A DNA stretch of 34,707 bases from Phycisphaerales bacterium (GTDB lineage: Bacteria > Planctomycetota > Phycisphaerae > Sedimentisphaerales > Anaerobacaceae). The notes below the pieces were generated by a model. That model worked only from the letters and a program-made list of their open reading frames with translations, had not been told where the DNA came from and made no database searches. The stretch spans positions 1 through 34,707 of the forward strand of contig PLLM01000065.1 of NCBI GenBank assembly GCA_003141275.1. Direction: 5' to 3'. Shown here piece after piece: positions 1 to 34,707 of this stretch; the first letter of the stretch is position 1; every line of letters starts with the position of its first letter. The translations under genes were made by a program, and so were the position numbers.

Positions 1-2
1 TT

Positions 3-938
3 TCCGAATTTGGCTGGTCAGGCGGCCCCAATCGGCACAGGGAGTGGTGGGGGAACAATCCATCGAGCGCGCTTAATGACGACTGGCTGCTGCACCTGCT
101 TGTTGGAATTCAGGAAAATAACTGGTCATTTGTGGCGTGGGACATGCATCCGGCCGCGGGGCCTACGTTGATAGCGGACTGGAATTATATGCCGACGCCT
201 GATTTTGGCGTTTATGTGAAGCAACTGCTTGTAACCGGCAAATCGCCCGGATATACGCCGCCTAATATCAGCAAAATCGCCGAAATTCCGGTTTCTACAC
301 TGCCTGAATCGGCGCGTATGGGCAACAGCGTTTTATACGGCGACTGGCAGATGAGGGCAGACCCCTGCGTTAAGATAGATAACTCGATTTTATCTTTTGC
401 CGCAGATAGCGCAGGCAAGTTAACCGGACAGTGGATAAATTCGAAACAACTCACCGAACTTGGGGACGTCAGATTTAAGGATGGCGCAATCACGTTCTGC
501 CAGCCGGCGCAATCCAGAAAGGAAATCATCAATGGTTATTTCGCGGGGACAATCGATGGCAACAGGATTTCGGGAACCGTGACCTGTAACGGGAATAAAT
601 CTCATATTGAGGGCCGTCGCAAACTCAAGACAAATGCTAATGCAATACCTGTCGAAGCGAACAGCCCGGCCTCGCAGTTTATCGGGAACTGGATTTTAAA
701 TTCGAAAGTCAAATGGGGCAGCCCAAAACAGCGCCTGACGGTCAACCCGGATATGACTGGTATGTATGGCGTAACGCCAGTCGCCAAGATTACTCTCGAA
801 GGTGATAAAGTGAGCTTCAAGGTAGCAGCCGGGAAATATCCGCTTGTCTTCGAGTGCAAACTCGACGGCTCGAAACTGGTTGGAGAACAGAAAACTTCGA
901 GAGATACGCAGGAAGTTACGGGCGAAAAGATTAATTAA
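3..938 (+). CDS. Glycoside hydrolase family 5 cellulase-like protein, 3' part only
   Basis: The reading frame is open from the left edge, so the start and most of the catalytic barrel lie outside the window. The first residues read SEFGWSGG, which matches the strand-7 segment of GH5 enzymes that carries the nucleophile glutamate. About 40 residues later comes FVAWDMHPAAGPTLIADWNY followed by a 'TPDFGVYVK' segment, the usual C-terminal end of a GH5 cellulase/mannanase barrel. The acid/base glutamate (NEP motif) is off-window. After residue ~100 come two beta-rich segments (around YGDWQMRADP and IGNWILNSKV, each followed by G-rich strand pairs); they look like two small accessory beta-barrels that I cannot name. 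It probably acts outside the cytoplasm on beta-1,4-glycans. The GH5 call is firm; the substrate is not. Confidence 0.82.
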   Translation, partial: SEFGWSGGPNRHREWWGNNPSSALNDDWLLHLLVGIQENNWSFVAWDMHPAAGPTLIADWNYMPTPDFGVYVKQLLVTGKSPGYTPPNISKIAEIPVSTLPESARMGNSVLYGDWQMRADPCVKIDNSILSFAADSAGKLTGQWINSKQLTELGDVRFKDGAITFCQPAQSRKEIINGYFAGTIDGNRISGTVTCNGNKSHIEGRRKLKTNANAIPVEANSPASQFIGNWILNSKVKWGSPKQRLTVNPDMTGMYGVTPVAKITLEGDKVSFKVAAGKYPLVFECKLDGSKLVGEQKTSRDTQEVTGEKIN

Positions 939-995
939 GGGGCAGCGTTCAGTTTAATTAGTGATTTTGGCTGCCACAGAGGCATAGTATTTTTA

Positions 996-1055
996 GCCAC
1001 AGAGGACACAGAGACCACAGAGAATCTAAATTTTTTTAGATACTGGCTCACACTG
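996..1055. repeat. CACAGAG-type dispersed repeat, copy A
   Basis: This 60-bp segment begins gccacagag and ends tcacactg. It matches 1892-1951 at 50 of 60 positions in the same orientation with no gaps. A further partial unit (gccacagagg) lies just upstream at 973-982. The two copies bracket the methyltransferase gene at 1086-1838. Short CACAGAG-rich sequences are common intergenic repeats in environmental bacterial genomes; their origin is not established. Confidence 0.75.
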
Positions 1056-1085
1056 CCGCAGAAGTTCATAGTTCGTTGTCCGCCG

Positions 1086-1838
1086 TTATTTTATTTTTTG
1101 GGCGACGACGAGCCAGTCCCAGGGGTAAGGATGTTTCACCCAGCGGGGAGGAGAATCGAACTCGGTATTCCACGGGTACTCGATTTTACTGATTTTAATA
1201 ATGTGCAGGTCTCTTTCCTCCAGCAGCGAGACAAGCTCCTCTTTGAGGTAGTGCTTTGTGGGTACATTATCGATGGGGACAATACCCTGGCGCAGACAGA
1301 AATGACCGTTTTTTTCAAAGCCGGAACGGATAGCCGACGCGGGACTGAAGCCGTTACGCAGATTCGCCTGGATGAGGCAAAAATCGGTCAGCATGGCCGA
1401 CTCCAGCGAGGGGACAACGAGTACCAGGTGCCCATTTTTAAGGATGTGGCCTGCCATAACGTCGAGAATGCGCAGGCGGGAGGCCAGCGAGGGCATAATG
1501 AGCGTGTTTACGCTGAGGACAAGATGGGTATTTGCGAGCCGAAGGCCGCCGGCGGCGAGGTCAGCCTTAATATACGAGACGTTTGTCAGGTGCGAGCATT
1601 TCTTTTTGGCTTTGGCGATTAAGCCGCGTGAGATGTCTATGGCGAACACCTTTTGGAAACTCGCAGAAAGATACGGGAGGAAGTGTCCTGGTCCGCAGCC
1701 GTAATCGCCCGCGATTTTGCCGGGAGCCCCTAATTTGCGAATCTGCCGCAGGACCAGTCGTTTTCGGTCGTAATGCAGGACGCTGAAAATTTCGTCTTCG
1801 TAGCAAGACGACATATTATTCCAGTATTCGCGTTTCAT
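1086..1838 (-). CDS. Class I SAM-dependent methyltransferase
   Basis: About 250 aa from the chosen ATG. The Rossmann-fold SAM-binding motif I is clear (DYGCGPGHFLPYL), followed by an acidic beta2 end (FAIDIS) and the motif around SYIKADLAAGG, LVLSVNTLIM and GHLVLVVPS. This fits the Methyltransf_11/25 type, which transfers a methyl group from S-adenosylmethionine to an unidentified small molecule or lipid. The C-terminal region (residues ~150-250) has no recognisable substrate signature. I chose the ATG at 1838 (MKREYWNN) because the frame further upstream (to 1925) runs into a CACAGAG repeat and is unlikely to be protein; an ATG at 1850 is the alternative. No clear Shine-Dalgarno is visible. 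The gene stands alone between two direct repeats, so its neighbours give no hint of pathway. Confidence 0.75.
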   Translation of the reverse strand: MKREYWNNMSSCYEDEIFSVLHYDRKRLVLRQIRKLGAPGKIAGDYGCGPGHFLPYLSASFQKVFAIDISRGLIAKAKKKCSHLTNVSYIKADLAAGGLRLANTHLVLSVNTLIMPSLASRLRILDVMAGHILKNGHLVLVVPSLESAMLTDFCLIQANLRNGFSPASAIRSGFEKNGHFCLRQGIVPIDNVPTKHYLKEELVSLLEERDLHIIKISKIEYPWNTEFDSPPRWVKHPYPWDWLVVAQKIK

Positions 1839-1891
1839 TTCACACAGCATAATATCAGAAGTCAGCCACTGATTGCACTGATTTTTATTTT

Positions 1892-1951
1892 GCCACAGAG
1901 AGCACAGAGGACACAGAGAATCCAAATTTTTTCAGACACGGATTCACACTG
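1892..1951. repeat. CACAGAG-type dispersed repeat, copy B
   Basis: Direct repeat of 996-1055 with 10 mismatches in 60 positions. It lies immediately upstream of the methyltransferase gene and abuts the inverted-repeat element that starts at 1953. Confidence 0.75.
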
Positions 1952-1952
1952 T

Positions 1953-2070
1953 ATTTGCTCGGCTTGGCGTACTCGACGAACCCCGCTTTCTAAGCGAGCT
2001 TAATCGCAGGATTCGTCATCGTCCGCCGGCTGGCTAAAAGACAGCCACCCATCCTTTAAGCCGAGCAAAT
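1953..2070. repeat. Inverted-repeat element with internal hairpins
   Basis: Perfect 13-bp inverted repeats, atttgctcggctt at 1953-1965 and its complement at 2058-2070, enclose about 92 nt. Inside are smaller complementary pairs: GACGAA/TTCGTC (1975-1980 and 2012-2017), GCGA/TCGC around 1994-2007, and TGGCT/AGCCA around 2031-2047. The segment between 1851 and 2261 has no convincing gene; it holds repeat B, this element, a third repeat and a promoter. It could be a small non-autonomous mobile element or a structured transcript. Confidence 0.55.
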
Positions 2071-2110
2071 AACACGGTTTTCCGTCATCTATCATCCGTT
2101 CTCCGTTTTC

Positions 2111-2134
2111 TTTGTGCCTTCGTGTCTTAGTGGC
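2111..2134. repeat. Related dispersed repeat in opposite orientation
   Basis: The complement reads gccactaagacacgaaggca followed by caaa, a widespread relative of the CACAGAG-type repeats at 996 and 1892 but in the opposite orientation. It ends about 12 bp before the -35 box of the promoter at 2146. Confidence 0.5.
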
Positions 2135-2145
2135 AAAAATTTCTT

Positions 2146-2175
2146 TTGACAAACAGGACGGCAATTGGATATAAA
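2146..2175 (+). promoter_or_regulatory. Sigma70-type promoter for the 2262 gene
   Basis: TTGACA at 2146-2151 and TATAAA at 2170-2175 are separated by 18 bp. This gives a leader of roughly 80 nt before the ATG at 2262. Confidence 0.6.
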
Positions 2176-2261
2176 GCGGGCAACTGGGCTTTGCCTTATG
2201 GCTACGCCGAAACATGCGGAAGACAGAGGAAATAAGCCAAGAAACTAAAACGAGGATTATT

Positions 2262-2825
2262 ATGGCAGGATTTCTGGAATCAATAAAAGGTTTGTTGCGA
2301 GGCAGGCCCAAAGGATACGTTATAGCTGATGTGTATCGAGGCCTGCGACAACAGATATTAACAGTTGAGCCGGAAAAGTTTGGTATGACGCCTAAAGAAA
2401 CAAATCGAGTCTGGGGCGTTCTGATGGAGACTGGATATCCCGAAGCTGTTGCGACACTGGTAACACTTGCGGATGGAACGGTGAGTCTTTACTTCAGCAA
2501 CGGTGGTGGAATGATTGGTTTTGGAAAACAGGAAACGCGCAAAGTATGCGAGGCATTTTTGGATATGGCACCGAAGTTCATAACATACGCTTCTCATACC
2601 GATGCCTTTCCACTTCCATCTAATGGGTATACACGATTCTACTTTCTCTCTTTCGATGGGATCTTCACTGTCGAGGCGACGGATAATGATTTGGGAAACT
2701 GGCGTTCACCCTTATCCCCTTTTTTTCACAAGGGTCATGATGTAATCACAGAAGTACGGCTTATTAACGAGAAATTAAAAGCCAGAAACAACGAACCGCC
2801 AGCCACAGACAAGCAACAATGCTGA
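2262..2825 (+). CDS. Hypothetical protein
   Basis: 187 aa from ATG 2262, chosen because GAGG lies about 7 nt upstream; an in-frame ATG at 2214 has no ribosome site. I do not recognise a named family. The central part (WGVLMETGYPEAVATLVTLA, then DGTVSLYFSNGGGMIGFG) is glycine-rich and predicted beta-rich, followed by a helix (RKVCEAFLDMAPKF) and a second beta-rich part (GYTRFYFLSFDGIFTVEA). There is no signal peptide and no membrane segment, so it is probably cytoplasmic. The C-terminus is polar and likely disordered. It is transcribed alone from its own sigma70-type promoter. Function unknown. Confidence 0.7.
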   Translation: MAGFLESIKGLLRGRPKGYVIADVYRGLRQQILTVEPEKFGMTPKETNRVWGVLMETGYPEAVATLVTLADGTVSLYFSNGGGMIGFGKQETRKVCEAFLDMAPKFITYASHTDAFPLPSNGYTRFYFLSFDGIFTVEATDNDLGNWRSPLSPFFHKGHDVITEVRLINEKLKARNNEPPATDKQQC

Positions 2826-2878
2826 AATAAAAAAAACGAATGTTCTATTTCCGGTCGAAATGGTTTCCCTTCCGCAAA

Positions 2879-2904
2879 AGAAAACCTTGCCATAAATGGC
2901 AGGG
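2879..2904 (-). terminator. Rho-independent terminator after the PyrK-like gene
   Basis: On the minus strand CCCTGCC, loop ATTTAT and GGCAAGG form a stem with one C-A mismatch, followed by TTTTCTTTT. It lies 24 nt past the stop codon at 2928. Confidence 0.6.
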
Positions 2905-2927
2905 CTAAACATAAAAAATCCTGGTAT

Positions 2928-4022
2928 CTAAAAGACGATTTCTTTAGCGTCGAAGACGGGGCCGTCTTTGCAGCAGAGTTTGTATATTTCGCCCGTCGGC
3001 GCTTTGCCCCCTGCGGGGATTCCGCCCCCTACGGTGGCTACACATTTGACGGCGCAGGACTGGCAAAGGCCTATGCCGCAGGCCATTACTTCTTCCATAC
3101 TGACCTGGCAGTCGATTTTTTTATCGCGGGCAAGTTTGGCGATAGTAGTAAGCATCGAGCGGGGGCCGCAGGCATAGATAATCGCCTCAGCGGGATTGAA
3201 AGTGAGGGCGTTCTGCGAAAGCCAGTCCACAATGCAAGCACTGACAAAACCCTTGAAGCCCGCGGAGCCGTCGTCTGTGGCGACGAATGAGCTGATGCTG
3301 TATCTGCCGAACTCCTTGAGCCAGAAACCAATCTCCTGCGAAAGATTATCCATGAGTTTTTCGAAAGGTAAATCCTCTTTTGTCTTTGCGCCGGCGAATG
3401 CAATCGCGTCCATCGTCGGGTGTTCCGTGGTAAGCACCTGCGCCAGATGTTCGAGCGGAGGTGAACCCATACCGCCCGCGACCAATAGCGCGCGTTTTTT
3501 ACCTGCGGGGACGGTGAAGCCATTGCCCAAAGGCCCGATGATATTGATTGAGTTGCCCTTGACCAGCGTTGTCATACGCAGGGTCGCGGGGCCGAGGACG
3601 CAATAGACGACCTCGGCAATTATTTTGCCAACACCAGAAGATACCGGTTTGGGATGAGCCGGATGGCCCGGTGCGGGATGAGCTGGGGGAACCGCTTCTT
3701 TGGCGACGCGGGCGAAACTGAAGGGCCTGCGCAAAAGTATCTGTTTTGTCGCGGCGTCTTTCAATTCATCCGGTATTGCCTCGGGCGCGGGCAGCGCGAT
3801 ACTCGAAAGGTCAAACTGGGCGAACTGGCCGGGCCTTGTTTTGGCAAAGGCCTCAGCTCCCGCGCCTATAAACTGCAAGCCCATCCTGCAAAAGCATTTG
3901 CGCAGGGGTTTATTAAATAATACGGTCGCTTCGAACGGGCCTTTGAGGTTATGGCTCGGCGCGGCCGGCGGTGTCGCCGGGGCGGCGGGTTGAGGTTGTT
4001 GAACTGGTTGTCCATCGGTCAT
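2928..4022 (-). CDS. Dihydroorotate dehydrogenase electron-transfer subunit-like (PyrK family)
   Basis: 364 aa, longer than the usual ~250-280 of PyrK. Domain order fits the family: an FAD-binding barrel with RRPFSFA, an NAD-binding half with LLVAGGMGSPPLEHLAQ and YACGPRSML, and a C-terminal 2Fe-2S site. The iron-sulfur cysteines are C315, C320 and C323 (C-x4-C-x2-C) with C350 or C351 before KDGPVFDAKEIVF, the typical PyrK ending. PyrK passes electrons from dihydroorotate dehydrogenase B to NAD+. Oddities are a proline-rich N-terminus (residues 1-25), a His/Pro/Ala-rich insertion (around PAHPAPGHPAHPKP) and a Gly-rich loop between the last cysteines. No pyrD is adjacent; it may pair with a distant partner or serve another NAD(P)H:acceptor system such as the related SudB/NfnA proteins. 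A terminator lies on each side, so it is a single-gene unit. Confidence 0.8.
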   Translation of the reverse strand: MTDGQPVQQPQPAAPATPPAAPSHNLKGPFEATVLFNKPLRKCFCRMGLQFIGAGAEAFAKTRPGQFAQFDLSSIALPAPEAIPDELKDAATKQILLRRPFSFARVAKEAVPPAHPAPGHPAHPKPVSSGVGKIIAEVVYCVLGPATLRMTTLVKGNSINIIGPLGNGFTVPAGKKRALLVAGGMGSPPLEHLAQVLTTEHPTMDAIAFAGAKTKEDLPFEKLMDNLSQEIGFWLKEFGRYSISSFVATDDGSAGFKGFVSACIVDWLSQNALTFNPAEAIIYACGPRSMLTTIAKLARDKKIDCQVSMEEVMACGIGLCQSCAVKCVATVGGGIPAGGKAPTGEIYKLCCKDGPVFDAKEIVF

Positions 4023-4057
4023 AATCGATTGTCCTTAACTTAACTCCAAGAGGGTAT

Positions 4058-4092
4058 AAAAAAAACGGCCGGCTTGCAATCGCAAACCAGCC
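4058..4092 (-). terminator. Strong rho-independent terminator of the symporter operon
   Basis: On the minus strand an 11-bp stem (GGCTGGTTTGC, loop GATT, GCAAGCCGGCC, two G-U pairs) is followed by GTTTTTTTT. It closes the 6070-to-4128 transcription unit before the PyrK-like gene. Confidence 0.85.
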
Positions 4093-4127
4093 GATTGTAA
4101 TTGATTATCTTCTCTTAACGAAAACCA

Positions 4128-4343
4128 TTACCGGTTCTTTTTGGCCGCCCGCCACGCCATAATCAGCATAAACGCACCGAAGGCGAACATCACAAGCCCC
4201 CACCAAAGGTTTACGTTGATACCAAGCGAGCGTTCATAAATAGCCGGGTCGGAAAACAGGCCGAAGATAGTGATTATCGCCCCGAATAAGGCAAACATTC
4301 CGCCTATGGGGAGTCGCACGTCAAGTTTCATTCCATCGCTCAT
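4128..4343 (-). CDS. Small two-helix accessory protein of the sodium:solute symporter
   Basis: 71 aa from ATG 4343. GGAG lies 6 nt upstream, inside the stop region of the symporter gene, so translation is probably coupled. Two hydrophobic helices are visible (IGGMFALFGAIITIFGLF and LWWGLVMFAFGAFMLIMAW) with a short polar link and a basic tail (RAAKKNR). Very short two-helix proteins next to SSS-family transporters are a recurrent arrangement; they are thought to be accessory subunits. The spacing (11 nt after the symporter stop) and shared terminator support a common role here. No catalytic features. Substrate and stoichiometry cannot be read from sequence. Confidence 0.75.
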   Translation of the reverse strand: MSDGMKLDVRLPIGGMFALFGAIITIFGLFSDPAIYERSLGINVNLWWGLVMFAFGAFMLIMAWRAAKKNR

Positions 4344-4354
4344 ATTTTTCTCCA

Positions 4355-6070
4355 TTACCAAAAGATTATATTGAGGACTACAGCGGCAGCCAGCACAATG
4401 ACGCCAAGGACCGCCGGCTGTTTATACCAGACCAGACCCTGCTCTTTGATGCGAGGAGTCAGCGAATACACCAGTCCCGTAAGCTCGTTATCGTTTTTGT
4501 TTCTGGCCGTAACAAGCGAAACGACGATTGTAACGATAAAGCAGGCGCTCCAGGCATAAATCGCAGCCCAGAAGTTTTGCGCCATTTCGACGGGGTAGGT
4601 ATGCAGGGCGTGCCCGCCGCAGAGCCAGCCGCCTTTGATGCCAACGACAGCGCCGACAGGCATTGTAAGGCCGTTGTGAAGGGCTGCGGCGAGAGTGCCC
4701 GCGATCAGGCCAAAGAACGCACCGTGGCCCGTCGCCCGTTTCCAGAACATCCCCAGAAGGAACGTCGCGAACAGCGGTGCGTTGACGAAGCCAAAGACGA
4801 GCTGGAGCATATCCATAATATTGTTGAACGAACGGGCAGCATAAGCACAGGCGATACTTAACAGGATACCAACCACCGTGATGATGTGACCCATACGCAG
4901 ATAATGCTGGTCGGACTGGCCGGGCTTGATGTAGCTTTGATAGAGGTCATAAGTCCAGACGGTATTGAAGGCCGTAACATTGCCCGCCATACCCGACATA
5001 AACGACGCCATAAGGGCCGTGATGCCGATACCGAGAAGGCCCGGCGGAAGGAATTTGGCGAGCATCGCCGGCACAGCCATATTGTAATCCACGTTACCGG
5101 CTGCGTCTGTCGGCAGGAATGTGCCGCCGCTCTGGTGAAGGGCAATGGCAATCATACCGGGCAGAATCACAAGCGCCGGGAAGAGCATTTTCGGGAAAGC
5201 GGCAATCAGGGGCGTGCGTCGAGCGGCGGACATTGAATTGGCAGCCATCGCTCTTTGCACGACGAGGAAGTCCGTGCACCAGTAGCCGAATGAGAGAACA
5301 AAACCCAGCCCCATCATCATCCCGAACCATTCGACGCCCATCGGGTTTGCGCTCGACGAACCCATGTGTGTCCAGGATTGCGTCCATGTACCGGGTTCGA
5401 AGCCGTTGCTTGTGGCCACAACGTTAAGCTTGTCCTTCAGTCCGTCCCAGCCGCCGACGCTCTTGAGACCGAGAAACACCAAGGGAAGGAAACCAAGCAC
5501 AATGAGGAAGAACTGCAAGACCTCGTTGTAGATTGCGGAGGTCAGGCCGCCAAGGAAGATGTAAACCAGCACAATCGCCGCCGAGACAAGTATACATAAA
5601 TGATAATTGAAGCCGAGGATTTGTTCGAGCAGTTTTGCCAGGACGTGCATTGATATGCCTGATGAGAAAACGGTCATCACCGCGAACGTCATTGCGTTGA
5701 AGGCACGAGTTTTTTCATCAAAACGCAGCTTGAGATACTCAGGCACCGAACGCGCCTTTGAGCCATAGTAGAAAGGCATCATAAAGACGCCCACGAACAC
5801 CATCGCGGGGATAGCGCCCACCCAGTAAAAATGGCTGGTCATAATGCCGTATTTCGCGCCGGATGCGCCCATTCCGATAACTTCCTGAGCGCCAAGGTTG
5901 GCGGAAATAAAAGCCAGCCCCGTAATCCAGGCGGGAATCGACCTGCCCGACAGGAAGAAATCCGTGCTGGTTTTGGTATATCGCTTCAGCGCGAAGCCGA
6001 TTCCCAGCACAAAGGCAAAATAGATAAACAGCAGTAAATAATCGATGGAACCCAATTGAATACCGTGCAT
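4355..6070 (-). CDS. Sodium:solute symporter (SSS/SGLT family), probably sugar-type
   Basis: 571 aa with about 14 hydrophobic helices. The family core is present: YTKTSTDFFLSGRSIPAWITG in TM2, SANLGAQEVIGMGASG in TM3, and the R-x-VPEYLKLRFD segment after TM4. Later comes GMAGNVTAFNTVWTYDLYQ, in the conserved region that carries the second sodium-site residues. It imports a solute by Na+ co-transport in the inner membrane. The length and the SVPEYLKLRF motif resemble Na+/sugar symporters, but the substrate is inferred, not seen. The ATG at 6070 has AGGAG about 9 nt upstream. It is the first gene of a two-gene operon with the 71-aa accessory protein. Confidence 0.88.
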   Translation of the reverse strand: MHGIQLGSIDYLLLFIYFAFVLGIGFALKRYTKTSTDFFLSGRSIPAWITGLAFISANLGAQEVIGMGASGAKYGIMTSHFYWVGAIPAMVFVGVFMMPFYYGSKARSVPEYLKLRFDEKTRAFNAMTFAVMTVFSSGISMHVLAKLLEQILGFNYHLCILVSAAIVLVYIFLGGLTSAIYNEVLQFFLIVLGFLPLVFLGLKSVGGWDGLKDKLNVVATSNGFEPGTWTQSWTHMGSSSANPMGVEWFGMMMGLGFVLSFGYWCTDFLVVQRAMAANSMSAARRTPLIAAFPKMLFPALVILPGMIAIALHQSGGTFLPTDAAGNVDYNMAVPAMLAKFLPPGLLGIGITALMASFMSGMAGNVTAFNTVWTYDLYQSYIKPGQSDQHYLRMGHIITVVGILLSIACAYAARSFNNIMDMLQLVFGFVNAPLFATFLLGMFWKRATGHGAFFGLIAGTLAAALHNGLTMPVGAVVGIKGGWLCGGHALHTYPVEMAQNFWAAIYAWSACFIVTIVVSLVTARNKNDNELTGLVYSLTPRIKEQGLVWYKQPAVLGVIVLAAAVVLNIIFW

Positions 6071-6192
6071 ATTTTCCGTCTCCTAAAATGCGCACAATTC
6101 CAAATGGCGATAATTATAGTAACCGCGACACGAAACGCAACCACTAAAGGCCGGGATTATCCTGGGCTGATTTTAAGGAGGGTATAACGAAT

Positions 6193-6247
6193 GGAAGGGT
6201 CGGCTGTGTCCACCCCCGACACTGTATCGAACCACGCCGACCCTTCC
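6193..6247. repeat. Long palindromic element with nested hairpin
   Basis: A perfect 12-bp inverted repeat, GGAAGGGTCGGC at 6193-6204 and GCCGACCCTTCC at 6236-6247, encloses a 31-nt loop. The loop itself contains GTGTC/GACAC pairing (6206-6220). The 418-nt stretch 6071-6488 between the divergent symporter and sigma-factor genes has no convincing gene. Besides this element it contains a smaller hairpin (cgggcc/ggcccg, 6333-6354) and the AT-rich upstream region of the sigma gene. Confidence 0.6.
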
Positions 6248-6488
6248 TTCCGACCTCGACGAGAACCATCAAATCACAGCGGACTCTCACCATTTCTTCG
6301 CTGGTCGCCGAAACCGACGATAAGTCTGGAAGCGGGCCAGGGTGTGAAGGCCCGTTTCTATTAAGATAAGTCCGAGAATCCCCCATTGCGTTACAGAAAT
6401 TTTGCGAAATTTCTCGGTTTTTTGAAAAATCGCAAAAAAATGTGTAACAAACGCCGTCTTTTATGGACAATATATGCAGGATAGACGT

Positions 6489-7343
6489 ATGGCAACAGCG
6501 CTGCAAAATATAAGCCCGGGGCTGATTCACGAGGCCAAACTGGGCAACAAGGACAGTATGAACCGGCTTGTCGAGCTGGCCGGGGACCGGCTTTATGCCT
6601 ATATCTACCGGCTCACGCTCGACCAGACCCTCACGCAGGACATATTGCAGGAGACAATACTATTTATGATTCAGTCAATAAACCAGCTCGAACACGTGGA
6701 CCATTTCTGGGGGTGGATCTTCAGGACAGCAATGGGCAAGGTACAGCATTACTACCGGGACCAGAACCGCAGGAAAACAGTTGAGCTGTCCGAAGATGAA
6801 CGGGTGTATATCCATAACCGCGTCAGCGCCGATTTTAACGACGGTCTGACTGAGCTTCTGCGAAAAGAGCTGTCCGACGCGGTCTTTATGGCAATGAAAC
6901 GGCTAAAGATGAAATACCGCAACATTCTTATCCTTCGCTGTTTTGAGAACATGGATTACGCCCAAATAGGCGCGGTGATGAACTGCTCCGAATTGCGCTC
7001 GAGGGTTATGTTTTTCCGCGCCAAGACCTCGCTGCGAAGGGAATTAGCAATGCAGGGTTTCGGGAAATACTACTTCCTCATCGCCCTTGCCCTGTTCGGC
7101 ATCGTAACCACCTCCGCCAAGGCGGCATCGTCGGCGACTATTACCGCATCATCTCTGGAAGTCGGGTTCACAGCATCACTGATTGCCATTATATCGAGCA
7201 AAATCGGTATTTCCGCGACAGCCATTGCGACGACGATTGCTTTTGTCATACCCCCTGCATCGTTGATTTACATTATTCCTTTTGCCTGCTTCGCCGTGCT
7301 TTTCGTTTTCTTCATCTACCTCGCCAGCATCTATAACAATTAA
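6489..7343 (+). CDS. ECF-like sigma-70 factor with hydrophobic C-terminal extension
   Basis: 284 aa. ATG 6489 is chosen because AGGA lies 7 nt upstream; an in-frame ATG at 6474 has no good site. Residues ~10-90 fit sigma region 2 (LVELAGDRLYAYIYRLT, then DILQETILFMIQS and FWGWIFRTAMGKVQHYYRD). Residues ~115-180 fit region 4 (KRLKMKYRNILILRCFENM, then DYAQIGAVMNCSELRSRVMFFRAK). Typical ECF factors end here, but about 100 more residues follow. The first is a helix (YYFLIALALFGIVTTSAKAA), then an Ala/Ser/Thr-rich stretch, then two hydrophobic segments ending in FAVLFVFFIYLASIYNN. This suggests a sigma factor anchored in the membrane through its own C-terminus. No anti-sigma gene is adjacent. The promoter class recognised is unknown. 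Confidence 0.8.
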   Translation: MATALQNISPGLIHEAKLGNKDSMNRLVELAGDRLYAYIYRLTLDQTLTQDILQETILFMIQSINQLEHVDHFWGWIFRTAMGKVQHYYRDQNRRKTVELSEDERVYIHNRVSADFNDGLTELLRKELSDAVFMAMKRLKMKYRNILILRCFENMDYAQIGAVMNCSELRSRVMFFRAKTSLRRELAMQGFGKYYFLIALALFGIVTTSAKAASSATITASSLEVGFTASLIAIISSKIGISATAIATTIAFVIPPASLIYIIPFACFAVLFVFFIYLASIYNN

Positions 7344-7428
7344 CCGGAAAATCCCATCTAACAGTCTGGCCGCCCGGAGCGTGGATAGTATGGGAACATC
7401 CACATGCCGGCTCTCAACGAAAATCCGG

Positions 7429-7459
7429 TTCACACCAAACCATAAAAATCCGGTATAAT
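7429..7459 (+). promoter_or_regulatory. Promoter for a probably leaderless ABC-F mRNA
   Basis: A perfect TATAAT at 7454-7459 lies only 6 nt before the ATG at 7466, so the expected transcription start is at or next to the start codon. TTCACA at 7429-7434 is a possible -35 (spacer 19). No Shine-Dalgarno precedes the ATG. Confidence 0.55.
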
Positions 7460-7465
7460 GTCTCG

Positions 7466-9412
7466 ATGCCGATAGTAACATTAAAAGAAATACATATATC
7501 CTTCGGGGCGCAATCGATTTTTGACCGGCTCGATTTGAAGATATACCCCGCCGAGAAGATTGGGCTTGTCGGGCCTAACGGGTGCGGAAAAACCACGCTG
7601 CTGAAAATGATTCTCGGGCAATTTCCGCCTGATGCCGGCGAGGTTCATCAAAGAAAGGCCCTGAGAATCGGATACCTGCCGCAGGAGCCGGTTTTTGGCG
7701 GGGAGAAAACCGTTCTTGAGGAACTGCACAGCAGCGCACAGGAAATACTCGACCTGCAAAAAAGGATGCACGACTCGGCGGAGACATTAAGCGGACTTTC
7801 CGGCGGCGAATTAAAATCCGCGATGCAGCAATACGACCGGCTGTGCGGCGAATTTGAAATTATGGGCGGCTACAGGTATGAAACGAAAATAAAAGAAATC
7901 GCCGCGGGGCTGGGTCTTGAAGAAAAACATTACTCATTAAAAACAACGCAGCTTAGCGGGGGGCAATTATCGCGGCTGGGGCTTGCGAAAGTCCTGCTGG
8001 CGGACGCGAACCTGCTGCTCCTGGATGAGCCGACAAACCATCTCGACTGGGACGCAACCCTGTGGCTTGAAAAGTTCTTAAAGAACTATGGCGGCGCCGC
8101 GCTGATTGTCAGCCACGACAGGTTTCTGCTCGATAGATTAGTTTGTAAAATCGTGGAAATCAGAGACCGCAAGGCGGATGTTTTCACGGGCAATTACAGC
8201 ACTTACAGACAGGAAAAGGAAAAGCGAGACCTTGAACTGGGGCGTCAGTACGAGCAGCGGCTGGAGTTCGTCGAAAAAACCCGCGACTTTATTGTGCGCA
8301 ACATAAACCGCAAGGGAACGAAAAAGGTTGCGCAGGGCAGACAAACGCGGCTGGATAACCTTCTCAAAAACAATCCTGACTTTCTCGAAAAATCGAAGCG
8401 CACACGAGAGCTTAGTTTTAAATTTGCCGAGGTGGAAAACAAAGGCAAGCGAGCGGGCACGGTGGTGGAATGCAAAAATCTTACGAAAAGTTTCGGCAAT
8501 CTAACGCTGTTTGAAAATATGAGTTTCGAGCTTTTAACCGGCCAGCGGACAGGCATCATCGGCCCAAACGGAATGGGCAAAACAACGCTGCTGAAACTTG
8601 CCCTTGGGCAAATCGAGCCGACCTCCGGAACAATCGAGCTTAGGAAGACCCTTTCCGTCGGCTATCTTGACCAGGCAGGAGCAGAACTTAATTCGGAAAA
8701 TACCGCGCTTGAAGAAGCGGCTTCGGTCATTCCTGAAATGTCGCCCGAACAGATGCGCAGACGCCTCGGTGCATTTCTGTTTGTCAAAGACGATGTGTTT
8801 AAGAAGGTGGCGGACCTCAGCGGCGGAGAGCGAAACCGGCTGGCGCTTTGCAAACTGGTTTTGTCCGAGCCGGAAGTTCTTATACTCGATGAGCCGACAA
8901 ATCACCTTGATATTCCGAGCATCGAGGCGCTCGAAAACGCACTTGGGGGTTACACGGGGACAATCATCGCCGTAAGTCACGACAGGTTTTTTCTCGACAG
9001 AATAGCGCAGCGGCTTATTGTGCTCGGCGCGGATGAGACGGGCAAAACAACGCCGGGCAAATTTGAGTTCATAAACGGCTCATTTAGCCGATATGCAGAA
9101 CTCTTAGAGCAAAGGGCATTAGAACAGGAGGCAATCCCTCAGACCGCAAAACCGAAAGCGCATAAGCAGGACAAGCCGAAAAAGACAACCCCGCCGGAAC
9201 TGAGACAATTTAATATCTGGCCGGCGGAAAAAATTGAGAAGGCTATTGAGGAGACGGAGGCAACTATAAAAAAGCTGCACGAAAGTTTCGGCGATGAAAA
9301 AGTATATAAAGATTACAAAATGCTCGCCCAGGTGCAGAGCCAGGTAAAAGAAAAAGAGCAACATCTCGAACTGCTTTACAGGGCATACGACATCAAAACA
9401 AGCAAACGTTAG
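7466..9412 (+). CDS. ABC-F family ATPase (Uup/EttA-like ribosome-associated protein)
   Basis: 648 aa with two ABC cassettes and no membrane segments. Cassette 1 has Walker A GPNGCGKTT (36-44), signature LSGGQ (~163) and LLLLDEPTNHLD (~184). Cassette 2 has GPNGMGKTT (~366-374), LSGGE (~451) and LILDEPTNHLD (~472). Between them lies the charged helical linker typical of ABC-F proteins (about 240-320). The C-terminus (~545-648) has a Lys/Pro-rich part then a predicted coiled coil (EKIEKAIEETEATIKKLHES), as in Uup-type members. Family members bind ribosomes and rescue or modulate translation; some protect against antibiotics. Which subfamily this belongs to cannot be settled by eye. It is transcribed alone. 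Confidence 0.92.
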   Translation: MPIVTLKEIHISFGAQSIFDRLDLKIYPAEKIGLVGPNGCGKTTLLKMILGQFPPDAGEVHQRKALRIGYLPQEPVFGGEKTVLEELHSSAQEILDLQKRMHDSAETLSGLSGGELKSAMQQYDRLCGEFEIMGGYRYETKIKEIAAGLGLEEKHYSLKTTQLSGGQLSRLGLAKVLLADANLLLLDEPTNHLDWDATLWLEKFLKNYGGAALIVSHDRFLLDRLVCKIVEIRDRKADVFTGNYSTYRQEKEKRDLELGRQYEQRLEFVEKTRDFIVRNINRKGTKKVAQGRQTRLDNLLKNNPDFLEKSKRTRELSFKFAEVENKGKRAGTVVECKNLTKSFGNLTLFENMSFELLTGQRTGIIGPNGMGKTTLLKLALGQIEPTSGTIELRKTLSVGYLDQAGAELNSENTALEEAASVIPEMSPEQMRRRLGAFLFVKDDVFKKVADLSGGERNRLALCKLVLSEPEVLILDEPTNHLDIPSIEALENALGGYTGTIIAVSHDRFFLDRIAQRLIVLGADETGKTTPGKFEFINGSFSRYAELLEQRALEQEAIPQTAKPKAHKQDKPKKTTPPELRQFNIWPAEKIEKAIEETEATIKKLHESFGDEKVYKDYKMLAQVQSQVKEKEQHLELLYRAYDIKTSKR

Positions 9413-9453
9413 CCGCTCAATAACGCATCGGCCTCGCGTTTCTACCCGGCGAA

Positions 9454-9478
9454 TAAAAAATCACCCTTCGGGAGGATA
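9454..9478 (-). terminator. Terminator overlapping the end of the pseudopilin operon
   Basis: On the minus strand the last codons and stop form ATC-CT-CCC-GAA-GGG-T-GAT followed by TTTTTATT. The stem is short and has an internal bulge, but the U-tract starts directly at the stop codon. Confidence 0.5.
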
Positions 9479-10279
9479 ATCTTTAAGCGTTTTCATCCAT
9501 TCCGGCCAGTCAGATACCAAGTTTGTATTAAAATTACGGTGCCATTTGAGCCGCCATAATTCCTTAAGTCCCACCTGTCTGGCTGAGCCATCCATGAATG
9601 CCATAGCGGTGTTCCCTGCCAAATGCCTATCTATGCAGAAAATACTCATATTAGAACTCTGGACTCCCCTGGACACAGGCGGACTATCGGTTGCTTCCGA
9701 TTCAGTGCCATCCCACATACAATCGCCAAATAACGGTACTTTATCTGGATGCGGAACATTGATAGTCCTCCAATATTTCGGACGGTCGGCAATTGCGATA
9801 TCATACAATTTGACCCCATTTATTGTCACACCTATGTCCGGCGGGTTATGCGCCCATCCATTGACCCCGTAACTGCCATACATACCTTTCTGAGCCCAGA
9901 CAGGAGTATAGGCAGCCCAGGACCCCTCACCGTATTTCCCCCACGCAGTAAAAACCCCCGCAGCAAAGGAGTCAGATGAATTACTAAGAAGGTTCCTGGC
10001 CGTCGGACACATACTTATATCTTCTGTCCAATTGAAGTACGGCAGAAAATCCACCATCCACATTGTGCCGCCGTTCCAGCCAACCGGACTTTTGCCGGCG
10101 TTGTCATTGGCGTACATCTGCCAGGCAGCAGCCAAAGTTCTAAGGTTAGCCAGACACACCTCGCGCTTTGCGATATTCCTTCCGCCGCCGCTGATGGCCT
10201 GGAGATTTACCGCCAAAAGGACCAATGCCACCGCCGTCACAATAACCTCTACCCTGGCCAAACCTTTCCTGTGATTCAT
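9461..10279 (-). CDS. Atypical pseudopilin-like protein (paralogue 4 of 4)
   Basis: 272 aa. The N-terminus MNHRKGLARVEVIVTAVALV has the layout of a type IV prepilin signal: basic leader, Gly, then a hydrophobic helix with Glu at +5. The usual FTLVELLVVIAI core is changed. After the helix comes GGRNIAKREVCLANLRTLAA followed by AWQMYANDNAGK, shared with the three genes upstream. The C-terminal part has H-x10-DG (HLAGNTAMAFMDG), a one-residue-longer variant of the H-X9-DG motif of planctomycete DUF1559-type and related proteins. It is probably an inner-membrane or secreted protein processed by a prepilin peptidase; function unknown. It is last in the operon, 45 nt after its neighbour. Confidence 0.78.
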   Translation of the reverse strand: MNHRKGLARVEVIVTAVALVLLAVNLQAISGGGRNIAKREVCLANLRTLAAAWQMYANDNAGKSPVGWNGGTMWMVDFLPYFNWTEDISMCPTARNLLSNSSDSFAAGVFTAWGKYGEGSWAAYTPVWAQKGMYGSYGVNGWAHNPPDIGVTINGVKLYDIAIADRPKYWRTINVPHPDKVPLFGDCMWDGTESEATDSPPVSRGVQSSNMSIFCIDRHLAGNTAMAFMDGSARQVGLKELWRLKWHRNFNTNLVSDWPEWMKTLKDYPPEG

Positions 10280-10324
10280 AATTTCTAACTCTATGCTGTC
10301 CGGCGAAAAAAAATATCGGTATCC

Positions 10325-11191
10325 TCAATACTCGCAATTTTTGGCGGGGTCGGTGCAGGAATATGGGACATCGCCCCAGGTAACTTCGGTCATCCACCGC
10401 AAATCGCAGTCGCAGTAATCAACAGTGCCGCCGCCCCATTGCAAAACCACCGATGCGAGTGTATGCGGGTCTGTCCATTTCCTGTATATGGCGTGGCCAT
10501 CGGCGAAAACAAAGTTTGTTCCCTGACTGTGCTTCATAGGCGGCAAGTCACCCCATGTCCCCGGCGGAGCTGAGCCGCCGGTGCCATTATAATTAACAAA
10601 AAATGCGCCCTGCTTGGCAGCCCCAACATCCAAAAATACAAACCTTTCGGCTGGTCGGGTAATCTGATTTATATTTGTAAATGTCACAGCACCGGAGCCC
10701 GCCGAATTAGGATAAGTATTCATCGACTGAGACATATAGTATGTTACATAATATTTTCTGTTACTGTCAGGGCACCGGTAAATATTGTAATCCCCGACAT
10801 ATTTCCATAATGTTCCTTCCGCGATGGCGTGCTCCCAGGCCGCCTGTGGTATCGAAGCGCTGTAAGAATATGCTCCGATATAGTTAGTATTGTAGGTAGG
10901 CGGTATAGGATGCGGATTTACATGCGGCCATTCAACCCAGGCCAGCTGCGGTCCACCGGAAGACGCAGGAAATATCCAAGAATACCACACATCGCCGACA
11001 GGTATTTTGCCGCCGTTATCGCCGGAGTAAGTTTGCCAGGCGGCTGCCAAAGACCGCAGATTGGCCAGACATACCTCCAGCTTAGAGCGTTGGCGCCCGC
11101 CGGCATTCAAAACGGCTGCCTGCGCCAGCACAAGGGCGACGCACGCTAATGCGACCGCCATATCAACTCTTGTTAAACCTTTTCTCATCAT
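10325..11191 (-). CDS. Atypical pseudopilin-like protein (paralogue 3 of 4)
   Basis: 288 aa; the second ATG (11188) is an equally possible start. The leader MMRKGLTRVDMAVALACVAL has Gly at -1 and Asp at +5 where classical pseudopilins have Glu. The shared segment GGRQRSKLEVCLANLRSLAA follows. The middle is rich in Tyr and Pro with a Cys near YRCPDSNRKYYVTYYMSQS. The end has an exact H-X9-DG motif (HSQGTNFVFADGHAIYRKW) and several late cysteines (CDCDLRW, SCTDPAKNCEY). The start lies 5 nt after the previous stop, so translation is likely coupled. Extracytoplasmic, function unknown. Confidence 0.8.
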   Translation of the reverse strand: MMRKGLTRVDMAVALACVALVLAQAAVLNAGGRQRSKLEVCLANLRSLAAAWQTYSGDNGGKIPVGDVWYSWIFPASSGGPQLAWVEWPHVNPHPIPPTYNTNYIGAYSYSASIPQAAWEHAIAEGTLWKYVGDYNIYRCPDSNRKYYVTYYMSQSMNTYPNSAGSGAVTFTNINQITRPAERFVFLDVGAAKQGAFFVNYNGTGGSAPPGTWGDLPPMKHSQGTNFVFADGHAIYRKWTDPHTLASVVLQWGGGTVDYCDCDLRWMTEVTWGDVPYSCTDPAKNCEY

Positions 11192-11196
11192 AATTT

Positions 11197-12111
11197 CTAC
11201 TCAAGATTTACCGGGCAGCTCGGCGTGTAAAGAAGCCCTCCCCAGCATCCTATCTGCACCCAATAAAGGTCGTTTAGGGCATTGCAAGTTACTGGATGAG
11301 CGTTGTAAATATCACCACTGCCAAAATCAATAGTTTCTTTGGCCTTCCACTTATGGTACACGCTATGGCCATCGGCAAAAGACACACACGTTCCGTTTTC
11401 GTGCGGCACCGGCGGAGGGTCAAACCAGCATTCCGACCCCGAATAAACGGCATAACTGTCCATACCAACCGTGCCCTCATCGATGAATACTATTCTGCCT
11501 GAGGCACCTTTTATCTGACTGATGTTCTTCGGCATCATAGTTGGAGAGTTGTCTGAGCCACCTTGAAAATTCCACTTATATTTACCGTTCATCGAATCAA
11601 TAATCGAATACGTAACAATCGCATCTTTTTTGCCGAAGGGACAACGGTAGATATTATAATCGCCGGTATATTTCCAGAGTGCACCTGTATCAATAGCAAC
11701 TTTCTGGAGACATTCACTTTGAGAACGGTCGGAATACCACGGCTCCGCGCCAAACGCCCAGGCGGGACCTATCCATGGTAATTCATCTTTGTGCATGGAA
11801 TAAAATGCGCTTGTAATGGGCGGCACTATCGCCCTAACCTGATCGCTAAGACCAGCAGGCGGAGCCGGGCAGGTCCCGGACGGAGGGGAACCGCCGGGAG
11901 CGATGGGTGCGCCATTAACAAGTTTGCCTGCGTTGTCATCGGCATACGCTTTCCATGCAACGGTAAGCATTCTAAGATTGGCCAGACATACTTCGCGCTT
12001 AGAGCGATCGCGTCCGCCTGCATTTATAATGCCCACCTGCGCCAGCACAAAGGCGACACACGCTACTGTTATAATGGCATCGGCTCTCGAAAAACCTTTA
12101 TTCGCGTTCAT
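11197..12111 (-). CDS. Atypical pseudopilin-like protein (paralogue 2 of 4)
   Basis: 304 aa from ATG 12111 (MNANKGFSRADAIITVACVA). The frame stays open to 12282, but that part overlaps the previous gene, and the leader at 12111 aligns with those of its paralogues. Asp occupies +5 in place of Glu. The segment after the helix, QVGIINAGGRDRSKREVCLA, is almost identical to paralogue 1, indicating recent duplication. A conserved block GALWKYTGDYNIYRCP in the middle is shared with paralogue 3. The C-terminus has H-X9-DG (HENGTCVSFADGHSVYHKW). It follows paralogue 1 after a 25-nt gap. Function unknown. Confidence 0.8.
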   Translation of the reverse strand: MNANKGFSRADAIITVACVAFVLAQVGIINAGGRDRSKREVCLANLRMLTVAWKAYADDNAGKLVNGAPIAPGGSPPSGTCPAPPAGLSDQVRAIVPPITSAFYSMHKDELPWIGPAWAFGAEPWYSDRSQSECLQKVAIDTGALWKYTGDYNIYRCPFGKKDAIVTYSIIDSMNGKYKWNFQGGSDNSPTMMPKNISQIKGASGRIVFIDEGTVGMDSYAVYSGSECWFDPPPVPHENGTCVSFADGHSVYHKWKAKETIDFGSGDIYNAHPVTCNALNDLYWVQIGCWGGLLYTPSCPVNLE

Positions 12112-12136
12112 AAGCCCAGCTTCATTAACACAACCT

Positions 12137-12955
12137 CTATTCACCCCATATCGCATTCCGCAACCATGCCTGGTCTTTGGTTTGAAAGCAGGTGTCTGGC
12201 CCTGGCGGCGGATTTCCGCCTGATGCCCAGGTAATCGTTGACTGACATTCCCATTGATGATATTCGGCATGGCCGTCGGCAAACCCGAAATTTATACCAT
12301 TGCCATGCACAATGCTTAAAGCATCGCAGAGCGGATCCGAGGGGAAATCTATCGGAAACTCGAAAGCGTCAGGAGTTAATATCTTCTCCTCTAAAAACAC
12401 AATCCTTTCATTCGGCCTTGCAATCTGCCCCGTATTCTTTGCCACCTTATTTATGGGGTAACCGGGCACCCCTAATAACCCCCCTGCCATCGTCCACGCC
12501 GCGTTCATAGGAGTGGGCATAACATACGTCCGGTGCATATCTTTATCTGCCTCGGGGCAACGGAAAACAATTACATCCTGGCAATATTTATAAAGCGCAC
12601 CCTTTTTAAGTTTCTCCACCCTCTGTTCGAAGTTTAATACTGGCGCGCCAAATGCAGCATTCCAGTCCCAGTCATATCCTGGGTCTGCAGGCGTGTTAAA
12701 AGATGTACACCAATATGGCTCGGTCGGCGCCGGATTACTGCTCGGAGATTGTCCGCCATTTACAAGTTTGCCGGCGTTATCATCGGCATACGCCTTCCAG
12801 GCGGCGGTAAGCATTCTCAGGTTGGCCAGACATAATTCGCGCTTAGAGCGTTCTCGCCCGCCAGCATTTATAATGCCCACCTGCGCCAGCACAAGGGCAA
12901 CGCACGCTAATGCGACCACTGCATCAATCCTTGTCAAACCTGATTTTTTTCTCAT
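12137..12955 (-). CDS. Atypical pseudopilin-like protein (paralogue 1 of 4)
   Basis: 272 aa. The leader MRKKSGLTRIDAVVALACVA has Gly at -1, Leu at +1 and Asp at +5. Then follows QVGIINAGGRERSKRELCLA and the AWKAYADDNAGKLVNG block shared with paralogue 2. The middle contains GALYKYCQDVIVFRCPEADK, matching the GALWKY...YRCP block of paralogues 2 and 3. The end has H-X9-DG (HGNGINFGFADGHAEYHQWE). It starts 12 nt after the stop of the large secreted protein, so it is the second gene of that operon. It is probably cleaved by prepilin peptidase or kept as a membrane-anchored protein. Function unknown. Confidence 0.8.
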   Translation of the reverse strand: MRKKSGLTRIDAVVALACVALVLAQVGIINAGGRERSKRELCLANLRMLTAAWKAYADDNAGKLVNGGQSPSSNPAPTEPYWCTSFNTPADPGYDWDWNAAFGAPVLNFEQRVEKLKKGALYKYCQDVIVFRCPEADKDMHRTYVMPTPMNAAWTMAGGLLGVPGYPINKVAKNTGQIARPNERIVFLEEKILTPDAFEFPIDFPSDPLCDALSIVHGNGINFGFADGHAEYHQWECQSTITWASGGNPPPGPDTCFQTKDQAWLRNAIWGE

Positions 12956-12967
12956 AATCAGTTCTGC

Positions 12968-15862
12968 TTATTCAAATTCACTTTGCTTCAGCCATTCATC
13001 CGCAAGGGCGTTCAAATCCCAGATATTGGTGTAGGCGCCTCTATCCACGTCGCCGGGGGCGTAAAGGCCGTATTTTGTAATTCCGGCGGCGCATAACGTC
13101 GGATTGAGCGGGTCTGTGCAATCGCGCCAGCTTTGGGCCAATACCGCGAAATCGATGAAATCGACCATATTGTCCGCCCGCAAATCCGCCGGGCGGTGAA
13201 GGACCGGCGACTGCCCATCGCAGGAATTGCTCGTTATGGCCCAGACCCTGTTGTTGGCATCGCTGACAATAAGCGTGCCATCTTCAGCGACGGCAGGGAA
13301 ACTCATCCAGTTGTTACCCTTGAAACGCGAAATCTCCAAGCCATTGGAATCGACCACGCAGACATAGTTATCATCACTTGCGGCGTAAATCTTGTTATCC
13401 CTGTCGATACTCAATGTGAATCCGCCGATTAACCCCAGCCGGGTTATCCATTTGATTGTGCCGTTTGGCTCAACCGCACGCAGGTACGGGTCATCGAAAC
13501 TGACGTATATCGTGCCATCTGAGCCGACCACCGGCGACGACCAGCCGGATGAATTCATATCAAAAGGCAGCCCCAGAGAAGTTGACCAGAGGATATTGCC
13601 CGTACAGGGGTCAAGGGCGTAAAGATTCGGGTCGCGGACAAGCGTTTGATATATGGTTCCGTTGGGGCCGATAGCCGGCGACGCCACAATCTGGCCCTTA
13701 TTCGGCTCGACGGCCCCAAAGTTACAAACCCATTTGATATTGCCATTGTTGGCATCGAGGGCATATAAATTCGGCTCGTAGAGTCCGCCTATGTAAACCG
13801 TTCCGTTTTTGTCTATAACAGGCGTAGCGAATATCACACCTTTAAGATTAGCAGGACCTTTAGTCGAAAATGACCACAACTCGCTGCCGTCTGCGTCGAG
13901 GGCGTAAATAGAACCGTCTTCCGAGCAAATGTAAATTTTTCCGTCGTATCCCACTATGGGAGTCGAGTATATGGGGGCGTTTGTTTTATGCGTCCAGGAT
14001 ATGTCCCCATAATCATCAATGGCGTATAACCAGCCGTTTTGGCCTGCGACGTACACCATCCAGTAATAGCCCACGGCGGGCGAGCCGACGACGGCCGTGT
14101 TTATATCGCAAATCCAGTTAAGCTCGCCGAGGTCATCAAGCGAATAGATATTCCCGTCCTCGGAGCCGATATATATCCAGTAGCTGTCCCAGTAGGGCCT
14201 TGTAACAGCGACCCGAGAGGAGACAGGCCCATCCGTTTCAAAAACCCATTTAACGCAGCCAATTCGCGGCCCTTTGTTTGCGTTCAAATCCGGCGAGGGC
14301 AATAACCCCCTGCGAAGCCACTGCGAAGGCACGGCCGGCCGAGTCGGATACCAGCTCACCGTAAACAGGCTGCTTGACTCGCTAATCACATTGGCATCTG
14401 CAACGCTCGGCACAACTGAAATAACGCACTGATTCGACTCGATATCGCCCGGCAACTGCCAAAGGTAGCTGTTGGCATCGGCAATTGCGTTGGCAATCGT
14501 CTCCCAGGTATTGCCATTGTCGCTGCTGAAAAGGACATCTACGCTGCCGACTCTGTTTTTAATCCACTTAATCGGATGTTTACTGCCCGTCGCCCAAACC
14601 TCGCCGCCCGCGGGTTTGGTAACAACAATAATTTTACCATATTCATAAGCGCCCATATCAACGGCGTGTCCGATTAACCTCGGCTGGCCGTCAATATCGG
14701 TTACGTTGGGGCCGGGGACATAAAGCGGATTGCCATTGTCGATACAAGGAGAATCCGGCCGCAGGTGCAAATCGCCGTAATCATCGTTACCGCCGACTCC
14801 CCAGCCATCTCCTCCATCGTTTGGCTCTCGGACAAACATCGGGTCGTCATTAATATTACCGTTATTTGCGCCGCCGAATTTATTTTCAAAATCCTGGATA
14901 CAACTGAAAAGCAGCGTTTGACCCGGGCTCGCAGGCAACGGGTATATCTGTGCGCTTGTCGTTACGCCTGTGGAATCATTGTTGCCCCAGAATATGCAAT
15001 GAACGGCCGTTCCTGACCAATAAACGCCTCCGCCTAAACCCCCTGCCGCGTTGCCGGCGAGCGTGCAATTTGATATGGTCACGCTGGCAGACGTATTTTT
15101 ATATATCCCGCCCCCGTTGAGCTGTGCAAAATTACCCGCCACAATACTATTGTTAATATCCACTGTGCCGGAACTGGCATAAATTCCACCGCCATACTGC
15201 GAAGACGTTCCCGATGCGACATTGCCAGCAATAAAAGTCCTGGTAATCTTCGTCGTACCCATCGTGAATACCCCTCCGCCGCGTCTGGCTGAATTGCCGC
15301 TGATATTACAATCGATTATTGATGCAGCTGCGCAGTTAACTCCGCCGCCATCCGTCAACGCGCGATTACCTCTTATTTTACACCCGACGATTATCAGTGT
15401 CGGACTGCTGCCTGGTGAATAAATCCCGCCTCCGTTACCAGCGCTATTATTGTCTCTTATGTCGCAGTTTCGTATCAATGGAGCATAAGAGCCATTTAGA
15501 ATAAATATCCCGCCGCTGCCGTTCGAAGAACCATAACCGCGGATAATAGTAAGGCCGTCCAAAACCACGCTTGCGTTTATGGTGAATGCCATACCTAATC
15601 CGTTGCAGTCAATGACAGTGCTTTCGACCACACTTTCATCGTTCGGGTCGATGCTGCGAACGGTTATTGCCTTGCCGGCAAAGGTGATGTTGTAATTCCC
15701 AACGCCAGTGTATGTGCCGGGGGATATTATGACTGTGTCGCCTGCCACTGATGCGTCGATTGCCGACTGAATGGTTGAATACTGGCTGGGGACTAAAAGT
15801 TCTGCGCCAAAAGCGCTTGAGCTCAGCAGCAAGACCGCTGCTATTACGATGACCCTCTTCAT
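12968..15862 (-). CDS. Large secreted beta-helix / PQQ-like propeller / dockerin-like protein
   Basis: 964 aa. Residues 1-20 are a signal peptide (cleavage after SSSAFGA). Residues ~25-345 are a right-handed beta-helix with repeated N-x-A...GGGIY units, as in polymorphic outer-membrane/pectin-lyase-like proteins. The helix is capped by a choice-of-anchor Q end (SPCIDNG ... DMGAYEYG, ~370-408). Residues ~411-503 form an Ig-like domain (KPAGGEVWATGSKHPIKW, SSDNGNTWETI). Residues ~535-890 are a beta-propeller of PQQ-like repeats (GSIYALDADGSELWSFST, NLYALDANNGNIKWVC). The tail (~895-964) has two EF-hand/dockerin-like halves (DFIDFAVLAQSW, NIWDLNALADEWL) with several acidic ligands missing. Probably a cell-surface or matrix protein. 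AAGGGCAGG precedes the ATG. It is the first gene of a five-gene operon. Confidence 0.88.
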   Translation of the reverse strand: MKRVIVIAAVLLLSSSAFGAELLVPSQYSTIQSAIDASVAGDTVIISPGTYTGVGNYNITFAGKAITVRSIDPNDESVVESTVIDCNGLGMAFTINASVVLDGLTIIRGYGSSNGSGGIFILNGSYAPLIRNCDIRDNNSAGNGGGIYSPGSSPTLIIVGCKIRGNRALTDGGGVNCAAASIIDCNISGNSARRGGGVFTMGTTKITRTFIAGNVASGTSSQYGGGIYASSGTVDINNSIVAGNFAQLNGGGIYKNTSASVTISNCTLAGNAAGGLGGGVYWSGTAVHCIFWGNNDSTGVTTSAQIYPLPASPGQTLLFSCIQDFENKFGGANNGNINDDPMFVREPNDGGDGWGVGGNDDYGDLHLRPDSPCIDNGNPLYVPGPNVTDIDGQPRLIGHAVDMGAYEYGKIIVVTKPAGGEVWATGSKHPIKWIKNRVGSVDVLFSSDNGNTWETIANAIADANSYLWQLPGDIESNQCVISVVPSVADANVISESSSLFTVSWYPTRPAVPSQWLRRGLLPSPDLNANKGPRIGCVKWVFETDGPVSSRVAVTRPYWDSYWIYIGSEDGNIYSLDDLGELNWICDINTAVVGSPAVGYYWMVYVAGQNGWLYAIDDYGDISWTHKTNAPIYSTPIVGYDGKIYICSEDGSIYALDADGSELWSFSTKGPANLKGVIFATPVIDKNGTVYIGGLYEPNLYALDANNGNIKWVCNFGAVEPNKGQIVASPAIGPNGTIYQTLVRDPNLYALDPCTGNILWSTSLGLPFDMNSSGWSSPVVGSDGTIYVSFDDPYLRAVEPNGTIKWITRLGLIGGFTLSIDRDNKIYAASDDNYVCVVDSNGLEISRFKGNNWMSFPAVAEDGTLIVSDANNRVWAITSNSCDGQSPVLHRPADLRADNMVDFIDFAVLAQSWRDCTDPLNPTLCAAGITKYGLYAPGDVDRGAYTNIWDLNALADEWLKQSEFE

Positions 15863-15889
15863 TTTCCTGCCCTTTCAATAACTCGGCAT

Positions 15890-15918
15890 ATTATACCAAT
15901 CCTGCGCAGCTTTGTCCA
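15890..15918 (-). promoter_or_regulatory. Promoter of the beta-helix/pseudopilin operon
   Basis: On the minus strand TGGACA (15918-15913) and a perfect TATAAT (15895-15890) are 17 bp apart. The predicted start is about 20 nt upstream of the ATG at 15862. Confidence 0.7.
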
Positions 15919-15996
15919 TAAGTTGCTCACCCAAAAAATCCTCTTGAAAAATCAGCGTTTTTAGGATAAACACAGAGCCAAGAAAGGAAAAAACCA

Positions 15997-17205
15997 ATGG
16001 CAGATACACCGAAAAAGGCGAAAAAGCTCCATAGCCGGGCGTCGATGGCGACGAGGGCGATTCACGCGGGAGAACCGAGGCAGAAATACGCCGACTCGCT
16101 GATGACGCCGATTGTCCAGACCGCAACCTTTACCTTCAAAAACAGCAAGGCAATCGAGGATTACACCAAGAAGGGCAAGGCACATTACGAATACGGCCGA
16201 TACGGCAACCCGACCGCCAAAATCGCCGAGCAGCGATTGGCCGACCTCGAAGGCGCAGAGGACTGCGTCGTATTTTCATCCGGGATGAGCGCAATCACCA
16301 CAACGATTCTGTCGCTTGTTCATTCGGGCGACCATATCGTTATTACCGACGACAGCTACAAAAAGACGCTGGAGTTCTGCAAGTCGTATCTAAAGCAGTT
16401 CGCAATCGACTGCACGATTGTCCCATTCGGCAGCTATGACTTTATCGACAAGGCCATCAGAAAAAACACCCGTTTCATTTTCTCCGAATCGCCAACTAAT
16501 CCCTACCTGAATATTTTTGACCTTGTTAAAATCAAGAAAATAGCCGACAAGCACAAAATCCTTACGCTCATCGACTCGACCTTTGCAACGCCTTATAACC
16601 AGCGGCCCATCGAATTCGGAATGGACCTTGTCCTGCAAAGCTGCACAAAGTATTTAGCCGGCCATAACGACATTTTGGCCGGGGCGGTTTTGGGCAGACA
16701 GGAACTGGTAGAAAAAATCCGCGACCTTCACAAATCAATGGGCGGCACTATCGACCCGCACTGCTGCTATATGCTTTTGCGCGGGCTAAAGACGTTCCCG
16801 CTTCGTGTCCGCCATCAGAATGAATCCGCGTTGCGAATCGCGGAATGGCTCGAGGCGCATCCCGCCATAAGAAGGGTTTATTATCCCTTCCTGCCAAGTC
16901 ACCAACAATACGAGGTCGCGACACAGCAGATGGAAGGCGGCGGCGGCGTGGTGTCATTCGAGGTCAAGGGGACTCTTGCTGACTCCAAACGGCTGCTCGA
17001 CCGGCTGAAACTGATTAACATCGGGCCGTCGCTGGGCGGCGTGGAATCCCTCATAACACATCCCGCGCTTGTGAGCTATTATGACTACAGCCGAAAGGAA
17101 CGCTACAAATTGGGGATTACAGATACGCTGTTCCGGCTGGCCGTGGGCATCGAAGACACTGATGACCTCATCGCCGACCTCGAACGGGCATTACGCAAAT
17201 CCTGA
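15997..17205 (+). CDS. Cystathionine gamma-synthase-like PLP enzyme (Cys/Met metabolism family)
   Basis: 402 aa, the normal family length. Fold-type I signatures: YEYGRYGNPT, FSSGMSAI for cofactor phosphate binding, SESPTNPYL, LIDSTFATPYNQRP, and the PLP lysine K218 in SCTKYLAGHNDILAG. The C-terminal FRLAVGIEDTDDLIADL binds the substrate carboxylate. The loop reads DDSYKKTLEF and the post-lysine segment GHNDILAG, both closer to plant-type cystathionine gamma-synthase (YRKT, GHNDVLAG) than to the YGGT form of many bacterial lyases. It probably joins an activated homoserine with cysteine or sulfide in methionine/cysteine metabolism. Synthase, lyase and sulfhydrylase cannot be separated by sequence alone. 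AAGGAAA precedes the ATG. No methionine-type riboswitch is evident upstream. Confidence 0.88.
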   Translation: MADTPKKAKKLHSRASMATRAIHAGEPRQKYADSLMTPIVQTATFTFKNSKAIEDYTKKGKAHYEYGRYGNPTAKIAEQRLADLEGAEDCVVFSSGMSAITTTILSLVHSGDHIVITDDSYKKTLEFCKSYLKQFAIDCTIVPFGSYDFIDKAIRKNTRFIFSESPTNPYLNIFDLVKIKKIADKHKILTLIDSTFATPYNQRPIEFGMDLVLQSCTKYLAGHNDILAGAVLGRQELVEKIRDLHKSMGGTIDPHCCYMLLRGLKTFPLRVRHQNESALRIAEWLEAHPAIRRVYYPFLPSHQQYEVATQQMEGGGGVVSFEVKGTLADSKRLLDRLKLINIGPSLGGVESLITHPALVSYYDYSRKERYKLGITDTLFRLAVGIEDTDDLIADLERALRKS

Positions 17206-17235
17206 ACATACGGCTGTTAACCGCTGTCGGTAATT

Positions 17236-17967
17236 TTAGAAGTCGTATTCGAATCTCCATAACTTATAGGTTACATCGTCCGCCTTCATCCATTCTACGT
17301 GCCAGTCGAGAAACAGGTAGTGACATCCAGGCATGGTCGTGCCTTTACTGTGTCGGGTCCGGGCAACTCGCCTGCCGTCCGCTTCGGTCTGTGTCGCACT
17401 CACGTTGCTCGCCAGGTGATTGGTGCTCCACACGTCATTTTCGAACCAGCCAGGGTCGTTAACCTTGCTGATAATTTTCCTCCAGGCCCCATCCTCACTG
17501 TCTGCTATTAAAATTTTGGTATCTAATTTTTTAAGCCCTAATATTCTTGTCGGCTCTTCTATCGCCTGTCCGGTCATGTCGGTCGGACTTGTAAATTTCC
17601 AGCCATTAATCACATAGCAGACCGTCTGATTCTTGTTGGGGTAGCTCGGGCAGCGATACATCTTGACGGTCCTGTAGTCCTGCGTCTTTTGACGTTCGCC
17701 AAGATAGGGCATCAATTGCTGAAACCATGTATCACCTGACGAACCGGTTCCGCGCGGAATAAAAAAGTTCCATGCTTCGGCATAGAAATTCAACGCGATT
17801 CCTATCTGGCGAAGATTGCTCCTGCATACCGTCGCCTGCCCCTGCTTTCTGGCGGCTGTGAGTGCCGGCAATAGAATCCCCATAAGAAGGGCTATTATCG
17901 CTATCACGACCAGAAGCTCGACTAATGTGAAGGCGTTTCGCGGGACAGCAAACCATCGTCTCATCAT
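17236..17967 (-). CDS. Type II secretion pseudopilin-like protein (H-X9-DG-type family)
   Basis: 243 aa; the second ATG (17964) is better spaced to a GGGG ribosome site. It carries the classical prepilin signal FTLVELLVVIAIIALLMGIL with Glu at +5, but Ala instead of Gly at -1 (RNA|FTL). Then come the PALTAARKQG turn and CRSNLRQIGIALNFY, as in DUF1559-type and related planctomycete proteins. The C-terminal motif is degenerate: CHYLFLDWHVEWM, with DW where relatives have DG. Such proteins are presumed to be processed by prepilin peptidase and sit in the envelope; their role is unknown. It differs clearly from the four-paralogue group at 9.5-13 kb. Transcribed alone. Confidence 0.82.
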   Translation of the reverse strand: MMRRWFAVPRNAFTLVELLVVIAIIALLMGILLPALTAARKQGQATVCRSNLRQIGIALNFYAEAWNFFIPRGTGSSGDTWFQQLMPYLGERQKTQDYRTVKMYRCPSYPNKNQTVCYVINGWKFTSPTDMTGQAIEEPTRILGLKKLDTKILIADSEDGAWRKIISKVNDPGWFENDVWSTNHLASNVSATQTEADGRRVARTRHSKGTTMPGCHYLFLDWHVEWMKADDVTYKLWRFEYDF

Positions 17968-18009
17968 CTACCCCACTGACTGATTATGTCTATTCGCAAT
18001 TCATCAGCC

Positions 18010-18015
18010 ATTATA
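18010..18015 (-). promoter_or_regulatory. Possible -10 box of the 17236-17967 gene
   Basis: A perfect TATAAT on the minus strand, about 42 nt upstream of the ATG. A weak TGTCAA lies 17 bp further upstream. The transposon end begins only 48 bp away. Confidence 0.4.
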
Positions 18016-18062
18016 ATCACCGCATCCGCCTTTTGACATACCCTGTTTTACCCCGGCAAAAT

Positions 18063-18085
18063 CGGAAGTATATACCTAACGCACA
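18063..18085 (+). repeat. Left terminal inverted repeat of the transposon
   Basis: 23 bp, perfectly complementary to 20428-20450. If the true end starts at GG (18064), as in many IS1595 members, the repeat is 22 bp. Confidence 0.85.
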
Positions 18086-18125
18086 CTAAAAATCTTACCT
18101 AAACCCCCAAAACCCCTTTTTTAGC

Positions 18126-18278
18126 TTAATTTTGAGGTTTCTTCTTCTTGTCCGGCCAACCTTCGGGCGGCTTTTTCTTCTTAAGTGCTTTATTGACAGC
18201 ACGTTGCCAGTCGCCTTCTATCTTTAAATGGTCGGTTTTAGGGCCTCGTTTTTTGCTTTTATTATTGCTCGTCATCAT
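18126..18278 (-). CDS. Small basic protein (50 aa), transposon passenger
   Basis: An ATG at 18278 (or 18275) with AAGGG 6 nt upstream opens a frame of 50 codons ending in TAA. The product is very basic: KSKKRGPKTDHLKIEGDWQR in the first half, then AVNKALKKKKPPEGWP and a Lys-rich tail. The GPK...LKIEGDW...A..KAL.KK.P..GWP layout resembles small uncharacterised proteins I associate with planctomycetes; this is from memory of the pattern, not a search. There are no cysteines or hydrophobic helix, so it is probably soluble and possibly nucleic-acid binding. It diverges from the winged-helix gene at 18406 and lies 40 bp inside the left transposon end. Confidence 0.65.
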   Translation of the reverse strand: MMTSNNKSKKRGPKTDHLKIEGDWQRAVNKALKKKKPPEGWPDKKKKPQN

Positions 18279-18330
18279 TGCTTACCCTTCACTAATCATT
18301 GCTCTTAAAAATAATTATTTTTTATTGCAA

Positions 18331-18390
18331 AATTGCTTGGCGCAATTACGCAAATATGCTATATATCTTAATGGCTTAATGGCTATATAT
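18331..18390 (+). promoter_or_regulatory. Promoter/operator region of the winged-helix gene
   Basis: TTGGCG (18337-18342) and TATATA (18360-18365) are 17 bp apart. The -35 lies within a perfect inverted repeat AATTGC-ttggc-GCAATT (18331-18347). The -10 lies in GCTATATAT (18358-18366), which is repeated at 18382-18390. The arrangement suggests self-regulation by the winged-helix protein or another repressor. Confidence 0.5.
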
Positions 18391-18405
18391 GAAAGGGCCG
18401 AAATT

Positions 18406-18798
18406 ATGAACAATATACAAGAACAAATCAAGCAAGTCGAGGATAAAGTTAAAGACCTGCGAATCAAGCTTATGATTGAGGAATCTGTATTGAAGCGGTT
18501 AAAAGCCATTGAATCGCCCGAAGAGCCACTCTTGCCGTTATCGGATAATGCCCCTATCCTTACTAATGTCCCCCAGCAAGTGACACAGAGCGGAACGTTA
18601 GTCGCAAATATCAAGGCGGTATTAGCTGAAAATGCAGGGTCGATGCACGTCAAAGATATTCACGAAAAACTTAAAGCAATGAGTATTACAACAGACGCTA
18701 AAGCTGGCTTAGCTGCATCAATCGCTAATGCGTTATTTAGGCGTGAAGATATTTTCCAACGGGTTAGACGTGGTATGTATCGTTTAAGAAATATATAA
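18406..18798 (+). CDS. Coiled-coil plus HARE-HTH-like winged-helix protein, transposon passenger
   Basis: 130 aa from ATG 18406, chosen because AAGGG lies 8 nt upstream; the open frame further upstream crosses the divergent promoter. Residues 1-40 (IQEQIKQVEDKVKDLRIKLM and on) are a charged, probable coiled coil for dimerisation. Residues ~64-130 (VANIKAVLAENAGSMHVKDI, then HEKLKAM and ALFRREDIFQRVRRGMYRL) have the helix-helix-wing layout of the HARE-HTH family of winged helices, which are linked to DNA and chromatin functions. It could regulate the element or modify DNA-related functions. There is no enzymatic domain. The family call is by eye and moderately certain. Confidence 0.65.
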   Translation: MNNIQEQIKQVEDKVKDLRIKLMIEESVLKRLKAIESPEEPLLPLSDNAPILTNVPQQVTQSGTLVANIKAVLAENAGSMHVKDIHEKLKAMSITTDAKAGLAASIANALFRREDIFQRVRRGMYRLRNI

Positions 18799-18803
18799 AA
18801 CCT

Positions 18804-18837
18804 GGGCCAGAGAAGCGCGCCAACGCTTATCTGGCCC
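18804..18837 (+). other. Strong hairpin after the winged-helix gene
   Basis: GGGCCAGA-g-AAGCG, loop cgccaa, CGCTT-a-TCTGGCCC: 13 pairs with one mismatch, 5 nt after the stop codon. No U-tract follows, so it is either an RNA stabiliser/processing stem or a weak terminator. Confidence 0.6.
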
Positions 18838-18945
18838 TAACTTAAGGATAACCAAAATGTTTGTCGTTTGCACGGACGCACATGTAATTGATTACCCTAT
18901 ATTTGCAATCCTACCGATTCCACCACCACGGGTCAAGCCCAAAAT

Positions 18946-18985
18946 AGGCCCCCAAGTTAACATTTTGCGATGCGCTTGGGGGCCT
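18946..18985 (+). other. Hairpin immediately upstream of the tRNA
   Basis: An 11-bp perfect stem (AGGCCCCCAAG and complement) with an 18-nt loop ends 8 nt before the tRNA 5' end. It could be a terminator for upstream transcription (TTATCTCTT follows) or a processing stem of the tRNA precursor. Confidence 0.55.
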
Positions 18986-18993
18986 TATCTCTT

Positions 18994-19076
18994 GCGGGAA
19001 TGACGAAACGGCAAACGTGCCAGCGTTGGATGCTGGTGGGCGATTGCCCTTCTGGGTTCGAGTCCCAGTTCCCGCA
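18994..19076 (+). tRNA. Class II tRNA, leucine-like body with UGG anticodon
   Basis: 83 nt, all stems fully paired: acceptor GCGGGAA/TTCCCGC, D-stem ACG/CGT, anticodon stem CCAGC/GCTGG, variable arm GGGC-GATT-GCCC, T-stem CTGGG/CCCAG. Invariant positions are present: T8, A14, G18 G19, A21, T33, TTCGAGT T-loop and a T48 partner for A15. The long variable arm and A73 are leucine-type; serine tRNAs have G73. The anticodon loop is GTTGGAT, which places TGG at 34-36, complementary to the proline codon CCA. G32 and T38 are also unusual. CCA is not encoded. It lies inside the transposon between the winged-helix gene and the 40-aa gene. An automated call would probably be tRNA-Pro(TGG) or undetermined. 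Confidence 0.85.
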
Positions 19077-19092
19077 TTGACTTCTGGCAGAA

Positions 19093-19140
19093 CGGAATGA
19101 CCAGAAATCCAAGTGCAAAATCTATTCCGGACTTTTTTTT
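19093..19140 (+). terminator. Possible terminator after the tRNA
   Basis: CGGAAT (19093-19098) pairs with ATTCCG (19124-19129), followed by GAC and eight T residues (19133-19140). The 25-nt loop is long. A competing TTCTGG/CCAGAA stem lies at 19082-19106. It could also act as an attenuator in front of the 40-aa gene. Confidence 0.45.
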
Positions 19141-19152
19141 AAGGAGCTTACT

Positions 19153-19275
19153 ATGATAAGCTCAAAAAAGGAAGGCCATTGGGTTTATACGACCCATATT
19201 ACTCTGCGTAACGGCAGAGTGATATACGCTTCCAGCTATGGTAAGCGGGCCTTTAGAATTTGGGTAAAATCCTAA
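19153..19275 (+). CDS. Small protein (40 aa), transposon passenger
   Basis: The ATG at 19153 follows a perfect AAGGAG by 7 nt. The frame encodes MISSKKEGHWVYTTHITLRN, then GRVIYASSYGKRAFRIWVKS, and ends in TAA. The Y-T-T-H-I-T-L-R-N-G-R-V-I-Y-A...GK-AF layout looks like a small beta-hairpin protein with a basic, aromatic end; I do not recognise a named family. The coding region itself contains three consecutive hairpins (19179-19195, 19201-19220, 19252-19283), the last spanning the stop codon, so the RNA may have its own role. A strong terminator follows. It lies downstream of the tRNA and convergent with the transposase gene. Confidence 0.65.
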   Translation: MISSKKEGHWVYTTHITLRNGRVIYASSYGKRAFRIWVKS

Positions 19276-19288
19276 ATTCTAAACTGCA

Positions 19289-19333
19289 ACAGTCCCGACT
19301 GGGGTTCACGGCCTCAGTCGGGCTGTTTATTTT
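19289..19333 (+). terminator. Rho-independent terminator of the passenger unit
   Basis: ACAG-t-CCCGACTG, a 13-nt loop, CAGTCGGG-CTGT, then TTATTTT. The 12-bp stem has one bulge. It separates the plus-strand passenger genes from the convergent transposase gene. Confidence 0.8.
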
Positions 19334-19390
19334 GTCGGCCCCTTAACGTTTGTCCCTTGACAGTTTTTGGCTATATTCACTTTTCAAAGA

Positions 19391-20350
19391 TTATGCAGAA
19401 CGGCGTATTGGTTCCCGGTAAGTTAGACGTTTACCCTCCGCCCCCTTGATTGCCTTTGTGATGCGTTCCCCATCGTTTAATTTTCGGGTATCCCATCGAA
19501 ACCCAAATTCAGAAACGTAACGATGCAGGTGTCTTTTGCTTACGGAATGATATGTACCATACAAACCTCTTTTAAGACGTGCAAAGAAGCTCTCCGCCGT
19601 GTTGGTATAAATGTCACCTCGAACGTATTCCCGGCGGCTGTGGCATACTTTTTCGTGTCCGCCCCAAAATACGTTTGTAGCGTTATTATAAAGAGGACTT
19701 TCGTCGGTGATGATTCTTGATGATAACTTAACCTCTTTTCGCAATTCAGTTTTTAACGCTGCGGCGGTTACGTTCGGAATAACGCGCGTCCTAACGCCGC
19801 CATTGCGTTCAACCAAAGCAATCACGGGCGTTTTTGGTGTGCCGCGTCCTCGCAAACTTACCCCGCGAAAGCGCGGCTTGCCGCCTACATACGTTTCGTC
19901 CGCCTCAATCGTGCCTTGCAGCTTTTCTTGCTGTTCTGGCGCAGTCATTGCATAGCGGATGCGGTGCATAATAAACAAAGCTGTTTTGTAAGTTACGCCG
20001 CACTCTCGCCTAATCTGTAAAGCACTTACGCCATTCTTAGAGGAGCAAGCTGCCCAAAAAGCGTGACACCATATTTTAAGCGGCACTCGTGAATCCTCAA
20101 AAACCGTGTCGATGCGAACAGTGTATTGTTTCCTACAATCTAAATCGTGGCAACGCCAAAGGAATCTTTTATTTCGTCCGCCGCTCTTGTCTTTCATTTT
20201 AGATACTTCGATACTGCCGCAATGGGGGCAAGCCGGGTGCTTATCCCAATCCCGCTGTTTTTCCATAAACTCCACAGCCGCCGTTTCGTCCAAGCAAGCT
20301 AATGGCAATTCGCTTACGACCTTATCGATATTTTCAACTTTCTTCTTCAT
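19391..20350 (-). CDS. IS1595-family (ISXO2-like) transposase
   Basis: 319 aa, normal family length. The N-terminus has a zinc ribbon (CPHCGS at ~41-46, WRCHDLDCRKQYT ~25 residues later) and the family's TVFEDSRVPLKIW block. An HTH-like stretch (VSALQIRRECGVTYKTALFI) follows. The DDE/N nuclease domain shows IEADETYVGGK (first Asp), IITDESPLYNN (second Asp) and TNTAESFFARLKRGLYGTYH (third acidic/Asn region). All key residues are present and there is no frameshift, so it may be active. It cuts and joins DNA at the 23-bp ends. The gene has a near-consensus promoter 7 nt upstream of its ATG. Confidence 0.93.
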   Translation of the reverse strand: MKKKVENIDKVVSELPLACLDETAAVEFMEKQRDWDKHPACPHCGSIEVSKMKDKSGGRNKRFLWRCHDLDCRKQYTVRIDTVFEDSRVPLKIWCHAFWAACSSKNGVSALQIRRECGVTYKTALFIMHRIRYAMTAPEQQEKLQGTIEADETYVGGKPRFRGVSLRGRGTPKTPVIALVERNGGVRTRVIPNVTAAALKTELRKEVKLSSRIITDESPLYNNATNVFWGGHEKVCHSRREYVRGDIYTNTAESFFARLKRGLYGTYHSVSKRHLHRYVSEFGFRWDTRKLNDGERITKAIKGAEGKRLTYREPIRRSA

Positions 20351-20356
20351 AGAAGC

Positions 20357-20384
20357 ATTATAACGCTTGACCTCTGTGTGTCAA
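20357..20384 (-). promoter_or_regulatory. Consensus promoter of a probably leaderless transposase mRNA
   Basis: On the minus strand TTGACA (20384-20379) and TATAAT (20362-20357) are 16 bp apart, both perfect. Only 6 nt separate the -10 from the ATG at 20350 and no Shine-Dalgarno is present. CTTGAC/GTCAAG inverted repeats overlap the -35 and spacer and may be an operator. Confidence 0.75.
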
Positions 20385-20427
20385 GTATAAAATTATTATT
20401 TTTGTAAATTATTTTAGCCCCATTTCT

Positions 20428-20450
20428 TGTGCGTTAGGTATATACTTCCG
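20428..20450 (-). repeat. Right terminal inverted repeat of the transposon
   Basis: Perfect 23-bp complement of 18063-18085. Confidence 0.85.
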
Positions 20451-20625
20451 CCCTGTTTTTACGCCAAAAACCACCCGATTTTCGACTATAAACAGGCCAA
20501 TTTTTGAGATAAATAACGTTGGTTTTACCTCATCAACTTGCCAAGTAAGTCCTATAAAATGCTTTATGGTCTTATAAATACATATACTTGACTTTTGTAT
20601 CTCAAACCTAGTGTCCAAAACAAAT

Positions 20626-20691
20626 GTTTTATACAACTGTTTCATACAACTGTTTTATACTATTGTATGAAACAAGCGTTTTATACAAGTG
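20626..20691 (+). promoter_or_regulatory. Array of five 13-bp operator-like repeats upstream of the TetR gene
   Basis: Units start at 20626, 20639, 20652, 20665 and 20678, an exact 13-bp period. Four read GTTTTATACAACT or close variants; the fourth (20665) reads GTATGAAACAAGC and is in part the reverse complement of the others. TTTCATACA (20640-20648) and TGTATGAAA (20664-20672) form a perfect 9-bp inverted repeat. This is most likely the operator of the TetR-type repressor encoded 30 bp downstream. Confidence 0.7.
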
Positions 20692-20720
20692 TTTAAAATG
20701 AGCGATTTAAGGAAATAGCT

Positions 20721-21398
20721 ATGACCGGTTTGGACATCCGAAATATGCCTGATTCAACAAAAGAGGCCCGAATAACACGACATCGGCTGCTGACAGCCGC
20801 CGAAGAGATGTTCGCTCAAAAGGGTTTTGACGGAACCGCAATTCGAGATATTACCACAAAAGCAAGACGTAATCCCGCGGCCGTAAATTACTTTTTCGGC
20901 GACAAACGCGAGCTTTACGAGGAGTTGTTCCGATTGCGTCTTCGTGAGATGAATGAGAGCCGGCTTAACGCCATCAAGACCATTATGAGCGACAAGAGTA
21001 AACTGACGCTCGAAAAATTACTTTACGCATACTCGGTTGATTTTCTCAAGCCGTTCGCAGACCCGCAGCAAAGCCAGCGATTTATGCAGCTTTTATTTCG
21101 GGAAATGGCGGAGCAGCGGCTGCCCAGAAATATGTTTCTCGATGAACTGGCTGCCCCGACACTAACCGCAATGGAAGAGGCAATAGTTGTTATTTGTCCT
21201 GACATCAATGAACACGATGCCATGATGTGCACCATTTCACTAAACGGCCAACTGGTTCATATTATGCAGGTCAGGGTGTTGTTCGAAGGGGCGCAAGGCC
21301 ATTCAATCACATCGATTAATATCGATGAGTCAATAGACCATATAGTCAAATTATCGGCGGCCGGAATCAGGGCTTACGCCAAAAGGGACAAGAAATGA
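20721..21398 (+). CDS. TetR-family transcriptional repressor of the efflux operon
   Basis: 225 aa. Residues ~15-65 are the TetR helix-turn-helix: ARITRHRLLTAAEEMFAQKG, then FDGTAIRDITTKA and NPAAVNYFFGDKRELYEELF. The C-terminal ligand/dimer domain (~85-220) contains a QRFMQLLFREMAEQRLP segment as in CerR-like TetR proteins. AAGGA lies 9 nt before the ATG. It begins a four-gene operon in which each of the three downstream genes starts with an ATGA overlap. It probably represses its own promoter through the 13-bp repeats at 20626-20691 and is released by a drug-like ligand. The ligand is unknown. Confidence 0.9.
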   Translation: MTGLDIRNMPDSTKEARITRHRLLTAAEEMFAQKGFDGTAIRDITTKARRNPAAVNYFFGDKRELYEELFRLRLREMNESRLNAIKTIMSDKSKLTLEKLLYAYSVDFLKPFADPQQSQRFMQLLFREMAEQRLPRNMFLDELAAPTLTAMEEAIVVICPDINEHDAMMCTISLNGQLVHIMQVRVLFEGAQGHSITSINIDESIDHIVKLSAAGIRAYAKRDKK

Positions 21399-22867
21399 AA
21401 CGGACAAACAATCTAATCCTGTGCCTTTTAGTATCAGCGATTTCGCTTGCCGGCTGCGTCAGCAAAGAGGAGTTTACCAATGAAGCAACGCTGTCACGGG
21501 AATCGGCATATAAGCAGTGGGAGGTCCGCAAAGAAGCCGAGAAGCAGACCCAGCCGATAATTTCGGGAAAACTTACTCTCGATGACTGCCTGAAGCTGAC
21601 CCTGACGAATAACAAAATGCTTTTGAGGACGCTTGAGGAAAAGGAAGCGGCACGCGGCGGTGAGCTTGGCGCGTATTCGGCGATACTGCCCACGGTGGCG
21701 ATTTCGGGCGGTTATGAACGTATCGACGAGAAATCGTATTTTACCTTCGGCAGCCAAAACGTAACAATGGGCGCGCTGGATAATTATTCGGCGGCGTTGA
21801 CGGTTACACAGCCGATATTCGCGGGCGGGGCGATACCCGCCAGAATAAATGCGGGCCGGCTTGGCGCGCTATTGGCAGACCAAACGGTTCGAGCCGCGGT
21901 TCAGGAAACTGTTTACGCGGCACAATTCGGTTATTATACCGTTCTTTTAGACCAGCACCTCTACGCAATAAGCGAGGACGCGGTGAAATCCGCCAAGGCG
22001 CATCTGGATGACGTAAATCAAAAGCATACCGTCGGCGTCGCTTCCAGTTATGACGTGCTTCGGGCGGAAGTGGAGCTTTCGAATTTCACAGCCCAGTTTC
22101 TACAACGCCGAAACGCCATCAATATATCCAAAGCAAACTTAGTCAAAATAATGGGTATCTCACAGGACAGCGCTTTTATCCTGTCAGATGAGCTTTCGTA
22201 TGTCCCGGAGAATATAACGATGCGGGACGCCGTCGCCAACGCTTATCGGCATCGACCCGACCTGTTCGGCAAAGAGCTTGGCATACGACAGCAAAAAGAG
22301 CTTCTGGCAATCGCGCAAAGCAGTTATTACCCGACAGTCAGCGCTTATTACAAAGATTACTGGACAAATCCGAATTCTCATAACCCAATGCGGGTCGAAT
22401 GGGACAACGGCTGGAACTACGGGCTTATGGCGTCTTTGCCGCTCTTTGACGGTTTTGCCCGCGAAGGCGGCGTCATTTCGCAAAAGGCCCGCGTAAAGCA
22501 ATCACAGATTGACCTCGTTGATACAGAAGAAACAGCATTATTGGAACTTACAAAAGCCATATTGAGCATTGAAGACGCCGCTGAATTCGTCGATTCACAA
22601 AAACTCAATCTTTCCCGCGCGGAAGAGGGATTGCGACTTGTTGAAACAGGTTACAGACAAGGCGTAAATACCCAGATTGAAGTGCTTGATGCGCAGACCT
22701 CGCTGACAACCGCAAAGGCGAATTATTACCAAGCAGCGTACTCGCATCTGGTCGCCAAACTCGACCTGCAAAAGGCGATGGGGACATTAACCGGCTTCGA
22801 GCCGGCAAAGACAACGCAACCGGCGTCAGAAACAAATACTGTTCAAATGGAGCAAAAGAAGAAATGA
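21395..22867 (+). CDS. TolC-family outer-membrane efflux lipoprotein
   Basis: 490 aa. A lipoprotein signal (LLVSAISLAGC, lipid on Cys21) is followed by two OEP repeats with long helices: TLDDCLKLTLTNNKMLLRTL near the start of the first and LTKAILSIEDAAEFVDSQKL in the second. The repeat signature SYDVLRAEVELSNF / NTQIEVLDAQTSLTTAKANY is typical of TolC/NodT-type proteins. It forms the trimeric channel across the outer membrane that joins the HlyD-type adaptor and inner-membrane pump encoded next. Its start overlaps the TetR stop by ATGA, so translation is coupled. The C-terminus (last ~25 residues) is polar and probably disordered. Confidence 0.92.
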   Translation: MKRTNNLILCLLVSAISLAGCVSKEEFTNEATLSRESAYKQWEVRKEAEKQTQPIISGKLTLDDCLKLTLTNNKMLLRTLEEKEAARGGELGAYSAILPTVAISGGYERIDEKSYFTFGSQNVTMGALDNYSAALTVTQPIFAGGAIPARINAGRLGALLADQTVRAAVQETVYAAQFGYYTVLLDQHLYAISEDAVKSAKAHLDDVNQKHTVGVASSYDVLRAEVELSNFTAQFLQRRNAINISKANLVKIMGISQDSAFILSDELSYVPENITMRDAVANAYRHRPDLFGKELGIRQQKELLAIAQSSYYPTVSAYYKDYWTNPNSHNPMRVEWDNGWNYGLMASLPLFDGFAREGGVISQKARVKQSQIDLVDTEETALLELTKAILSIEDAAEFVDSQKLNLSRAEEGLRLVETGYRQGVNTQIEVLDAQTSLTTAKANYYQAAYSHLVAKLDLQKAMGTLTGFEPAKTTQPASETNTVQMEQKKK

Positions 22868-23826
22868 GTATTATCAGGAAAGCAATCAGAGGCGGCTGGG
22901 AAAGAATAACTTCAATCGGGATAGTAGCAGGCATAGCCGTATTGATATGTGTGGGAATTTATATCGTCCGTGCAATGTCGCGAGAATCGACCGATGACGC
23001 ATTCATAACCGGGCACGTCATATCCGTAAGCGCTCGCGTCTCGGGCTACGTCGATAAAGTGCTGGTGAACGACAACCAGTCCGTTGGGCAGGGTGATATT
23101 CTTGTCGAGCTTGACCCGCACGATTTTCAGGTTGACCTTGATATGGCCAGCGCTAATCTCTCGACGGCACAGGCGACAGAAAAACAAAGTCAGGCGCAGG
23201 CGAGTATAGCATCGGTGGAGGCAAGCAGGTCCGAAAAGGACTATAACAGGTATAAGCAGTTATTTGACGCCAACGCAGGAATCACGCAGCAGCAATTGGA
23301 CAACGCCTCAGCGGCGGCGCGTTCGGCGCAGGCACAGCTCGAATCTGCCAACAGCCAGATTGTCGCCGCCCAGGCGAGAATCGCCCAGGCGAAAGCCGCG
23401 GTCGAGCAGGCCCAATTGAATCTTTCTTACACGAAGATAATCGCTCCTCAGGCGGGCTTAGTTACGAAAAAATCGGTTGAGCAGGGCGAGCACATAAGCA
23501 CGGGGCAGCCCCTGCTGGCGATTGTCCCGCCGGAAATATGGGTGGTCGCCAACTTCAAGGAAACACAATTGAAACATATGAAGCCGGGCCAGCAGGTAAC
23601 TATTAAGGTTGATGCTTATTCCGGAAAAACCCTCAAAGGACACGTTGACAGCATCCAGGCGGGCACCGGCTCGGTATTCAGCTTACTGCCTCCCGAAAAC
23701 GCCACAGGTAATTACATCAAGGTCGTGCAGCGAGTCCCGGTTAAAATTGTTTTCGATGAAGACCCCAATGATATGAAGACGCTCTCGCCCGGGATGTCCG
23801 TAATACCAGTGGTAAAGGTGAAATGA
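22864..23826 (+). CDS. HlyD/EmrA-type membrane fusion protein
   Basis: 320 aa. One N-terminal membrane helix (IGIVAGIAVLICVGIYIV), then STDDAFITGHVISVSARVSG and the lipoyl half (VSGYVDKVLVNDNQSVGQGD). An alpha-helical coiled-coil hairpin follows (about 85-180, Ala/Gln/Ser-rich), then the second lipoyl half (YTKIIAPQAGLVTKKSVEQG) and a beta-barrel (PEIWVVANFKETQLKHMKPG). This is the EmrA subgroup layout. It bridges the inner-membrane pump and the TolC-like channel in the periplasm. The ATGA overlap on both sides places it firmly in the efflux operon. Confidence 0.92.
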   Translation: MSIIRKAIRGGWERITSIGIVAGIAVLICVGIYIVRAMSRESTDDAFITGHVISVSARVSGYVDKVLVNDNQSVGQGDILVELDPHDFQVDLDMASANLSTAQATEKQSQAQASIASVEASRSEKDYNRYKQLFDANAGITQQQLDNASAAARSAQAQLESANSQIVAAQARIAQAKAAVEQAQLNLSYTKIIAPQAGLVTKKSVEQGEHISTGQPLLAIVPPEIWVVANFKETQLKHMKPGQQVTIKVDAYSGKTLKGHVDSIQAGTGSVFSLLPPENATGNYIKVVQRVPVKIVFDEDPNDMKTLSPGMSVIPVVKVK

Positions 23827-25418
23827 GCGACGCGCCGGAAAAACTGCCCGATTTGACCGAGTATGAACTGCCTCATCACCCGTGGGTGCTGGCGGGAGCG
23901 GTGATGATTGCCCCGTTTATGGAGGTGCTCGATACCACCATAACCAACGTGGCGTTACCTCATATCGCTGGCAATCTTTCCGCATCAGCCGACGAAAGCA
24001 CCTGGGTTTTAACTTCATACCTCGTCTCAAACGCTATTGTTCTGCCTCTTGGCGGGTGGTTTTCGTCGCTATTCGGCCGCAAACAATTCTATCTCGCCTG
24101 TGTCATACTGTTTACCTCGGCGTCATTTTTGTGCGGGCTGGCTCCTAATATCGAGCTTCTGGTGTTTTACAGAATTTTGCAGGGTGCGGGAGGCGGAGCG
24201 CTTCAGCCGATAGCACAATCTATTTTGATTGAAAGCTTCCCGAAAGAAAAACGCGGAATGGCAATGGCATTGTTTGGGGTATGTGTCGTCGTCGCACCGG
24301 TAATCGGGCCAACTCTCGGCGGGTGGATTACAGACAACTATAACTGGCGATGGGTGTTCTTTATCAATGTCCCGATTGGTATGCTCGCGGTGTTCCTGGG
24401 AACGCTGCTGGTCCATAACCCGCCTTATCTTGTTCGTAAAAAACTTGGCCAGAACTTCACAATTGATTATGTCGGTCTGGGATTTATCGCTGTAGGACTT
24501 GGCGCTCTGCAGATTCTCTTAGACAAAGGTGAACGCGAGGACTGGTTCAATTCCCATTTTATCGTAATGCTTTCTGTAATCAGCGCGGTATGCCTGATTT
24601 CGGCGATTTTCTGGGAACTGCGACAGAAAGACCCCGTTGTCAAGCTGGCCATACTCAAAGACCGCAATTTCGCCATCAGCATTTTTTTTATGTTTGTTCT
24701 CGGATTCGTATTATACGGCAGCACGGCGTTACTGCCGATGTTTTTGCAGAATCTGCTGGGTTACAGCGCTATGGACAGCGGAATGGTGCTTTCGCCGGGC
24801 GGGATTATTGTAATGTGTTCGATGCCATTAGTCGGACTTCTGGTATCAAAGGTTCAGGCAAGATGGCTCATTATCTTTGGTTGCGTGTTTGGCGCCATTG
24901 GTCTTTTTATTTCCGTGGGCTTCACTATGCAAATCAGCTATTGGAATGCTGTCTGGTCCAGAAGCGTTATGTCCGCGGGACTCGGGTTTTTATTTATCCC
25001 AATTAATACCGTCGCCTATTACTACATCGCAAAAGCAGATACCGATAACGCGTCAGGACTGATTAACCTCGCAAGAAATCTGGGCGGCAGCTTCGGCATC
25101 TCTATTAGCATGACGCTGCTTTCCCAGCGAATGCAATTCCACCAGAGCAGATTAGTCGAGCACATTACCGAAACCACGCCGGCTTATCAGCAGTATTTCG
25201 CAAACATCCAGGCAATGCTTGTTCAGCAGGGAACCGACCTTGCCACCGCGACAATAAAGGCGAAGACATTAATCTACGGCTTTGTCCAGCAACAAGCCGC
25301 GATGCTCGCCTATATCGATGTTTTCTGGGTTTTTGGGTGGATGTTCCTGCTGATGATTCCGCTGGTATTTTTGATGAAAAAGACAACGCCTCACAAAGGC
25401 CCGGTGGCTGTGCATTAA
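23823..25418 (+). CDS. EmrB/QacA-type drug:H+ antiporter (MFS, DHA2)
   Basis: 531 aa with about 14 hydrophobic helices. Family motifs are clear: motif D1 MEVLDTTITNVALPHIAGNL in TM1, motif A GGWFSSLFGRKQFYLACVIL, motif B LLVFYRILQGAGGGALQPI, and motif C-type GVCVVVAPVIGPTLGGWITD. A second motif-A-like GLINLARNLGGSFGISISMT is present in the C-terminal half. It exports lipophilic compounds in exchange for protons and works with the adaptor and channel encoded just upstream as a tripartite pump. It starts by ATGA overlap and is the last gene of the operon. The substrate range cannot be predicted. Confidence 0.94.
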   Translation: MSDAPEKLPDLTEYELPHHPWVLAGAVMIAPFMEVLDTTITNVALPHIAGNLSASADESTWVLTSYLVSNAIVLPLGGWFSSLFGRKQFYLACVILFTSASFLCGLAPNIELLVFYRILQGAGGGALQPIAQSILIESFPKEKRGMAMALFGVCVVVAPVIGPTLGGWITDNYNWRWVFFINVPIGMLAVFLGTLLVHNPPYLVRKKLGQNFTIDYVGLGFIAVGLGALQILLDKGEREDWFNSHFIVMLSVISAVCLISAIFWELRQKDPVVKLAILKDRNFAISIFFMFVLGFVLYGSTALLPMFLQNLLGYSAMDSGMVLSPGGIIVMCSMPLVGLLVSKVQARWLIIFGCVFGAIGLFISVGFTMQISYWNAVWSRSVMSAGLGFLFIPINTVAYYYIAKADTDNASGLINLARNLGGSFGISISMTLLSQRMQFHQSRLVEHITETTPAYQQYFANIQAMLVQQGTDLATATIKAKTLIYGFVQQQAAMLAYIDVFWVFGWMFLLMIPLVFLMKKTTPHKGPVAVH

Positions 25419-25509
25419 TATTTTTCTCCGATTTTATTATTCTTATCCCCTTCTATATCAAGAGGTTACGAAAAACCGCAAATTCAGCACAAATTACCCG
25501 GCCGGACGG

Positions 25510-25515
25510 TATAAT
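25510..25515 (+). promoter_or_regulatory. Possible -10 box for the 6-phosphogluconolactonase gene
   Basis: A perfect TATAAT 44 nt upstream of the ATG at 25559; no convincing -35. Confidence 0.35.
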
Positions 25516-25558
25516 ATATCGTTACTTTGATTATCGTTTTATGAAAGGACTATTGGCG

Positions 25559-26329
25559 ATGTCCGTGACAAAACAAAAAAAGCCGAACACACAAATCGTC
25601 GCAGACGCCGATGCTCTTGCACACAAATGTCTCGATTTGTTCGTTGCCTCAATTGAACAAACGCTCAAGCAAAAAGATGCTTTTTATCTGGCAATATCCG
25701 GAGGCCACAGTCCTCAACGATTCTTTGAACTGCTCGGCTCAGAACAAAAAGCGTTGTCACTACCCTGGGACAAAATTCATTTGTTCTGGGTTGATGAACG
25801 ATACGTCCCTCACAATTCCCCTAACAGCAACTACAAACTCGCCGCCGACACATTCCTGACAAAAGTCCCAATTCCAAAAGAAAACGTTCACCCGATTCCG
25901 ACCGAGTTTAAGGATTTTGATTCCGCTGCCAGACAGTATGAAAAAACACTTCGCAGCGTTTTTCACATAAAACCAGGCCAGTTGCCGAAATTCGACTTAA
26001 TCATTCTCGGTATGGGCTCCGATGGCCACACCGGGTCACTATTTCCAAACTCCAACGCCAGCTTCGACACAAAAGACCTCGCCTGCGTCGTGTATCTTTT
26101 AGACCAGAAATTGCCCGACCAGACCGTTAACAGAATCACGCTCACTCATCCGGTCATCTGTGCCGCTTCGCAAATAGTCGTCCTCGTCAGCGGCGCTGAA
26201 AAAGCAAAAACCTTAAAAGCAGTTCTCGCCGGCCCGCCCGATGAGGTTCGTTATCCGATTCACGTCCTCTGGCCTGTTTTGGATAAAGTCCTCTGGCTGA
26301 TTGACTCGGCAGCCGCAAAACTTCTCTGA
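25559..26329 (+). CDS. pgl: 6-phosphogluconolactonase (DevB/Pgl type)
   Basis: 256 aa, the normal family length. ATG 25559 is chosen for AAAGGA 10 nt upstream; the frame is open further but overlaps the efflux gene. Motifs of the Pgl/glucosamine-6-phosphate isomerase fold: FYLAISGGHSPQRFFELL (phosphate binding), IHLFWVDERYVPHNSPNSNY, FDLIILGMGSDGHTGSLFP (catalytic His region) and RITLTHPVICAA. It hydrolyses 6-phosphogluconolactone to 6-phosphogluconate in the oxidative pentose phosphate pathway, in the cytoplasm. The usual partners (zwf, gnd) are not next to it. It follows the efflux operon after 140 nt and probably has its own promoter. Confidence 0.92.
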   Translation: MSVTKQKKPNTQIVADADALAHKCLDLFVASIEQTLKQKDAFYLAISGGHSPQRFFELLGSEQKALSLPWDKIHLFWVDERYVPHNSPNSNYKLAADTFLTKVPIPKENVHPIPTEFKDFDSAARQYEKTLRSVFHIKPGQLPKFDLIILGMGSDGHTGSLFPNSNASFDTKDLACVVYLLDQKLPDQTVNRITLTHPVICAASQIVVLVSGAEKAKTLKAVLAGPPDEVRYPIHVLWPVLDKVLWLIDSAAAKLL

Positions 26330-26392
26330 TTCAACAGTACTACCTGGCGTTAATCTTGTCTACATTGCTACCCCATTTTTCGGCAATTATAC

Positions 26393-26420
26393 TTGACTTT
26401 TCGAGGTATATGTGTAAAGT
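26393..26420 (+). promoter_or_regulatory. Promoter of the PEP-CTERM gene
   Basis: TTGACT (26393-26398), 16-bp spacer, TAAAGT (26415-26420). The ATG at 26471 lies about 50 nt downstream. Confidence 0.5.
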
Positions 26421-26470
26421 GATAAATAGTGACGGAAGTTAATGCGTTGGAAAGTAAGAGGAGAAGGGAA

Positions 26471-27454
26471 ATGAGAATGAATTATCAATTCTTGGCCAAA
26501 GCGGTTTTAGGCGTGGCATTTTTGCTTTTTCCGCTTAACACCTCTTTGAAAGCCGATACCACCTATAACGATGGTGGCACCCATAACATCAATTCAACCA
26601 TACCCACAGGGGTTGTCAGCATTGATAACAAAACAACAGTGAACGTTATGACAAACGGGGTAATTACGGGAGCTGTTCAGGATAATGCAGATGGTATTGA
26701 TTTAATGAATAACAGTTCGGTTAACATATATGATGGGAGTGTAACAGCCGGGACAGGAAGCGGAGCCGTTGGAATTTATTCACAGGAAGCAAGTTCGATA
26801 AGTATATACGGAGGAACTATTGCCGGAGGTAGCGGATATGGCATTCTCGCCGACAATAGCAATTTAAATATTAACGGTGGAAATATCAAAGGCGGCAGCG
26901 GCGATTATTCGATGGGTATTGTAACCGGTAATAGCACCACGAATATTCACGGAGGGAATATTACAGGCGGCAGCGGCAAGTGGTCGTATGGAATTGCAAC
27001 CTATAATAGCACTATGAATATTTACGGCGGGAATATCACAGGCGGCAGTGGTGGACAATGGGATTATGGAGCGAAAATCTCAATTGGAAGTGTTGTGAAT
27101 ATTTACGGCGGGAGCATATCAGGAGGGTTAATCGGCATAGAGGCTGACCGTAGTAGTGTAGTTAATTGGTACGGAGGAAATATATCAGCCGGAACAGAAA
27201 AATGGGCTACCGGGATTGTTGCATTTGAAGACAGCAGGATTAATATATTCGGCTCTGATTTTAACTATGGTTTTGGCTCAATCAGCAATACTTCCGGTAT
27301 TTTGACCGGAACACTTTCCGATGGAACTGCCATTAATATCAAATTTGAGCAGGACTATGCCGGCCAAATCATCTTGTCAACAATTCCTGAACCAGCGAGC
27401 ATTGCAATTCTTACTCTCGGCGGTTTAGCTATTCTCAAGCGACGCAAACGATAG
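26471..27454 (+). CDS. PEP-CTERM surface protein with Gly/Asn-rich short repeats
   Basis: 327 aa. ATG 26471 follows AGGAG by 9 nt; 26477 is also possible. The signal peptide is MRMNYQFLAKAVLGVAFLLF, cleaved near SLKA|DTT. Residues ~65-265 hold about eight 20-25-residue repeats of the form S-x-x-N-I-Y-G-G-x-I-x-G-G-S-G, which would fold as a beta-helix. The last 23 residues are a PEP-CTERM tail: IPEP, hydrophobic stretch ASIAILTLGGLAIL, then KRRKR. Such tails are sorted and processed by an exosortase, and the protein is released or anchored at the cell surface/exopolysaccharide. No exosortase is in the window. It stands alone, convergent with mntP. Confidence 0.88.
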   Translation: MRMNYQFLAKAVLGVAFLLFPLNTSLKADTTYNDGGTHNINSTIPTGVVSIDNKTTVNVMTNGVITGAVQDNADGIDLMNNSSVNIYDGSVTAGTGSGAVGIYSQEASSISIYGGTIAGGSGYGILADNSNLNINGGNIKGGSGDYSMGIVTGNSTTNIHGGNITGGSGKWSYGIATYNSTMNIYGGNITGGSGGQWDYGAKISIGSVVNIYGGSISGGLIGIEADRSSVVNWYGGNISAGTEKWATGIVAFEDSRINIFGSDFNYGFGSISNTSGILTGTLSDGTAINIKFEQDYAGQIILSTIPEPASIAILTLGGLAILKRRKR

Positions 27455-27487
27455 TCACTCGAATCAGCCAGTTGCCGCCGGTTTAAT

Positions 27488-28045
27488 TTAGGCAACGTGC
27501 TGGATAACGATTTTTATTCCGAGGCCGATGAGGACAAGGCCGCCGATTGCCTCGATTCCGCTTTCAAAGAAATGCCCGAATTTTTTGCCGATGTAAACCC
27601 CGGCAAATGAAAACCCGAAAGTTACCACACCTATAATGATAACCGCCAGCGCAATCGCATTTGTAATCAGCGAAAGCGTAATCCCGACCGCCAGGGCGTC
27701 GATGCTCGTCGCCACCGCCAGGACAAGGACTACCGCCAGATTTTCGGGATTCGGGGTTTTTCTTTCCTCTTTGATTTTGAATGATTCGTAAATCATTTTA
27801 AGCCCCACGGATGCCAGAATCCCGAAGGCAATCCAGTGGTCAAAATTCGATACGTATTGCCTCACCGTCAGCCCCGCGAGGTAGCCGGCAACAGGCATAA
27901 ACGCCTGAAACCCGCCGAAGAACCCCGCCATTCGCAGCGTATGACGAATATGCAGTTGTTTATACGCCGCGCCGGTAACAATTGACACCGCGAAGGTATC
28001 CATCGCCAAGCCAACCGCTATCGCAATAACCGCCAGTAATTCCAC
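27488..28045 (-). CDS. mntP: Manganese efflux pump MntP
   Basis: 185 aa, six hydrophobic helices, normal family length. The two conserved acidic motifs are present: GLAMDTFAVS with D16 in helix 1 and ATSIDALAVG with D116 in helix 4. MntP exports Mn2+ across the inner membrane. The start codon is GTG, four nt after the TAA of the upstream GT-C/TPR gene, with AAAGGA of its ribosome site inside that gene's end. Co-transcription with glycosyltransferase-like genes is unusual for mntP, which is often controlled by a Mn riboswitch; no such leader is possible at this position. There is no obvious terminator after it apart from a GTTGCC/GGCAAC hairpin at 27470-27495 without a T-tract. Confidence 0.92.
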   Translation of the reverse strand: MELLAVIAIAVGLAMDTFAVSIVTGAAYKQLHIRHTLRMAGFFGGFQAFMPVAGYLAGLTVRQYVSNFDHWIAFGILASVGLKMIYESFKIKEERKTPNPENLAVVLVLAVATSIDALAVGITLSLITNAIALAVIIIGVVTFGFSFAGVYIGKKFGHFFESGIEAIGGLVLIGLGIKIVIQHVA

Positions 28046-28049
28046 ATCC

Positions 28050-30002
28050 TTAATTTCCTTTCATTGCCCGCTGATACGATTCCAAACTGGCCTTGAGCTG
28101 TGCGACAACATCATCCTTGCCTTGTTTTTGTGCCAATTCGAGTGCCTTTTGGGCCATCTCGATGGCGCGTTTCATATCCTTTTTAGCAGCGTATGCCTGC
28201 GAAAGGAACGTCATCGGTTCGGCCACTTTATAATTGGACAATCGGCACGCCTTTTCAAGCTGCTCTATCGCAGTGTTCATGTCACCCTTTATGCCATAAA
28301 TCAATCCGGCCTTTTGATAAAACTCGAAGTTGTTCGGGTCTTTTACCTGCAAACTCAGAATCACATCCAGCGCTTTATCCAGTTTCCCGCTCTCAACCCC
28401 GACCTTATACAAATTATTCAAAGCTCTCACCCGGTGTGGGTCTTTCGTCAGCACCATGGCGAACTGTTCAATTGCTTCGTCATACTGCTTGCTTTTTACA
28501 AGCGCTACACCGAAGTTATTGCGTGTATCAATTTTGTCCGGCTTAGCCCGCAACACCAGTTCAAATTCAGCGGCCGCTTCAGCGTCAAGCCCTTTTCCCT
28601 GCAAGACATTCGCGAGCTTTTCGTGACCGTCCATCCACTCGGGATTAATAGCCACTGCCATCCTGATATATTCTATCCCCTCATCGAATCGCCCCTTGCT
28701 TGCGAGGACCTGACCATAGTCGCTATCTATCACATAGTTATTCGTCGTCACATCCAGCGTATGTCGAAATAACGATTCGCTGTCTTTCCAGTACCCTGTC
28801 TGCACTTTGGTTATCAGCAACAGCACAACCAGAACCACCGCACCGGCAGTCGCTGGAACGATTTTTGGTAGGCGTAATCTCGCTATTGCTTCGCCTGCAA
28901 GCCAGGCGACTATGATATAAATCCCTATACCCGGCAGGTACATATACCGATCTGCCATCGCCTGCCCACCTACCTGCACCAGCCCGATCACTGGCACTAA
29001 TGTCCCCAGATACCACAACCAGCCGGTCAATAAGAATTTATACTTGCGTCTCTCAATAATTACTGCCGTCGTTAAGACCAGTAACAACACCAAGCACAAA
29101 ATCACCTTCCATAATGGATACCCATTCGCATCAAGCGGATATAAGACCGCCAACGAGGTCGGATAAAAAAGCTTTCCGATATACCTGATATATGACACAA
29201 CCGCGTTTTTCGCCTGCAAAGCCAGCGGCATCGAAACCATATCCGACATTACCCCCGCAGTGAGCTGCGCAAAATACGTCGCAACGCAAATAGCCGCAGA
29301 TATTGCCAGAAGCGGGGACTTATCGATAATCGCCCGCCAAAACCACCGTCGCCCGTTCAAATTCTCGAACCTGTCTATCGGCCAATAGTCCAGCAGTATC
29401 AAAACAAAGGGCAATGTCACCAGCATCGGTTTGGAAGCCAATCCCGCCACGAACAAAGCCGCAACCAGAAGGTACCGCCGCACTCCCGGCTTTTGCGCAT
29501 ACCGCGAATATGCCCATATCGTCAAAAACGCGAAAAAGGTGTTCAGAACGTTCTTGCGTTCCGCTACCCACGCCACCGACTCCACCGCCAATGGATGCAG
29601 CCCGAACAGCGCTGCGACAAGAGCGCTTGGCCACAACTCGCCGGTCATTGTTTTTAGTATCAAAAAAAGCAGGATTACATTGGCGATGTGAAAACCAACG
29701 CTGACTAAATGGTGCCCGGCTGGTTTCATGTCAAAAATGGAAACATCAATAAGATGACTTACCCACGTCAGCGGATGCCAGTATCCCTGTCGCCAAGCCG
29801 TCAGCGCCCACCACGCTGACTCGAAGCTGAGCCCTCCTTTGACATGCTCGTTGTCCGTTATGTACAAGTTGTCGTCGTAATTGACAAAGTCGTAATTGCG
29901 GACGCCCTCGAACGCGACAAACGTCACTGCCCCCAGTACGATACAAATAAACAGAGCCCTGAACTTTTCGCCGTGTTTTGGCCTTACAACAATGCCGGGC
30001 AT
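28050..30002 (-). CDS. GT-C-type membrane glycosyltransferase-like protein with TPR repeats (paralogue B)
   Basis: 650 aa. Residues ~15-400 hold about 10-11 hydrophobic helices with the GT-C signature after the first: NYDFVNYDDNLYITDNEHVK, the acidic pair expected for a lipid-sugar-dependent O-mannosyltransferase. Further conserved blocks are YWHPLTWVSHLID, LFGLHPLAVESVAWVAERKN and YMYLPGIGIYIIVAW. Residues ~425-640 hold about five TPR-like repeats (for example EAAAEFELVLRAKPDKIDTR). The architecture resembles eukaryotic TMTC proteins and many planctomycete homologues. It probably transfers a sugar from a polyprenyl carrier to proteins on the outer face of the inner membrane. It starts 9 nt after its paralogue's stop. 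Donor and acceptor are unknown. Confidence 0.8.
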   Translation of the reverse strand: MPGIVVRPKHGEKFRALFICIVLGAVTFVAFEGVRNYDFVNYDDNLYITDNEHVKGGLSFESAWWALTAWRQGYWHPLTWVSHLIDVSIFDMKPAGHHLVSVGFHIANVILLFLILKTMTGELWPSALVAALFGLHPLAVESVAWVAERKNVLNTFFAFLTIWAYSRYAQKPGVRRYLLVAALFVAGLASKPMLVTLPFVLILLDYWPIDRFENLNGRRWFWRAIIDKSPLLAISAAICVATYFAQLTAGVMSDMVSMPLALQAKNAVVSYIRYIGKLFYPTSLAVLYPLDANGYPLWKVILCLVLLLVLTTAVIIERRKYKFLLTGWLWYLGTLVPVIGLVQVGGQAMADRYMYLPGIGIYIIVAWLAGEAIARLRLPKIVPATAGAVVLVVLLLITKVQTGYWKDSESLFRHTLDVTTNNYVIDSDYGQVLASKGRFDEGIEYIRMAVAINPEWMDGHEKLANVLQGKGLDAEAAAEFELVLRAKPDKIDTRNNFGVALVKSKQYDEAIEQFAMVLTKDPHRVRALNNLYKVGVESGKLDKALDVILSLQVKDPNNFEFYQKAGLIYGIKGDMNTAIEQLEKACRLSNYKVAEPMTFLSQAYAAKKDMKRAIEMAQKALELAQKQGKDDVVAQLKASLESYQRAMKGN

Positions 30003-30011
30003 ATTCTGTTA

Positions 30012-31961
30012 CTACCTTTCTTTTAACATCTGCTGATACGATTCCAAACTGGCCTTGAGCTTTGTAACAACATCATCCTTACCTTCTTTTTGGGCCACTT
30101 CAATCGCCTTTTGGGCCATCTCGATGGCGCGTTTCATATCTCTTTTAGTTGCGTATGCCTGCGAAAGAAACGCTATCGGTTCAGCCACTTTGTAATCAGA
30201 CAATCGACAGGACTTTTCGAGCTGCTCTATCGCGGCATCGAGATTACCCTGTGTGCCGTAAAGCAATCCGGTCTTTTCGCAAAACAGATAGTTGTCGGGA
30301 TCCTTTTTTTGCAGGGCCAAAATTATATCAAGCGTTTTGTCCTGTTTTCCGCTCTCAACCCCTGTTTTGAACAAATTATTCAAAGCGTTCACACGCCGCG
30401 GGTCTTTCGTCAGCACCATAGCGAACTGTTCAATAGCTTCGTCGTACCGCTTTATTTTTACAAGCGCTATGCCGAAGTTATTGCGTATATCTTTGTCCGG
30501 ATTTGAACGCAGCACCAGTTCATATTCAGCAGCCGCCTCGGCGTACAGTCCTTTCTCGTATAAGGCATTCGCAAGCTTCTCGTGAGCATCTATCCACCCG
30601 GGACTAATAACCAATGATTGTCTGATATTTTCTATCGCCTCATCCAATTGCCCCTTGCTTTGGAGAACCTGACCATAGTTACTATATATTACAAAGTTAT
30701 CCGTCGTCACGTCCAGCGTATGCCGAAATAACGATTCGTTATTCTTCCAGTACCCCGTCTGCGTTCTGGTCATCAGCAGCAGCACGACCAGAACCACAAC
30801 ACCGGCCGTCGCCGGAACGATTTTGGGCAGGCGCAGTTTCGCCGATGCTTCGCCCGCAAACCAGGCGACTATGATATAAATCCCTATGCCCGGCAGGTAC
30901 ATATACCTGTCCGCCATCGCCTGCACACCCACCTGGACCAGGCCGATAACTGGCACCAATGTCCCCAGATACCAAAACCAGCCGGTCAACAAAAATCTGT
31001 GCCTGCGTCTCTCAATAATTACTACCGCCGTTAAGGCCAGTAACAACACCAGGCACAAAATCACCTTCCATAATGGATACCCATTCGCATCAAGCGGATA
31101 CAAGACCGCCAACGAGGTCGGATAAAAAACCTTGCCAATATACCTGACATACGACACCATCGCGTTTCCTGCCCGCAAACCAAGCGGCAGCGAAACCATA
31201 TCCGGCACCGCCCCCGCACCTGCCTGCGCCACATAAGTCACCACACAGAACGCCGCGGACATTACCAGAAGCGGCAACTTATCGATAATCGCCCGCCAAA
31301 ACCATCGCCACCCTTTCAGTCCGCCGAATCTGCCCATCGGCCAATAGTCCAGCAGAATCAGAACAAACGGAAGCGTCACCAGCATCGACTTGGAAAGCAA
31401 TCCCGCCGCGAAAAGAACCGCAACCATTACGTATCGCCGCCACCCCGGCTTTTGCGCATACCACAGATACGCCCATATCGTCAAAAACGCGAAAAAGTTG
31501 CTCAAGACATTCTTGCGCTCGGCAACCCAGGCGACTGATTCCACGCCAAGAGGATGCAGCCCAAAAACCGCGGCGACAAATGCACTTGGCCAAACAGCGC
31601 CCGTCATTTTCTTCAATACCAAAAAAAGCAGGATTACACTGGCGACGTGAAAACCGACACTGACCAAATGATGTCCGGCCGGTTTCATACCAAAAACGGT
31701 AACATCGATAAGATGACTTATCCACGTCAGAGGATGCCAGTTGCCCTGATACCGGGTCGTAAACGCCCACTTGATTGACTCTAAGTTCAGCCCCTTCTGT
31801 ACGTACTCGTTACTCGTAACATATTTGTCGTCATCAAAGTTAACAAAATCATTCGACCTGACCCCCTCAAACGCAGCGAACGTCGCCGCCGCCAGGGCAA
31901 TACATATCAGCAGCATCCTGGGTGTGTCCATTTGTTTCGCTTGTATATTACTGTCGGGCAT
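30012..31961 (-). CDS. GT-C-type membrane glycosyltransferase-like protein with TPR repeats (paralogue A)
   Basis: 649 aa, same architecture as the following gene. It has a single N-terminal helix, the acidic pair motif (SNDFVNFDDDKYVTSNEYVQ), about ten more helices with LFGLHPLGVESVAWVAERKN, and five TPR-like repeats from residue ~425. By eye the two proteins share well over two thirds of residues, and some DNA stretches are nearly identical. The start lies 2 nt after the DUF1638 stop codon, so translation is coupled. Both GT-C copies keep the proposed catalytic acids, so neither looks degenerate. The differences concentrate in the periplasmic loops and TPR region, which could give different acceptor specificity. 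Functional assignment is inferred from the family. Confidence 0.8.
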   Translation of the reverse strand: MPDSNIQAKQMDTPRMLLICIALAAATFAAFEGVRSNDFVNFDDDKYVTSNEYVQKGLNLESIKWAFTTRYQGNWHPLTWISHLIDVTVFGMKPAGHHLVSVGFHVASVILLFLVLKKMTGAVWPSAFVAAVFGLHPLGVESVAWVAERKNVLSNFFAFLTIWAYLWYAQKPGWRRYVMVAVLFAAGLLSKSMLVTLPFVLILLDYWPMGRFGGLKGWRWFWRAIIDKLPLLVMSAAFCVVTYVAQAGAGAVPDMVSLPLGLRAGNAMVSYVRYIGKVFYPTSLAVLYPLDANGYPLWKVILCLVLLLALTAVVIIERRRHRFLLTGWFWYLGTLVPVIGLVQVGVQAMADRYMYLPGIGIYIIVAWFAGEASAKLRLPKIVPATAGVVVLVVLLLMTRTQTGYWKNNESLFRHTLDVTTDNFVIYSNYGQVLQSKGQLDEAIENIRQSLVISPGWIDAHEKLANALYEKGLYAEAAAEYELVLRSNPDKDIRNNFGIALVKIKRYDEAIEQFAMVLTKDPRRVNALNNLFKTGVESGKQDKTLDIILALQKKDPDNYLFCEKTGLLYGTQGNLDAAIEQLEKSCRLSDYKVAEPIAFLSQAYATKRDMKRAIEMAQKAIEVAQKEGKDDVVTKLKASLESYQQMLKER

Positions 31962-31963
31962 AT

Positions 31964-32680
31964 CTATTCGGCCTTTATTATTCCCGCATCGGTCAGATCT
32001 TCACCAATCTTCTGCCCCGGCTTGACAATCAAAAAGTCCTTTTCATCCCATCGGCCATCCACAAGCCGCCGCATCAGGCCCGAATCGCCCTTCACCTCGT
32101 CATACTTCCAGTTGAGATATTGGGCCGCCTTTTTGGTGAACTGCTTTTCCCGTTCGTTGTTCGCGAATCCCCAGTCGATATACGTCGCCCAGTCGTATTC
32201 CTTCATCCAGCTCTGCTCGGTCTCTATAAGGTATCTGGCGTTGTCCTCGCCGAATTTTTCAATATATTCCTTGAGCGTCCTCTCGAAGCGTTCCTTGCCG
32301 GGCTGCATATCCGTTTCAATCCACCCCGGGCTGAACCAGTAAACCCCGCGGTGGCTATCGAAATAATCCTTGTAGGTATCCTTCGACCCCAGAAGCAGAG
32401 TTACACAGTCGTGTCCCCTCGGCACAACCATTGGAATTTTGGCCGACAAACCGATTATCCCGTTGCTGCAAAGCCCATAACCCAGAAGCGAGGCATCATA
32501 GGGCCTGTTTTGGGTATCGGTTGTCGAATCGAGCGCTTTTTGGACCTCCCGGCGCAACTTTTCCGGCTCATTGTGCAGCCCCTGCTTCATCACCACCACG
32601 TCAACGGTGTTTGGCGAGCGGGCCGCGCAATAATACGCCTCTTTTTGCATCACCTTGCATACGATAAATTGCAGCCGCAT
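31964..32680 (-). CDS. DUF1638 family protein
   Basis: 238 aa from ATG 32680 (MRLQFIVCKVMQKEAYYCAA); the frame extends to 32794 but that part overlaps the next gene's coding end. The family pattern is clear: DASLLGYGLCSNGIIGL, then MVVPRGHDCVTLLLGSKDTY and GVYWFSPGWIETD. The three cysteines (CKV, YYCAA, YGLCSN) and the HDC motif could bind a metal; this is inference. DUF1638 proteins are often found near corrinoid or methyltransfer proteins, but their function is unknown. Here it leads an operon with two GT-C/TPR proteins and mntP, which does not support that role. No Shine-Dalgarno is visible. Confidence 0.82.
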   Translation of the reverse strand: MRLQFIVCKVMQKEAYYCAARSPNTVDVVVMKQGLHNEPEKLRREVQKALDSTTDTQNRPYDASLLGYGLCSNGIIGLSAKIPMVVPRGHDCVTLLLGSKDTYKDYFDSHRGVYWFSPGWIETDMQPGKERFERTLKEYIEKFGEDNARYLIETEQSWMKEYDWATYIDWGFANNEREKQFTKKAAQYLNWKYDEVKGDSGLMRRLVDGRWDEKDFLIVKPGQKIGEDLTDAGIIKAE

Positions 32681-32747
32681 TCGCCGCAGATTACCATAAA
32701 AACGTGAAAATATAAAGATTTGCGTTTTGGTGTCTTTGCGGCTTTTT

Positions 32748-33587
32748 TTACTGTAAATCAAATGGCGTGTTATCCACAGGCTCGAACCAGCCAATGTTCA
32801 TTTTCGCCATTTCCGCGGTGTAGTTTTCTCTCAACACTGGCTTGGCCATCGGTTTTGCCTCAACGTGTCCGTCCACCCAGCCGACGTTCGCCAAACCGTA
32901 ATGTCGAAAGTGAATCGAAGGCGACACGAAGGCGGTATCAGTTATGCCATTCGTTACATAATGTGGCGGCTCAGCAAACGAATATTCCACAAGATACTGA
33001 ATCCCCTCATAATCATTACAGAATGCCGTATCCGCGAACATCAACGTCTCGGCGGTTCTCTTCACTTCCACCGCATTTGTCGTCTTGGCATATGCCTTAA
33101 TCATCGCGGCAAAAGTTGTAATTCCATTGCCCCAGAGCCGGCTGCCCAAGTATTGCATATTGTACCCGTAACCCCCGCAGCCACGCTCAAAGTTTATCAT
33201 CCCATCCTGGCTTTTTGAGAACTCAACGCTTTCGGGACATTTCTTGACCTTGCCATCCGCAAGATAACCAACTAATGGCCCCTTCAAGGGGTCAAATGGC
33301 TCATCCGGTCCGGTTCGTTTCCCGTGCCAGCGACACATCCCACCTTGCAACAATGCTATTGGATTGCATAAGTCCTCAGCCGCGGACACATAATATCCGT
33401 CGTGGTCATTCGAGTATCCGATGTTTGCCAAAACAAGCTGCTTCAGGTTCGACCTGCACACAATCGCCCTTGCTCTCGACCTTGCTGTGTTCATCGCGGG
33501 TATCGTTACCGCCATAACCACCGATATGGTCGAGACGACCACCATTACTTCTACCAGGCTGAATCCGCGTTTACCTTTTCCGCTCAT
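32748..33587 (-). CDS. Type II secretion pseudopilin-like protein with H-X9-DG motif
   Basis: 279 aa from ATG 33587 (MSGKGKRGFSLVEVMVVVST); an ATG nine nt earlier is possible. The prepilin signal is classical: basic leader, Gly at -1, Phe at +1, Glu at +5. The post-helix block reads IPAMNTARSRARAIVCRSNL followed by KQL, and the C-terminal end has an exact H-X9-DG (HYGLANVGWVDGHVEA). Two cysteine pairs in the middle (NPIALLQGGMC, GCGGYGYN) may form disulfides. It follows the secreted dockerin-like gene after 28 nt and is probably its operon partner. Presumed envelope protein; function unknown. Confidence 0.83.
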   Translation of the reverse strand: MSGKGKRGFSLVEVMVVVSTISVVMAVTIPAMNTARSRARAIVCRSNLKQLVLANIGYSNDHDGYYVSAAEDLCNPIALLQGGMCRWHGKRTGPDEPFDPLKGPLVGYLADGKVKKCPESVEFSKSQDGMINFERGCGGYGYNMQYLGSRLWGNGITTFAAMIKAYAKTTNAVEVKRTAETLMFADTAFCNDYEGIQYLVEYSFAEPPHYVTNGITDTAFVSPSIHFRHYGLANVGWVDGHVEAKPMAKPVLRENYTAEMAKMNIGWFEPVDNTPFDLQ

Positions 33588-33615
33588 AATAATCAATTAT
33601 CAATAACCAATTTTG

Positions 33616-34704
33616 TTACCGCCACTGTTCGACCTTGCGCCAGCCCTTAGCGAATTCCGCAAAGTCCTTGAAATTAACAGCTAAATCCTTTGGCTTGGCC
33701 AAATCGCAACGCGACAGGTAATTATCCTGCCCGAAATGGCTCAACCAGCAATCCGCAAAGATTTCCAAATCCCCGTAATCAACAATTCCGTCTAAGTTAA
33801 TATCCCCACTGTATTCCTGTGGCTTGAGCACCCCTATCGCCTCCAAATCAAAGCCGTCCGACCCTTTAGTAGGCCAAGCATCATATACCGGATGATTAAC
33901 ATCATAGTAACCCCAATTGGGCCAGGTACAGGGGTCTATTAGTTTATGTGCGTTGTCGTAAAAATTGCCGCTTCCCGGGATATCCACTATTCGCACATAC
34001 GAGATATTGTTCAGGTCAACAAGGCCGGCTACGACGTTCGGCTCATTGGTGATTTCGCTCAAATCAAAAGGCGTACCCGTGAATGTGCCGTAATTATTCG
34101 GATGTTTTCCGGCCAGATTATACACCTGGGTAATATCGAAATAGCAATTATACTGATTGGGGTCCAGCGCACCTGTCAAATCCACCGACGGGAATCTCGC
34201 GAAATACGTGCCGTCGGACGAAACCTCGACGTATCCAAACTCGCAGAAATACAAGTTATCTCGGGCGCGAAACCCGTTTTCAAAAACCACGAAGTCGTAG
34301 CCGTTTTGGTCGCGGATTGTCTGAGTGAACGACAAAGTGATTTGTCCGGGCGACACACCGGCGTTAATTTCGTTCTGGTCAAGGTCGCCCAAACTTACCG
34401 TGTCGTAGGAAATGTGACTATAACTCGGCCCCAATGCCATTGTCGGGTCAAAATACATAATCTCTCGCTGATATCTTGGCGATGTCGGTGTCGGCGTCGG
34501 CGTCGGGTCATAACTGAAATAATCCGTCGCCCAGCCGCGGAATATCGGGTTTATCACCCTGTTCGGGTCCGATGGCGTTGTCGCCTTGTGGTCATGCCCG
34601 ATATACGAGCATACACCAGCTTCTCTGTATGGTCCGCCCTTCACTATGGCTCCAAACAATCCAATAATCAAAAACACCGTCCACGTAACAGTTCTTTTCA
34701 TCAT
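33616..34704 (-). CDS. Secreted protein with C-terminal dockerin-like domain
   Basis: 362 aa; the ATG at 34704 (or 34701) lies 3 bp from the window edge, so the promoter and ribosome site are not visible. A signal peptide (VTWTVFLIIGLFGAIVKG) is followed by a Pro/Thr tract (DPTPTPTPTSP). The beta-rich body (~85-285) contains YDFVVFENGF and YVEVSSDGTYFARFPSVDL, a pattern common in uncharacterised planctomycete cell-surface proteins. The tail (from ~300) has a classic Ca-binding loop GDINLDGIVDYGDLEIFADCW and a degenerate partner VNFKDFAEFAKGW. The tail probably anchors the protein to a cohesin-like partner or matrix. It is followed by a pseudopilin-like gene. Confidence 0.82.
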   Translation of the reverse strand: MMKRTVTWTVFLIIGLFGAIVKGGPYREAGVCSYIGHDHKATTPSDPNRVINPIFRGWATDYFSYDPTPTPTPTSPRYQREIMYFDPTMALGPSYSHISYDTVSLGDLDQNEINAGVSPGQITLSFTQTIRDQNGYDFVVFENGFRARDNLYFCEFGYVEVSSDGTYFARFPSVDLTGALDPNQYNCYFDITQVYNLAGKHPNNYGTFTGTPFDLSEITNEPNVVAGLVDLNNISYVRIVDIPGSGNFYDNAHKLIDPCTWPNWGYYDVNHPVYDAWPTKGSDGFDLEAIGVLKPQEYSGDINLDGIVDYGDLEIFADCWLSHFGQDNYLSRCDLAKPKDLAVNFKDFAEFAKGWRKVEQWR

Positions 34705-34707
34705 CCC

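Follow-up and report, generated by a model that had tools for sequence, protein, structure and literature searches.

What part do four pilin-like proteins play when their genes follow, in a single operon, the gene of one large secreted protein? The question is raised by a locus in the window, meaning the whole stretch of DNA that was analysed, which makes up the complete contig C20 (34,707 bases) in a draft genome of 3.05 Mb. All genes of the operon lie on the minus strand. The first encodes a secreted protein of 964 residues (12968..15862) and is followed, after gaps of 12, 25, 5 and 45 nt, by the genes of pilin-derived proteins 1 (272 residues, 12137..12955), 2 (304 residues, 11197..12111), 3 (288 residues, 10325..11191) and 4 (272 residues, 9461..10279). 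Start codons were assigned by inspection; a longer ORF exists for protein 2 with TTG, an unlikely start. Upstream of the operon, a sigma-70-like promoter with an extended -10 element (TGGACA-17-TATAAT, 15890..15918, minus strand) was recognised by sequence match. It agrees with the consensus at 11 of 12 positions, and its 3' end is 28 nt upstream of the first ATG. It is the top-scoring site of the region, where promoter-like sites overall number 11 against 9.4 expected by chance. Coordinates, gaps and promoter had been given by a first-pass annotation, and a re-check of ORFs and sites bore all of them out.

The large protein begins with a signal peptide-like segment and matches beta-helix (PF13229), choice-of-anchor Q and BamB/PQQ-type propeller profiles. 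Its structural model consists of a beta-helix, an Ig-like sandwich, a propeller and a helical tail. The right-handed beta-helix (residues 21–300, 14963..15802), supported by PF13229 and by the model, is optional and present in about half of the relatives. The Ig-like (Kre9/KNH-like) domain (residues 411–505, 14348..14632), a beta-sandwich in the model with a weak match to PF10342, is also optional: PF10342 is matched by 3 of 20 relatives at 1e-3, and local profile matches occur in about 15 relatives. The constant part of the family is the PQQ/BamB-type beta-propeller (residues 529–876, 13235..14278), as PF13360/PF13570 are matched in all 20 relatives, and some family members comprise little else than the propeller and a Pro-Glu-rich tail. 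With Foldseek, the propeller retrieved the designed eight-bladed Cake8 (E 1.6e-26), YxaL and BamB. It resembles BamB/YxaL-type propellers in fold and repeat sequence, but the protein differs from BamB in being multidomain, secreted and far below the equivalog cut-off (110 versus 285 bits). The propeller model of PilY1, PF05567, found no match in the large protein (E up to 1) or in 20 relatives (1e-3).

The tail carries optional dockerin-like repeats (residues 889–958, 12989..13198), identified by a local profile and by the motif D-x-N/D-x-D...WL, which occurs twice. The Pfam dockerin model matched neither the large protein nor 20 relatives, and no cohesin was found in the genome, which is 92% complete, at E up to 0.1. 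A dockerin-cohesin partnership was rejected for this genome for want of a cohesin match. The initial description of a giant beta-helix/propeller/dockerin-like protein thus stands for the beta-helix and the propeller, while the dockerin is seen at the level of motif and model, with no Pfam match. As the type of the pilin-like proteins' partner, it has to be amended: the PQQ-type propeller is the constant element, and the beta-helix and dockerin-like parts are optional.

The four smaller proteins of the operon are derived from pilins, as seen in a gapless N-terminal alignment, in the long helix of the protein 1 model and in H-X9-DG matches. Across the order, proteins of the H-X9-DG type can be aligned gaplessly between the cleavage position and a shared Cys36, and they form two N-terminal classes. 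The ordinary class follows the pattern [GA]/FTL[VI]E...P22...R28..[GA]K..C36, where the slash marks cleavage. The atypical class has Lys or Arg at +3 (57/61), Asp at +5 (53/61, in a register partly fixed by an acidic or amide residue), Cys at +12 (53/61) and Ala at 22 (50/61), where Pro never occurs (0/61). At position -1, Gly is found in 9 and Ala in 13 of the 61 atypical proteins, together 22, compared with Gly or Ala in 67 of 67 ordinary proteins, a set chosen by a pattern over +1 to +9 that left only -1, +5, +12 and +22 free. Scores against the atypical profile are bimodal, with about 60 matches of at least 80 bits in 28 genomes and ordinary pilins from 77 bits down. A phylum-wide search that scored 15 candidates per genome and drew on few close relatives returned the class from the window's genome only.

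In the window, the atypical anchors, measured from start codon to shared cysteine, span 12830..12955 (protein 1), 11986..12111 (protein 2), 11069..11191 (protein 3) and 10154..10279 (protein 4), all on the minus strand. They retain Gly at -1, yet have Arg at +3 and, at +5, Asp in proteins 1, 2 and 3 and Glu in protein 4. Common to all four are G-[LF]-x-R-x-[DE] and GGRxxxKxExCLANLR, and the FTLVELL core is absent. These traits (Asp at +5 in three of four, two shared motifs, a missing core) had been noted in the first-pass annotation and agree with the sequence. The four N-termini score 126–136 bits against their own profile, and the next best stretch in the genome scores 58 bits.

The pilin ancestry is also reflected in the remainder of the proteins. 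The His and Asp of H-X9-DG are invariant in 33 atypical proteins, nine of which match the H-X9-DG model at E 0.01. For the corresponding TIGR04294, protein 3 scores above the curated cut-off, and protein 1, which also has the domain, reaches 16.9 bits. The DUF1559 model (PF07596) finds weak matches in 4 of the 33 and nothing in proteins 1 to 4. For protein 1, the structural model (mean pLDDT 78) shows an N-terminal helix of 51 residues (9–59) packed on a small beta domain. Its top match, although weak, is PilA4 of T. thermophilus (6xxd_A, Z 4.8, 122 aligned residues, rmsd 4.8). On a second look only type IV pilins were matched, among them the Myxococcus pilus (Z 2.8), weakly and in the expected direction. 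Foldseek yielded nothing significant for this model (E 2.9), and a sequence search of solved structures with the pilin-like family gave no match.

A processed pilin would carry a class III signal peptide, with Gly or Ala at -1, hydrophobic residues from +1 to +4 and Glu at +5, and the atypical class departs from this in sequence. None of the 33 atypical proteins matches the N_methyl or TIGR02532 (GFxxxE) models. Considered with the basic residue at +3, Asp at +5, Cys at +12, the lost Pro22 and the rarity of Gly at -1, this makes the atypical proteins look uncleaved. They are probably membrane anchors rather than working pilins, although some could still be processed, since 22 of 61 have Gly or Ala at -1. 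The first-pass annotation had presented the four proteins as pseudopilins. A role as filament subunits is not supported, as the class does not conserve the prepilin-peptidase motif, and by the criterion set in that annotation (uncleaved simple anchors) the pilin idea is weakened. A lipoprotein reading of Cys+12 was rejected by inspection, since the cysteine is preceded by Asp+5 at a distance of seven residues and the hydrophobic stretch runs on past it.

The association of the atypical genes with the large protein was surveyed in 161 genomes of the order. All relatives seen are in draft or metagenome genomes, and those named belong to Phycisphaerae, Sedimentisphaerales and Anaerohalosphaeraceae. 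The order is a little-studied one of the Planctomycetes. The neighbourhood of every atypical match was inspected, and upstream genes were typed with profiles of large-protein domains. One PQQ-type propeller family lies directly upstream of 25 of the 29 informative atypical clusters, on the same strand and with gaps of -4 to 68 nt. Three of these 25 were recognised after checking propeller matches beyond the upstream gene found in the first pass, and seven further clusters, cut off by a contig edge or a run of N, were left out. Intact propeller copies match with E values of 1e-135 to 1e-183. Of the four unlinked clusters, one is a singleton, and the other three are hinge-insertion variants located beside gene clusters of the sulfatase type. 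The 28 control regions contain 34 ordinary pilin clusters, none of which adjoins the propeller family. The difference (25/29 versus 0/34) corresponds to a Fisher p of about 1e-13, a value that overstates independence as the loci are related, with controls drawn from high-scoring ordinary matches instead of randomly. Over the 161 genomes, the 28 with atypical anchors and the 25 with the propeller family have 22 in common.

Propeller genes are almost always accompanied by one to four pilin-like genes. The converse search, starting from the propeller, led to the same pairing: most further family members with visible flanks adjoin a pilin-like gene, which is sometimes upstream, and two loci (L156 and L161) have no adjacent pilin-like gene. 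In distant families, intermediate N-termini such as ALTLVDLLVVIA and GFTRTELMVVVG are found next to the propeller gene. When about 85,000 species were searched with the propeller, the strong matches (E below 1e-70) were all from Planctomycetota. The operon in which a propeller protein is paired with pilin-like proteins of its own is therefore conserved. The idea of a dedicated set, put forward from the single locus, is upheld from both sides, and the predicted position of the N-terminus downstream of such surface genes holds for the 25 of 29 informative clusters. Among open-licence papers, none was found on the pairing of a propeller with atypical pilins. Propeller identity correlates about equally with anchor identity (rho 0.37) and with globular identity (rho 0.33, Mantel test), so the test does not single out the anchor as co-evolving with the propeller.

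The genes have a mosaic structure, a feature that the first-pass annotation missed. In a tree of the globular parts of 129 sequences, atypical proteins are scattered among ordinary pilins with 26 label changes, at least 19 of which are forced by well-supported branches. One atypical protein shares 75% identity with an ordinary pilin in the globular part and 25% in the N-terminal 36 residues. Conversely, two atypical proteins that occupy the same slot in orthologous operons have 81% identity in the N-terminus but 27% in the globular part. In the window, the globular parts of proteins 1 to 3 are closest to ordinary pilins of the same genome, namely those of contigs C85 (protein 1, 57% identity), C67 and C48 (protein 2, 53 and 52%) and C77 (protein 3, 52%), whereas their N-termini are only 20–30% identical to those of the same pilins. 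Protein 4 has a second globular type, which ends in WPxWMxxxKDY.

The mosaic is also visible in the DNA. The loci of two related genomes, G004 and G001, are largely collinear over about 20 kb at 75–83% identity, with some unaligned stretches; in the third gene, agreement is limited to the first 125 nt or so. The G004 globular domain recurs in G002 behind a different N-terminus; identity is about 55% in the first 90 nt and 84–97% in most windows thereafter. Within the first 45 codons of the genes of proteins 2 and 3, the codon is identical at 22 of 26 shared residues (85%); beyond codon 45 it is identical at 31 of 81 (38%), where chance gives 37%. Other pairs among genes 1 to 3 follow the same pattern, and gene 4 shows little of it. 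The atypical genes are mosaics at the DNA level and did not arise by convergence of protein sequence, since the agreement at synonymous sites is confined to the 5' parts. As read from these alignments and the tree, globular domains are shown to have been exchanged with ordinary pilin genes.

Several other explanations can be weighed against these data. In a secretion form of the first-pass idea, the four proteins could be pseudopilins dedicated to the export of the large protein by type II secretion. Their pilin descent and tight linkage to one secreted protein would fit, as would the presence in the genome of prepilin peptidase (two A24 matches) and many T2SSE ATPases of type II secretion or type IV pilus systems. 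All of these genes are on other contigs, however. The matching peptidase and ATPase envisaged by the first-pass annotation are not encoded in the operon, the only candidates lying elsewhere in the genome, and in the neighbourhoods inspected no secretion gene is constantly adjacent to the relatives. Furthermore, N_methyl matches number 36 in the genome, including two ordinary pilins within the window, and these could serve a secretion system, whereas the atypical class has Gly or Ala at -1 in only 22/61, Lys or Arg at +3 in 57/61, and no N_methyl match. This explanation appears unlikely. About as improbable is an exact counterpart of PilY1, with processed minor pilins carrying the propeller protein at the tip of a type IV pilus. 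The architecture is parallel (PMC8179133), and some distant relatives beside a propeller gene are canonical or nearly so (ALTLVDLLVVIA, GFTRTELMVVVG), but the cleavage motif is lost in the strongest and most numerous members, and PF05567 is not matched.

The shared anchor might also have arisen by repeated convergence in ordinary pilins that landed behind a propeller gene, with no recombination. The intermediate N-termini of distant families could be taken as stages of such a process. Against it stand the synonymous sites, which agree in the 5' and not in the 3' parts, and the near-identical globular DNA (84–97% in most windows) behind different anchors in G002 and G004, which make it very improbable. 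That ordinary paralogues came to lie near a surface protein by chance is scarcely credible: Planctomycetes are rich in such paralogues (PMC10632474), but chance would have to account for the linkage of 25/29 versus 0/34 and for the bimodal profile scores.

The preferred explanation, which seems slightly more probable than not, is a conserved two-part envelope module of Sedimentisphaerales-type Planctomycetes, in which a propeller protein is combined with unprocessed anchors bearing exchangeable domains and is presented in the manner of PilY1 and minor pilins. The first part is a Sec-exported protein built on the constant PQQ-type propeller, to which beta-helix, Ig-like and dockerin-like modules may be added. 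The second comprises between one and four membrane proteins whose ancestors were H-X9-DG/DUF1559 pilins. These keep the long pilin helix, and the core G/FTL[VI]E...P22 is replaced by a resident anchor with [KR] at +3, D at +5, C at +12 and a GG-R-x-x-A-K hinge. Because the prepilin-peptidase core is replaced, the proteins probably stay uncleaved in the inner membrane. Anchor and hinge remain with the operon, and the globular domains that follow have been traded with the genome's ordinary pilin genes through recombination at the hinge or directly after it. We infer that the uncleaved anchors retain or display the propeller protein, at the surface or in the periplasm, in the way that PilY1 is held by minor pilins. 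The exchangeable domains may set the binding target, probably polysaccharide or other parts of the envelope.

The nearest known logic would be PilY1 presentation combined with modular pilins of the carrier-plus-effector type. In PilY1, a propeller is combined with variable modules, and the protein is presented by minor pilins encoded as a linked set (PMC8179133). The operon resembles PilY1/PilC with FimU-PilV-PilW-PilX, and CofB/CofJ, in having a secreted protein beside several pilin-like genes, and may work like PilY1 in combining a constant propeller with variable modules. It differs in the propeller, which is of the PQQ/BamB type and not PF05567, and in pilin-like partners that have no conserved cleavage site. 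The carrier-plus-effector idea was developed for modular pilins (PMC8179133), and PilB of Streptococcus sanguinis likewise has a carrier N-terminus and an exchangeable effector part. In PilB, however, a foreign domain is grafted onto a canonical carrier, whereas in the operon it is the carrier end that differs, and the globular domains of pilins are swapped as wholes. A constant N-terminus, an exchanged C-terminal part and shared DNA tracts are features of Neisseria pilE/pilS recombination, and the operon genes have them too. Unlike in pilE/pilS, the candidate donors are complete genes with another N-terminus, and exchange is seen only over evolutionary time. With the H-X9-DG/DUF1559 family (SBP_bac_10, PF07596; TIGR04294) the operon proteins share descent, the Cys-x-x-N-L-R segment and the CP and H-x9-D-G motifs, and same-genome ordinary members carry the closest globular domains. 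The operon proteins are set apart from this family by a distinct class of anchor, tied to the propeller gene, in place of the prepilin motif.

In the model planctomycete Planctopirus limnophila, no paralogue group is larger than that of the DUF1559 proteins, which has 68 copies of unknown function, two of them essential (PMC10632474). The operon provides a handle on this huge family and shows pilins reused as membrane anchors. With one partner family, an N-terminal switch from processed to apparently unprocessed, and domain exchange, it makes the role of DUF1559 directly testable. More tentatively, and with some doubt, the propeller operon may be a recombination acceptor, in which the resident anchor is retained and globular domains are drawn again and again from the genome's large pool of ordinary pilins; some 30 donors would thus diversify a display locus. 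If so, the expansion of DUF1559/H-X9-DG proteins in Planctomycetes would in part be a donor repertoire.

Cys42 and Cys133 (numbering of protein 1 of the main operon) are invariant in all 33 atypical pilin-like proteins of alignment A6, which suggests that they form a disulfide in the globular domain. Pilin-like genes lie upstream of a propeller-family member at L154, L155, and L157, three loci in the genomes G027 and G028. The N-termini encoded there carry Asp at +5 in an otherwise ordinary core (ALTLVDLLVVIA), and these proteins are possible intermediates between the ordinary and atypical classes.

Some of the atypical genes occur in clusters at L079, L081, L091, and L078. By inspection, these clusters appear to encode sulfatases with Tat signals, an anaerobic sulfatase-maturating enzyme, a Gfo/Idh/MocA-type oxidoreductase, and a DUF1080-like protein. 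Such neighbours hint at sulfated polysaccharides.

The window also encodes an ECF-like factor of the sigma-70 family whose C-terminal part is hydrophobic (6474-7343, plus strand) and, on the minus strand, an IS1595/ISXO2-type transposase (19391-20350) and two tandem 650-residue membrane proteins (28050-30002 and 30012-31961) with strong TPR and weak PMT_2 glycosyltransferase matches. The second ordinary pilin gene of the window is found near this pair.

Near the contig end, the minus-strand gene at 33616-34704 encodes a protein that matches the dockerin-like profile at its end (E = 6e-13). An ordinary pilin-like gene (32748-33596, minus strand; N_methyl and DUF1559) follows 19 nt downstream. 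Dockerin-like proteins with pilin-like genes behind them may be a wider theme.

Follow-up and report, generated by a model that had tools for sequence, protein, structure and literature searches.

The window analysed here is a stretch of 34,707 nucleotides from a Phycisphaerales bacterium. Between positions 18063 and 20450 it contains an IS1595-family transposon of ~2.4 kb, bounded by perfect 23-bp terminal inverted repeats. Its features are as follows:

18063..18085, + strand: left terminal inverted repeat (CGGAAGTATATAC type), perfect over 23 bp
18126..18278, - strand: sm1, a 50-aa basic protein present in most elements of the window branch
18406..18798, + strand: winged-helix-like protein of 130 aa, a possible regulator with a weak HARE-HTH match
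18804..18837, + strand: hairpin 1, before the leader, read from the sequence and conserved in other copies
18857..19003, + strand: leader ORF ending within the tRNA, with CCA CCA CCA (Pro-Pro-Pro) at 18920-18928
18947..18984, + strand: hairpin 2, read from the sequence, directly before the tRNA, where other copies also have a hairpin
18994..19076, + strand: candidate missense tRNA with a leucine-type body (type II, A73) and anticodon UGG
19153..19275, + strand: sm2, a 40-aa protein with a homologue in locus L045
19391..20350, - strand: intact IS1595 transposase of 319 aa (DDE_Tnp_IS1595 and Zn_ribbon_IS1595)
20357..20384, - strand: transposase promoter TTGACA-16-TATAAT, a perfect -35/-10 pair (12/12)
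20428..20450, - strand: right terminal inverted repeat, perfect over 23 bp

The inverted repeats are those named in the original prediction, and the match between the two ends extends to 28 nt at 93%. The host carries the element as one copy. Two congeneric genomes (G024 and G026) have an empty site, with contiguous flanks and the 2.4 kb absent, and relatives from several phyla carry a module of this kind, enclosed by ends of the same type, at other sites. An 8-bp target duplication is typical of the IS1595 family. None flanks the window copy. When 32 loci with a tRNA were tested, 17 showed perfect 8-bp duplications enclosing the tRNA; perfect ones were also present at 5 of 12 other loci. The window element is thus mobile, and its recurrence bears out the earlier view of a selected module that is more than a simple insertion sequence. 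A search of plasmids returned only transposases of <60% identity, and close relatives were few or absent both in searches of the phylum's other classes and in three of the viral scans. From 23 pattern matches, the 9 that had no ARAGORN tRNA were left out. At L069, L078, L079 and L081 a tRNA is present, with no transposase or sm1 match found (the acceptor stems of L078 and L079 are imperfect by eye), while L072 and L068 have no transposase match yet retain sm1 or one transposon end.

The transposase is intact, as had been claimed, and both of its domains score above their curated cut-offs (DDE_Tnp_IS1595, PF12762, ISXO2-like, E 1.5e-36; Zn_ribbon_IS1595, PF12760, E 1.8e-8). The two small genes are likewise present. 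The proposed winged-helix DNA-binding protein holds up as an ORF on the + strand; its HARE-HTH match (E 0.0015) lies below the Pfam cut-off, as does that of its L071 homologue (24.8 bits versus a cut-off of 25.9). The element has a promoter of its own for the transposase, and the terminators proposed alongside it are not in excess (three terminator-like sites found versus 3.1 expected from shuffles). A weak lysine-riboswitch match within the transposase, below the gathering score, was set aside.

The tRNA anticipated from the sequence lies at 18994-19076 and scores 50.2 bits. Its anticodon, UGG, reads the proline codon CCA, and ARAGORN labels it tRNA-Pro. We rejected this label because the body carries leucine identity: a long variable arm together with A73, A14, A15-U48 and U8:A14. 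In E. coli, leucine identity resides in A73, A15-U48, G18G19 and A20a and not in the anticodon (PMC9976931). The window tRNA matches the host tRNA-Leu(GAG) at 75% identity and the best-scoring host tRNA-Pro at 60%, and does not have the type I body with C1-G72 of the host Pro tRNAs. Among 36 element tRNAs, A14 and A15 are found in all 36, U8 in 35, U48 in 34 and A73 in 34 (the remaining two, from L072 and L235, had coordinates one base off), and C1-G72 in only 1. Leucine-type tRNAs of related elements have the anticodons UGG, AGG, UGC or UUA. Judged by these determinants, divergent relatives have all kept a leucine-type body together with a proline anticodon. We rejected capture of a host tRNA by a plain insertion sequence, since the tRNA comes on top of a full host set (three Pro tRNAs, including tRNA-Pro(UGG), and five Leu tRNAs).

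The cognate codon of this anticodon occupies three positions in the transposase, which we term lock codons:

20303..20305, - strand: lock codon site 1, CCA, residue 16
19937..19939, - strand: lock codon site 2, CCA, residue 138 (loosely defined, as the first Pro 2-4 residues past the residue aligned to M135)
19409..19411, - strand: lock codon site 3, CCA, residue 314

Across the transposases of 25 UGG elements, CCA accounts for 51 of 55 Pro codons at the three sites versus 36 of 230 elsewhere (p 7e-28). The sites were defined on the first 17 of these (38/39 versus 24/146); the other 8, which include L109 and L377, both scanned for a tRNA owing to their site CCA, give 13/16 versus 12/84 (p 3e-7). 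Both scanned loci proved to have UGG tRNAs overlooked by the first scans. For the 132 transposases without a detected tRNA, a class that hinges on the flank length held by each locus, the counts are 14/60 at the sites versus 153/1156 elsewhere, and for 8 transposases with other anticodons CCA is found in 0/6. ARAGORN and our own scan overlook very long variable arms; cmscan (E-value mode) was run on 32 of the loci without a detected tRNA. Four elements were fetched purely by transposase similarity: three have site CCA and a UGG tRNA, and one has neither. CCA away from the lock sites is not avoided overall.

Some other anticodons show related behavior. In L265, with an AGG tRNA, the only two CCT codons among 16 Pro codons fall at sites 2 and 3. 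GCA occupies window column 101, a column picked after looking, in 3/3 UGC elements versus 0/18 of the other tRNA-bearing transposases with Ala there. Exceptions were also found: the UGG element L204 has no CCA at the lock sites, L245 has an AGG anticodon but CCC at site 1, neither Ser-body nor GGA elements have a comparable codon coupling, and no in-frame UAA lies within the transposase of L199, whose anticodon is UUA. In the sm1 of UGG elements, a single GP site has CCA in 13/20, which is not exclusive; fixation of CCA in this gene was tested and is unsupported. Use of the tRNA-cognate codon in the element's own genes is non-random, and codon choice at up to three transposase sites is fixed to triplets cognate to the element tRNA. 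The original reading of a single mobile element with a selected module stands; what it missed is that the tRNA pairs a leucine-type body with a proline anticodon and that fixed transposase sites hold the cognate codons. Its description as self-maintaining fits insofar as transposase and tRNA are coupled.

Could this coupling be historical linkage only, with tRNA and CCA sites co-inherited and the codons fixed by drift or by a DNA or mRNA constraint, with no functional decoding? Shared ancestry explains part of it: the UGG elements are related, and eight independent pairs on supported branches gave 5.1 in the expected direction and 0.0 in the opposite one, with a median p of just 0.0625. At site 1, four transposases (L102, L104, L236 and L248) use CCA with no tRNA found, as linkage would also allow. 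Yet codons adjoining the lock sites vary synonymously and the Pro codon alone is fixed, the AGG tRNA goes with CCT at the same sites, the tree's two main branches both show the site 2 pattern, and contrary pairs are absent. We therefore consider linkage as the whole explanation unlikely.

Slightly less likely still is that the tRNA is charged with proline after all, ProRS reading G35, G36 and A73, so that an odd extra tRNA-Pro aids translation of the element's CCA codons with no recoding. The anticodon itself favors this reading, as does the retention of Pro at site 1 via other codons in relatives without a UGG tRNA. Five window-branch transposases outside the UGG set (L199, L237, L200, L245 and L110) do so, and the proline form of the transposase is for this reason probably viable. 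Proline charging sits poorly, however, with a leucine-type body and identity set that almost never includes C1-G72, with leucine bodies in the UGC, UUA and AGG relatives, with CCA enrichment limited to three sites and not gene-wide, and with a host tRNA-Pro(UGG) that already reads CCA.

We instead favor, with moderate confidence, an IS1595-family transposon with its own missense tRNA that re-decodes lock codons in the transposase it encodes and so acts as either licence or brake. Since the anticodon is ignored by bacterial LeuRS, we infer that the host leucyl-tRNA synthetase charges the element tRNA. At CCA codons this tRNA would compete with host tRNA-Pro(UGG), placing leucine at the lock sites in part of the transposase molecules; counting against this, the host tRNA has to compete at every CCA. 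Transposition would then depend on the tRNA, with either sign. The residue at site 3 in the wider family is most often Leu, which would fit a licence, the leucine form being the working enzyme. Under a dosage brake the leucine form would be defective, so that more copies would mean more tRNA and less active enzyme. Either way, the coupling suggests that the element privately alters the reading of its own enzyme.

The leader upstream of the tRNA may add a further layer. Leaders in L063, L064 and L066 contain RAPP, others have PPP variants, and the window has IPPP. In the PP/PPP run of seven leaders followed by a tRNA, CCA makes up 13 of 18 Pro codons versus 0/3 in one leader without a tRNA (counted by eye). 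Known RAPP-type ribosome arrest peptides are described as lying upstream of protein-localisation genes (PMC12992588; PMC10951233). The element leaders share the motif but precede a tRNA gene, and arrest here is putative, from the motif. In planctomycete copies, tRNA level would probably feed back on its own expression through this CCA-rich leader peptide, the weakest step of the scheme. Defence-like neighbours lie beside the same leader in G024, and the cargo of L044 includes an antitoxin-like Panacea protein.

In its fullest form, our proposal is that the transposon has privatised a sense codon, through a leucine-charged missense tRNA for CCA (CCU, GCA or UAA in sister elements) and fixed lock sites, and that the share of transposase decoded with leucine, which tRNA dosage sets and a CCA-containing arrest leader tunes, decides movement. 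We hold this version tentatively, as quite possible. That leucine at CCA instead harms phage or host proteins, as a toxin-like or defence device in which the transposase sites merely protect or tune the element, would suit the regulated-looking leader with its arrest motif and the neighbours and cargo just described, but is very unlikely given that CCA fixation at few transposase sites suggests the transposase as target and that the elements read have no common defence cargo.

Parts of this arrangement have precedents. IS1595 elements share the two transposase domains, the terminal inverted repeats and the 8-bp duplications (in relatives of the window element), to which the window element adds a candidate missense tRNA and a codon-locked transposase; in the literature as far as it was covered, no IS1595 element with a tRNA and passengers was found. 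Allo-tRNAs (Mukai et al. 2017), as described in a review (PMC7609411), also combine disagreeing bodies and anticodons, with many anticodons and hosts including Acidobacteria and Proteobacteria; the review notes one pseudogene overlapping a transposon-related ORF and proposes a connection with transposable elements. They are, in that text, tRNAs with 8/4 or 9/3 acceptor/T stems and Ser (or Ala) identity. Element tRNAs, in contrast, have 7/5 stems and Leu identity, are located between transposon ends and show coupling to transposase codons. We rejected this class for the window tRNA on its 7/5 pairing, A73 and G3-C70 (not the Ala G3-U70). Phage-encoded suppressor tRNAs recode stop codons in phage genes (PMC9523058), and likewise have a mobile element supply a tRNA that alters the reading of its own genes. 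Here, in contrast, the codons are mostly sense (Pro) codons at few fixed sites in one gene of a 2-4 kb transposon. L199 is the single element whose anticodon would read UAA; in the window, UGG reads sense codons and no stop lies within the transposase. As far as our searches show, the combination is without precedent.

If correct, this would be a natural, recurrent bacterial case of a mobile element creating its own sense-codon ambiguity, with a key enzyme built around it. Selection for codon ambiguity, a long-standing question, would become testable at the bench, transposition would gain an additional mode of control, some mismatched metagenomic tRNAs would be explained, and the elements would be a source of ready-made Leu-type missense tRNAs. 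As to the host manipulation suggested originally, an active tRNA would inevitably also place leucine at CCA codons of host genes; in the 24 host ORFs of the window, CCA makes up 59 of 435 Pro codons.

The IS1595-family element is bounded by perfect 23-bp ends (18063-20450 of the window) and is present as a single copy in the 3.05-Mb host genome. From left to right, it carries:

sm1, a 50-aa basic protein (-)
a winged-helix-like protein of 130 aa (+)
a hairpin
a leader ORF with three consecutive CCA codons, between this hairpin and the next
a second hairpin
18994-19076, a tRNA, to the right of the second hairpin
sm2, a 40-aa protein (+)
the IS1595 transposase (-), with a consensus promoter in front

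In two congeneric genomes (G026 and G024), which share 2.4 kb of flank homology at 83%, the element is absent between contiguous flanks. An 8-bp duplication is not present at the window copy. Near the insertion, at 20608-20694, a direct repeat with 13-bp spacing occurs in five overlapping copies upstream of a presumably TetR-like gene (20721-21398); these are perhaps its operators.

The window tRNA is a chimera, combining a leucine-type body with a proline anticodon, from which ARAGORN derives its proline label. The body belongs to type II; its acceptor stem has 7 bp, and it carries A73, A14, A15, and U48. Among the host tRNAs, Leu(GAG) is the most similar (75% identity), and the best-scoring proline tRNA reaches 60%. 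The host has ordinary proline tRNAs (UGG, CGG, and GGG) and five leucine tRNAs. Across 36 element tRNAs, A14 and A15 are invariant, U8 is found in 35, U48 in 34, and A73 in 34 (the coordinates of the L072 and L235 tRNAs are one base off); C1-G72 occurs in one, and 591/612 stem pairs are standard. In E. coli, leucine identity is described as residing in A73, A15-U48, G18G19, and A20a, with the anticodon unused (review, PMC9976931). Besides UGG, leucine-type tRNAs at related loci carry the anticodons AGG (L118/L265, L245), UGC (L202, L205, L243), UUA (L199, L323), and GGA (L250).

While seeking recoding in the transposases of the first 17 elements with a UGG leucine-type tRNA (UGG elements), we identified three alignment sites, at window residues 16, 138, and 314 (sites 1-3), where proline is nearly always encoded by CCA, the codon read by UGG; this was not so at other proline positions. 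Our final count comprised 25 UGG transposases, 132 relatives in which no tRNA was detected, eight with other anticodons, and two with AGG. In the UGG transposases, CCA encodes 51/55 site prolines versus 36/230 others (Fisher p 7e-28), split between the 17 discovery sequences (38/39 at sites, 24/146 elsewhere) and the eight later additions (13/16 and 12/84, p 2.7e-7). The corresponding counts are 14/60 and 153/1156 without a detected tRNA, and 0/6 and 14/71 with other anticodons. Off-site, the UGG transposases show no overall CCA avoidance (16% versus 13% in relatives). The L265 element (AGG) uses CCT for two of its 16 prolines, exactly at sites 2 and 3; in the other AGG element, L245, the site 1 codon is CCC and sites 2 and 3 hold no proline. 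At window column 101, chosen after looking, GCA is found in 3/3 UGC elements and in 0/18 other tRNA-bearing transposases with alanine there. Two transposases accompanied by a UGG tRNA (G236:C50, L196; G424:C1, L198) each contain one in-frame TAA or TAG and are probably decayed copies.

The two main branches of the transposase tree each contain UGG elements, but these are related. When only supported branches are used, there are eight independent pairs, of which 5.1 agree with expectation and 0.0 run opposite, for a median p of 0.0625. Thus, fixation of CCA at the three sites is clear, and the phylogenetically independent share of the coupling is suggestive.

Codons also pointed to tRNAs. L109 and L377 carry CCA at the sites, yet ARAGORN and our own scan missed a UGG tRNA; Infernal in E-value mode recovered in each a leucine-type UGG tRNA whose variable arm is very long, and none in the other five of the seven loci of this kind that were scanned (L102, L104, L236, L248, L257). 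Among four elements obtained by transposase similarity alone, three (L377-L379) have both site CCA and a UGG tRNA, and L376 has neither. A DUF3800-VII RNA (Rfam RF02967, 62.5 bits; L376:4224-4311) lies 38 bp behind the L376 transposase, where a tRNA is absent.

Leucine at the sites could either license transposition, if the leucine form works, or act as a brake, if it is defective. At site 3, leucine is the commonest residue in transposases without a detected tRNA (42/115), belonging in distant members to the motif Y-[KR]-[ED]-L-[IV]. Site 1 lies inside a predicted helix (residues 10-20), and phenylalanine is commonest there in those same tRNA-less relatives (26/112). Because elements without a UGG tRNA encode proline with other codons at site 2, as they also do at site 1 within this branch, the proline form is probably viable.

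By DNA similarity, pieces of the module were found in 7/89 family genomes, counting the host, and a tRNA pattern search of the order found it in 8/161. A similar pattern across 84,980 species matched 23 stretches, and ARAGORN identified UGG tRNAs in 14 of them; nine of these 14 have an IS1595 transposase or remnant nearby, and ten a transposase or sm1. The matches come from MAGs whose titles name Phycisphaerae, Sedimentisphaerales, Planctomycetia, Acidobacteriaceae, Proteobacteria, and other taxa. Searching genomes and viral contigs with the transposase yielded more copies. Matching ends and a perfect 8-bp duplication enclose the tRNA at 17 of 32 tRNA-bearing loci tested; by eye L197, misplaced by our script, is an 18th, with GTTCTAGAAC flanking both sides. 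Matching ends with a duplication were found at 5/12 loci without a detected tRNA.

In seven planctomycete copies (window, L060, L063, L064, L066, L068, L071), the tRNA is preceded by a RAPP/PPP leader ORF between two hairpins. The RAPP motif is described as a cause of ribosome arrest (PMC12992588). By eye, 13/18 proline codons in the motif runs of these leaders are CCA. A hairpin 1 and leader ORF (AILPRPPPKVK, codons CCT CCT CCG) closely resembling those of the window occur in G024 (L046:1590-1830) without tRNA or transposase, indicating that the leader is a separate module; it adjoins a downstream operon that, from the look of its sequences, we take to be a ubiquitin-like/E1-like gene set. 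The window leader ORF terminates within the tRNA: an arrested ribosome would leave the tRNA intact, and one that is not arrested would run into it, from which we infer a possible negative feedback on the tRNA. In elements of other lineages, a hairpin stands ahead of the tRNA, but we found no clear leader.

In searches of open-licence PMC papers, with hits judged by their titles and the opening of their abstracts, no transposon encoding a missense tRNA came up. The closest known systems, as they are described, are allo-tRNAs (PMC7609411) and phage stop-codon recoding.

Several related loci carry further tRNA-like sequences or cargo. The UUA tRNA of L199 (5198-5282), whose anticodon would read the stop codon UAA, belongs to an element that has perfect ends and a target duplication, and a second tRNA-like sequence adjoins this tRNA downstream. 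By eye, another, with acceptor and T-stem and without a normal anticodon arm, lies just upstream of the UGG tRNA in L076 (2741-2825, -). Ser-like tRNA bodies reminiscent of allo-tRNAs are found near IS1595 transposases at L208:3739-3823 (UAC, Val) and L256:1919-2014 (UAU, Ile); codon coupling was not seen for these two. Cargo includes a Panacea-domain (SocA antitoxin-like) protein (L044:6885-7478, E 2.7e-19) and, by a weak match, a retropepsin-like aspartyl protease (L045:5708-6211).

Follow-up and report, generated by a model that had tools for sequence, protein, structure and literature searches.

In a family of IS1595-type transposons, the presence of a tRNA with the anticodon UGG is statistically coupled, as judged by sequence comparison, to the placement of CCA codons in the transposase gene of the same element. 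In the window, the whole stretch of 34,707 nucleotides that was analyzed, one such element carries a class II tRNA with a leucine body and this anticodon, and CCA, a proline codon, stands at three fixed sites of its transposase. We judge it probable, at roughly 60%, that the tRNA is functional cargo of the transposon and that, as a leucine tRNA at CCA, it would act mainly on the element's own transposase and give a mixture of proline and leucine forms. A sequence-only reading of the window had presented the tRNA as an agent of proline-to-leucine substitution in general; the body, the anticodon and the location in an IS1595 element stand. The non-random placement of the matching codon in the element's own transposase gene suggests that the element recodes itself, in place of or ahead of a general proline-to-leucine mistranslation of the host. 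Going beyond that reading, we find that such cargo recurs with several swapped anticodons, the tRNA of the window being one instance.

The tRNA is structurally intact. ARAGORN found it as the single tRNA in the window (18993-19077, plus strand, anticodon TGG), and it was missed by the fast mode of Rfam and recovered by the sensitive mode, where the tRNA model matched 18994-19076 with 50.2 bits against a gathering score of 29. Read directly, the sequence folds into a full cloverleaf of class II, with a 7-bp acceptor stem (GCGGGAA/TTCCCGC) followed by A73 and no encoded CCA, a 3-bp D stem, a variable region of 15 nt that contains a 4-bp stem (GGGC GATT GCCC) and the T arm CTGGG TTCGAGT CCCAG. 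The anticodon loop, GTTGGAT in the DNA and GUUGGAU in the tRNA, does contain UGG together with the rare G32 and T38 that had been pointed out (G32 U33 U34 G35 G36 A37 U38). Isotype covariance models derived from tRNAs of planctomycetes gave the element tRNA 74.9 bits for Leu and 51.7 for Ser, with Pro below the reporting limit, in line with the earlier assignment of leucine identity; as a control, the genomic Pro tRNAs scored 97 to 105 with the Pro model and 34 to 41 with the Leu model. The features of leucine identity are thus present (class II arm and A73, with the highest score from the Leu model) and those of a proline tRNA absent, with G1-C72 against C1-G72 in the genomic Pro tRNAs and the Pro model unreported. 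LeuRS and SerRS largely ignore the anticodon, and G35 and G36 of the anticodon are a determinant for ProRS. For E. coli it is reported that leucine identity needs A73 and not the anticodon, and that G72 is a strong proline determinant (PMC9976931). Because bacterial LeuRS needs no anticodon, charging of the element tRNA by LeuRS is to be expected, in keeping with the sequence-only reading.

The host genome (3.05 Mb in 104 contigs, 92% complete) has a normal tRNA-Pro(UGG) alongside tRNA-Pro CGG and GGG and tRNA-Leu CAA, UAA, UAG, GAG and CAG, so that the element tRNA comes as an extra. A sequencing error, which had been named as a possible source of the anomaly, is insufficient as an explanation when the sequences are compared, since about 19 further IS1595 elements, and several different contexts besides, have class II UGG tRNAs of related body.

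The tRNA is indeed transposon-borne, as it lies between perfect 23-bp inverted repeats together with an IS1595 transposase (Table 1), whose family membership is given by Pfam PF12762 (1.5e-36) and NCBIfam NF033547 (191.5 bits, cut-off 75). The element is present as one copy in its genome, and none of the five other IS1595 transposases of the host genome is accompanied by a class II tRNA. Perfect 8-bp duplications, read by eye, flank most relatives, e.g., L126, L149, L153, L154 and L203 (L-numbers are labels of the loci or elements compared), and the duplication at the window copy is not perfect (left ggcaaaat, right ccctgttt). The two cargo proteins are small, conserved and repeatedly found next to the tRNA; the 50-aa protein had no Pfam family match, and the match of the 130-aa protein to HARE-HTH (E=0.0015) is below the cut-off. 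A conserved GCCACCAC..GTCAAG motif followed by the hairpin lies directly 5' of the tRNA, both in the window (18900-18993) and in L063, L064, L126 and L127, and read on the opposite strand the two look like a promoter and terminator. The sigma-70 promoter is close enough to the transposase ATG to make a leaderless mRNA probable, and a comparable arrangement of promoter and ATG is seen in several UGG elements. A match to a lysine riboswitch inside the transposase gene was below the Rfam threshold and was taken as chance.

Table 1. Features of the IS1595-type element in the window, and long-arm tRNAs of four relatives (numbered by locus)
Feature	Position	Strand	Basis or remark
IS1595-type element, 2388 bp	18063..20450		Inverted ends; one full match in the host genome
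Left terminal inverted repeat CGGAAGTATATACCTAACGCACA	18063..18085	+	CGGAAGTATRYAC.. ends also in relatives
50-aa basic protein (KRGPK...GDW..A..KALKKKKPPEGWP), conserved cargo	18126..18278	-	Homologues adjoin tRNA in L064, L065, L069, L075, L077
130-aa cargo protein, coiled-coil-like N-terminus, weak HARE-HTH match	18406..18798	+	Same-position homologues in L063, L064
Hairpin immediately 5' of tRNA	18947..18985	+	Stem letters vary, pairing kept in L063, L064, L126, L127
Leucine-bodied class II tRNA with UGG anticodon (matches CCA)	18994..19076	+	ARAGORN, Rfam, isotype models
Terminator-like hairpin between tRNA and convergent transposase gene	19294..19322	+	Sequence
IS1595 family transposase, 319 aa (DDE_Tnp_IS1595, Zn_ribbon_IS1595)	19391..20350	-	Pfam, NCBIfam
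Site 3: CCA codon, residue 314 (C-terminal tail)	19409..19411	-	CCA in 10/11 core elements having Pro
Site 2: CCA codon, residue 138 (linker before catalytic domain)	19937..19939	-	CCA in 13/14 core elements having Pro
Site 1: CCA codon, residue 16 (helix 10-20)	20303..20305	-	CCA in 15/15 core UGG elements
Perfect sigma-70 consensus TTGACA-16-TATAAT, 6 nt before transposase ATG	20357..20384	-	Sequence
Right terminal inverted repeat, 23/23 complementary to left	20428..20450	-	Perfect 23 bp
Long-arm UGG tRNAs of relatives	L146 6097-6199; L156 4887-4989; L207 4107-4210; L208 6757-6854		Leu model

Like tRNAs occur within IS1595 ends elsewhere, as had been suggested to look for. A DNA search of the order gave two relatives that share both the tRNA type and the cargo proteins. 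When 84,980 species genomes were scanned by pattern, about a dozen records (Acidobacteriota, Planctomycetota, Chloroflexi, Gammaproteobacteria and Bacteroidetes) had class II UGG tRNAs, several of which adjoin an IS1595 transposase. A transposase-led search, blind to the tRNA, yielded many elements with inverted ends CGGAAGTAT.. and an internal tRNA. In the census of about 1,200 genomes, the tRNAs with leucine bodies have the anticodons UGG (about 19 elements), UGC (four: L153, L155, L221 and L222) and UUA (L154), and those with serine bodies have UGG (L223) and UAC (L128). Four UGG tRNAs of 98-104 nt, with very long variable arms, were missed by ARAGORN and recovered by the Leu model. Of the 26 members of one clade in the transposase tree, 20 carry a tRNA, a fraction somewhat inflated by four of these carriers (L065, L069, L075 and L077) that were located via their tRNA. 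The carriers L207/L208, L223 and L128 fall outside this clade, which implies several gains or replacements of the tRNA. A further search, aimed at a new class so as to test the pattern out of sample, covered mostly genomes already sampled. The viral contigs searched contained no relative of the transposase, and plasmid matches to it were at most 43% identical.

Class II UGG tRNAs with leucine bodies are also present at L071 (5813-5900), L073 (2073-2162), L084 (390-475) and L085 (1853-1934), in Dehalococcoidia, Chloroflexi, Bacteroidetes and Phycisphaerae; no IS1595 transposase was found next to these four, and carriers other than IS1595 may exist for UGG tRNAs. Another pair of IS1595 ends encloses a tRNA-like gene of class I that has C33 and the anticodon ACT (L142, 5988-6061). 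Besides this class I gene, the odd or decayed copies are L204, with a short arm, and L208, with C33; the cloverleaf is intact in most elements.

The evidence that links the tRNA to the transposase is the placement of its codon. Over all 21 UGG elements, and with related elements counted as independent in this as in the other column comparisons, CCA makes up 39 of the 41 proline codons at the three sites and 28 of 190 elsewhere (Fisher p=1.4e-23). In elements without a tRNA, the same sites have CCA in 6/14 cases, which differs from the UGG elements with p=9e-5. The hosts use CCA for 3-24% of their proline codons, and under host codon usage the codons at the three sites have a likelihood of 10^-33.8. 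Ranked by codon fixation, the three columns are 1, 4 and 5 among 117 conserved four- or sixfold columns, so that the tRNA's codon is non-randomly placed in the element's own genes (39/41 against 28/190; ranks 1, 4 and 5 of 117), one feature to be expected of self-recoding of the phage suppressor type. The synonymous codons that flank the three sites are variable, and on this ground we rejected the idea that the CCA codons belong to an RNA motif. At nearly all conserved prolines the UGG transposases have CCG, CCC or CCT; in six conserved proline columns CCA was found in 5/72 cases in the first 16 UGG elements and in 21/130 in elements without a tRNA. Over all positions outside the three sites in the updated set there was no significant drop (28/190 against 62/334, p=0.28).

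The pattern extends to elements of other descent and has a few exceptions. L207 and L208, which form a separate clade, have three shared CCA sites, namely the linker and two positions of their own, and the UGG element with a serine body (L223) has CCA in the linker too. Among four elements found once the sites had been defined (L203, L204, L220 and L229), 11 of 12 sites fit, and L146, with CCA at site 1 and no tRNA according to ARAGORN, was later found with the Leu model to have a UGG tRNA. The exceptions are L156, which has a UGG tRNA and lacks CCA at sites 1 and 3, L070, where a UGG tRNA lies near a distant transposase without the CCA pattern, and L206, which has CCA at site 1 and no detected tRNA. 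Where site 1 is proline in relatives with another tRNA or none, the codon is CCG in most, including L154 (UUA tRNA) and L150 and L205 (both without tRNA). Relatives without a tRNA have Leu more often than any other residue at site 3, and at sites 1 and 2 they have not Leu but mostly Pro, Arg, Asp, Gln or Glu. Modelled with AlphaFold2 at high confidence (pLDDT 90, pTM 0.87), the window transposase has residue 16 in the helix of residues 10-20, residue 138 in the linker that precedes the catalytic fold and residue 314 in a low-confidence tail; a Foldseek search with the model gave only general RNase H-like transposases, e.g., Mos1. Recoding of the cargo proteins was rejected, as their CCA codons are few and without pattern. 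An upstream CCRCCRCCAC motif pairing with the tRNA, suggested by L060 and L063, fails in L126, where the tRNA is without GGYGG.

Codon identity tracks the anticodon across clades, although the basis for the other anticodons is four UGC elements, one UAC and one UUA. In the UGC elements, the GCA columns are poorer in Ala (0.19 against 0.37, p=0.011) and richer in LIVMF (0.30 against 0.15, p=0.004), with flat controls, and GCA is fixed in 4/4 at one M/L/I/A column. Readthrough of TAA in L154 gave no convincing extended gene or target, and insertion of Ser at GTA in L128 was unsupported, with one of three GTA codons at a conserved Val.

In the action that we propose, LeuRS would charge the element tRNA with leucine and the UGG anticodon would let it read CCA, the main target being the CCA codons at the three fixed sites of the element's own transposase. 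There the tRNA-Pro(UGG) of the host would compete with the leucylated tRNA of the element, and the transposase would be made as a mixture of proline and leucine forms in a proportion set by the dose of the element tRNA. The likely purpose would be control over the amount of a given transposase form, and the sister elements with UGC, and perhaps those with UAC and UUA, would act in the same way on other codons. We prefer a mixture over fixed leucine because sites 1 and 2 are often proline or polar in the relatives and plain leucine codons are unused there. The recurrence of leucine and serine bodies with swapped anticodons, in combination with synthetases that ignore the anticodon, counts for reading them as missense tRNAs. 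We would give about even odds to the wider proposal that this is a transposon family with missense tRNAs (leucine or serine bodies, foreign anticodons) in which a tRNA-dosed sense-codon switch yields two transposase forms per gene, and which evolved more than once with different anticodons.

The same coupling would be expected if a ratchet had led to an obligate private code, with CCA read as leucine and the transposase dependent on leucine at these sites without any regulation. Leucine would be more suitable than proline within the predicted helix at site 1, it is the most frequent residue at site 3 among relatives without a tRNA, and the GCA codons of the UGC elements stand at hydrophobic columns. 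Still, a single change from CCA to CTA would give leucine without a tRNA, yet CCA is kept in 15/15 at site 1, and sites 1 and 2 are not leucine in the relatives, some of which have proline as CCG there, so that we consider a private code unlikely. It is less likely again that the tRNA is charged with proline and serves as an extra tRNA that aids translation of the transposase at CCA. Its body scores as leucine and not as proline, G1-C72 lacks the strong proline determinant G72 (PMC9976931), the host has its own tRNA-Pro(UGG), CCA is rare at conserved prolines, and versions with a serine body or with UGC, UUA or UAC exist, even though the UGG anticodon and A73, the CCA codons of the transposase and the natural occurrence of proline at some of the sites in relatives would all fit such a helper.

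Some of the copies are odd or decayed (L204, L208 and L142), as might be expected if the tRNA did not decode at all and were a regulatory or decoy tRNA-like RNA or a degenerating passenger, the codon pattern being due to shared ancestry. This is very improbable in our view, since the core elements have a median identity of 56% between their transposases and vary at other synonymous sites, the codon follows the anticodon across clades and the cloverleafs are mostly intact. Marginally lower still do we rate general mistranslation directed at the host, as a source of diversity under stress or a burden on rivals, in which the codons of the transposase would be secondary self-protection. Other bacteria are known to have mistranslating tRNAs (PMC11415595), and protection predicts that CCA should be nearly absent at conserved prolines (5/72); it accounts for avoidance, however, and not for fixed CCA in 39/41 cases at three sites.

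Compared with known systems, the elements share DDE_Tnp_IS1595 with a zinc ribbon, the inverted ends and, in most relatives, the 8-bp duplications with IS1595 insertion sequences, some of which have passenger genes, and they differ by their tRNA cargo, whose anticodon is swapped. Allo-tRNAs (Mukai 2017, reviewed in PMC7609411) are likewise bacterial class II tRNAs, with serine identity and non-serine anticodons, and one allo-tRNA pseudogene overlaps a transposon-related ORF, from which a link to transposable elements has been proposed (PMC7609411). Unlike allo-tRNAs, which have 8/4 or 9/3 acceptor domains, the tRNAs described here have the normal 7-bp stem and mostly leucine bodies, and they sit in defined IS1595 elements and are matched by transposase codons. 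The tRNA-ProX of Streptomyces and Kitasatospora, also bacterial and of one identity with another anticodon, mistranslates in E. coli, but it has a proline body with Ala, Asn or Thr anticodons and a paired ProRS isoform, and it is not described as transposon cargo (PMC11415595). The nematode nev-tRNAs resemble the present tRNAs in the long variable arm and are charged with leucine while having Gly or Ile anticodons, but they are eukaryotic and not mobile, with no detectable mistranslation and no known target gene (PMC4300185). Another comparison is with the suppressor tRNAs of phages (PMC7886860, PMC10607447), where a mobile element also has its own tRNA and the matching codon in its own genes; phages reassign a stop codon, whereas the elements here would use a sense codon shared with a host tRNA, with one transposase gene as the target.

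In the literature searched, with subscription journals and preprints largely outside it, no IS1595 element with a swapped-anticodon tRNA is reported, nor any transposon with a sense-codon missense tRNA matched to its own transposase. To our knowledge, the self-recoding known from phages concerns stop codons, and the mistranslating tRNAs known from bacteria have no identified target gene. Here the tRNA and its candidate target lie in one 2.4-kb element, which makes the purpose of natural mistranslating tRNAs directly testable. If the proposed action is true, it would be a new route of self-control for mobile DNA, in which the tRNA that an element carries changes how a sense codon of the element's transposase is read. 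Our findings also show that class II tRNAs with swapped anticodons, which are usually annotated as ordinary Pro, Ala or Val tRNAs, can be mobile cargo.
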